Part shown: positions 1 to 43,706 of the stretch, piece by piece
Layout: each line of letters starts with the position of its first letter
How positions within the stretch are numbered: position 1 is the first letter of the stretch
Translations under genes and position numbers: made by a program
Origin: an uncultured Prochlorococcus sp.
GTDB lineage: Bacteria; Cyanobacteriota; Cyanobacteriia; PCC-6307; Cyanobiaceae
Length of the DNA: 43,706 nucleotides
Direction of reading: 5' to 3'
NCBI GenBank assembly: GCA_902624105.1
Contig: CACNWH010000009.1
Location: 1-43,706 of the forward strand
The notes under the pieces: model-generated
Database searches by the model: none
What the model was told of the DNA's origin: nothing
What the model saw: only the letters and a program-made list of their open reading frames with translations

Positions 1-12
1 AAACGTTTTCTC

Positions 13-1089
13 ATGACGATCGCCGTTGGAAGCGCACCACAAAGAGGATGGTTTGATGTCCTTGACGACTGGTTAAAGCGCGACCGGTTTGTATTTATTG
101 GTTGGTCCGGATTATTACTTCTACCATGTGCATTTTTATCGATTGGTGGATGGTTTACCGGTACAACTTTTGTAACCTCATGGTACACACATGGAGTAGC
201 AAGCTCCTACCTTGAAGGTTGTAATTTTTTAACAGCAGCTGTTAGTACCCCTGGAGATGCCATGGGTCATAGTCTTCTGTTTTTATGGGGTCCTGAAGCC
301 CAAGGTAGTTTTGTAAGATGGCTACAACTTGGTGGTCTTTGGAACTTCGTTGCATTACACGGAGTATTTGGTTTAATAGGCTTTATGCTTCGTCAATTTG
401 AAATTGCAGGGCTTGTTGGAATTAGACCCTACAACGCACTAGCATTTTCAGCTGTAATTGCAGTATTTACAAGTATTTTCCTAATTTATCCCTTAGGACA
501 ACATAGTTGGTTCTTTGCACCCTCATTTGGTGTTGCTGCTATTTTCCGTTATATCTTGTTTATTCAAGGTTTCCACAACATTACTCTTAATCCATTTCAC
601 ATGATGGGTGTAGCTGGAATCCTTGGTGGTGCATTATTATGTGCTATTCACGGAGCAACAGTTCAAAATACTCTTTACGAAGATTCAAGTATTTACACAG
701 ATGGAAAAGTTCAAAGTACTACTTTTAGAGCTTTTGATCCTACTCAAGAAGAAGAGACTTATTCAATGATCACAGCGAATAGGTTTTGGAGCCAAATATT
801 TGGTATCGCTTTTTCTAACAAGCGTTTCCTTCACTTCTTAATGTTGTTTGTTCCTGTTATGGGAATGTGGACTTCATCAATTGGTATTGTTGGACTTGCA
901 CTTAATCTTAGAGCTTATGACTTTGTAAGCCAAGAAATCCGTGCAGCAGAAGATCCAGAGTTTGAAACTTTCTATACAAAAAATATACTTTTGAACGAAG
1001 GTATGAGAGCATGGATGTCATCTGTGGATCAGCCACACGAAAATTTTGTATTCCCTGAGGAGGTTCTTCCACGTGGAAACGCCCTTTAA
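13..1089 (+). CDS. psbD: Photosystem II D2 reaction-centre protein
   Basis: D2 is one half of the photosystem II heterodimer. It sits in the thylakoid membrane and carries the QA plastoquinone site and ligands for P680, pheophytin and the non-haem iron. The 358-residue protein matches the family from its start (MTIAVG) to its end (LPRGNAL) and shows the expected hydrophobic helices. The histidine of the [12 protein letters not shown] stretch belongs to the conserved iron/quinone region. The gene starts 12 bases into the window, so its promoter and leader lie outside. Its last 17 bases overlap psbC, the usual cyanobacterial arrangement, so the two are cotranscribed. Identification is by strong sequence recognition. 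Confidence 0.98.
1057..1063 (+). promoter_or_regulatory. Shine-Dalgarno of psbC inside psbD
   Basis: GAGGAGG lies nine bases before a GTG at 1073, inside the 3' end of psbD. This near-perfect ribosome binding site decides the psbC start. An ATG at 1046 is in frame but has no comparable site and would add nine residues that are read in another frame as psbD. Confidence 0.85.
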
Positions 1090-2455
1090 TAATTTACTAA
1101 GAGCTCCTAACCAGAGTATTGAAGAAACTGGTTACGCTTGGTATGTAGGTAACGCCAGATTAATTAATTTATCTGGTCGTTTACTTGGAGCTCACATCGC
1201 ACACTCTGGTCTAATAGTATTTTGGGCTGGTGCAATGATGCTTTTTGAAGTTAATCACTTCACTTTTGATAAGCCTATGTGGGAACAAGGCTTAATATGT
1301 ATGCCTCATGTAGCTATGTTTGGCTACGGAATAGGCCCTGGTGGTGAAGTTACTGATATTATGCCTTTCTTTCAAGCAGGAGTTGTTCATTTAATAGCTT
1401 CCGCAGTGCTTGGATTCGGAGGGATTTATCATTCATTAGCTGGTCCTGAAAAACTTGAGCAAGATTTCCCATTCTTTTCAACCGATTGGAGAGATAAGAA
1501 TCAGATGACAAATATCCTTGGATATCATTTGATTGTACTAGGAGTTGGAGCACTTGCTTGGTCTCTAAACTGGTGCTTCATCGGTGGTGCTTATGACACA
1601 TGGGCTCCTGGTGGCGGTGAAGTCAGACTTATAAATCCAACTTTAGACCCTCGCATAATTCTTGGATATCTATTTAGATCACCTTGGGGAGGATCTGGTT
1701 CTATTATCGGTGTCAACTCTATGGAAGACATCGTTGGTGGACATGTGTATGTTGGTGTAACTGCTATTATCGGTGGCATCTTCCACATTTTTACAGAACC
1801 ATTTGGTTGGGCAAGAAGAGCTTTTATTTGGAATGGTGAAGGTTTACTTAGTTACGCTTTGGGCGGAATTTGTGTTGCGAGTTTTATAGCTTCAACATTT
1901 ATCTGGTTCAACAATACTGCTTATCCTTCAGAATTCTATGGTCCTACAAACGCGGAAGCTTCACAGGCTCAAAGTTTTACTTTCCTAGTTAGAGACCAAA
2001 GAATAGGAGCAAATGTTGGTTCAACAATGGGACCTACAGGACTTGGTAAATATCTCATGAGATCACCTACAGGAGAAATTATCTTTGGTGGAGAAACAAT
2101 GAGATTTTGGGACTTTAGAGGTCCATGGTTAGAGCCACTTAGAGGTCCTAACGGATTAAGTCTTGAAAAAATCCAAAATGATATTCAGCCTTGGCAAGTA
2201 AGAAGAGCTGCTGAATATATGACTCATGCTCCTAATGCTTCAATCAACTCTGTTGGTGGAATTATTACTGAGCCTAATGCTGTTAACTTTGTTAACTTAA
2301 GACAATGGTTAGCTGCTGCTCAATTCTTCTTAGGCTGGTTTACTTTCATAGGTCATCTATGGCATGCTGGACGAGCTAGAGCTGCTGCTGCTGGTTTCGA
2401 AAAAGGTATCGACAGAAATGACGAGCCCGCATTAGAGATGCCAGATCTAGATTAA
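1073..2455 (+). CDS. psbC: Photosystem II CP43 core antenna protein
   Basis: CP43 is the chlorophyll-binding inner antenna of photosystem II. It passes energy to D1/D2 and its large lumenal loop helps hold the oxygen-evolving Mn cluster. I place the start at GTG 1073, giving a 460-residue protein beginning METPFNN, because a strong GAGGAGG site precedes it. The large lumenal loop between the last two helices is present (about residues 290-390), which separates it from the shorter Pcb protein at 14147-15208. Paired histidines in the membrane helices, for example GHLWHAG near the C-terminus, are typical chlorophyll ligands. It overlaps psbD by 17 bases, so translation is probably coupled. A hairpin terminator follows. 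Confidence 0.97.
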
Positions 2456-2474
2456 AAATTTTTTAATCACTAAG

Positions 2475-2501
2475 AAAACCCCTGTTTAGCAGGGGTTTTT
2501 T
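2475..2501. terminator. Bidirectional terminator between psbC and maf
   Basis: A stem AAAACCCCTG (2475-2484) pairs with CAGGGGTTTT (2490-2499) around a TTTAG loop, with T runs on one side and A runs on the other. It can end psbDC transcripts on the plus strand and maf transcripts on the minus strand. The maf stop codon touches the edge of the T run. Confidence 0.85.
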
Positions 2502-3127
2502 CATGCCATAATTCCTTCTTCAAGTAGTTCTTTTCTTAGCCAAGGTAAACTTAAACCCATAACATTACTAAAACATCCATCTATCTTCTCAATAAATTTG
2601 CCACCTTTCCCCTCTAATGCAAATCCTCCTGCACAATTTAGAGGTTCAAGACTATCAACATACTTTGCTATTTCTTCATTTTGTAATTTTGAAAAAAATA
2701 TTTTAGAACTTATAGTTTTTTTCACCTCCTTTTTTAAAATGAGTTTTTTGCCATCTTTTATCAATTCACAAAATAAAAGTGTATGTCCCGTATGTAAGGA
2801 ACCATAACTTGCTGACATCTCTAACCACCTTTGATATGCAACTTCTTTATCCTTTGGCTTTCCCAAGGCCTTACCTTGAAATTCAAAAACTGAATCACAT
2901 CCAAGTATCTCAAAAGATGTAAGTTTTAAATTTTCATTTAAATTAATTTCTTTTATTTTATTTTTAATTACTTCAGCTTTTGAAAAGGACAATCTAAGTG
3001 CCAAATCTTTTATATTTTTTTCAATGACTAAAGACTCATCAAAAAAGCTCGACAATTGAATAAACTTTATATCTGAATTTTTTAGTAGATTTTTCCTTGA
3101 GATAGAGGTTGAAGCTAGAATTAACAC
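2501..3127 (-). CDS. maf: Maf-family nucleoside triphosphate pyrophosphatase
   Basis: Maf/YceF proteins hydrolyse non-canonical or methylated nucleoside triphosphates to monophosphates as cytoplasmic house-cleaning enzymes. The 208-residue product starts with the family signature ([12 protein letters not shown], about residues 4-15). It keeps the [16 protein letters not shown] segment near residues 75-90 that supplies the catalytic aspartate, and a [13 protein letters not shown] stretch near residues 165-180. The start is GTG. It runs convergently into the psbC terminator, and its start is 68 bases from the divergent cobQ start, so the two share a short promoter region. The exact substrate (dTTP/UTP or modified bases) cannot be told from sequence. 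Confidence 0.9.
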
Positions 3128-3195
3128 GATTAACTAAATTAATTTATAGTTTAATATTCAGCCTAATAAATATAAAATTAGTTATCAATTTAAAT

Positions 3196-4725
3196 ATGGA
3201 TTACACGGAAAAATTAAACACCAAAAATAAGCCCATTATGGTTCTTGGAACATCTAGTGGGGTAGGAAAGTCAATTACTGTTATAGCTATTTGCAGAATT
3301 CTAAGAGATTCAAACGAAAACCCAGTACCTTTTAAAGGACAAAATATGAGTAACAATGCATGGGTAGATTTGGAGGGAGGAGAAATGGCTTTTTCTCAAG
3401 CAATTCAAGCATTCGCCTCAGGGAAGATCCCTTCATCAGAAATGAATCCTATTTTACTAAAACCTCAAGGGGACTCAACAAGCGAGGTAATTCATCTTGG
3501 GAAAAGTGTAGGAATTACATCAGCAAGAAATTACTATCAAAATTGGTTTCAGTCAGGATGGGAAATAATAAAAAAAGGATTATCTAAAATTATTGAGAAG
3601 AATTATAATTGTCGATTAGTAGTTGAAGGTGCAGGAAGTCCTGTTGAAATGAATTTAATACATAGAGATCTGACTAACTTAAGGATTGCAAAATATCTTG
3701 AAGCAAATTGTATTTTAGTTGCAGATATTGAGAGAGGAGGGGTATTTGCTCAAATAATTGGAACATTAGAACTTTTGAAACCAGAAGAAAAAAAACTGAT
3801 AAAAGGTATAATAATAAATCGGTTTAGAGGTGATATTTCTTTATTTGAAGAGGGGAAAAAATGGATTGAGAAAAGAACAAAAATTCCAATATTGGGAATA
3901 CTTCCATCTTTAAATGAGAATTTCCCTCCTGAAGATTCTCTGGATCTTTTGGAGAGAAAAACAGCTACCAAAAATCCAGACTTAGAAGTTGGAATAATAA
4001 AATTTCCATCAATAAGTAACTTTTCAGATTTAGACCCTCTTGAAAACGAAGAGGGAATAAAATTAAGCTGGGTTAAAAATAGTCAAAATCTCGATAAGTT
4101 TGATGTAATTATTCTGCCTGGAAGCAAACAAACTATTAAAGATATTACTTTTCTCAAAGAGACCAGACTTATAAGTTCCATACTTGACTATTCAGAGAAA
4201 AATGGAAATATTTTTGGTATTTGTGGCGGATTACAAATGCTTGGAGAATATTTAGAAGATCCATATTCAAAAGAAGGATTGGCATCTTCCCATAAAGAAT
4301 CAATTAAAGGTATTGGGATACTTCCTTTAAAAACAATTTTTCAAAAAAGAAAAACTACTAGAAGAATAATATGTGACGCCACTTGGCCTTGTTCTACAAA
4401 AATTGAAGGATTTGAAATCCATAATGGTGTTACTGAAATCATTAAAAAAGAGGGAGAAGAAAAATTAAAAAATATCTTCAGACAAAATCAACTTGGTTGG
4501 TATATTGATAATAATAAGAAAGGATCAATTGCTGGTAGCTATGTACATGGGATATTTGATAACGATCAATGGAGGATAAATTATCTTAATTTAATAAGAG
4601 ATAAAAAAGGAATTCAAATATTAGACAAAAACCATAAACCATATAAAATTAAGCGTGAGGCAATTATTAATAATCTCGCTAATCAATTTAAAAAACACAT
4701 TAATATTTCACTTTTATTAAATTGA
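3196..4725 (+). CDS. cobQ: Cobyric acid synthase
   Basis: CobQ/CbiP amidates the b, d, e and g side chains of adenosylcobyrinic acid a,c-diamide with glutamine as nitrogen donor, late in (pseudo)cobalamin synthesis. The 509-residue protein has an N-terminal P-loop-like ATPase motif GTSSGVGKS (18-26). Its C-terminal glutamine amidotransferase domain has the nucleophile in GICGGLQMLG and the catalytic His in SYVHGIF. I start at ATG 3196, just before the conserved domain; an in-frame ATG at 3109 would add 29 poorly conserved residues and overlap maf. The stop overlaps the start of a small ferredoxin gene, suggesting coupled translation. Prochlorococcus makes pseudocobalamin, so the route is expected here. 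Confidence 0.95.
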   Translation: MDYTEKLNTKNKPIMVLGTSSGVGKSITVIAICRILRDSNENPVPFKGQNMSNNAWVDLEGGEMAFSQAIQAFASGKIPSSEMNPILLKPQGDSTSEVIHLGKSVGITSARNYYQNWFQSGWEIIKKGLSKIIEKNYNCRLVVEGAGSPVEMNLIHRDLTNLRIAKYLEANCILVADIERGGVFAQIIGTLELLKPEEKKLIKGIIINRFRGDISLFEEGKKWIEKRTKIPILGILPSLNENFPPEDSLDLLERKTATKNPDLEVGIIKFPSISNFSDLDPLENEEGIKLSWVKNSQNLDKFDVIILPGSKQTIKDITFLKETRLISSILDYSEKNGNIFGICGGLQMLGEYLEDPYSKEGLASSHKESIKGIGILPLKTIFQKRKTTRRIICDATWPCSTKIEGFEIHNGVTEIIKKEGEEKLKNIFRQNQLGWYIDNNKKGSIAGSYVHGIFDNDQWRINYLNLIRDKKGIQILDKNHKPYKIKREAIINNLANQFKKHINISLLLN

Positions 4726-4967
4726 AGAAAAAAAAACTAACAATTCATTGGCCAAATAATTTAATTACCATTGCAGAAGAAGGGGAAGACTGGTTTTTAA
4801 AAGCACAAATGGCTAATTTAGAAATTCCTACTGGGTGTTTGTTTGGAAGTTGTGGAGCATGTGAAATTGATGTAAATGGAGAAACTGTTAGACCATGTAT
4901 AAAAAATATTGAATATAAAAATAATGATCTTCTTAATATTGAGTTCACATCTGATCCTTTTTGGTGA
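4722..4967 (+). CDS. [2Fe-2S] ferredoxin-like protein
   Basis: An 81-residue plant-type ferredoxin-fold protein. The cluster ligands are visible as C39-x4-C44-x2-C47 (GCLFGSCGAC) with the fourth at C59, the usual CX4CX2C...C pattern. It is shorter than photosynthetic PetF (about 99 residues), so it is probably a specialised electron carrier. The start is TTG in the overlap TTGA with the cobQ stop, so expression is likely coupled to cobQ. A role delivering electrons to a corrinoid reductase is only an inference from that coupling. No strong Shine-Dalgarno is seen. Confidence 0.85.
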   Translation: MKKKKLTIHWPNNLITIAEEGEDWFLKAQMANLEIPTGCLFGSCGACEIDVNGETVRPCIKNIEYKNNDLLNIEFTSDPFW

Positions 4968-5003
4968 AAATATATGTTTAACTAAAAACTATGATTATTT
5001 GTA

Positions 5004-5323
5004 ATGAATGAAATTCAAAACTTTTTTCTTAATGTAAAAAATTTAATTTAAGACAAAATCTATACTTCTTATAATCAAAAAGCTATCCAATATATGGAAT
5101 ACAGACAGCATTAGAATAATATATATCAACTGATTTTCCTTGATTAGAAGAATATCTCAATGCTAATAAAGACTTAAAAGATGAATCCTTAATAAATTGA
5201 GGTATTTATTTCAGAAATAAGAATCAGATTTTAAAATTTTATGCTCAAGATAAGCGGCAAGGATAGGATTTGCATCCACAAACAATTGAAACATCTAAAC
5301 AATTCCGAATAATTCGGTTTTAA
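5004..5323 (+). pseudogene. Probable decayed protein-coding gene
   Basis: This is the only gap above 300 bases (4968-5392). From ATG 5004 one frame reads MNEIQNFFLNVKNLI, a stop, then 20 more protein-like codons (beginning DKIYTSYNQKA) to a TAG. In the frame offset by two bases the text then resumes (LEEYLNANKDLKDESLIN, stop, GIYFRNKNQILKFYAQDKRQG, stop, DLHPQTIETSKQFRIIRF) until TAA 5321. Charged, protein-like composition between isolated stops and one frame change is what a recently dead gene looks like. I do not recognise the family. Chance in A/T-rich DNA, or a noncoding RNA, are alternatives. Confidence 0.4.
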
Positions 5324-5392
5324 ACATTCAGTCAACTAATCTATCGGTAAATTTTAGTAAATATAAATAATAAATTTCAAGTGGATGTTTAA

Positions 5393-6415
5393 TCAATCCC
5401 ATCCAGCACTTTTCATGAGTTTAATTGCTTGAGAGTTAAGATCTCCAAGTTGCTCTACAGTGACAGTATCAGGTGTAAAGCCACCAAAGTTCTGGACAAT
5501 TGGATTCTGATTAACTTCTTTTAAAGGGTGTTCAAAGGTTGGAGCAGCAATACCTTTACTTCCTTTAGGTGAAGCTAAATACTCGAGCAATTTAATAGCT
5601 TCTGATTTATTTCTTGAGTATTTTGCAACTCCACCAGCACTTATATTCACATGAGCAGGATTAGGAGTTAGAACATTTACTCTTTTTGCATATAAAGAAT
5701 CTCTCCTTCCATTTACGCCAGCAAGCATTCTTGCTACATAATAATGATTAACAATACCTACTCCACAATTTTTCTTAGCGACAGCTCTGACAATTGCAAT
5801 ATCTCCAGGAAAAAATGGTTGAGAAACATTTGAAATCATGCCATTAAGCCAATTTTTTGTAGCTTCATCTCCTTTATTAGCTATTTGGTTAGCAACTAGT
5901 GATTGATTATAAGGACTTTTTCTATTTCTCAAACAGACTTTTCCTTTAAGCGAGGGATCTGCCAAATCCGTGTAGTCCTTAATCTTGTTAATATCAACAA
6001 CCTTAGGATTAGCGACAAGAACTCTTACTCTTCTTGTTAAAGCAAACCACTCATTTCCTGGATCTCTTAAATCTGAGGGGACATCATTTTTCAAGCTTGC
6101 AGAATCAATTGGTTGAAGTAAATTAGCTTTTGCGGCATTAGTTATTCTTGCGGCATCTACTAATAAAATTACATCAGCTTGTGAATTTTTGCCCTCTCTT
6201 TTAAGTCTCTCTATCAGAGATATTCCAGCAGCTTCAATTAGTCTTACTTTTATACCCGTTTCTTCGGCAAATCTTTTAAAAACGATCCTATCGGTATTGT
6301 AATGTCTGCCTGAATATACTTTTACTTCTTTTTGAGTAGAGTTTGCAGGAGTATTAAAATTAAATAAAATAGGGAATGTTAAAGCTGAAAAGAAAAATTT
6401 TTTTAGTTTTTTCAC
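5393..6415 (-). CDS. futA: Iron(III) ABC transporter substrate-binding protein (FutA/IdiA)
   Basis: Periplasmic ferric-iron-binding protein of the FutABC uptake system, also called IdiA or AfuA. The 340-residue product has a Sec-type signal peptide (basic start, hydrophobic residues 7-20, cleavage near 25). A type 2 periplasmic binding fold follows, beginning EVKVYSGRHYNTD. His38/Tyr39 and the tyrosine pair in VNHYYVARML are the conserved iron-ligand positions of the family. The start is GTG. No permease or ATPase gene is adjacent, as is common in Prochlorococcus. It is divergent from a PiuC-type oxygenase, and the 102-base space between them probably holds iron-responsive promoters, although I could not define a clear Fur box. 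Confidence 0.93.
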   Translation of the reverse strand: MKKLKKFFFSALTFPILFNFNTPANSTQKEVKVYSGRHYNTDRIVFKRFAEETGIKVRLIEAAGISLIERLKREGKNSQADVILLVDAARITNAAKANLLQPIDSASLKNDVPSDLRDPGNEWFALTRRVRVLVANPKVVDINKIKDYTDLADPSLKGKVCLRNRKSPYNQSLVANQIANKGDEATKNWLNGMISNVSQPFFPGDIAIVRAVAKKNCGVGIVNHYYVARMLAGVNGRRDSLYAKRVNVLTPNPAHVNISAGGVAKYSRNKSEAIKLLEYLASPKGSKGIAAPTFEHPLKEVNQNPIVQNFGGFTPDTVTVEQLGDLNSQAIKLMKSAGWD

Positions 6416-6517
6416 TTTTAATATTGATATCTATGGTTACTTTATCTCTATCTTAAGAAATAGAAATTTAAAAGATATTTTACTTACACATCAATGTATC
6501 ATTTCTACCATTATTAA

Positions 6518-7183
6518 ATGAATTATTTAACTTGTCCTTTACTTCTTGATGAAGAAATTAAGATATTAAAAACCAATTTATCTGCAAAGGAAAGTGATTG
6601 GGAAGACGGGAAGAAGACAGCTGGCAGTCTCGCCTCAAAGGTAAAAAACAATTTGCAATTAAATAGAAATTCAGATATCTCGAAGAAGAATGCTGGATTT
6701 ATAGTAAAAAAACTCCTAACCAATACACTAATTAAAAGTTTTGCCCTTCCTAAAAAGATACACGGTATTATGTTTACAAAATCTTCAAAGGGCATGAAAT
6801 ATGGACGTCACGTTGATAATGCCTATATGTCGTCTGGAAGAGCAGATTTATCATTCTCAATTTTTCTAAATAAAAAAAATTCCTATAAAGGTGGTGAGTT
6901 GGTTGTTGAGAATATAAATACTGAAAATAAATTTAAACTTAATCAAGGCGAAATTATTATTTATCCAAGTACATATCTACATTCAGTAGAGGAGATAATT
7001 AATGGTGAAAGATTAGTTTGCGTTGGATGGATAGAAAGCTATGTCAAAAGTATTGAAGAGAGAGAATATCTTTTTGATATTGATGCTGGTGCGAGAGGGA
7101 TACTCGCAAAATATGGGAGATCAGATGAATTAGATTTAATTTTCAAATCTTACTCGAATTTACTAAGAGTTTTAGGCAATTAA
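6518..7183 (+). CDS. piuC: Fe(II)/2-oxoglutarate dioxygenase, PiuC/PKHD type
   Basis: A 221-residue member of the PKHD-type hydroxylase family (PiuC/YbiX), often found with iron-uptake genes. The iron-binding facial triad is visible as H98-x-D100 (GRHVDNAY) and distal H155 (YLHSVEE), with R165 (GERLV) as the likely 2-oxoglutarate-binding arginine. The C-terminal extension of about 45 residues is typical of PiuC. The substrate is unknown in the family; a role in iron acquisition or sparing is inferred from association with iron transport. It is divergent from futA, which supports that link. Confidence 0.87.
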   Translation: MNYLTCPLLLDEEIKILKTNLSAKESDWEDGKKTAGSLASKVKNNLQLNRNSDISKKNAGFIVKKLLTNTLIKSFALPKKIHGIMFTKSSKGMKYGRHVDNAYMSSGRADLSFSIFLNKKNSYKGGELVVENINTENKFKLNQGEIIIYPSTYLHSVEEIINGERLVCVGWIESYVKSIEEREYLFDIDAGARGILAKYGRSDELDLIFKSYSNLLRVLGN

Positions 7184-7261
7184 GAGAATCATATGTTACA
7201 GCCAATAGATAATTGAATTAAGAATTACTAAAATGTTTATTATAAAAGTTTTAAGTTAAAA

Positions 7262-7501
7262 ATGCCTAAAAAAAGTTCTATAGCAATGTTTATCGCTGCA
7301 ACAAGCGCAATTGCTATCGCATCAACAGATAGTAATGCTTTAAAAGCAGGAGAGGGCGATTTAGGGGGAACTAAAGAATGGAATACAGATATGCCTTTAA
7401 ATGCAGATTTCATACTTGATGAAGAAGCTCAAAGATTAGCCGACGAAGCCAAAGCTTCCAGTACATGTATTCCTATTGGAGAAGGTGAAAACTGCTGGTA
7501 A
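7262..7501 (+). CDS. Small secreted acidic protein, unknown function
   Basis: I do not recognise a family. The 79-residue product has a basic N-terminus and a hydrophobic, Ala/Ile-rich segment (about 8-20) ending in ASTDSNA, which looks like a Sec signal peptide. The mature part of about 52 residues is acidic, with a DEEAQRLADEAKA helix-like stretch and a C-terminal C-x8-C (CIPIGEGENC), so a single disulfide in the periplasm is possible. A rho-independent hairpin follows, so it is a real short transcription unit lying between piuC and the porin genes. Confidence 0.7.
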   Translation: MPKKSSIAMFIAATSAIAIASTDSNALKAGEGDLGGTKEWNTDMPLNADFILDEEAQRLADEAKASSTCIPIGEGENCW

Positions 7502-7527
7502 AGATATAAAATAAATTTTTAAGAAAA

Positions 7528-7556
7528 AAGAGCCATATTATGGCTCTTATTTTATT
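7528..7556 (+). terminator. Rho-independent terminator of the small secreted protein gene
   Basis: Stem AAGAGCCA (7528-7535) pairs with TGGCTCTT (7541-7548) around a TATTA loop, followed by a T-rich tail. It is 27 bases after the stop at 7501. Confidence 0.8.
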
Positions 7557-7563
7557 CAAATAT

Positions 7564-7589
7564 AAAAAAAAGGCCTCATGTTGAGGCCT
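7564..7589 (-). terminator. Rho-independent terminator of the porin genes
   Basis: On the minus strand the perfect 8-bp stem AGGCCTCA/TGAGGCCT (7582-7589 with 7571-7578, loop of three) is followed by a run of eight Ts. It is 26 bases after the porin stop at 7616. Confidence 0.85.
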
Positions 7590-7615
7590 AAAATTAAGTG
7601 TGTAAGAGAATAAAT

Positions 7616-8800
7616 TTAGAAACTAAATGTAGTTTTTACACCAATACCAGTTTCAGATTCAGTAGTACCCGCGTTGTCCTTACTGTAATAGAAAGGAGTT
7701 AGAGTGATACCATCTGCATAATTGTAAGTGTAAAATACTTCATACATTGTTAAAGATTCAGCATCATTCTCTGCAGATGGTTCTTTAGAACCTAACGCAG
7801 CACCAAGAGTACCATCACCTACTTCATCCCACTGTAATCCAACGAAATAATGAGATGTTTCATCATTGTTTGTACCAGTGACAGAATTATCATGGTTATT
7901 TTCAAAACCAACACTTACTGATGGGAAACTACCTAAATCTGGTGAGATGAAAGCATTTAAACCAGTACTTTGAGTTTGACCAGTAGCAGCATTATCTATG
8001 TTTGCAAATGAAACGGAGACTCCATAAGAATCACCATAATAAGAAACTTGAACACCACCTGCATCTCGTCCATTATTAGATAAGAGACCAACTTCTCCAG
8101 CTGCCATACCTTGACCCTCATAAGCGAGAGCAACGTTAAGTCCGTTATCGAAAGCGAAACTCATACCAGCTGCAGTACCAAATCCCATATCTACATTCGC
8201 GGCTGAAACACCACAATCACTGAATGTATCAGCGACGCCTCCATAAACACATGCTGTGTTATATAGATTGCTTCCAGATGCTCCATTTCCTGAGGAGAAG
8301 AATCCTGTTACTCTATCGCTTAGAGCGTTTGTATAGGTAACAGTATCAACCTGTAAATCGTTGGCTTGATTAGTTATGTCTAATTCAGGGAAAAGGCCGT
8401 TAGTTGTACCAGCATTTAGTACAACATCTAATGAATCATTTCCTGTAAAACTACTTGAAAAAGCAGCTTCAAAGTCATAAACCATTGCCAATTCCTGCTC
8501 TACAGCATTTTCACCATCAATTGTTGCTAAAGCAAAATTTGATGTGAATTCTGCAATTGTAGTTGCTGAAAAAGTATCTACATCAAAGTCATTATTACTT
8601 TGATTAGAACTAGCTCCTTCACCGCCAGCAAGAAGAGGATTCTTGCTTGAAAGAGGTTTGAAAGTATCAATAGATACTTCAACTGTATCTTGAGTGTAAT
8701 TAGTTACATCTCTAAAATTAGATTCGTTAGCATTAGCTACTACCGGAGCAAAGAGCCCAAGTGCTGCAGGTGCTAGAAGTAATTTCTGAAATAATTTCAT
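7616..8800 (-). CDS. som: Outer-membrane porin lacking an SLH domain (Som-like)
   Basis: A 394-residue outer-membrane beta-barrel protein. The signal peptide (MKLFQKLLLAPAALGLFAP, ending near ANA at 25) is nearly the same as that of the upstream porin. The rest shows alternating beta-strand patterns with acidic loops and ends in TTFSF, a C-terminal aromatic signature for barrel insertion. Unlike typical cyanobacterial porins it has no SLH domain or coiled coil after the signal peptide. I start at ATG 8800, preceded by GAGAAG; an in-frame GTG at 8812 is less likely. It begins 15 bases after the upstream porin stop, so the pair is probably one operon. Assignment to a specific Som paralogue is uncertain. 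Confidence 0.85.
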   Translation of the reverse strand: MKLFQKLLLAPAALGLFAPVVANANESNFRDVTNYTQDTVEVSIDTFKPLSSKNPLLAGGEGASSNQSNNDFDVDTFSATTIAEFTSNFALATIDGENAVEQELAMVYDFEAAFSSSFTGNDSLDVVLNAGTTNGLFPELDITNQANDLQVDTVTYTNALSDRVTGFFSSGNGASGSNLYNTACVYGGVADTFSDCGVSAANVDMGFGTAAGMSFAFDNGLNVALAYEGQGMAAGEVGLLSNNGRDAGGVQVSYYGDSYGVSVSFANIDNAATGQTQSTGLNAFISPDLGSFPSVSVGFENNHDNSVTGTNNDETSHYFVGLQWDEVGDGTLGAALGSKEPSAENDAESLTMYEVFYTYNYADGITLTPFYYSKDNAGTTESETGIGVKTTFSF

Positions 8801-8803
8801 TGT

Positions 8804-8814
8804 ACTTCTCACAA
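8804..8814 (-). promoter_or_regulatory. Candidate Yfr1 small-RNA target site at the second porin start
   Basis: The plus strand here (ACTTCTCACAA) matches the conserved Yfr1 core ACTCCTCACAC at 9 of 11 positions, so the porin mRNA is complementary to Yfr1. The site covers the GAGAAG Shine-Dalgarno of the 394-residue porin. Pairing would block ribosome binding. Confidence 0.5.
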
Positions 8815-8815
8815 T

Positions 8816-10294
8816 TTAGAACTTAAATGTAGTAGCAACTACTGCACCGAAAACATCATCGTCTGTGTTTGCAACTGAATTCACATCTGTACCTCCGAAG
8901 ATACCAGGTGTTATTTCAATTGAATCATTTGGTCTGAATGAGTAGTAAAGTTCCCAAATAAATGGATCCGTGTCATCAGTTGAACCATCTGTATGATCTG
9001 TACCTTTAATTGGTTGACCAAAAGCAACACCAACAGTGTCATCTGCTTGGAACATATCTGTCCAGTTTAAAGCGACAGAATAACCATTACCATCTTTGAA
9101 ACCATTGTCGGTGTCATAAGAAGTTGAATCAAAACCAACTGATACAGTTGGGACTGCTGAATCTAGTTCACTAGGTCTCCACCATGCTCTTAAAGCAAGT
9201 CCAGTAGTATCTACGCCTTGGTTAGCTGCAGCAGTTGAGAAGTAGTTAGCTCCACCTGTGTAACCAAGGTTTTGAGTTGTATAGGTAGCTGATACATGAT
9301 AGTTGTCAGCAGTGTATGCACCCATTATGTTGATCTTACTTCTATCAGTTTCAGTGAGAATACCATTTGTATCATCACCACCTTGAGAATTAAGAGTAAT
9401 ACTTGAAGCGAAACCGTTATCACCTACATACTTTAGACCAGCACCAACAGAAGTACTAGCACCAAAAGCAGTTCCGTGACCACCAAATCTAAATGCCTTT
9501 AAAAGCTTAGGCTTATACACGGATGGTGCAGCAGCTAACATGTAATAGTTTTCGATCCTTGGGCCGATAGTAGCAGTTACTTTATCTGAGACTGGGAAAG
9601 TATACCAAATTTTGTCAACATGAATATCATTTGTGTTATCAGTTGTTTCGTTATGGTAAGTTGCAAACTTTTGCTCAAAGTTTTCACCGTCTCCACCACC
9701 TGCTTTTAATCTTACGTATAAATTGTCATCACCAGTGAAACTAGTGTTTAAATTCATTTGATAGACATAGCTGAGAGTAACAGCTTCTGAACCAGGTGTA
9801 GTGTCTGTACCAGTTGCATATGCATCTGTGATGTTATCTACAGCACCAAGGATGAATACAGCCTTACCATCCATTGTGGTTGTATCAGAGAAAGAACCAG
9901 CTTCGAATTCATTCATTCTAGCTTCGATGCCATCAATACGACCTCTTAGTAGTGCAAGTTCGCTTGAGAATTCATCAATAAGTGTTCTTTCAATATTAGA
10001 AACTTCAGCTACGTCTCCTAAGCAAGAATTGACGATAGATGCAGCTTCAAAACGTGTTAATGCCTTATCGTTAACATTAATATCGCAACCTCTTGATTTA
10101 ACAAGATCTTTAATGGACTGATGAGCCCAATCTCCTGGCTGGATATTTAAGTAGTTGTTTGTAAATCCTGAAGATTTTGAGCTATTAGAATAGCTATTCA
10201 TATCTTCGAGATTGATATCAGTTGCTTGCGCGCCAAGTGGAGCAATCATGCTCACAGCAGCACCTGCAACCAACAGTTGTTGGAAGAGTTTCAT
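8816..10294 (-). CDS. som: Outer-membrane porin with SLH domain (Som)
   Basis: A 492-residue cyanobacterial porin of the OprB/Som type. Order: signal peptide (about 1-25), an S-layer-homology domain (about 50-95, with PGDWAHQSIKDLV and the ALTRFEAASIVN motif), a short coiled coil (about 100-135), then the beta barrel ending in ATTFKF. The SLH domain anchors such porins to the peptidoglycan-linked layer while the barrel passes small solutes and ions. It is the first gene of a two-porin operon. A candidate Yfr1 site covers its ribosome binding site and a 12-bp palindrome lies in its leader. Regulation by a small RNA is therefore likely. Confidence 0.92.
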   Translation of the reverse strand: MKLFQQLLVAGAAVSMIAPLGAQATDINLEDMNSYSNSSKSSGFTNNYLNIQPGDWAHQSIKDLVKSRGCDINVNDKALTRFEAASIVNSCLGDVAEVSNIERTLIDEFSSELALLRGRIDGIEARMNEFEAGSFSDTTTMDGKAVFILGAVDNITDAYATGTDTTPGSEAVTLSYVYQMNLNTSFTGDDNLYVRLKAGGGDGENFEQKFATYHNETTDNTNDIHVDKIWYTFPVSDKVTATIGPRIENYYMLAAAPSVYKPKLLKAFRFGGHGTAFGASTSVGAGLKYVGDNGFASSITLNSQGGDDTNGILTETDRSKINIMGAYTADNYHVSATYTTQNLGYTGGANYFSTAAANQGVDTTGLALRAWWRPSELDSAVPTVSVGFDSTSYDTDNGFKDGNGYSVALNWTDMFQADDTVGVAFGQPIKGTDHTDGSTDDTDPFIWELYYSFRPNDSIEITPGIFGGTDVNSVANTDDDVFGAVVATTFKF

Positions 10295-10298
10295 TTTA

Positions 10299-10306
10299 CC
10301 TCACAC
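10299..10306 (-). promoter_or_regulatory. Candidate Yfr1 small-RNA target site at the first porin start
   Basis: On the minus strand GTGTGAGG ends four bases before the porin ATG and contains its GAGG ribosome binding site. It is an eight-base perfect complement to CCTCACAC of the Yfr1 core. Porin mRNAs are known Yfr1 targets in Prochlorococcus MED4. Confidence 0.65.
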
Positions 10307-10313
10307 AAAATAA

Positions 10314-10325
10314 CCCTAATTAGGG
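10314..10325. repeat. 12-bp palindrome in the porin leader
   Basis: CCCTAATTAGGG is a perfect palindrome 20 bases upstream of the porin start. It could be an operator or a small leader hairpin; a TATTAT on the minus strand about 20 bases further upstream could be the -10 box. Confidence 0.45.
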
Positions 10326-10414
10326 GTACAAACATAATAATGGGATTCATTTGAAACTGCTAGAGACAAAAGATTCGTCAACATGTATATTTTTATACAG
10401 GCATTTTGCTTTAT

Positions 10415-11263
10415 TTATTTCTTTAGATCTTTATCGATCCATGAGTATGCAACTTTTTTCGCGAGATTTCTTATCTTTTCAATATATTGGGCTCTATCGG
10501 TGACAGAGATCACTCCTCTTGCATCCAATAAATTAAAGCAGTGACTACATTTTAAGACAAAATCTAAAGCTGGAAAAGTTAAATTTTTATTGACTAAATT
10601 TTCAGCTTCTTGATTATATAAATTAAACAGTTTTCTAAGATTATCTGGATTTGATTCTCTAAAATTAAAATCACACTGATCTTTTTCAAAATCAAGCCAT
10701 ATGTCTTTATATGTTGTATTTTTATCCCAATTTAAGTCCCATATACTTTCTTTATTTTGTAGAAACATTGCAATCCTTTCAAGTCCATATGTAATTTCTA
10801 TCGGAATTGGATGACAATCAATTCCTCCACATTGTTGAAAATAAGTAAATTGTGTAACTTCCATTCCATCTAGCCATACTTCCCAGCCAACTCCCCATGC
10901 CCCCAAAGTAGGCGATTCCCAATTATCCTCAACAAATCTTATGTCATGATTTTTTGTAATTATTCCAAGTTTTTCTAAAGATCCTAAATAGGTCTCTTGA
11001 ATCTGATCAGGAGAAGGTTTAATAATTACTTGATATTGGTAATAATGTTGAGCTCTATTTGGATTTTCACCAAACCTTCCATCAGTAGGTCTTCTACAAG
11101 GTTCAGAATAAGCTACCGACCACTCTTTTGAACCTATTGCCCTCAAAAACGTATGAGGACTCATTGTACCTGCCCCTTTCTCCGTATCATAAGGTTGCAT
11201 TATTAAGCACCCTTGAGAAGACCAAAATAAATTTAAATTCTGAATTATATCTTGAAAATACAT
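10415..11263 (-). CDS. glyQ: Glycyl-tRNA synthetase alpha subunit
   Basis: The catalytic alpha chain of the alpha2-beta2 glycyl-tRNA synthetase, which charges tRNA-Gly. The 282-residue product is full length for GlyQ and contains the conserved runs [14 protein letters not shown] near residue 23, [15 protein letters not shown] near residue 56 and [20 protein letters not shown] near residue 147. The partner glyS is not in the window, and the two genes are commonly unlinked in cyanobacteria. A 224-base A/T-rich gap separates it from the gene upstream; I see no further gene there. Confidence 0.96.
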
Positions 11264-11487
11264 CTTAAATAAGTAAGTATAAATTTAAACAAGTTACTTA
11301 ATTATAAATTTTTTTTGAATTGATGCATTAGTTAGCTTCAATTTATTTCGTTTAATATTTACGTTTTTGAAATTATAAAGTCGATAAAAAATTATTATTG
11401 GCGGGAATTAGCAAGTTAAAGTAAATTGTGAAATTTGAATAGAGATTTAATATTAACTTTAAACACACTTTAATTAATCATACAAAA

Positions 11488-11886
11488 TTAGTGATTTTTT
11501 GTAGCAAAAAAGCTTAGTGGGAAGGGACCATAAGTTTTTGATTCTTTTGATTGATCATCATACTGACATGTTAATAATATCCCTTCACCAAGACCATATT
11601 CTGTCCTTATATAAACTTCTCCTGTTCTTTGATTTCCCTTTAAAAAAACATTCCCAATTGCTATTAAATCTCCAAAATTTTTGAAATCTATCAATGAATA
11701 TTTTTCAACGATTGTCTTAAAGGCGACTTTTGCCTCCAAATCACTTTTTGCCATTACCCCGATAGTAAGCCAATCAGAATCTCTTATTTTAGTATCTAAT
11801 TCTTTAGAAAGTTTTCGAGATTGATTTATATCAAGTACTGGAGCCGTTTTAAAGTTATTTAAATCAGCTAATTGATTAATTTGCAT
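11488..11886 (-). CDS. DUF1824 family protein
   Basis: A 132-residue soluble protein of the cyanobacterial DUF1824 family, recognised by its C-terminal half (GEGILLTCQYDDQS and TYGPFPLSFF). No signal peptide or membrane segment is visible and the function is unknown. It follows the MIF-like gene on the same strand by 31 bases, so the two may be cotranscribed. Confidence 0.8.
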   Translation of the reverse strand: MQINQLADLNNFKTAPVLDINQSRKLSKELDTKIRDSDWLTIGVMAKSDLEAKVAFKTIVEKYSLIDFKNFGDLIAIGNVFLKGNQRTGEVYIRTEYGLGEGILLTCQYDDQSKESKTYGPFPLSFFATKNH

Positions 11887-11917
11887 GTTTTATTGAACAA
11901 AAAAATAAGACTAATCT

Positions 11918-12253
11918 TCATCCAAAGGTACTGCTATTCCAAGCCCATTGCTTGGCATCAACATCCTGAAAAAAAACATAGATTCTTTCTTCGGTAATTC
12001 CTAATTCAGCAGCAAAGAATTCACATATTGGCTTTGACATCTTTGAAGGGAATAAAGATCCAATTGACTTAATTTCAATAAAGGCACAAGGTTCATTAGT
12101 ACCTGCAAAATTCATTGATAAAGAATGAGTTAGTTTAACCATCACAAAATTTTTAGGTTTCCTTGTTAAAGAAGAAATAAGATCTGAACTCTTTGCTAAG
12201 AGAATTTGTTCATTTTTTATCTTTGTGTTCGTTGAAATATTTAATAAGGGCAC
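11918..12253 (-). CDS. MIF-like tautomerase
   Basis: A 111-residue homologue of macrophage migration inhibitory factor/D-dopachrome tautomerase. The family uses the proline exposed after removal of the first Met as catalytic base; here the protein begins MPLLNIST, so Pro2 is in place. The central FVMVKLTHSLSMNFAGTNEP stretch with the PCAFIEIKSIG strand, and ITEERIYVFFQDVDAKQWAWN near the end, fit the trimeric fold. The start is GTG. The physiological substrate in cyanobacteria is unknown. It is followed closely by the DUF1824 gene. Confidence 0.85.
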   Translation of the reverse strand: MPLLNISTNTKIKNEQILLAKSSDLISSLTRKPKNFVMVKLTHSLSMNFAGTNEPCAFIEIKSIGSLFPSKMSKPICEFFAAELGITEERIYVFFQDVDAKQWAWNSSTFG

Positions 12254-12398
12254 TTTTACTCAAATACAAAAACTAAGTTTATTATCGCAAATAAAAAACG
12301 ATGATGAATTCAAAAATATTCAAATTCTTAATTCTAAGTAATTTTTTTCATCACGAAAATTAAAAATAATTATTAGTTTATAAAAAATATTTTTTATT

Positions 12399-13034
12399 TT
12401 GGAAATCTTAACCTACCATCAAAGGCAAAAGCAAGATGAGACAAATGATAGTGAGTTTTACTCTACTCCTAAATTTGTATATCATTTAGATGAAAATTTC
12501 AGGAAGAATCTTTCTGAACTTTATGAAGGAGAGTTTGAAAACGATTGTTCTGTTCTTGATTTAATGTCTAGCTGGGATAGCTATCTTCCAAAAAATTTCA
12601 AATATAAAAAAGTTATTGGTCATGGTCTAAATAAAGAGGAACTTGAGAGAAATAAAGCTTTTGATAATTATTGGATTCAAAATTTTAATTTGAATCAAAA
12701 GTTTCCACTTGAAAATGAAACTATTGACTATTGTTTAATGGTAGCAGCATGGCAATATTTGCAATACCCAGAGAAAATTGCTGAAGAAGTTGCAAGAATT
12801 TTAAATCCAAATGGGAAATTTATTATAGCTTTTTCAAATAGAGCTTTTTGGCACAAAGCGCCTAATATATGGACTTACTCAAATGAGACAGAAAGGATTG
12901 AGTATGTCCGAAATGTTCTTGTTAAAAATGGGTTCCGTGAACCCCGTATAATCCAAAAATTTACTGAAGAAAATTCCCTCTTACCTTTCTTAAATCGAGA
13001 TCCTTTTTATTGTGTTATTTCTGAGAAGAGATAA
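12399..13034 (+). CDS. SAM-dependent methyltransferase, class I
   Basis: A 211-residue methyltransferase of the type 11 group. Motif I is in CSVLDLMSSWDSYLP (about 50-64), a VIGHGL strand follows near residue 73, and IDYCLMVAAWQYLQYP near 110 matches the post-motif region. ILNPNGKFIIAFSNR near 135 is the usual beta strand after the helix. Motif I is atypical, with MSSW in place of a glycine-rich loop, so SAM binding should be regarded as probable. The start is TTG at 12399; no ATG is in frame nearby. The substrate is unknown and the gene stands alone between opposite-strand neighbours. Confidence 0.78.
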   Translation: MEILTYHQRQKQDETNDSEFYSTPKFVYHLDENFRKNLSELYEGEFENDCSVLDLMSSWDSYLPKNFKYKKVIGHGLNKEELERNKAFDNYWIQNFNLNQKFPLENETIDYCLMVAAWQYLQYPEKIAEEVARILNPNGKFIIAFSNRAFWHKAPNIWTYSNETERIEYVRNVLVKNGFREPRIIQKFTEENSLLPFLNRDPFYCVISEKR

Positions 13035-13127
13035 AAATTAGATAGAAGAATCGTTTAGAATCTTAATTTTCAAAATTTAGTACTAATTGAAAATTATGTA
13101 TATCATTGGATAGATAACTTAAAATAA

Positions 13128-13373
13128 ATGGGCTCTAAAAGAGAAAAATATCCAGAAAAATGTCCATGGGATCTTGGTCCTAAACAACATTTAGCTGAAA
13201 GAGGTAAGTGGACTTTGAGATCAGGAGAAACCCGTGTAAGTTTCAGTAAGAACAAGCTCGATAACAATTACTTTCATGTTATTAGTAACGAAAATGAAGA
13301 ACAAATATTGGCATTTAGGGCAAGATTGTTATATCAAAAACTCCTTGATAAAGGATTTCGACTAGTTGAATAA
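13128..13373 (+). CDS. Small conserved-looking hypothetical protein
   Basis: I do not recognise a named family. The 81-residue product starts MGSKREKYPEKCPWDLGP and is hydrophilic, basic and apparently soluble. A predicted strand-rich middle (GETRVSFSKNK) is followed by an amphipathic helix near the C-terminus (AFRARLLYQKLLDKG). No signal peptide, no metal motif. It begins 93 bases after the methyltransferase and could be read from the same or its own promoter. Confidence 0.65.
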   Translation: MGSKREKYPEKCPWDLGPKQHLAERGKWTLRSGETRVSFSKNKLDNNYFHVISNENEEQILAFRARLLYQKLLDKGFRLVE

Positions 13374-13421
13374 AAGAATCAACCGATAATAACTAATTGA
13401 AATAATATTATGGATATAAAT

Positions 13422-14069
13422 TTATATTGGAGATAACTCTTCAAAAACATACTTTATCTCCTTTTTTTTATTCTCATTATCAAGGTATTTTATTATCCTC
13501 GATTCCAGCACCCATATATTATTAATTCCTAAATCTACAAAATTATCCTCATATTCCAATATTTTTGTTTTAGGAGTAAAAGTTTCGATATCTAATTGCT
13601 GACTTGTATATTTCTTACTCAAAAAGCCATCTCCAGTATCTATAAATTCTTTTACAAATATCTCGATTATAAAGCCATGAATTTTCCTGAAAACCATATT
13701 AATTTTTTTATCTTTAACTATATATTTATCTCCCTCATTTTTACCTGATACTTCTATTTTAATTCCTTTATCCAATTCTTCTATAAATTTAAAATTATTA
13801 TTTTTGTGTACCTCACTAAATTCTCTTTTAACTCTATGAATAGCGACTTCAAATAATTGAGATGATATTCCTTTGACAATATTATTATCTGAGATATTTA
13901 ATATTTTAGGTTTAAAGTTACTATCCAAAACAAATTCTCCTTCAATAGATTTTTCATTTTCTGCAAAAATACACTTACCACTGTATCCAGTGAATTTATT
14001 AGGCCATGTATATCTATTCTTATATGCTTCTTTAAAAATTTCTTTGCAATTAAATTTAGATGAAATCAT
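13422..14069 (-). CDS. DUF3386 family protein
   Basis: A 215-residue cyanobacterial DUF3386 protein. Recognisable pieces are EIFKEAYKNRYTWPNKFTGY near residue 10, QLFEVAIHRVKREFSEVH near 71, GDKYIVKDKKINMVFRKIHG near 112 and EDNFVDLGINNIWVLESRII near 174. It appears soluble and its function is unknown; plant and algal relatives suggest a photosynthetic-lineage role. It lies downstream of the pcb gene but behind a strong terminator, so it is probably transcribed separately. Confidence 0.82.
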   Translation of the reverse strand: MISSKFNCKEIFKEAYKNRYTWPNKFTGYSGKCIFAENEKSIEGEFVLDSNFKPKILNISDNNIVKGISSQLFEVAIHRVKREFSEVHKNNNFKFIEELDKGIKIEVSGKNEGDKYIVKDKKINMVFRKIHGFIIEIFVKEFIDTGDGFLSKKYTSQQLDIETFTPKTKILEYEDNFVDLGINNIWVLESRIIKYLDNENKKKEIKYVFEELSPI

Positions 14070-14100
14070 TTTAAAAAAAATTAGAGTGATTTATAAACAA

Positions 14101-14130
14101 AAAAAAACCTCTCAAAGAGAGGTTTTTTTT
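14101..14130 (-). terminator. Terminator downstream of pcb
   Basis: A perfect stem AACCTCTC/GAGAGGTT with a three-base loop (14114-14116) is flanked by long A and T runs on both sides, so it can work in either direction. It follows the pcb stop at 14147 and would isolate pcb from DUF3386. Confidence 0.88.
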
Positions 14131-14146
14131 AATAAGTTTTAATTAA

Positions 14147-15208
14147 TTAGCCATTTTGAGAAATTTTTGCATTTTCCATATTGTCAAATGCTTGACCAAT
14201 TTTCTTAAAGTCAAATCCCATAGCTCTTAAAGCATGCCATAGATGACCTTGCAAGAAGAAGAAACCAAGATAGAAATGTACATTTGCTAACCAAGCTCTT
14301 GAGCTGTAAGCACCTTCTCCTAGGTCAACAGTATCAGTAAAATAAGGAGCAAATTGGAATTCTAATTTAAGTGGAGCTCCATAAAGATCCTCCGCATAAA
14401 TTGTTGTATTTGAAGCACACCAGAAAGCAGCAACAAAAGCACAGAATGAAACACCAACAACAGAGTATGAAAGGATAGCTTCTCCACCTAGTAGACCTTT
14501 ACCTTTGAATTCAGTATATTCACCAAATTGCTTAGTAGCTATATGGAAAGCTCCACCAATAATCTCTAAGAAAGCGAGGAAAGCATGTCCTCCCATAATA
14601 TCTTCTAAGCTATCAATCTTTAGAAAATCAAACTGATGATTCCAAATAGCGGCGATATCAAGATTATAAATAACTTGTCTTGTTGAACCAATCGCTGGAT
14701 CATAAATGCCATGAATACGAGCCCACTCAACAAACATAATTGCTCCTAGACCCAAGAAGATTAAATGATGTCCAAGGATAAATGTTAATTTGTCTGGATC
14801 ATCCCACTCAAAGTCAAACTTTTGAGGCTTACTGCCTTCAGGATAATCTCCTAAATCGCCTTCAAATTTATTTGAGTGTAATAAACCGCCTGCACCAAGA
14901 ACTGCAGAGAAAATTAGGTGCAAAGTAGCTATCACAGTAATACCATATGTTTCAGTGATAACTCCATTTTCAACTCCTCCAATACCAATACCAGCAAGGT
15001 GTGGCAAACAAATTAAATTCTGGGATCCCATTGGAATTGTGGCGTCATATCGTGCTAATTCAAAAAGAGCAAAAGCACCTGCCCAAAACATCATTAATCC
15101 AGCATGGGCTGCATGAGCGGCAATAAACTTGCCCGATCTGCCTACAACGCCAGAATTTCCTGCGTACCAGTCATAGGTAACATCAGATTTTCCGTAACTT
15201 TGTAACAC
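14147..15208 (-). CDS. pcb: Chlorophyll a/b-binding light-harvesting protein, Pcb family
   Basis: A Prochlorococcus antenna protein that binds divinyl chlorophylls a and b and is related to CP43 and IsiA. The 353-residue product has about six hydrophobic helices and His pairs that act as chlorophyll ligands (AAHAAHAGLM, LGHHLIFLG, QGHLWHALRAMG). It lacks the large lumenal loop of CP43. The start is GTG. Its position directly downstream of isiB recalls isiA-isiB, so this may be an iron-stress-induced paralogue rather than the main antenna, but a terminator-like hairpin between the two suggests separate transcription. I do not assign the letter of the paralogue. Confidence 0.92.
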   Translation of the reverse strand: MLQSYGKSDVTYDWYAGNSGVVGRSGKFIAAHAAHAGLMMFWAGAFALFELARYDATIPMGSQNLICLPHLAGIGIGGVENGVITETYGITVIATLHLIFSAVLGAGGLLHSNKFEGDLGDYPEGSKPQKFDFEWDDPDKLTFILGHHLIFLGLGAIMFVEWARIHGIYDPAIGSTRQVIYNLDIAAIWNHQFDFLKIDSLEDIMGGHAFLAFLEIIGGAFHIATKQFGEYTEFKGKGLLGGEAILSYSVVGVSFCAFVAAFWCASNTTIYAEDLYGAPLKLEFQFAPYFTDTVDLGEGAYSSRAWLANVHFYLGFFFLQGHLWHALRAMGFDFKKIGQAFDNMENAKISQNG

Positions 15209-15326
15209 GTGAAATTAAAATAAATAAGTAAATTTAATTTATTGCCAATCTTGATTAATTTGAATCATTCTTTACAATTTTTAGCAAGAAGTAAAGAAAG
15301 AGATAAATAAGCCTATCAAAAGCTAC

Positions 15327-15382
15327 AAAAAAGCCCCAAAATATCTTTAAAGGCGTATCCCTATAAAGTTAATTTGGAGCTT
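15327..15382 (-). terminator. Probable terminator of isiB (imperfect long hairpin)
   Basis: An imperfect inverted repeat joins 15331-15349 with 15364-15382 (16 of 19 pairs) around a 14-base loop. On the minus strand the last stem arm ends in GGGGCTT and is followed by a T run. It lies 20 bases after the isiB stop and fits a rho-independent terminator. Confidence 0.65.
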
Positions 15383-15401
15383 TGTGACTATTTATAAAGA
15401 A

Positions 15402-15926
15402 TTAACCCAAAGAAGGAATTTCTCCTTTAAGTTGCGTAGCCCATGTTTCTAAACGAGAATCGGTTAAATCTGATTCACTATCTTCATCTAATGGTAAACC
15501 GCAGAAGCTTTCTCCAATAATGCTTTTTGACTCTTCGAATGTGTAAGAAGACTTATCAACATATCCAACCATGTCAGCACCTGCTTTCTGGAAGTAGCTA
15601 TGAAGTTCTTCCATTGCATCACAGTAATTTTCTGTGTAGGTAGAAGAATCTCCAAGACCAAAAATTGCCACCTTTTTACCAGACAAACTTAGTTCACCAA
15701 TATCTTCCAAGATTGAATCCCAAGCAGTGCCTGATCTTTCTTCATCTGCACCAGTATTCCATGTTGGGATACCACAAATGATTCCATCAAGACCTTCTAG
15801 CTCGGAGAGGTCATCTACATCTGAAACATCCTTGGGTGACTCAGCAGATGAAATGAAATTGTGAAGACGATCTGCAACGTCTTCTGTTTTTCCAGTTGTA
15901 GTAGCGTAGTAAATTCCTACAGTCAT
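15402..15926 (-). CDS. isiB: Long-chain flavodoxin
   Basis: An FMN electron carrier that replaces ferredoxin under iron limitation. The 174-residue protein has the phosphate-binding loop at the start (GIYYATTTGKTEDVAD, residues 4-19). The isoalloxazine-binding loops are near residue 57 (PTWNTGADEE) and 95 (GLGDSSTYTENYCDAMEEL), with the roughly 20-residue insert of long-chain flavodoxins. The neighbouring pcb gene, and futA/piuC 9 kb away, form an iron-linked neighbourhood. An iron-responsive promoter in the 142 bases upstream is expected, but I could not identify a clear Fur site. Confidence 0.96.
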   Translation of the reverse strand: MTVGIYYATTTGKTEDVADRLHNFISSAESPKDVSDVDDLSELEGLDGIICGIPTWNTGADEERSGTAWDSILEDIGELSLSGKKVAIFGLGDSSTYTENYCDAMEELHSYFQKAGADMVGYVDKSSYTFEESKSIIGESFCGLPLDEDSESDLTDSRLETWATQLKGEIPSLG

Positions 15927-16068
15927 AACTTCAAATTGATTACATTAAGATAATAAAATAAAAAAGTTTGAATTAAATCTTTTAAAAACTCTTTTTATGT
16001 AAAATTTTATACTTACTTATGTATATATTATTTATAAGAGCATAAATTAACTTGTATTTGTAAATTCC

Positions 16069-16800
16069 ATGACAAACATAGAATTAAAAAATCTCTTAAC
16101 TATTTTGGCTAAAGATTTTCATTTTGAAAATTCAAAGAAGAATAAACTTATAGCTTTTGTAGGTTTGTTAGGAGATTTTGATAGCTTTGAATATGCGATT
16201 AACCTCAGAAAATATGCAATTTCAAATAATATTGAAAATTTAGATATTTTTTTTATTGCAATAGGCAATGATAAGGGGAGAGAAAAATTCTGTAAATACA
16301 CTGGCTTTTCAAAAAAGAATCTTAAAGTTGTAAAGAATAATCAATTACACCGCCTCGTAGGAGCCTCAAAAGGTTTAGACACTGGCCTAGGTGGTTGGAT
16401 TAATATGACTCTTATGTTAATGGGAATTGGATCATCGAAGACGATAATAGAAGTTATTAGAGGGTATACAGGAGATAAATGCGCGAGACAAATTTATAAT
16501 GATAATGATCAAATTAATTTATTTAATATTTTTAAATTTTCAGGGAAATTATTTGGGAAGTCCTTTGGTAAAGGATATTTAAGACCTTTTGAATTGGCTA
16601 CGTTTAGATTAAATAATATGATTGAAATATTTAAAAATTGGCAAGACTATATGATTGATACTAAGTATTTACCTCAGAGATCATGTACTTTTATTTTGGA
16701 TCAAGATAATAATTTGATATACAAATATTTTTCAAAGGATATACTTAATTACTCTAACAACATGACATTGCCCTTAGATTTTTTAAATCAATACATATAA
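16069..16800 (+). CDS. Peroxiredoxin-like (AhpC/TSA-type) protein
   Basis: A 243-residue protein resembling the AhpC/TSA_2 (PRXL2-like) thioredoxin-fold family. The C-terminal LPQRSCTFILDQDNNLIYKY (about 203-222) matches the family's strand-turn-strand element, and FVGLLGDFDSFEYAINLRKY near residue 28 takes the place of the usual active-site loop. No classical peroxiredoxin CXXC or TxxC peroxidatic motif is evident there, so enzyme activity is doubtful. Cys residues occur at FCKYTG near 82 and DKCARQ near 141. It is immediately followed by a SemiSWEET gene. Confidence 0.6.
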   Translation: MTNIELKNLLTILAKDFHFENSKKNKLIAFVGLLGDFDSFEYAINLRKYAISNNIENLDIFFIAIGNDKGREKFCKYTGFSKKNLKVVKNNQLHRLVGASKGLDTGLGGWINMTLMLMGIGSSKTIIEVIRGYTGDKCARQIYNDNDQINLFNIFKFSGKLFGKSFGKGYLRPFELATFRLNNMIEIFKNWQDYMIDTKYLPQRSCTFILDQDNNLIYKYFSKDILNYSNNMTLPLDFLNQYI

Positions 16801-16802
16801 AT

Positions 16803-17069
16803 ATGATTACTTTTAATATTGAGTTTTTTGGATATTTTGCTGCAATATTAACTACATTAGCTTTTTTACCACAGCTAATAAAAACTTTAAAAACAAGAAA
16901 AGCAGAAGATGTTTCCTTAATAACACTAGTTATGTTTTTAACTGGTGTATTTTCTTGGATTATTTATGGATACAAAATCTCATCAACACCGATTCTAATT
17001 GCAAACATTATTACCTTTATTTTGAATTTATTAATATTAATTTTCAAAATTACTTTTTCAAAAAAGTAA
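16803..17069 (+). CDS. SemiSWEET sugar transporter
   Basis: An 88-residue, three-helix membrane protein of the SemiSWEET (MtN3/PQ-loop) family; two copies dimerise to form a sugar uniporter. The signature FLPQLIKTLKTRKAEDVSL (about residues 21-39) contains the PQ motif, and the other helices are at about 3-20, 41-58 and 64-84. It starts two bases after the stop of the peroxiredoxin-like gene, so they are probably cotranscribed. The substrate, a mono- or disaccharide, cannot be read from the sequence. Confidence 0.88.
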   Translation: MITFNIEFFGYFAAILTTLAFLPQLIKTLKTRKAEDVSLITLVMFLTGVFSWIIYGYKISSTPILIANIITFILNLLILIFKITFSKK

Positions 17070-17147
17070 ATTTTTTTGATAAATGCATTTGTATAAATTT
17101 TATTGAACAAAATGAAAGATATAAATTATTATCAGTTATAAGTGAAC

Positions 17148-17381
17148 ATGAAGGTTTTGAAAACTACAAAATGTTGGGTTTGGTTCAGAGGCAATTTAAA
17201 TAATAATGGATATTGGAGAGAAGGTTTTACGTGTACCTTTGATGAAAAACCAGGAATTTTAATTGAGAGTCCTGCTTATGTTACTTGTAGAGTGCCAAAT
17301 TGGAGAGTTGTAACCACTGAACCAGAAGATTTTTCAAAAAGTCCTTCTATTCCAGATAATGCTATTTGGAAGTTAATTTAA
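17148..17381 (+). CDS. Small hypothetical protein
   Basis: No family recognised. I prefer ATG 17148, giving 77 residues (MKVLKTTKCWVWFRG); a GTG two codons upstream is possible. The product is soluble and aromatic-rich, with a predicted beta pattern (GYWREGFTCTFDEKPGILIESPAYVTCRVPNWRVV), two internal Cys, and an acidic, Pro-rich end (TTEPEDFSKSPSIPDNAIW). Unbiased use of the full reading frame in A/T-rich DNA makes it a likely real gene. Confidence 0.6.
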   Translation: MKVLKTTKCWVWFRGNLNNNGYWREGFTCTFDEKPGILIESPAYVTCRVPNWRVVTTEPEDFSKSPSIPDNAIWKLI

Positions 17382-17414
17382 ATTTTATAAATTTCATAAT
17401 TCAATTGGTCTTTT

Positions 17415-18355
17415 TTGAAGATAGAATTTAGTTTTATTACCTTAGAATTATTTATAAATTATTTTTAGATATTATCCCCTTTTTAATATTAGGTTACTTT
17501 ATTGGAAATATTAAACCTTCAGCGACAGAAAAGATATCTAAAAGTTTAATAAAATTTGGTATTCCCATAAGTGTTATGGGCTTACTGCTTAAAGCTGGAA
17601 TAAGCATTGATTTAATTCATTCAGCAATACTAGCCTTCGTTAGCATTGCATTTTTTATATTTATTATTAATTTTGCAGCACCTTTAAAAAATATATTTCC
17701 AAATTATTCATTACAATTAGCGGGATTGATAGGTAACACATCATTTCTAGGTATACCAATAGCCATTGCCCTTTTACCAACAGATACTATTAACTACACA
17801 ATAGGATTTGATCTCGGCACAACCATGTTTTCTTGGATATTTGGTCCATATTTATTACAAACAACAAACCAAAATGATGCTTTTTTAAATCTTAAGAAAC
17901 TTTTACTTTCTTTAATTAATAGCCCTGCCTCAAGGGGAATAATTGGTGTATCGATTGTCTATTTATTTGGTTTAGAAAATATAATGGAAAACTTTCTTTG
18001 GATTCCAGCAAGATTTGTGATATTTGTAGCAATTATCGCTGTAGGAGCAAGGCTTGGAATAATTATCAAAAGCAAAGAGATAAAATATATGCTAAATGAA
18101 AATATTGAATATTCATTACTTCTAAAACTTTTTGTTTTACCAGCATTTATCTATATAGTTTGTAGAATTTTGAATTTTGAGAAAATTGGTACCACAGCAT
18201 TAGTATTACAATCAGCGACACCTAGTGCCATCTCTACCGTATTATTAGCAGAAGCTTATAAGCAACAAAGAGAGCTTGCAGCTAAAGCTCTTTTAATCAC
18301 TACAATCTTATCTATAGCTACTATTCCCATTATATTTTTACTCATTAACTATTAA
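17415..18355 (+). CDS. AEC-family transporter, probable frameshift near the 5' end
   Basis: A membrane transporter of the auxin efflux carrier (AEC) family, perhaps exporting a metabolite. The intact part, from ATG 17576, has 259 residues and lacks the first membrane helix. That helix is encoded upstream in the same frame (LDIIPFLILGYFIGNIKPS) but without any ATG, GTG or TTG. A TTG at 17415 opens another frame (MKIEFSFITLELFINYF) that stops at 17466; one extra T in the T run at 17462-17466 would join the two into 313 residues, the normal AEC length. So this copy carries a one-base deletion or the sequence has an error there. Confidence 0.75.
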
Positions 18356-18446
18356 TTGCTTGTTGATTAGCAAAGAAACATGCATGAAATATTATAATTG
18401 TAAACACAAGGTGCAGAAATCCACATAATGTCTTAAGATTTTCTTT

Positions 18447-18698
18447 ATGAAGTCAATTAACCCAAAAAATGAATATGTACCATTAAGGATTAATCTCTCT
18501 TTACGAAGAGATACTTTAAGACTTATTTCGGAAATGGCTTATGACATGGGTATTAGCATTGAAGAGGTTTTAAGTTTTTTAACAGAAGACTCAGTTATAG
18601 ATTTAGAAATAGAAGAAGATCTCAAAGACATAAGTATCCCAAGTTGTTGTAGTTTAGATGAACTAAAAGATATCCTAGAAGAAAGAAAACTTTCCTAA
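18447..18698 (+). CDS. Small protein with ribbon-helix-helix-like N-terminus
   Basis: An 83-residue soluble protein. Residues 10-50 read as a beta strand (YVPLRINLSL) then two helices (RRDTLRLISEMAYDMG, and SIEEVLSFLTEDSV), a pattern like the CopG/Arc ribbon-helix-helix DNA-binding fold. The acidic C-terminus (LEIEEDLKDIS, then a CC pair) is unlike known members. No partner toxin gene is beside it. Its last four bases overlap the 3' end of the opposite-strand ArnT-like gene. The function is unknown; DNA binding is inference only. Confidence 0.6.
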   Translation: MKSINPKNEYVPLRINLSLRRDTLRLISEMAYDMGISIEEVLSFLTEDSVIDLEIEEDLKDISIPSCCSLDELKDILEERKLS

Positions 18699-20497
18699 AA
18701 TTTTTCATATTTTTCAACTTTCCATGTTGGTTTTATACCATTTTTTTTGAACTCTTTTGCAGTAAAATTCAAATCTCTTCTTTTAACTCTTAATAAACTA
18801 TATATTCCATAAGTGCCAAGCTTTTGAGAATTAATATCAGTCCAATGCTTTTCTTTTTTTGAATATTTATCAATTACGACCAGAAAACTATCCGATTGGT
18901 AGTTAGGATTATCTAATTCATTATTTCTCATCCCAAAACTAAATCTTTCAGATAAATTAATTAGTCCAGAAGGAGAGCTTGGTTCATAAAAAACTATTTG
19001 TTTTGAATAAAAGTGTAAAGAAGGCTTTCTAATACCAATCATTGCTATTGGTTCCCTTTTTGTTCTTACATTAATAATTCTTTTGGAGATATTTCTAAGG
19101 GGCAGTTGCCTAAGATTATCAGCTAGTTTTCTTATAGGTGGCATTAAAAAAAATTGGCCAAGAAAGAAAGATATTTGAAGAAAGAGTAACGATTTTGGTA
19201 AAAATTTAAATATTAAAATTGTTGATATTATTGTTATTGCGGTAAAGAAAAGCTTTGCTCTAAGAATTAGTCCATTTAATTTTATTTGATCCACAAGATC
19301 AGGCATTTCGGGATCATTTATTAAAACTAGCCAACTATCAGAGAAATAGAAGGCGATTGAGAATCCAAACAAAATGAGAGTGGTTAAGATCCAAATTAAA
19401 GATACATTGTTTTTTTTACTATTTAATATTTCTGCACTTCTACTTATTAATATTGAAGCCGCAGGTATTGCAGGAATCCAATAGCTAGGAAGCTTCGTAG
19501 CAGAAAAACTAAAAAATAAAAACACGGACATAAGCCAACATAGGCAAAATATATATATATTGTTTGTAGTTTCTGATCTATTTTTAAACTTTATAATCAA
19601 TTCTTTAAAAGTTTCAATTATTCCATTTATTAAGAAAATAGAAAATGGCAGTGAAGCCAAAATCATTATAAAAAGATAAAACCACCATGATTCCGAATGA
19701 TTATTTACTACAGAAATATATCTTTTAATATTGTGATAACCAAAAAAACTATCCCAAAAAACATTGCCATTCACAAACAACTGTATCAAATACCAAGGAG
19801 AACTTATAAAAAAAGTTAGTAAAAGACCTTTCCCTGGGTTTATTCTCAAGTATAAATTTTTCCAATTTTTATGAGTCAATAAAAAGGTTAATAAGGTAGT
19901 AAAAATTATCACAAAAGCAACTGGCCCCTTAGTTAATATTGCAGTTGCCAGAAATAACCATGGCATTATGCAAATGCGGTTATCTTTGCTAGAAAATTTT
20001 CTCCAAAAAGAAAGAAGACTTGCACCCACAGTAGCGCATAAAAGTGAATCACTTACTGCTGTTCTGCTCCAAATTATAATTAATGGAGATAAAACAAAAC
20101 TTAATGATGCAATTAATGAAAGTTGTATTTGGTCTTTAGAATTTTCTTTAGTGCAAAATATAGTATCAGCTATCATAATCATTAAAAATAATGTAGATAA
20201 GGCTGAGGGTAGTCTCCCAGAGAGAGACCCTAATCCATCCCATACTTCATTAGCTGGGATAGAGTAAATTATTGCCATTAACCAGTAGAAAAAAGGTGGT
20301 TTATCAAAACGTAAAATCCCATTAACTTTTGGAGTTAGCCAATCACCAGACTCACTCATAGCTCTTCCAGCAGATGCGAAAAGAGGAGGAGTCTCATCAA
20401 CAAGGCCTGTGGTACCCAATCCTACAAGAAGAAGAAAGAATCCAAAGATAAAGACAATTGAAAGGGTTAAAAACCGTTTATTGAAGATGTTTATCAT
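18695..20497 (-). CDS. ArnT/PMT-like membrane glycosyltransferase
   Basis: A 600-residue polytopic glycosyltransferase of the dolichyl-phosphate-mannose/ArnT group. The first outside loop carries the family acidic and lysine motif (GLVDETPPLFASAGRAM near 30, ESGDWLTPKVNG near 49, RFDKPPFFYWLMA near 63). About ten hydrophobic helices follow, and a C-terminal soluble part (about 460-600) ends the protein. Such enzymes transfer a sugar from a polyprenyl-phosphate donor to lipid A or a similar acceptor on the outer face of the inner membrane. Its ATG overlaps the stop of the upstream glycosyltransferase (ATGA), so the two are translationally coupled. The sugar and acceptor are unknown. Confidence 0.85.
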   Translation of the reverse strand: MINIFNKRFLTLSIVFIFGFFLLLVGLGTTGLVDETPPLFASAGRAMSESGDWLTPKVNGILRFDKPPFFYWLMAIIYSIPANEVWDGLGSLSGRLPSALSTLFLMIMIADTIFCTKENSKDQIQLSLIASLSFVLSPLIIIWSRTAVSDSLLCATVGASLLSFWRKFSSKDNRICIMPWLFLATAILTKGPVAFVIIFTTLLTFLLTHKNWKNLYLRINPGKGLLLTFFISSPWYLIQLFVNGNVFWDSFFGYHNIKRYISVVNNHSESWWFYLFIMILASLPFSIFLINGIIETFKELIIKFKNRSETTNNIYIFCLCWLMSVFLFFSFSATKLPSYWIPAIPAASILISRSAEILNSKKNNVSLIWILTTLILFGFSIAFYFSDSWLVLINDPEMPDLVDQIKLNGLILRAKLFFTAITIISTILIFKFLPKSLLFLQISFFLGQFFLMPPIRKLADNLRQLPLRNISKRIINVRTKREPIAMIGIRKPSLHFYSKQIVFYEPSSPSGLINLSERFSFGMRNNELDNPNYQSDSFLVVIDKYSKKEKHWTDINSQKLGTYGIYSLLRVKRRDLNFTAKEFKKNGIKPTWKVEKYEKF

Positions 20498-21585
20498 CTT
20501 TCATCTAATGATTCATACTCTTTAATAACCTTTTTGAGCCAACTGACAACCTTATCAGCAAAAATATTTGAAGATGCATTATTTTCTACCCACTCCCTAC
20601 ACTTTTTACGATTTATTTTATTTATTTGTTTTAAAAACAACAAAAGGTTTTCTTTATCATCAGGTTCTACTAGGAAACCAGTTTCTCCATGCTGAACAAT
20701 TTCTCCTGGCCCTCCTTTTTTATAAGCAATAACAGGAACACCACAAGCCATTGCTTCAACTATTACATTTCCATAAGCTTCATTCCACTTTGGAGTATTT
20801 ATTAAAGCTCTACATTGTCCCAACTCTTTTTGTAATATTTTAGTTTGCAAATAACCTTTCCAACAAATCTGCCCAGAAGGATAGAAATCTTCAATTTTAG
20901 ACGCATAAACTTTATCCTCAATAATCCCCCATACATTAAGTTTTTCTCCAATTTTACTAGCTACATATACAGCATCTTCAAGCCCTTTTTCAGGTGCGAC
21001 TCTTCCTACCCATGCAAGGGGGCCATCTTTCTTTTCCTGATAAGTGTATTGAGACAATTCAAAGCCATTACCAAGAATGATTGGTTCTTTTATAAAAGGA
21101 TAATCAGATGCTTGAGATCTACTATGAAAAGCAAAATTATAAGGAAAATTCGAATAAACTCTTGAAATTATATTACTTATCTCTTGACTTTCGTCACCCA
21201 TACTTATTAAATGTACAATCGGAAATTTTACTTCTAAAGTTTTGCAAATAGGAAGCAAATCATAAGACAAGTTTATTATGGCATCACAATTATTCATAAG
21301 AGAAAGAGCTTTCTCAAGCATTACATAAACAATAGAATCCTTTGAAATTTTTGTTTTAGAATAATAATTTTGATGTTGCCAACTCTTTTGTGGCGCCCCC
21401 TCCACAGTAAATAAATTTGCAGATCTGCAACTCTCAGATAAATTTGAATTAATAGGAGCGATAACATTTATAAAATGATTTTGCTCTAATAAACCACTTA
21501 CTAAAGAATTTAAAGTTAATTCAACACCTCCACCTCTTCCACTGCCCAAAGAACCTATTGGAGTACTAATTATTGTCAATCTCAT
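20494..21585 (-). CDS. Glycosyltransferase family 4, pteridine-glucosyltransferase-like
   Basis: A 363-residue cytoplasmic GT-B glycosyltransferase. The N-terminal loop STPIGSLGSGRGGGVE (about residues 7-22) and the C-terminal EAYGNVIVEAMACGVPVIAYK motif (about 269-289), with an E-x7-E-like pair, define family GT4. The glycine-rich start resembles cyanobacterial UDP-glucose:tetrahydrobiopterin glucosyltransferases, so pterin glucosylation is one candidate; lipid or polysaccharide modification is the other. I start at ATG 21585 because AAGG precedes it; an upstream GTG at 21633 would overlap the exporter gene. It sits between a DMT exporter and the ArnT-like gene. Confidence 0.82.
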   Translation of the reverse strand: MRLTIISTPIGSLGSGRGGGVELTLNSLVSGLLEQNHFINVIAPINSNLSESCRSANLFTVEGAPQKSWQHQNYYSKTKISKDSIVYVMLEKALSLMNNCDAIINLSYDLLPICKTLEVKFPIVHLISMGDESQEISNIISRVYSNFPYNFAFHSRSQASDYPFIKEPIILGNGFELSQYTYQEKKDGPLAWVGRVAPEKGLEDAVYVASKIGEKLNVWGIIEDKVYASKIEDFYPSGQICWKGYLQTKILQKELGQCRALINTPKWNEAYGNVIVEAMACGVPVIAYKKGGPGEIVQHGETGFLVEPDDKENLLLFLKQINKINRKKCREWVENNASSNIFADKVVSWLKKVIKEYESLDER

Positions 21586-21616
21586 CCTTGAAATAGATAG
21601 TAAATATATCTTACCT

Positions 21617-22558
21617 TCAGATTTTACTCTCACTCCTCTTTAATTCCCATAAAGATTTCCGCTGGCTAACAAAAAATACTGAGACCAATACAAATGCAAC
21701 GCCAATCCATTGAACCGCCGTTAATCTTTCATCTAACCAAACTCCACCACTTAACAAGGCAAATACAGGGGTTAAGAAAGCTAAAGTACTAAATCCAGTA
21801 ATTTCCTTATTGTTGGCAAAATAAAAAAATAATCCATACGCAATAGCACTTCCAAAAATGCTTGCGAAAGACATTAACCCCCAATCAGTAAAAGTCCAAT
21901 TTGGAAGAGATTGAAAATTGGTATCAACAAAATATTTAATTATTAAAGGTAAGCTTCCAAAAACCATATGCCAACCTGTAACCGATACAGGATCACTTTT
22001 AGTACAAGTTAATCTAATAAGTATTGTTCCTAAAGCCATTGATAAAGCTGCTGCCAACATCCAAGCTTCTCCAACATTAAAATCAATATCGCCTAAATTT
22101 GCATCTGACATTAACCACCAATTTTCCAAGAATTCCTGAGGAAATCCTAAGAAAATTATACCTCCAAGACCAAATAATAATCCCAACCAACCAATAGGAT
22201 TTATTAAATTTCCAAAAATTGCTCTTGCAAGAAGAGCCACTATTAATGGTTGAGAATCAATCAATACAGATCCTAATCCAGCGCCAGTTTTAGATATTCC
22301 ATAAGTTAAAAATAATTGAAAAAATGTTGCATCTACAATCGTAAAAACGATAAACCACTTCAAATCGCACCTGTAAATTTTTAAATCTCTTTTAAGTAAA
22401 TATGTTGTAATCAGAACAAGAATACCTGCAGGAAATAATCTTAAAAATGCTACGAATTCAGGTCCACCAGTTGATACTAAAGGCGTCATAGCAGCCATTG
22501 AAGTTCCCCAAAGTGCAAAAGGGAGTATCATTAAAAACCAATTTAAAATTAAATTCAT
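21617..22558 (-). CDS. EamA/RhaT-family transporter (DMT superfamily)
   Basis: A 313-residue inner-membrane protein with ten hydrophobic helices and two EamA repeats, the architecture of DMT-superfamily metabolite exporters. The second repeat begins near residue 165 (GEAWMLAAALSMALGTILIR) and the final helix pair carries WLDERLTAVQWIGVAFVLVS. I start at ATG 22558; a TTG just before it is in frame. It is the first gene of the unit with the glycosyltransferase and ArnT-like genes (31-base gap to the next). It is divergent from sppA. The substrate is unknown. Confidence 0.88.
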   Translation of the reverse strand: MNLILNWFLMILPFALWGTSMAAMTPLVSTGGPEFVAFLRLFPAGILVLITTYLLKRDLKIYRCDLKWFIVFTIVDATFFQLFLTYGISKTGAGLGSVLIDSQPLIVALLARAIFGNLINPIGWLGLLFGLGGIIFLGFPQEFLENWWLMSDANLGDIDFNVGEAWMLAAALSMALGTILIRLTCTKSDPVSVTGWHMVFGSLPLIIKYFVDTNFQSLPNWTFTDWGLMSFASIFGSAIAYGLFFYFANNKEITGFSTLAFLTPVFALLSGGVWLDERLTAVQWIGVAFVLVSVFFVSQRKSLWELKRSESKI

Positions 22559-22615
22559 CAAATCTACTGATAATCTTTTTATTGTTATTTAAGATTAATA
22601 ATAAAAAACAAAAAA

Positions 22616-23425
22616 ATGATTTGGCCTTTTAAAAGAAAATCCAAAAAAAGGATTGCTCGAATTGTAATAGAAGAACCTATTACAAGTTCAACTAGAGTTT
22701 CTACTCTTAAAGCTCTTAAACAGGTTGAAGAGAGGGAATTTCCTGCACTTATATTAAGAATTGATAGTCCTGGAGGGACAGTAGGGGATAGTCAAGAAAT
22801 CTATTCTGCAATAAATAGACTTAAATCTAAAGGTTGCAAAGTTATTGCTAGTTTCGGTAACATTTCAGCTTCTGGAGGAGTTTATATAGGTGTGGCTGCT
22901 GATAAGATAGTTGCCAATCCAGGAACTATTACTGGCTCGATTGGAGTTATAATTAGGGGAAATAATTTATCAGAGCTACTAGATAAGATAGGAATTAAAT
23001 TCGAGACTGTTAAAAGTGGTCTCTTTAAAGATATTCTTTCGCCTGATAAACCGCTAAGCAAAGAGGGTAGAGAACTACTTCAGAGCTTAATCGATGAAAG
23101 TTATATTCAGTTCACAAATGCTGTTTCTGAAGGAAGAAATATTCCGGTCGAAGATGTGAAAAAGTTTGCTGATGGAAGAATTTTCACAGGTTCTCAAGCA
23201 AAGGAACTAGGTTTAGTTGATGAGATTGGAGATGAATATAAAGCAAGAGAAATAGCTGCTGAAATGACAAATACAGATTTAAAAATTGAACCCATTACAA
23301 TTGGCAAAAAGAAGAAAAAAATTCTTGGGCTCCTCCCAGGAAGTGAACTTACTCAAAAATTAATAAATATTTTCAGCTTTGAAATCGAGACATCAAACAA
23401 ATTACTTTGGCTTTATAAACCTTAA
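22616..23425 (+). CDS. sppA: Signal peptide peptidase SppA-type serine protease
   Basis: A 269-residue single-domain SppA (S49 family), which cleaves leftover signal peptides in or at the membrane. The serine nucleophile is S86 (NISASGGVYI) and the general base is K138 (GLFKDILSPD). The 52-residue spacing matches the Ser/Lys dyad of the short Bacillus SppA. No clear N-terminal membrane helix is present, only a basic, charged start, so membrane attachment may be peripheral. It begins a long plus-strand run and is followed eight bases later by aroH. Confidence 0.9.
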   Translation: MIWPFKRKSKKRIARIVIEEPITSSTRVSTLKALKQVEEREFPALILRIDSPGGTVGDSQEIYSAINRLKSKGCKVIASFGNISASGGVYIGVAADKIVANPGTITGSIGVIIRGNNLSELLDKIGIKFETVKSGLFKDILSPDKPLSKEGRELLQSLIDESYIQFTNAVSEGRNIPVEDVKKFADGRIFTGSQAKELGLVDEIGDEYKAREIAAEMTNTDLKIEPITIGKKKKKILGLLPGSELTQKLINIFSFEIETSNKLLWLYKP

Positions 23426-23433
23426 GTGCAGGT

Positions 23434-23817
23434 ATGAGTGAAGAAACAAATTCCAATTTTAAATTAACTGCTATTAGGGGTGCTACAACCACTGAAGGAA
23501 ATTCATATGTTTTTATTGAAAAAGCTGTCATTGAGCTTATTCAAGAATTAATTTCTCTTAATCATTTAAAGGAAGAAAGTATCATTTCAATTACTTTTAC
23601 AGTCACGAAGGATTTGACTTCTTGCTTCCCAGCAGCAATTGCTCGTAAACATTTTCGCTGGGATTCAGTAGCTTTTTTAGATTGTCAACAAATGTTTGTT
23701 CCTAATGATATAAATTTTTGTATTAGGTTGATGGCATTAGTTAATTTAAAATCTATTAGGCAACCAATTCATCCCTATCTAAATGGTTCTTCTAAATTAA
23801 GACCAGATAGATGTTAA
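23434..23817 (+). CDS. aroH: Chorismate mutase, AroH type
   Basis: A 127-residue monofunctional chorismate mutase of the trimeric AroH class, which converts chorismate to prephenate for Phe and Tyr synthesis. Residues seen are LTAIRGATTTEGNS (Arg in the first strand), the TFTVTKDLTSCFPAAIAR stretch near 50-67 and the HPYLNGSSKLRPDR tail. It starts eight bases after the sppA stop with a short AGGT site, so they are likely cotranscribed. Confidence 0.93.
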   Translation: MSEETNSNFKLTAIRGATTTEGNSYVFIEKAVIELIQELISLNHLKEESIISITFTVTKDLTSCFPAAIARKHFRWDSVAFLDCQQMFVPNDINFCIRLMALVNLKSIRQPIHPYLNGSSKLRPDRC

Positions 23818-23866
23818 GCTGCTATATTCTAACAATATTTATTTCTTTTATAAAGAGAATTTACTA

Positions 23867-24430
23867 ATGAATTACACTTCCAAATTTTTTAATAAAAAAT
23901 TATTAAAAGTTTTACTATTCCTTCCTTTATTAGCCTCTCTCTTACCTTTTGAAATAAATCCAGCAAAGGCACTTGAATTTCAATGGGATCAAAGTAGTGG
24001 TTATAAAAGCCTTAAATGGTACCAAACAACTGCCATGAAAAATTCTAGAAATAAATTATTTTTATTTTTTAGACCTAGTGATAGGAAAACTGGATTACTT
24101 TCTATCAACTTAAAAATCCCAAAAAAGTATAACCAAAAGTTAAAGCAAAATAATATTACCTTTTGCAAAGCGAAAATTGGCAACTATACAGCAAAATCAA
24201 AATGCTTAGAAGAAATTCCCTCAGATATTGTATTAAATAAAGAAACTCAAAGGTTAGAGATTTATCCTATATCCCCAGTACCGTCTGATAAAGATACTTA
24301 TGCAGTAGTTTTTAAAATAACTAATCCACAAAGATATGGGATGTTTCAATTTCATTCTTTCGGTAAATCATCTGGTCCAATACCAGTGTCTGCGTATATA
24401 GGTAGTTGGACTGTAACTATAGATCCTTAA
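23867..24430 (+). CDS. DUF2808 exported protein
   Basis: A 187-residue cyanobacterial DUF2808 protein. The N-terminus is a signal peptide (basic, hydrophobic LLKVLLFLPLLASLLPF, cleavage near PAKA at 34). The mature domain is beta-rich, with the family end IPVSAYIGSWTVTIDP. Two cysteines (FCKAK and SKCLEE) could pair. The function is unknown. It lies between aroH and the ribosomal protein gene rpmH. Confidence 0.85.
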   Translation: MNYTSKFFNKKLLKVLLFLPLLASLLPFEINPAKALEFQWDQSSGYKSLKWYQTTAMKNSRNKLFLFFRPSDRKTGLLSINLKIPKKYNQKLKQNNITFCKAKIGNYTAKSKCLEEIPSDIVLNKETQRLEIYPISPVPSDKDTYAVVFKITNPQRYGMFQFHSFGKSSGPIPVSAYIGSWTVTIDP

Positions 24431-24473
24431 TAAAGGATATAATAAATGCTAGATTATTTAAAAATTAAATTAA

Positions 24474-24611
24474 ATGACAAAGAGAACACTAGGTGGAACT
24501 TCAAGAAAAAGAAAGCGCGTATCAGGTTTCAGAGTAAGAATGCGTTCACATACCGGTAGGAGAGTTATAAAAAGCAGGAGGAAAAGAGGTAGAGAGAGAA
24601 TAGCAGTCTGA
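24474..24611 (+). CDS. rpmH: 50S ribosomal protein L34
   Basis: A 45-residue, highly basic protein that reads as canonical L34 from [20 protein letters not shown] onward, with [18 protein letters not shown] as its end. The start is ATG 24474. It sits eight bases ahead of rnpA, the nearly universal rpmH-rnpA pair, followed by yidC as in many bacteria. Confidence 0.97.
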
Positions 24612-24619
24612 GCATCTTC

Positions 24620-25006
24620 ATGGCGCTACCAAAACAAGTGCGACTAAAAGGGCATAGAACCTTTAAGTTTATTCATAAAAATTCAAAAAAATATTATGGC
24701 AAATTAATGGATTTTAAGGTTGTGAAATCATATCCTGAATTACTTTTATCTCATAATAATTATACCTTTATTAACAATTTCAAATTTGCAGTAACTGTAA
24801 GTAAGAAAGTTTCCAAAAAATCTGTAGTAAGAAATAAGATTAGAAGAAAGTTACATGAATATTTTCTAAAAATTTATCAAAAAGAGTATAACCACATTCC
24901 ATACTGGGTAGTTGTTAACCTTAAAGGTGGAAATTTCTATGATTACGAAACAGAATTATTAAAGGAATTCCAAACTTTGTTCACTAAAATTGGTCTACGA
25001 AAATGA
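24620..25006 (+). CDS. rnpA: Ribonuclease P protein component
   Basis: A 128-residue basic protein that binds the RNase P RNA and helps it cut tRNA 5' leaders. The RNR-like signature is present as KVSKKSVVRNKIRRKLHEYF near residue 72, and RLKGHRTFKFIHKNSKKYYG near 8 matches the N-terminal region. It follows rpmH and overlaps the next gene by four bases (ATGA). Confidence 0.95.
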   Translation: MALPKQVRLKGHRTFKFIHKNSKKYYGKLMDFKVVKSYPELLLSHNNYTFINNFKFAVTVSKKVSKKSVVRNKIRRKLHEYFLKIYQKEYNHIPYWVVVNLKGGNFYDYETELLKEFQTLFTKIGLRK

Positions 25007-25416
25007 TTGCTGTACAAGAAGAAATCTTCTACGAAGGTGGTCCCGCTAAAGGTGATTTAATTATAAATTTATTAGCTGGTTTAACAATCTTAGGGTTACC
25101 ATTCGCATTTGCAGCAATTGTGAGATCATTATGGTTGCGCTTTACTATGACAAACAAAAGGATAACTATCGTTGGCGGATGGTTTGGTAGAAATAAAACA
25201 CAAGTATCGCTTAATAATATAAAAGAAATTAGATCTGTTCCTAGAGGTTTTGGTTCCTACGGTGATATGGTTTTAATCCTTAATGATGGTTCAAAAGTCG
25301 AAATGAAGTCAGTACCGTCTTTTAGAGAAAAACAAAGTTATATTGAAAAAAACATGTCTAAGAATCCTAGTGCTTCTAATGTTGGCGAGAGTCAAGGCTT
25401 TGCAGACAAAAATTAA
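25003..25416 (+). CDS. Membrane protein with bacterial PH domain (YdbT-like)
   Basis: A 137-residue protein with two hydrophobic segments (about 18-45), then a bacterial pleckstrin-homology (bPH_2) domain (about 46-115), recognised by the RFTMTNKRITIVGGWFGRNK stretch and SLNNIKEIRSVPRGFGSYGD. The tail is charged and probably cytosolic. Homologues sit between rnpA and yidC in cyanobacteria; its function is unknown. Its start overlaps the rnpA stop (ATGA). Confidence 0.82.
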   Translation: MIAVQEEIFYEGGPAKGDLIINLLAGLTILGLPFAFAAIVRSLWLRFTMTNKRITIVGGWFGRNKTQVSLNNIKEIRSVPRGFGSYGDMVLILNDGSKVEMKSVPSFREKQSYIEKNMSKNPSASNVGESQGFADKN

Positions 25417-25491
25417 AAAAATTTTAATCACAAAATGTTTCCATCATCTTGTAAGATATAGTGTCTATTAAATTATTTTTCTCTTAATATC

Positions 25492-26631
25492 GTGATCGGG
25501 TTCATCTCAGAAAAGCTACTAATCCCGATACTGGATTTTTTCTATGGTCTTGTACCAAGCTATGGACTAGCTATAGTTGCTCTTACCGTAGTAATCAGGA
25601 TAGCTTTGTTCCCTCTTAGCGCAGGTTCTATAAGAAGCGCAAGAAGAATGAAGATAGCTCAACCAGTTATGCAAAAAAGGCAAGCAGAAATAAAGTCCAA
25701 ATTTGCGGGTAATGCAAAAAAGCAACAAGAAGAGTTAGGAAAATTAATGAACGAGTTTGGCAGTCCACTTGCTGGTTGTTTACCCCTAATAGTCCAAATG
25801 CCTGTTCTTTTTGCATTATTTGCAACACTAAGAGGATCACCTTTCGCAGATGTACCTTACAACATTAATTTAAAAGTTTTGCCACAGGAACAAATAGCAG
25901 CTGTAGAACCTAAACCTTTTATATCGCCCAGACACTCTATTTTTATAAATGAAAAAACTCATTTCCCAGTTGTAGCTTCAATACCAAATGGTACGAAGCT
26001 TGGATTAGAAGATTCATTAAAAATTAATCTTCAAACCACTTCAGGCAGTAATTATTCAGAAATATTATCAAAATATGATGAAGGATCTAAGTTTAAGCCT
26101 TCATGGTCAGTTTCAAAGGGTTCAGAAAACGTAAAAGTTAGTGATGAAGGGGTTGTTACTCCTATTCAGGCTGGGGATGCGACAGTAGAAGCTAAAATTC
26201 CTGGTTTAGCTGCTAAAAGTGGATTTTTATTCATCAAAGCGTTAGGTCAGGTAGGATTTTACGTTGATGGTTCTGTAAATTGGGATATAGCTGCGTTAGT
26301 GGCTGCATTTGGGTTAACTTTATTACTTTCTCAATTGTTATCTGGCCAAGGAATGCCTGCTAATCCTCAGCAATCAACAGCTAACAAAATAACGCCAGTT
26401 ATGATAACTGGAATGTTTTTATTCTTCCCTCTACCAGCAGGGGTATTACTTTATATGGTTGTTGCAAATATTTTTCAAGCATTTCAAACCTTTATCTTAA
26501 ACAAAGAGGCACTTCCCGAGAATCTTCAAAAAATATTAGATGATCAACTTCTTAACAAAAATCAAGTTGCAACTACTTCCCCTTTAATAAATGAAAAGAG
26601 GCTGCCTTTTGAACCAAATAATAAGAAATAA
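25492..26631 (+). CDS. yidC: YidC/Oxa1-family membrane insertase
   Basis: The insertase for membrane proteins, including thylakoid ones in cyanobacteria. The 379-residue product starts at GTG and has the conserved first helices, an arginine-rich cytoplasmic loop ([17 protein letters not shown] near residue 44) and the terminal helices ([20 protein letters not shown] near 298). Between the second and third helix is a periplasmic/lumenal insert (about residues 125-250) that resembles a bacterial Ig-like (Big_2) domain. It follows the PH protein gene by 75 bases. Confidence 0.94.
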
Positions 26632-26658
26632 AATTTTATAGCTGAAAAATTTTATATT

Positions 26659-28125
26659 ATGCAACCCTGGCTTCAAAATTTAGAACTACTAATAAGAGCA
26701 AGAACACCTTTGATATGGATAAAAAGTAAGGAAGAAGAAAGACTTTATAGAGTTATTCATTCAGTATGTAAAAAATTAAATAAAAAAAGGCTTATAGTTT
26801 GGGATTGCGTAAATGGTATCAAAGGATCATTAAATGAAGAAACAAAATTTACAAATAATCCTGTAGGTATTTTAAATTGGATTAAAGAACAAAATAATTC
26901 TGCCTCTACTATTCTAATACTTAAAGATTTCCACAAATTTTATGAAGACCCAACAATATCAAGGACTGTTAAGGAATTATCATTTTCATTAAAAGAGACA
27001 ACACATAATATAATTTTCAGTTCACATATTTATCCAACTTCGGATGAACTAGATGAATTATTAACAATAATTGAATTACCATTACCTGATCACAAAGAGC
27101 TAAAAAATCTGATTAAAAATATTTCAGTTAAAACAGATTCTGATCTTAATGATAATGATTTACATGAATTAGCAATGGCATCAAGTGGATTAAGTGAACT
27201 TAGAGTTAGACAAGTCGCTGCAAGAGCATTAACTCAGAGGGGAAAAATAAGCAGAATTGATTTAAAAGATATTATAGAAGAGAAAAAACAAGTAATTGCG
27301 CGAAGTGAAATCCTTGAATTTTTTGAAAGTGATTCAGATCAGAATGATATCGGTGGTCTAAGTATATTAAAAAACTGGCTAAAACAAAGATATCAAGCCT
27401 TTTCTAGCAAAGCCAGAGAATATGGACTGCCTCTACCAAAAGGTGTTTTATTGGTTGGTCCTCAAGGTACAGGAAAGTCTTTAACTGCTAAAGCAATAGC
27501 TCAAAGCTGGTCAATGCCACTTTTAAAGTTAGATGTAGGAAGATTATTTTCAGGGTTAGTCGGTTCAAGTGAAGCGAGGACAAGAGAAACTATAACGAGA
27601 GCAGAAGCTATGGCTCCTTGCATTCTTTGGATAGATGAAATTGATAAGGGATTTGGTGGAGATGCGAGAAGTGACGGTGGAACAAGCCAAAGAGTATTGG
27701 CAAGTTTACTTACATGGATGGCTGAAAAAAAATCCTCTGTATTTGTAATTGCCACAGCAAACGCTATAGACAAATTACCTCCTGAATTATTAAGGAAAGG
27801 AAGATTTGATGAAATTTTCTTCTTAGACTTACCAAGATCTGAGGAGAGATTAAGTATCCTTGATTTGCATTTAAAAAAAAGAAGACCAAATTATGATTTT
27901 CAGTTATCTACTATTGTTGATAGAACAAGTGGATATTCAGGGGCCGAGTTGGAGCAAGCAGTTATAGAAGCTATGCATTACTCATTTTCGGAGAGGAGAG
28001 AAATTTCCGAAAGAGATTTAATAAAAGCAGTTTCAGAACTTGTTCCATTATCAAGAACGGCAAAGGAACAGATTGATTTGCTCAAGCAATGGTCATCAAC
28101 AGGACGCGCTAGGTTGGCTTCATAA
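26659..28125 (+). CDS. ycf46: Ycf46-like AAA+ ATPase
   Basis: A 488-residue AAA+ ATPase of the Ycf46 family, found in cyanobacteria and plastids. The N-terminal part (about 1-235) is a Ycf46-specific domain beginning MQPWLQNLELLIRARTPLIW. The ATPase part has Walker A GPQGTGKS (267-274), Walker B with WIDEID (about 324-329), and an arginine-finger region in LLRKGRFDEIFFLD. Published work in Synechocystis links Ycf46 to inorganic carbon use. It lies between yidC and serS. Confidence 0.92.
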   Translation: MQPWLQNLELLIRARTPLIWIKSKEEERLYRVIHSVCKKLNKKRLIVWDCVNGIKGSLNEETKFTNNPVGILNWIKEQNNSASTILILKDFHKFYEDPTISRTVKELSFSLKETTHNIIFSSHIYPTSDELDELLTIIELPLPDHKELKNLIKNISVKTDSDLNDNDLHELAMASSGLSELRVRQVAARALTQRGKISRIDLKDIIEEKKQVIARSEILEFFESDSDQNDIGGLSILKNWLKQRYQAFSSKAREYGLPLPKGVLLVGPQGTGKSLTAKAIAQSWSMPLLKLDVGRLFSGLVGSSEARTRETITRAEAMAPCILWIDEIDKGFGGDARSDGGTSQRVLASLLTWMAEKKSSVFVIATANAIDKLPPELLRKGRFDEIFFLDLPRSEERLSILDLHLKKRRPNYDFQLSTIVDRTSGYSGAELEQAVIEAMHYSFSERREISERDLIKAVSELVPLSRTAKEQIDLLKQWSSTGRARLAS

Positions 28126-28237
28126 AATTTTCTTAAAACCTTTTTATTTCAAAAATACTAAAAAAATTAATTCTTTTAGAAAAACGACATACTATTAGCA
28201 TCTATACTTTAACTTATTAGTATATTTCTAAAAAAGA

Positions 28238-29515
28238 GTGTTAGATCTAAGATTAATAAGAGAAAATCCAAGACTAGTTGAAGATAGATTATCTGTAAGA
28301 GGTATGGAGTTAAATTTATCTGACTTACAGGAGCTAACCATCTTAATCAATAAAAAAGATACTGAATTGTCTAATTTACAATCAGAAAGCAAAAAAATTA
28401 GCAAATTAATTGGTAATTACTACCATAATCAAAAGGATTCCTCCACAATTGAAATAGAAGAACTTAAAAAAAATGGTGATAATCTAAAATCAAAGATTTC
28501 TAAACTTGAACAAATAAAGAGGGACTTAAATAAAAAAATAACTGATCAAATTCTGAGATTGCCAAACTTCCCTAGTGAAAAGGCACCAAAAGGAAAAGAT
28601 GAAAGCCAAAATATTGAAATAAGAAAGTGGGGCAATGTACTAAAGAGAGAAAATTTAAAAAGCCACTGGAAACTAGGAGAAGAGTTAAATTTATTTGATA
28701 CTAAACGTACAGCAGGTATTTCAAAGAGTCGCTTTATAACCCTTATAGGAAATGGCGCGAGACTAGAAAGAGCTTTAATTAATTTTATGCTAGACACTCA
28801 TCAAAATAATGGATATTTAGAATTAATGCCACCTGCATTAGTTAATTCAGAAAGCCTAAGAGGATCGGGTCAGCTACCAAAATTCTCCAATGAGAGTTTT
28901 AAATGTGATGAAGATGATTTATGGCTTTCTCCAACAGCAGAAGTGCCACTCACCGCATTTCATAGAGGAGAAATAATTGATCCAAAACTATTACCTTTAA
29001 AGTATGTTGCTTACAGCCCGTGCTTCCGAAGAGAAGCTGGAAGTTATGGCAAAGATACAAAAGGTCTTATTAGATTACATCAATTTAATAAAGTTGAAAT
29101 ATATTGGTACTCTCATCCAGAAAATTCAGAAGAAGCTCATCAAAAAATAACTTCTGATGCGGAAAACATTCTTCAAAAGCTTAATCTTCCTTATAGGGTT
29201 GTTGATATATGTTCTGGTGATTTAGGTTTTTCATCCAGTCGAACTTTTGATCTTGAGGTATGGTTACCAAGCAGTAATTCATACAGAGAGATATCAAGTT
29301 GCAGTAATTGTTTAGATTTCCAGGCTCGCAGATCACTTATTAGAACTAAGCAAGATAAAAAATCAATATTTTTGCATACTTTAAATGGAAGCGGGTTAGC
29401 GATAGGTAGAACAATGGCTGCTATTCTCGAAAATGGTCAACAAGAAGATGGCAGCGTAAAAATTCCAGATGTGCTTATCCCATATTTTGGTTCATCTTTT
29501 ATAAAAACTAATTAA
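28238..29515 (+). CDS. serS: Seryl-tRNA synthetase
   Basis: A 425-residue class II synthetase that charges tRNA-Ser and tRNA-Sec. The N-terminal arm (about 25-110) is a coiled coil rich in Lys, Glu and Ser. Motif 2 is at [20 protein letters not shown] near 263 and motif 3 at [16 protein letters not shown] near 388. The start is GTG 28238 ([14 protein letters not shown]). It is ten bases upstream of rseP, so the pair may be an operon. Confidence 0.96.
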
Positions 29516-29525
29516 TATATTTATC

Positions 29526-30605
29526 ATGAATGTTTTAACCTCAATAACTGTTTTAGGATTTCTTATCTTCTTTCACGAAATGGGACATTTCCTGGCAGCC
29601 ATACTACAAGGTATTTACGTTGATGGTTTTTCCATTGGATTTGGACCATCAATAATTAAAAAGAAATTAGGTGAAATAACATATTCCCTAAGAGCATTTC
29701 CATTAGGTGGATTTGTATCTTTTCCTGACGAAGAACAGAAGGGTATAGATTCTAAAGATCCAAACCTTTTGAAAAATAGGCCAATTTATCAAAGAGTAAT
29801 TGTAATATCCGCTGGCGTTTTAGCAAATTTACTTCTTGCATATGTAATTTTAATAGTTAATGTATCTACTATTGGGATACCATATGATCCTGATCCTGGA
29901 ATTTCTGTACTAGCCATACAGCCTGAGAAAGCTGCTTTCAATGCTGGTTTAGAGCCAGGAGATAAAATTTTAAAAATCAAGAACGATACTCTTGGGATAG
30001 GCGATCAAGCTGTAAACACCCTTGTTAATGAAATACAAAAATCATATGATCAAATAATTACAATTACTATACAACGAGGAAATATTACTCAAGAATTAGA
30101 TTTGAGACCTCAAAAGGTTGATGGGAAGGGCACAATTGGAGCTCAATTACAGCCTAATATTAGAGAAGAGACATATAAAACAAAAAATATTTTTGAACTT
30201 TTCAAATTCACTAATAAAGAATTTTCATCTCTACTTGTAAAAACTATCGATGGTTATAAAGGTTTAATTACGAATTTTTCTTCTACAGCTCAACAACTAA
30301 GTGGCCCAGTTAAAATTGTTGAAATTGGAGCACAATTATCAGAACAAGGAGGGACAGGCATTTTACTCTTTGCTGCATTAATTTCTATCAATTTAGCAGT
30401 TTTAAATTCCTTACCATTACCACTTTTAGATGGAGGACAGTTAGTTTTCACATTAATTGAGGGTATAAGAGGAAGACCCATACCTGACAAAATTCAAATT
30501 GCTGTGACTCAATCAAGCTTTTTATTACTAATGGGATTAAGTGTTATTTTGATTATTAGAGATACAAGTCAATTGTTGATTATCCAAAAGCTATTGAAAC
30601 AATAA
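29526..30605 (+). CDS. rseP: RseP-like site-2 metalloprotease
   Basis: A 359-residue S2P/M50 zinc protease in the membrane, involved in intramembrane cleavage of signalling proteins. HEMGH (17-21) is the zinc motif and LDGGQ near 301 supplies the third ligand. A PDZ domain lies between (about 115-200), with ILAIQPEKAAFNAGLEPGDK-like GLEPGDKIL. The N-terminus begins directly with the catalytic helix, normal for this group. It is ten bases after serS. Confidence 0.94.
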   Translation: MNVLTSITVLGFLIFFHEMGHFLAAILQGIYVDGFSIGFGPSIIKKKLGEITYSLRAFPLGGFVSFPDEEQKGIDSKDPNLLKNRPIYQRVIVISAGVLANLLLAYVILIVNVSTIGIPYDPDPGISVLAIQPEKAAFNAGLEPGDKILKIKNDTLGIGDQAVNTLVNEIQKSYDQIITITIQRGNITQELDLRPQKVDGKGTIGAQLQPNIREETYKTKNIFELFKFTNKEFSSLLVKTIDGYKGLITNFSSTAQQLSGPVKIVEIGAQLSEQGGTGILLFAALISINLAVLNSLPLPLLDGGQLVFTLIEGIRGRPIPDKIQIAVTQSSFLLLMGLSVILIIRDTSQLLIIQKLLKQ

Positions 30606-30662
30606 ATTTATTTCATTATTTACTCTTAACTGTTATTATAAAACGTACTTATAAACTATTGA

Positions 30663-30965
30663 ATGGCTAAAAAATCAATGATTGCTCGAGAAGTGAAGAG
30701 AAAAAAATTAGTAAAGAAGTATGCAGCCAAAAGAAAATCTTTACTTAATGAGTTCAATTCTGCTAAAGACCCTATGGCTAGACTTGAAATTCATAGAAAA
30801 ATTCAAGGTCTCCCAAGAAATTCTGCACCAAGCAGAATGAGGAATAGATGTTGGGCCACCGGTAAACCTAGAGGGGTATATAGAGATTTTGGATTATGCA
30901 GAAACCAATTAAGACAAAGAGCACATAATGGTGAACTCCCAGGAGTTGTTAAATCAAGTTGGTAG
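30663..30965 (+). CDS. rpsN: 30S ribosomal protein S14
   Basis: A 100-residue S14 of the long, zinc-free type: no CXXC pair is present, and the C-terminal [20 protein letters not shown], followed by the [17 protein letters not shown] tail, is intact. The start is ATG 30663. It is isolated from other ribosomal genes, between rseP and pnp; in cyanobacteria rpsN usually sits outside the spc cluster. The 163-base gap to pnp is A/T-rich with no hairpin I trust. Confidence 0.97.
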
Positions 30966-31128
30966 ATAAAATTTGTGAAATCAAATTAATACTAAATAGT
31001 CAAAAATCACATAAATAATCAGCAATTTAATAAGCAATATAAATTTTTTTAGATTTTATTTGATAAAGATATTCAATTTGTCCCAATTAAATGTAACAAT
31101 AAAGTATGTATAAAAAACATATTTAAAA

Positions 31129-33294
31129 GTGGAAGGACAAAATAAGTCGATCACGTTTGACGGACGAGAGATACGACTAACTACTGGGCTATATGCTCCT
31201 CAAGCTAATGGTGCGATAATGATCGAGTGTGGAGATACCTCCCTCTTGGTTACCGCTACAACAACTGAAAAGAAAGAGAAAGGGGACTTTCTTCCTCTCA
31301 TATGTGATTATGAAGAAAAGCTCTATGCTGCAGGTAGAATACCAGGCGGATTCATGCGAAGAGAAGGTAGGCCTCCAGAGAGAGCAACCTTAATAGCGAG
31401 ATTAATTGATAGGCCGATGAGACCTCTCTTTCCAACATGGATGAGAGATGAGATTCAAATTGTAGCTTCCTGCCTTTCCTTAGACGAAAGAGTTCCAGCT
31501 GATGTATTAGCTGTTACGGGAGCTTCTTTTGCAACTCTTCTTGGTGAAATTCCTTTTTATGGACCAATGGCAGCAGTAAGAGTTGGTCTTATTGGGGATG
31601 ATTTTATACTAAATCCAAGTTACAGAGAAATTGAAAAAGGAGATCTTGATATAGTAGTCGCTGGATCCCCAGATGGGATTGTAATGATTGAAGCTGGCGC
31701 TAATCAATTATCAGAGCAAGATACTATAGAAGCAATCGATTTTGGTTATGAAGCAGTTACTGAGCTTATAAAAGAACAAGAGAATTTGTTAAAAGAATTA
31801 AATATTAAGCAAATAAAACCAACTCCTCCTGAGACAGAGAAAGAACTATACTCATATCTGGATAAAAATTGTTCAAAACAAATTAACTTAGTCTTACAAA
31901 ACTTTGATAATTCTAAAGAAGAAAGAGATTCTGAATTAGAAAAAATCAAGTCTGAAACGCAGATTAAGATAGATTCATTGAAAGATGATAATAATCTGAA
32001 AGTATTGATTTCCGAAGAGGAAAAATTGCTTGATTCTGACTTTAAGAAATTAACCAAGAGATTAATGAGAGAGCAAATAATTAATGATGGCAAGAGAGTA
32101 GATGGGAGAGATCTTGATGAAGTAAGAAAGATTAAAGTAGCCGCAGGAATACTTCCAAAACGAGTTCATGGTTCAGCATTATTCCAAAGAGGCTTAACTC
32201 AGGTGCTTTCAACAACAACGCTTGGGACCCCAAGCGATGCTCAAGAGATGGATGATTTAAATCCCATCACAGAAAAAACTTACTTACATCACTATAATTT
32301 CCCCCCTTATTCTGTTGGAGAAACTAGGCCAATGAGAACGCCTGGTAGAAGAGAAATAGGTCATGGAGCACTTGCAGAAAGAGCTATTATTCCCGTTTTA
32401 CCAGGTAAAGAGACATTTCCCTATGTACTTCGTGTTGTAAGTGAAGTACTTAGTTCAAATGGATCCACATCAATGGCGTCAGTTTGTGGTAGTACACTTT
32501 CATTATTAGATGCTGGTGTACCTTTAAAGGCTCCTGTAAGTGGAACTGCTATGGGTTTAATTAAAGAGGGTAAAGAAGTTCGAATTCTTACAGACATACA
32601 AGGTATTGAAGATTTTCTGGGAGATATGGATTTTAAAGTTGCTGGTACTGAAAAAGGTATAACTGCTCTTCAAATGGATATGAAAATTACAGGTTTATCT
32701 GTATCTATTATTTCTGATGCAATAAAAAAAGCTCGTCCAGCGAGACTACATATTCTGGAAAAAATGCAGGAAGCAATTGATAAACCTCAAGAATCACTAT
32801 CTCCTCATGCTCCAAGACTTCTTAGTTTTAGGATTGATCCAGAACTTATCGGAACTGTAATTGGCCCTGGTGGACGTACTATTAAGGGAATTACAGAAAG
32901 AACAAATACAAAAATAGATATTGAAGATGGAGGGATTGTAACTATTGCATCTCATGACGGCGCTGCTGCTGAAGAAGCACAAAAAATCATTGAGGGATTA
33001 ACTAGAAAAGTTCATGAAGGCGAAATCTTCTCAGGTGTAGTTACAAGGATTATTCCAATAGGTGCTTTTGTAGAAATACTTCCAGGTAAAGAGGGTATGA
33101 TTCATATATCACAGCTATCTGAAGCAAGAGTTGAGAGAGTTGAAGATGTAGTCAGGCAAGGCGACGATGTAACTGTAAGAGTTCGTGAGATTGATAGCAG
33201 AGGAAGAATAAATCTAACATTAAGAGGAGTTTCTCAAAATAATGGTTTTTCATATCCTGAGCCAACCCCAACCCCAGTAGCTCCACTAAATTAA
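31129..33294 (+). CDS. pnp: Polyribonucleotide nucleotidyltransferase (PNPase)
   Basis: A phosphorolytic 3'-5' exoribonuclease that degrades and can tail RNA. The 721-residue protein starts at GTG and has two RNase PH domains (about 10-140 and 330-540). A KH domain (about 565-625, with the [15 protein letters not shown] loop) and a C-terminal S1 domain (about 630-700, [20 protein letters not shown]) bind RNA. A long, charged linker at about 240-310 separates the PH domains. It converges on cysQ with only two bases between stops, so its terminator must lie within cysQ or be absent. Confidence 0.97.
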
Positions 33295-33296
33295 AA

Positions 33297-34205
33297 TTAA
33301 GTTTTAATTGGATATAAATCATATTTTTTAATTATTTGCTTGATCTCAAAGCAAATATTTTGATGGGTTAATTTATTACTTGTAGCAATGATAATACCAT
33401 CTTGAGTAAAATTCTCATTCCCATAAGAAAGTGCCTCATTCTCTAAATTAGTAATAGAACCACCAGCAGCTCTTAAAACCGCCTCTGGAGCAGCAAAATC
33501 CCAATCTTTAGGAGAACTTTGGCCAGGCAAACTTAATGATATATAAATATCACTTTCACCTCTAACAATAGAGGCTATTTTACATCCTATACTTCCCATA
33601 ACATTTACTTTCTTAAATCCAATTTTATTGATTAAGTTATTTAAAGTCTCATTTCTATGATTTCTGCTTGTTACTAATGTCATTTCTTGTAATTTTTTTG
33701 TATTTTGCATATTAGTTTCTTTAATAGATCCGTCTTTTTTTTCGCACCATGCACTTTTACCATCTGAAATCCATAATTCACTTTTTTCTGGGATTAAAAT
33801 CAAACCAATATAAGGTTTTTTTTCATAATTTAAGGCTAAATGCATAGCATAATTTCCTGTACCCTGTATAAAATCTTTAGTTCCATCTAATGGATCAATA
33901 ACCCACAACCATTTAGACTTTATGGCAACATCACTAGAACCGTTTTTTACATTTTCTTCGCTTAATATATCCCAATTTACTTTTTTATAATTTTTAATAA
34001 TATTTTTTATTATTAAATCATTTACTTCTATATCTGCCAAAGTGACAGGATCTTCAAAATTTTTGCTCTTTATTATTTCTTTTGCTTTTTCTTTATTCTT
34101 TAATATTTTTGAATAAGAGCGCAAAATATCAGAAGCTTCCCAGCTGAAAAAACGTAGATCAGCGATAAGATTATTAATATCTACGCTAATTGGTAATTTA
34201 AACAC
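33297..34205 (-). CDS. cysQ: 3'(2'),5'-bisphosphate nucleotidase, inositol monophosphatase family
   Basis: CysQ hydrolyses 3'-phosphoadenosine 5'-phosphate to AMP, recycling the by-product of sulfate activation. The 302-residue protein has the metal-binding motifs LSEE (81-84), DPLDGTKDF (104-112) and WDFAAPEAVLRAAGG near 237. An inositol monophosphatase role cannot be excluded. The start is GTG at 34205, only three bases from the divergent rsmI ATG, so the promoter of one must lie in the other. It converges on pnp. Confidence 0.9.
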   Translation of the reverse strand: MFKLPISVDINNLIADLRFFSWEASDILRSYSKILKNKEKAKEIIKSKNFEDPVTLADIEVNDLIIKNIIKNYKKVNWDILSEENVKNGSSDVAIKSKWLWVIDPLDGTKDFIQGTGNYAMHLALNYEKKPYIGLILIPEKSELWISDGKSAWCEKKDGSIKETNMQNTKKLQEMTLVTSRNHRNETLNNLINKIGFKKVNVMGSIGCKIASIVRGESDIYISLSLPGQSSPKDWDFAAPEAVLRAAGGSITNLENEALSYGNENFTQDGIIIATSNKLTHQNICFEIKQIIKKYDLYPIKT

Positions 34206-34208
34206 AAA

Positions 34209-35072
34209 ATGAATATCAATTCCTCATTTTCTCACAGAAGAGAAGAACCCGAAAGTGGTACTTTGTACCTAGTTGGTACACCAATTGGCAATCTAAGCGA
34301 TATTTCTTTAAGAGCTATAAATATTCTTAAAAATGTTTCTTTGATTGCCTGCGAAGATACTAGACAAACAAGAAAATTAACTAATAGGTTTGATATAAAA
34401 AATAAACTTATAAGTTTTAATAAACATAATTCATTGAGTAGAATTCCAAAAATAATTAATTACTTAAGAGAAGGTAAATCAATAGCACTTGTTAGTGATG
34501 CAGGGATGCCAAGTATTTGTGATCCTGGAGAAGAACTCGTTAAAAATCTAAAGTTGAATAAATTAGAAACCATCTGTATACCTGGGCCATCGGCAGCTTT
34601 AACTGCACTTGTATCGAGTGGCTTTCCAGCTTCTAAATTTATTTTTGAGGGTTTTCTTCCAAAAAAAAAGAAAGAAAGGGAAAAAATACTTTCAGAAATT
34701 AGTAAGAATGAAAAGACAACAATACTTTTTGAATCTCCTCATCGTCTTCATAAACTTTTAAATGAATTAAAAGATTTCCTTGGTGGACAAAGAGAAATTT
34801 TCGTATCGAGGGAATTAACAAAAAAATTTGAGGAGCAAATAAAAAATAACATTGATAGCCTATTAGAAGTTTTTAAAGGGAAAGAAATACTTGGAGAAAT
34901 AACAATAGTTATTAAGGGGATAGAAGAAACTAATAAAGAAGATATTGATAAATCGTGCTTGAAAAAAGAGCTCAAAGATTTAGTAAATGCAGGGTTAAGT
35001 CTTTCATCTGCCTCTAAATATTTGGCAAAAAAGAAGAACTTAAAGAGAAATTTGATTTATAATCTTTATTAA
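34209..35072 (+). CDS. rsmI: 16S rRNA (cytidine1402-2'-O)-methyltransferase
   Basis: RsmI puts the 2'-O-methyl group on C1402 of 16S rRNA at the P site. The 287-residue protein has the tetrapyrrole-methylase fold, with LVGTPIGNLSDIS near residue 20, ACEDTRQTRKL near 46, ALVSDAGMPSICDPGEELV near 92 and IPGPSAALTALVSSGFP near 117. It starts three bases from the divergent cysQ start. A LapA-like gene follows 24 bases downstream. Confidence 0.94.
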   Translation: MNINSSFSHRREEPESGTLYLVGTPIGNLSDISLRAINILKNVSLIACEDTRQTRKLTNRFDIKNKLISFNKHNSLSRIPKIINYLREGKSIALVSDAGMPSICDPGEELVKNLKLNKLETICIPGPSAALTALVSSGFPASKFIFEGFLPKKKKEREKILSEISKNEKTTILFESPHRLHKLLNELKDFLGGQREIFVSRELTKKFEEQIKNNIDSLLEVFKGKEILGEITIVIKGIEETNKEDIDKSCLKKELKDLVNAGLSLSSASKYLAKKKNLKRNLIYNLY

Positions 35073-35096
35073 AGAAAAATATTGTGTACATTTCAA

Positions 35097-35318
35097 ATGA
35101 TATTTGAATTTAAAAAACTTTTATTCATTGCCACTATTAATTTAAGTTTCTTATTTATATTACTAATTGGTATTCAAAATAGTTCAAATAAAGCTAAAGT
35201 TAATTTCCTAATTGATGAAACAATTGAATTACCAGTAAGTTTTATTATTGGAACAAGTTTTATAACTGGTTCTTTACTAGGAAGTCTAATACCTTTGAAT
35301 CCCTTCAAAGGGAGATAA
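35097..35318 (+). CDS. LapA-like (DUF1049) small membrane protein
   Basis: A 73-residue protein with two hydrophobic helices (about 8-25 and 50-68) separated by a short strand (NKAKVNFLIDETIELP). The pattern matches LapA/DUF1049, whose role is uncertain (lipopolysaccharide assembly in enterobacteria). I choose ATG 35097; a TTG at 35082 is less likely. It converges with the following gene, with four bases between stop codons. Confidence 0.7.
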   Translation: MIFEFKKLLFIATINLSFLFILLIGIQNSSNKAKVNFLIDETIELPVSFIIGTSFITGSLLGSLIPLNPFKGR

Positions 35319-35322
35319 TTCT

Positions 35323-35967
35323 TCATAGCGCTATTAATAATTCTGAGCTAACTATTCTAGATATTCCTCGGGCTCTTAAAATTGGTGCAGTAATATTAAA
35401 TACATTACTATCTGGAACTTTTATAACTCTTTGTTCTTTTTTGACTGATCTTTTAGCGGCCTTCAAATCATAAAAAATTTCAATAGTTTTTCTATTTAAA
35501 TCTTCTTCAGATAAAAAACTCCACTCAATATATTCCTTTAATAACTTTGTCTCTAATTCAACTTGCTTATCAACAATCATATAAACAACTTTAGGCAGAT
35601 CTACCTCCTTAATCGAAACAGAGGATAGATCTTTATGTGGTAAATTATCTATTTCTAAATTTAAAGGAGTAATTTCATGAAATGCATCCTCTAAAAATAA
35701 TTCTTGGTTTACTTCATCAAGATTTTTTTGGGAGTTAGAGCTCGAAATCATTTGATGAAATCTATCATTAGTAATTGGAGACTTTATTGATGATTTTGAA
35801 ATATAAAGCAATTCATCGTATCTTTTTTTTCCAAAAATTTTCTTTAGGTGTCTAACAATAGTTAATTTGGTAAATTTAAAATTTTCAGATATTTCTTCTA
35901 AAGATTTATTATTAATAAATGCATCAACAATTTCTTGTTTTTGCTTTTCTGTAATACGCCTTGCCAA
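35323..35967 (-). CDS. Helix-turn-helix protein, unknown function
   Basis: A 214-residue basic-to-acidic protein. Residues 1-55 form a helix-turn-helix (MARRITEKQKQEIVDAF, then LEEISENFKFTKLTIVRHLKK), suggesting DNA binding. After a variable linker, a second conserved-looking part (about 118-214) has VDKQVELETKLLKEYIEWSF and a C-terminal ILRARGISRIVSSELLIAL. I do not recognise the second domain. It may be a transcription factor specific to picocyanobacteria; the target is unknown. It lies just before the tRNA-Arg that opens the polysaccharide cluster, on the opposite strand. Confidence 0.7.
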   Translation of the reverse strand: MARRITEKQKQEIVDAFINNKSLEEISENFKFTKLTIVRHLKKIFGKKRYDELLYISKSSIKSPITNDRFHQMISSSNSQKNLDEVNQELFLEDAFHEITPLNLEIDNLPHKDLSSVSIKEVDLPKVVYMIVDKQVELETKLLKEYIEWSFLSEEDLNRKTIEIFYDLKAAKRSVKKEQRVIKVPDSNVFNITAPILRARGISRIVSSELLIAL

Positions 35968-36070
35968 TTTGAAATATAAACTATGTAGATATCTTAAGAA
36001 AAATAAAGAAAAAAAACTGTATAAAATTATTTTTCTTTAGCTTAATAAATATATAAAGATTTTATATTAA

Positions 36071-36099
36071 TTGTTTAAGACTTAGCTGTTAGATATAAT
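36071..36099 (+). promoter_or_regulatory. Promoter of tRNA-Arg
   Basis: TTGTTT (36071-36076), a 17-base spacer and TATAAT (36094-36099) form a near-consensus sigma-70 promoter. The predicted start falls just before the tRNA at 36108. Confidence 0.7.
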
Positions 36100-36107
36100 A
36101 GATAGAT

Positions 36108-36181
<74 letters not shown>

Positions 36182-36212
36182 TAATTATTTAATAAAAAAT
36201 ATTTTATTTTTA

Positions 36213-37556
36213 ATGAATAATTTATATAAATTTAAAAATATTAAATATAAAAATTTTTCGACAAAGTATTTAAATAATTTTGGATTGAAAATATTTCAAA
36301 CAGCAGTTTTATTATTAGCTTCAGCTCCATTTTTTAGTTTTATTTTATTTTTAATTTCTTCCTTTATAGGTAGTACTAACAGGGATGATGGATTTTTCAA
36401 GGACAAATACAATTGGCCATTTATATTTGCATCAATCTTTATGATCGTTAATTCATGCTTAATAACAAGTGATTTGATAGATATTCCAGAATTAGATGTG
36501 TCGCTGATATGGATTGGACTTCTAAATTGGCTTCCTTTTTTTTGGTGTTTTTGGAGTTTCCAGAAATTTCTAGTCACTAAAAAACTTAGATCAGATACTG
36601 CAAAGCTTTTTTTAATCGGATCTTTTCCCGTTTTAATAAGTGGTTTTTGTCAATACTTCTTAGGTTTATATGGCCCATATAGATTTTTAAATAATTTAAT
36701 AATTTGGTATCAAAGGCCCTTGAATGAGAATGAATTTAGTCAAAGTGCGGTAACAGGTTTATTTAATAATCCAAATTATGCTGGTGCATGGCTGGCAATT
36801 ATTTTCCCAATCTGCTTAGGATTATTCCTTATAAAGAATAAAAATATATTACTCAAGTACTCTTATTTTCTAATAATAATCTTTTTCATTGCAATGATAA
36901 TCTTAACCGCTTCAAGGTCAGCGATACTAGCAATATTACTTTCTTATTTTTTATTTTCGAGATTCAATAAATTCAAAATATTCTCATTATTAACGACTTT
37001 CTTTTTAATATTTGGAGCTTATAAATTTTTGCTTTTCATGAATATAGATATTAAAGCGTTGAGTAATGAATTCTTGCCAAATGAAATTTATAATAAACTT
37101 AGTACATTTAATCTATCAAACTTAAGTTCATTACCAAGAGTTGATATCTGGAGTAAAACTCTAATGTTTATAAGAAATAATATTTTGCTTGGATATGGGG
37201 CAGGTTCCTTTCCTAATATATATGAATCATTCAATGGATCCTTTGGAGATATACAACATTCACATAATATTATCTTAGAGCTTACATTTAGTCATGGAAT
37301 TTTAGTTGCAACCCTTATTTTGTTTCCCATGATTCATCTATTGATTTCCGCCTCTAGAAAATTATTTATTTATGATAGAGAGGAGTATTTTTGTTTAATA
37401 GAGAAGGCTTGGATAATATCATTCGCAAGTTTTTTATTAATTCATATGTTTGACATAACTTATTTCGATGGAAGAATTAGTCTATTATGTTGGACTCTTC
37501 TTGCAGGTTTGCGCTCAATGACCAAAGAATATATGCAAAATCAAAGCTCATTATAG
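36213..37556 (+). CDS. O-antigen ligase/polymerase-like membrane protein
   Basis: A 447-residue membrane protein of the O-antigen ligase/Wzy family, with about ten to twelve hydrophobic helices. A large periplasmic loop near residues 310-370 holds the family Wzy_C signature (GYGAGSFPNIYESFN and QHSHNIILELTFSHGI). It would either polymerise O-units or ligate glycan to lipid A core. I start at ATG 36213; the open frame continues upstream into the tRNA but that part is not coding. Its 3' end overlaps the opposite-strand glycosyltransferase by 16 bases. Ligase and polymerase cannot be told apart here. Confidence 0.85.
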   Translation: MNNLYKFKNIKYKNFSTKYLNNFGLKIFQTAVLLLASAPFFSFILFLISSFIGSTNRDDGFFKDKYNWPFIFASIFMIVNSCLITSDLIDIPELDVSLIWIGLLNWLPFFWCFWSFQKFLVTKKLRSDTAKLFLIGSFPVLISGFCQYFLGLYGPYRFLNNLIIWYQRPLNENEFSQSAVTGLFNNPNYAGAWLAIIFPICLGLFLIKNKNILLKYSYFLIIIFFIAMIILTASRSAILAILLSYFLFSRFNKFKIFSLLTTFFLIFGAYKFLLFMNIDIKALSNEFLPNEIYNKLSTFNLSNLSSLPRVDIWSKTLMFIRNNILLGYGAGSFPNIYESFNGSFGDIQHSHNIILELTFSHGILVATLILFPMIHLLISASRKLFIYDREEYFCLIEKAWIISFASFLLIHMFDITYFDGRISLLCWTLLAGLRSMTKEYMQNQSSL

Positions 37557-38680
37557 ACAGATATTGTCTCGGAGTTTATAATTTTGCTCGAAAATTTTGA
37601 GATTGCCATTTTAAAACTTTCATTACCCATTTTAAATCTTAAATCATCATCACTTATTAATTTTTCAATAGCATAAGCTAAATTCTCAGAATTTTTTATT
37701 GGAACCAAAAATCCATTTAATCCATCAACAACAACATCCCTACATCCAACTGCATTAGTAGTAATTATAGGTAATCCAAGAGCTGCGCCCTCGAGTAATG
37801 ATTTAGGCAAACCCTCTCTATAAGAAGGGAGACATAATATATCAGTTTCAAATAAGATTTTTTTTATATCATCTATCCAGCCTAACCACTCAATTATTTC
37901 CTGTTCATGCCAAGTCCTTAAAGTATTAGTCTTTAAAGAACTAGGATTTTTCGGATCAATATCCCCTATAAGTAAAAATCTGCATTTAATATTTTTCTTC
38001 TTCAAAATTTTTGCAGCTTCAACAAATTCAAAGATACCTTTATCTTTTAACATTCTCGCGACTAGAGAAATAGTTTTAGTGTTTTTTGTTTTTTTCTTTA
38101 TTTTCAATTTATAATCAATTTCAACACCAGCTCCTCTAATCAATTTCGCATCAGATTTATTAACTATTTTTTGACTTATAAAAAAATTCATATCATCTGA
38201 ATTTTCAAAAATTACCCTATTCCTCTTATCTTTACCATGATGTTTATTTAGACTAAGCCTAAATAAAAAGAGTAATATTGGTTTTAATAATTTAGCTTTA
38301 AAACTATTTGAAGAAAAAACAAATCCCATCCCAATTGGAGCATTAATTACTGACTTAATATTTAAAAATTTAGCTGCAAAAGAGCCATATATAATAGGCT
38401 TTGGTCCTACATTATGAACGATATCAGGTTTTATTTTATAGAGTAAATAACAATACTTTAAAAGAATTATAAATTCATAAAGTGGATTAATACTTCTCCT
38501 ATCTAAGGCTAAAGAAAAAAATTTAATCTTATTATTTTCAATAAGTTTTCTTTTATCAGTCTCATTACAAGAAATACATATTTCGTATCCTGCTTTTCTT
38601 GCATCTACTGCTCTCCCAAGAAAATGGGAAACAAAAAACCAATCTTCAGTTAAGTTGATTAAAATCCTTTTTTTATTCAT
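37541..38680 (-). CDS. Glycosyltransferase family 4
   Basis: A 379-residue cytoplasmic GT-B glycosyltransferase. The N-terminal domain has the KPDIVHNVGPKPIIYGSFAA stretch near 84 and the C-terminal domain the SLVARMLKDKGIFEFVEAAK motif near 208, with EGLPKSLLEGAALGLPIITT near 290 (E-x7-E). It resembles WbnK/PglA-type enzymes that add a sugar to an undecaprenyl-pyrophosphate glycan. It is the last gene of a minus-strand polysaccharide unit and converges with the ligase-like gene, overlapping it by 16 bases. Confidence 0.87.
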   Translation of the reverse strand: MNKKRILINLTEDWFFVSHFLGRAVDARKAGYEICISCNETDKRKLIENNKIKFFSLALDRRSINPLYEFIILLKYCYLLYKIKPDIVHNVGPKPIIYGSFAAKFLNIKSVINAPIGMGFVFSSNSFKAKLLKPILLFLFRLSLNKHHGKDKRNRVIFENSDDMNFFISQKIVNKSDAKLIRGAGVEIDYKLKIKKKTKNTKTISLVARMLKDKGIFEFVEAAKILKKKNIKCRFLLIGDIDPKNPSSLKTNTLRTWHEQEIIEWLGWIDDIKKILFETDILCLPSYREGLPKSLLEGAALGLPIITTNAVGCRDVVVDGLNGFLVPIKNSENLAYAIEKLISDDDLRFKMGNESFKMAISKFSSKIINSETISVYNEL

Positions 38681-38701
38681 TATTGCAATTTCCTAAATAA
38701 T

Positions 38702-39571
38702 CTATTGTTTAAAAAAAAATTTGATTTTCCGCAAATTAAGGAAAATCATAAGAGTCAGACTTTTGGGAAGATATTCCAAAATCAAAAACCATAAAAATAT
38801 AAAAATGGTAGGGTAATTAGTCTTTTTAAAACTCCATTGATAAAAAACATTAATAACATTTTTGAATTTATAAAATTCACTATTTTTACCTTTTATATAA
38901 TTCCAAATATTTATATGATTCTTTATTGACTTTGATATTAGCATCCCTGAATTTGAAACATTATAGTGAAAAAGAGGTTTTGAGAGTCTTTTGCCATAGC
39001 ATTTATTTGCTGCAAGTCTTACATTGAATTCCCAATCTTCATATCCTAACAACATAGTTTCATCATAAAATCCGTTATCAACAAATATATTTTTAGGAAT
39101 AAATATACTGTAGGGAATTTGGTTAATGAACATTTGCTCGAACAAATTAAATACTTTTTTTCTTATCCCTTTATTACTACCTTCTAATATACAATCTGAA
39201 AAAACATACGATGAATTTTTATTATTTTGTAAAAACTTATAAAATTCTTCAAGAGCATTTAAATTAATCCAATCATCCGAATCTAAGAAAAATATATAAT
39301 TTCCTCTCGAGTGAATAACACCAGTATTTCTTGCAGAAGATAATCCTTTATTTTTTTGATTAATAACTTTAATTAGTGAATCATTTTTATAACCTTCTAA
39401 AACTTCCAAAGTATTTTTATCATTTGAACCATCATTAACCAAAATAATTTCTTTTTCAATCCAAGTTTGATTTTTAATGGATTGGATAGTTCTATCTAAC
39501 GTTTCACCACTATTAAAACAAGGAACAACTATGGATATCAGCTTTTGATTATTATAATTCTTAAAATTCAT
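38702..39571 (-). CDS. Glycosyltransferase family 2
   Basis: A 289-residue GT-A glycosyltransferase. The nucleotide-sugar-binding start ISIVVPCFNSGETLDRTIQS follows residue 10, and the metal-binding motif is FFLDSDDWINL near 93. The NDGSNDKNTLE segment lies between them. A hydrophobic C-terminal segment may attach it to the membrane. I choose ATG 39571; GTG starts at 39595 and 39577 are possible and would overlap more of the methyltransferase gene. It is a glycan-assembly enzyme in this cluster; the sugar is unknown. Confidence 0.87.
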   Translation of the reverse strand: MNFKNYNNQKLISIVVPCFNSGETLDRTIQSIKNQTWIEKEIILVNDGSNDKNTLEVLEGYKNDSLIKVINQKNKGLSSARNTGVIHSRGNYIFFLDSDDWINLNALEEFYKFLQNNKNSSYVFSDCILEGSNKGIRKKVFNLFEQMFINQIPYSIFIPKNIFVDNGFYDETMLLGYEDWEFNVRLAANKCYGKRLSKPLFHYNVSNSGMLISKSIKNHINIWNYIKGKNSEFYKFKNVINVFYQWSFKKTNYPTIFIFLWFLILEYLPKSLTLMIFLNLRKIKFFFKQ

Positions 39572-40328
39572 ATTCACATTTTGTCCATATTTCACCCCAA
39601 ATAATTATTATTTCTTTCATTTTCAAGTTTGATATTTTTAACTCTTGTTTCAATTCCTCGAGCGTATGTTCTATCTTATGATCATTATCAGAGAAATAAT
39701 ACATGCCTAATTCTTTTCTAAATGCTATTTGCCAATCCCTCTTAAAATATGGAACTCTTATCAAAAATAAATTAGCTCCACTTAATTTCTGTATATTTTC
39801 AAGAAATGAAGACCTATTTTCAATATGTTCTAACACATTGGAAAGAACAACAACATCTGATTTTATTTCTAGAAAATCATTAATATCTCCATTAATAAAA
39901 TTCAAATTCTTTAGATTATAATTTTTTTGTTTTTCCTTAGCAAAATTAATATTATTTTTATCTAGATCTATTCCAGTTATTAAACTATTTAAGTGTGTTT
40001 TAGCGATACTTATTGCTACGGAACCATTACCACAGCCAACATCCAGTACATTATCTCCATCTTTAATCCTATCAATAAAAAATTGATGATAATTAGTTAA
40101 GAGATGTTTTGGATGCACGCCATTGCCATATTTTATTGCTCTTTCATTTATTATCCAATCTAATTTATCTTTTATTAAAAACAAATTCTTTATTGATTTT
40201 GATTGTCTGCTACCTCTAGATTCCAGGATAAAAAAACTTGTAAATAAAAATCTTCTAATTTTAGAGGGTATCAATAACCAAAAATATGAAAAAACTTTTG
40301 CAATACTTAGAATTATATTTTTTCTCAT
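39561..40328 (-). CDS. SAM-dependent methyltransferase, class I, in polysaccharide cluster
   Basis: A 255-residue methyltransferase. Motif I is VLDVGCGNGSVAISIAK near residue 97, motif II-like SDVVVLSNVLEHIENR near 155, and the rest follows the UbiG/type 11 layout. A hydrophobic, basic N-terminus (residues 1-35) may bind the membrane. Its ATG overlaps the galE stop (ATGA) and its stop overlaps the GT2 start, so the genes are coupled. It probably methylates a sugar of the surface glycan. Confidence 0.82.
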   Translation of the reverse strand: MRKNIILSIAKVFSYFWLLIPSKIRRFLFTSFFILESRGSRQSKSIKNLFLIKDKLDWIINERAIKYGNGVHPKHLLTNYHQFFIDRIKDGDNVLDVGCGNGSVAISIAKTHLNSLITGIDLDKNNINFAKEKQKNYNLKNLNFINGDINDFLEIKSDVVVLSNVLEHIENRSSFLENIQKLSGANLFLIRVPYFKRDWQIAFRKELGMYYFSDNDHKIEHTLEELKQELKISNLKMKEIIIIWGEIWTKCEYEF

Positions 40329-41332
40329 ATTTTATTACTTTTTACAAATTCCCAGGCACTATTACACATCTTATAAAGATCATAGTTTGATTTCCACTTA
40401 AGTATATCATTAGCTTTTTTTGGATTTGCAAAGCAAACAGCGCAATCACCTTCCCTTCTGTTAGAAATTTTAATAGGGATGCTTAAGCCTGATACCTTTT
40501 CAAAAGTTTTTATCAATTCCAAAACACTTACTCCTTCACCAGTTCCAATATTAAAGAAATTTATCCCATTATTTTTATTAATATAATCTAATGCAGTTAC
40601 ATGAGCCTTTGATAAATCCATTATATGAATATAATCACGTACTCCAGTCCCATCTGATGTCTCATAATCATCACCAAATACATTTAAATAATTTTTCGAG
40701 CCGGTAACTACCTTAATCATTTCAGGCATCAAATTAGAATTCTCAACTGATAAAGGGTCATCACCAATTAAGCCAGAATTATGAGCACCTATTGGATTAA
40801 AATATCGCAAACAAGCAATAGACCACTCTCTATCAGCTTTAGAAATATCTTCTAGAATTTTTTCAATAATAATTTTTGTCTGAGCATATGGATTTAATGG
40901 ATTTAATTTATGTTTTTCATCGATTGGACAAAAATCAGGTTCACCATATACTGCAGCTGTACTACTAAAAAGAAACCTTTTTAACCCTGTGCATTTCATC
41001 GCTTGTAGCAAGCTTATAGTTCCTTTTACATTAACCTCATAATAATCTAATGGTCTCATCAGTGAATCTGAAACAGACTTCAATGCCGCAAAATGAATTA
41101 CTGATGAAACTTTATTTTCATTAATTATTTTTATTAAGCTTTCTGTCTCTCTGACATCAACTTCGTAAAATCTGATGTTTTGATTTGTTATTGTTTCTAA
41201 TCTAGCTACAACATCTCTCTTACAGTTAATAAAGTTATCAAGTATTATAAATTTCTGCTTGTTTTCTGCAAGAATTGCTGCGGTATGCGATCCTATATAT
41301 CCAAAACCTCCAGTAAGCAAAGTACAAGTCAT
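40325..41332 (-). CDS. galE: UDP-glucose 4-epimerase
   Basis: GalE interconverts UDP-glucose and UDP-galactose (some also the N-acetyl forms) to supply glycan precursors. The 335-residue SDR protein has the NAD loop GGFGYIG (8-14) and the catalytic S124 (FSSTAAVYGE), Y149 and K153 (YAQTK). The C-terminal half shows GTGEGVSVLELIKTFEKVSG near 266. It overlaps the downstream methyltransferase by four bases (ATGA), within the minus-strand glycan cluster. Confidence 0.95.
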   Translation of the reverse strand: MTCTLLTGGFGYIGSHTAAILAENKQKFIILDNFINCKRDVVARLETITNQNIRFYEVDVRETESLIKIINENKVSSVIHFAALKSVSDSLMRPLDYYEVNVKGTISLLQAMKCTGLKRFLFSSTAAVYGEPDFCPIDEKHKLNPLNPYAQTKIIIEKILEDISKADREWSIACLRYFNPIGAHNSGLIGDDPLSVENSNLMPEMIKVVTGSKNYLNVFGDDYETSDGTGVRDYIHIMDLSKAHVTALDYINKNNGINFFNIGTGEGVSVLELIKTFEKVSGLSIPIKISNRREGDCAVCFANPKKANDILKWKSNYDLYKMCNSAWEFVKSNKI

Positions 41333-41391
41333 GTATAAAAAAATATTTTCTAAGTAAAATTCTTTAAAGGGTCTATTAACATAATAAGAAA

Positions 41392-43323
41392 TTAAATGTC
41401 TTGTTTAATATTTTCGTTAAAAATCCAATCTACAATTTCCTTAGGAGGAGTATAACCAACTACTAATTTTTTTAGTATTGGAAAAATATTTTTAACATCA
41501 TTTTTAGTTATATATTTCTCTAAAGATTGGATCTCAAATTTTAATTGATCCCAATTAATAAAATCATCTTGAGCTTTAAAAATTTTTGGATGTTTGGTAG
41601 ACAATGAATTATCTTCTATAAGAAGTTCTTCATATAATTTTTCGCCCGGTCTTAATCCAGTAATCAATATTTCAATGTCTCCATTTGGATTATTTTTATC
41701 CCTTAATTGTAAACCAGAGAAATTAATCATATTAACTGCAAGATCATAAATTTTTACTGGGTTGCCCATATCTAATAAAAAAACATCTCCACCATCTGAC
41801 ATAGCACCAGCCTGAATAACGAGCTCTGCAGCTTCTTGTATAGTCATAAAATATCTGCATATATCTGGATGAGTAAGAGTTATAGGACCTTTTTCTTTAA
41901 TTTGCTTACGAAATTTAGGAATTACTGAGCCGGACGAATCTAATACATTACCAAATCTGACCATTGAAATTTTTGTTTTTTTCCTTTTTTGATCTGCATA
42001 TAATGCTTGAAGACATAACTCTCCAAGTCTTTTGGATGCTCCCATTACATTAGTGGGACGTACGGCCTTATCAGTAGATATAAATACAAAGTTATCTACT
42101 TCAGTTTTCAAAGAAGCCTGCGCTAAATTTATCGTCCCAAAGACATTATTTTTTAAACCTTCAGATAAATTATGTTCAACAATTGGGACATGCTTATAAG
42201 CCGCAGCATGATAAACAGTATTTGGTTTCCAAGTTTTAAAAATTGAGTTAATATTATCTTTATCTTGAATTGAACAAAGAAGGGGTACTATTTCAAAAGT
42301 TTCAATTTGAATCAACCCAGTTAGTTCATTTACTATTTTATAAAGGGAAAATTCATTAGAATCTAAAAGTAATAGCTTATTTGGCTTGATTCTTATAATC
42401 TCTCTACATAATTGGCTTCCAATTGAGCCTCCTGCTCCTGTTACCATTACGATTTTATCTTTAATATTTTTTTGCAGTAAGTATTTATCAGGATCAACTT
42501 TCTCTCGACCAAGAAGTTCATCAATTTCAAGTTCCATTAAATTAGATGATGTATTACCTTTAGCAATCTCGGCTAAATTGGGAAGTGTCCTTACAGAAAG
42601 ATTAAATTTACTTACATTTTTAATTATTTTTATCCGTTGCGAATAATTAATTCTTGGAAGAGCTAATAATAAAAAAGATATATTTTTATTATTAACTAGG
42701 TATTCTAGTGCTCCTGGAGAGTAAATTTTCTTTCCTGCCAAAACTCTGCCTTGCTTATCTTCATCATCGTCTAAAAAACAAGATACTACAAATTCATTAT
42801 TATTTTCTAAAGCTGATATTAGTTCTCTTCCTGCATTTCCTGCACCATAAATTGCTGCTCTTGGTAAATTAGATTTTTTAAATCTTTTTCTATACAAATC
42901 ACCTATCCAATATCTTATTAAGGCTCTTGATCCACCAACACTAAAAAATAATAATAATGGTTGAATTATACCTATAGTTCTTGGCACATCTCGAAAACTT
43001 ATTAAAGTAATAAAAATAGAGAATAGAAAACCGTAAATAATAATAGATTTTGAAACAGTCAACATCGCATCCCATCCAGAGTATCTAAATATAGTTTTGT
43101 ATAAACCACTAAAATAGAAGACTGGAATTGCAAAAATTATTGACAAGAAAGAAGGAAAGATAATAGATTTTTCAAGAAGGGTAAGATCTCCTAGTCTTAG
43201 ATAGAATGCAAGCCAGACAGTTAAAAAACATAAAAAAGAATCTACAGCCAAATAAATAATCAATTTAAAAAATCTTGGTAAATCCAGAAAATATAATTTA
43301 AATTTATTCATTTCTTTATTCAT
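41392..43323 (-). CDS. capD: FlaA1/CapD-type nucleotide-sugar dehydratase/epimerase
   Basis: A 643-residue WbpM/CapD-like enzyme, probably a UDP-N-acetylglucosamine 4,6-dehydratase starting synthesis of a deoxy-sugar. Four hydrophobic helices occupy about 15-130. A CoA-binding-like Rossmann region (YGAGNAGRELI near 159) is followed by the SDR domain with TGAGGSIG (295-302) and the catalytic S416...M427-x3-K431 pattern (STDKAVRPTNVMGASKR) in which Met replaces Tyr, typical of this group. The start ATG 43323 or 43311 (M5) are both possible. It lies upstream of galE in the glycan cluster. Confidence 0.9.
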   Translation of the reverse strand: MNKEMNKFKLYFLDLPRFFKLIIYLAVDSFLCFLTVWLAFYLRLGDLTLLEKSIIFPSFLSIIFAIPVFYFSGLYKTIFRYSGWDAMLTVSKSIIIYGFLFSIFITLISFRDVPRTIGIIQPLLLFFSVGGSRALIRYWIGDLYRKRFKKSNLPRAAIYGAGNAGRELISALENNNEFVVSCFLDDDEDKQGRVLAGKKIYSPGALEYLVNNKNISFLLLALPRINYSQRIKIIKNVSKFNLSVRTLPNLAEIAKGNTSSNLMELEIDELLGREKVDPDKYLLQKNIKDKIVMVTGAGGSIGSQLCREIIRIKPNKLLLLDSNEFSLYKIVNELTGLIQIETFEIVPLLCSIQDKDNINSIFKTWKPNTVYHAAAYKHVPIVEHNLSEGLKNNVFGTINLAQASLKTEVDNFVFISTDKAVRPTNVMGASKRLGELCLQALYADQKRKKTKISMVRFGNVLDSSGSVIPKFRKQIKEKGPITLTHPDICRYFMTIQEAAELVIQAGAMSDGGDVFLLDMGNPVKIYDLAVNMINFSGLQLRDKNNPNGDIEILITGLRPGEKLYEELLIEDNSLSTKHPKIFKAQDDFINWDQLKFEIQSLEKYITKNDVKNIFPILKKLVVGYTPPKEIVDWIFNENIKQDI

Positions 43324-43360
43324 AAAAGTAAGGTCAATTTATTCTGGATTATGATTTAAT

Positions 43361-43706
43361 TTAAATTTGAACTCTCTTTTTTATTAATTTAGCAGGAACA
43401 CCACCAACAACCGTATATGAGTCTACATTACTTGTAACAACTGCTCCAGCTGCAATTATGGATCCTTTACCAATCTCACAGTTTGGCAGTATTACTACAT
43501 TTGATCCAATCCAAACATCATCATGAACAATTATTTGGCCATCTTTCATACCCTGCTTAATAATAGGTTTATCAGTTGATTTGAATGAATGATTACTAGA
43601 TCTTAATACTACATTAGGTCCAATTAAAACATTATTACCAATAGAAATCTTACCTTTTCCTCTTGCGTTAATCATGACATTAGAATTAAAAGATGCATTA
43701 AAGCCA
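43361..43706 (-). CDS. Hexapeptide-repeat acyltransferase, 5' end beyond window
   Basis: The 3' part of a left-handed beta-helix acetyltransferase, like the WcaF/LacA/maltose O-acetyltransferase group. Repeated I/V-G-x4 hexapeptides are visible (ISIGNNVLIGPNVVLRSSNHS, shortened here as IGNNVLIGPN, then WIGSNVVILPN, CEIGKGSIIAAGAVV), ending with the GGVPAKLIKKR tail common to the family. The frame stays open to the window edge (GFNASFNSNV precedes the first Met), so the real start lies outside. It is upstream of the capD-like gene and likely O-acetylates a glycan sugar. Confidence 0.88.
   Translation of the reverse strand, partial: GFNASFNSNVMINARGKGKISIGNNVLIGPNVVLRSSNHSFKSTDKPIIKQGMKDGQIIVHDDVWIGSNVVILPNCEIGKGSIIAAGAVVTSNVDSYTVVGGVPAKLIKKRVQI

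Follow-up and report, generated by a model that had tools for sequence, protein, structure and literature searches.

Porins control the entry of nutrients in abundant ocean phototrophs. In Prochlorococcus MED4 the sRNA Yfr1 has been reported to repress the som porins PMM1119 and PMM1121 (PMC6778093; PMC3142192), as the original prediction for the present locus had noted, and for the PMM1121 leader a 4.7-fold repression in E. coli has been described (PMC6778093). In Nostoc, Yfr1 has been described to act on envelope genes (PMC6974561), and the targets of another sRNA, Yfr10, are reported to overlap with those of Yfr1 only in part (Lambrecht 2019, PMC6778093). As the control of two Prochlorococcus porins by Yfr1 has been published, the Yfr1 site at the first porin of the operon described here is part of known biology.

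The operon resembles the MED4 case in the sRNA, its core, the kind of target, and a predicted site near the start codon. It differs in that both MED4 porins are reported targets, whereas here the second porin starts 15 nt behind the stop codon of the first, and a predicted hairpin over its start stands where a conserved site would be. The conservation of the first site across the family is shown here at the sequence level. This extends the published link between sRNA and porins from MED4 to leaders of 31 of 33 other sampled genera of the family, and corrects the idea of two Yfr1 sites in one operon. The literature searches and the consulted passages of PMC6778093, PMC3142192, PMC6974561, and PMC2518516 yielded nothing on a family-wide octamer or on a hairpin at a second cistron.

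Porin genes and sRNAs of the genome

The window, a stretch of 43,706 nucleotides, belongs to a 1.10-Mb draft genome that is 67% complete, and the closest named records to its first porin are uncultured Prochlorococcus assemblies. The features of the operon are compiled in Table 1. P0002 matches the NCBIfam model NF033921 (por_somb) from residue 50 onward with 144.7 bits (cut-off 100). P0001 did not reach the por_somb cut-off, and no NCBIfam model matched it at E values up to 1, but the two proteins are relatives according to BLASTP (27% identity across part of the length), and the MKLF start of P0001 is common to other porins. An alternative in-frame GTG at 8812 would result in a protein of 398 aa. 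The view that an SLH porin and a porin with a different cell-wall anchor are encoded side by side is not supported: Pfam yielded no significant match for either protein, including no SLH domain; an SLH-like segment in P0002 was assigned by resemblance only. A PDB sequence search yielded a single weak match to a DARPin, which was disregarded. The terminator-like hairpin behind the second gene presumably marks where the operon ends.

Table 1. Features of the two-porin operon, with positions in the window.
Feature	Positions	Strand	Basis
-10-like TATTAT	10334..10339	-	by eye
Short hairpin in the leader, CCCT-AATT-AGGG, extended by weak outer pairs as far as 10329 and 10310	10314..10325	-	fold
Site 1, GTGTGAGG, for Yfr1/Yfr10, covering the first porin's ribosome-binding region	10299..10306	-	pairing and conservation
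First cistron P0002, Som-type porin, 492 aa	8816..10294	-	ORF calls, NCBIfam NF033921
Site 2, second Yfr1 site of the original prediction, TTGTGAGAAGT, 9 of 11 matches, not conserved	8804..8814	-	duplex energies, relatives
Predicted start-hiding hairpin, 8809-8803 (AGAAGTA) with 8781-8775 (TACTTCT), ATG enclosed	8775..8809	-	predicted fold
Second cistron P0001, porin-like, 394 aa with the ATG at 8800 as start	7616..8800	-	ORF calls
Intrinsic-terminator-like hairpin 3' of the second porin	7571..7589	-	sequence scan

The same genome contains a yfr1 gene (G000:C18:4620-4672; Rfam RF01116, 53.8 bits, cut-off 38), on which the original prediction depended. The RNA includes ACTCCTCACACACA. In the fold bounded by the Rfam match the core ACTCCTCACAC is unpaired between two hairpins and costs 0.04 kcal/mol to open; when the RNA is extended by 18 bases beyond this putative 5' end, CUCCU of the core becomes paired. 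In L001, as judged by eye, yfr1 lies behind an IMP-dehydrogenase-like frame and before a WCGPC thioredoxin-like frame, candidates for the guaB and trxA between which the gene would be expected. A second RNA with this core, here placed in a hairpin loop, is encoded at G000:C1:38420-38427 on the reverse strand. It shares the core with the Yfr10 family as reported (Lambrecht 2019, PMC6778093), which differs from Yfr1 in that the core is in a hairpin loop and not in a linker. We call it Yfr10-like, a name that is based on core and shape rather than on an alignment with the MED4 gene.

Yfr1 was not found in the sampled genomes, some of them incomplete, of the genera g34, g40, g62, and g48. A search of 11 genomes of g34, g40, and g62 located the exact core in 10 (it is absent from G257, which is 82% complete), and the core is also present in G148 of genus g48. 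In g34, g40, and g62 it forms the loop of a hairpin whose short stem is mostly GGAC/GTCC, and a terminator-like stem comes next (L235-L237, L242-L244, L246-L250). A comparable layout, with the core in a hairpin loop and a terminator-like stem next to it, has been reported for Yfr10 of SS120 (PMC6778093). As a side observation, the window also has two matches to Rfam IsrR, the antisense RNA of isiA (cut-off 52), at 1487-1670 on the minus strand (135.6 bits) and at 14635-14806 on the plus strand (53.8 bits).

The octamer in porin leaders

The minus strand at site 1 reads TTTTGTGTGAGGTAAAATG, and the octamer ends 4 nt upstream of the ATG at 10294-10292. The positions originally given for both candidate sites are correct, and the perfect pairing of site 1 is even one base longer than claimed, as together with base 10307 it forms nine contiguous pairs with Yfr1 of the same genome. 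The duplex energy ranks 3 among 316 ORF starts and was equalled by 4 of 2000 mononucleotide shuffles; the sum of duplex energy and leader opening cost is about -12.6 kcal/mol. The octamer occurs seven times in the 1.10-Mb draft, and site 1, the antisense of yfr1, and the antisense of the Yfr10-like gene account for one occurrence each. In the sample from the own genome none of 316 non-porin ORFs carries it, and the two carriers among 126 flanking ORFs are both porins that the filter had missed. It is very probable that Yfr1 is able to block initiation at the first porin, which would repress the gene.

The comparison across Prochlorococcus genomes that had been proposed turned out favorably for this site: The exact octamer is present in all 53 leaders of the first porin type within the genus, and also in 36 of 40 leaders of the other porin type. 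In 33 other genera it was found in 56 of 64 leaders, with at least one such leader in 31 genera; these family leaders are the top of the P0002 match list and thus not a random sample. The distance to the start codon varies from 3 to 10 nt over the three leader sets while the flanks diverge, and therefore the octamer seems to be kept for itself. Left out were three repeat genes (L062, L063, L097), two leaders at contig ends (L038, L087), a fragment (L081), and the first genes of L071 and L089, for which the filter gave no start and which both have the octamer. Set B includes the P2-type records L067 and L075, whose start is neither ATGAAACTC nor ATGAAACTTTTCC.

A search of 151 genomes of the family for GTGTGAGG followed by ATGAA within 2-12 nt yielded 300 matches, compared to 23 for the reversed pattern. 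In a locus check with 53 of the listed matches and 44 entries of the P0002 match list, 35 of the 53 were at porin starts. In 23 genomes of other families there were 44 matches versus 4 for the reversed pattern; 30 of the 44 loci were inspected, and six, in five genomes, precede a P0002-related porin. In named records the octamer is present at 51 of 60 porin starts, and the nine without it are six second cistrons and three starts with TTGTGAGG. A chance origin of site 1 was rejected on the basis of the shuffles, the reversed pattern, the conservation of the leaders, and the non-porin ORF controls.

In the four genera in which Yfr1 was not found, the octamer is retained in five of ten leaders and lost in the other five, compared to a loss in 3 of 54 leaders elsewhere. 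These genera do not represent a clean natural knock-out, because three of the four hold a Yfr10-like RNA and because some of the 54 comparison leaders are from incomplete genomes without a Yfr1 match.

A third porin group of the genus (set C, L212-L230) matches P0002 from residue 1 and contains no exact octamer in 19 leaders. Seventeen of the 19 have GTGTTGAGG, the octamer with one inserted T, while L216 has GTGTTTGAGG and L220 GTGTGTGAC, and a GGAT/ATCC hairpin is often present upstream of the variant. The median duplex energy with Yfr1 is -14.5 kcal/mol, and the pairing would require a bulge. In L066 three porins are arranged in tandem (starts at 164, 1504, and 2858), separated by about 170-200 nt, and every one of them has an octamer leader of its own.

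The start of the second porin

For site 2 the count of 9 matches of 11 is right, but the site does not stand out. Its duplex with Yfr1 (-11.5 kcal/mol) is weak, as it ranks 12 among 316 ORF starts and was equalled or surpassed by 151 of 2000 shuffles. Site 2 is partly inside a hairpin that costs 6.6 kcal/mol to open, which leaves a sum of about -4.9 kcal/mol. The operon is shared by five relatives (L293-L297), and in all of them the Yfr1 match of the second leader is poorer, with duplex energies of -6.4, -10.7 (L294, from G111), -7.8, -2.7, and -6.4 kcal/mol, respectively. The exact octamer is present in 6 of 6 first cistrons and in 0 of 6 second cistrons, and with a further operon, L300, the numbers are 7 of 7 and 0 of 7. 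Site 2 was rejected as a second Yfr1 site, as it is weak versus shuffles, costly to open, and unconserved in the relatives.

The second cistrons have another feature in common. The elements AGAAGTAC[A/T]ATG and, in codons 7-9, TTACTTCT are kept in all seven, and a predicted stem forms over the start in each of them. Opening of these starts costs 7.8-9.7 kcal/mol, compared to a maximum of 7.5 among 66 other porin starts. When the seven genes were recoded synonymously, 15, 27, 35, 6, 1, 10, and 0 of 300 draws attained the opening cost. Codons 3, 4, 7, and 8 are invariant in all seven genes, while codons 5 and 6 vary. The total folding energy is unremarkable in five of the seven (131-366 of 1000 synonymous recodings were as stable), and for the remaining two 32 and 37 of 1000 recodings were as stable. 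The stems, being invariant, yield no covariation. The seven operons are from close relatives, and therefore their agreement amounts to few independent events; the leader and the N-terminal segment may have moved as a single block.

Translational coupling via a hairpin that hides the start of the second of two close cistrons is a textbook mechanism. The operon has the same structural elements, namely, a short gap between stop and start codon (13-16 nt in the own operon and L293-L297, 19 nt in L300) and a predicted hidden second start in all seven cases. It differs from the textbook cases in that there is also an sRNA site, which only the first cistron carries, and in that the need for upstream ribosomes is here a prediction.

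In L300 (genes at 1069-2481 and from 2501 onward) the two barrels are in reverse order. The first gene has the longer N-terminus and carries the octamer, and its barrel comes nearest to those of second cistrons (48% to the one of L297). The second gene has a short N-terminus and the P2-type barrel of first cistrons (65% to L297); it is devoid of the octamer and keeps the start hairpin. This comparison of sequences suggests that the barrels have been exchanged between porin genes. A tentative explanation, for which the odds seem slightly unfavorable, is that the second gene swapped its own Yfr1 site for a start-hiding hairpin when the genes were joined into an operon, so that octamer and hairpin follow position and not barrel. 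If true, a single sRNA site would now set both porins together.

It seems fairly probable to us that the elements act jointly, i.e., that one transcript is blocked at the first porin by Yfr1 or the Yfr10-like RNA and that the second porin follows by translational coupling. The transcript would begin some 33 nt upstream of the first porin and reach to the terminator behind the second, and its leader would present a small hairpin, the octamer, and the ATG in this order. Yfr1, and probably also the Yfr10-like RNA, would bind to the octamer and prevent ribosome entry. Ribosomes that finish the first porin would open the hairpin over the second start, and a block of the first porin by Yfr1 would then also lower the second, which has no site of its own. 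The second porin may in this way be linked to the first through a coupled start, and the operon would be a natural example of a second gene whose control by an sRNA may have passed to translational coupling.

Start-hiding hairpins can also merely reduce translation, and the coupling is a prediction. Yfr1 might act on the first porin only, and the hairpin might fix a constant low output of the second, without being opened by upstream ribosomes; the effect of Yfr1 on the second porin would then be weak or would occur via mRNA decay only. The gaps of all seven operons are, however, short enough for coupling, and we regard this alternative as unlikely, albeit worth keeping in mind. The coordinated, graded repression of both porins by a strong and a weak Yfr1 site, as originally predicted, finds a point in its favor in the duplexes of the second leader in the own genome and in G111, but the low values in the four other relatives, the many shuffles that are as good, and the cost of opening the hairpin make it improbable.

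An even more doubtful possibility, which we consider very improbable, is that the octamer is a plain strong ribosome-binding site or part of a shared ancestral leader and has not been retained for Yfr1. Its GAGG doubles as the Shine-Dalgarno sequence and pairs with the 16S tail, and the MKLF porins are of common ancestry. However, the GTGT half, which is not complementary to the 16S tail, is equally invariant, and the variable spacing and diverging flanks are also at odds with such an origin. The experiments on Yfr1 reported for MED4 argue in the same direction (PMC6778093).

The leader hairpin and putative promoter region of the first porin

Just upstream of site 1 the first-porin leader contains a short hairpin, and many family leaders have hairpins of other sequence at this place. 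A promoter scan of the leader found no consensus promoter; judging from the TATTAT sequence, the mRNA may start near 10327, at the hairpin. In the genus, 39 of 53 leaders have a TAnnnT box at 5 of 6 or better, compared to 21 of 53 shuffled ones, and 38 of these 39 boxes are located 29-37 nt upstream of the octamer. The signal is weak in other genera (13 of 56 versus 8 shuffled), and there is none in P1-type leaders (23 of 36 versus 23 shuffled). A phage search with the leader yielded no match.

Because a T-run often follows the hairpin, a function as terminator was considered. This was rejected, as several GC-richer leaders (such as L175, L177, and L179) are devoid of a T-run, and the genus leaders also have the -10-like box just upstream. 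It is more likely a hairpin at the 5' end of the mRNA. The alignment of the leaders with MAFFT left the stems unaligned and was kept out of the pair counts. The length of the stem is not unusual, the mean chance of an equal stem being 0.49, 0.35, and 0.55 in the first-type genus set, the other genera, and the P1-type set, respectively. Compared to shuffles, the energies are low in the first-type genus set (mean z -2.04) and in the other genera (-2.19), whereas the P1-type set shows no such effect (-0.32). When the hairpin halves were swapped, there was hardly any loss of stability in the genus set (from -7.12 to -6.61 kcal/mol), while in the other genera it dropped from -8.67 to -4.66 kcal/mol.
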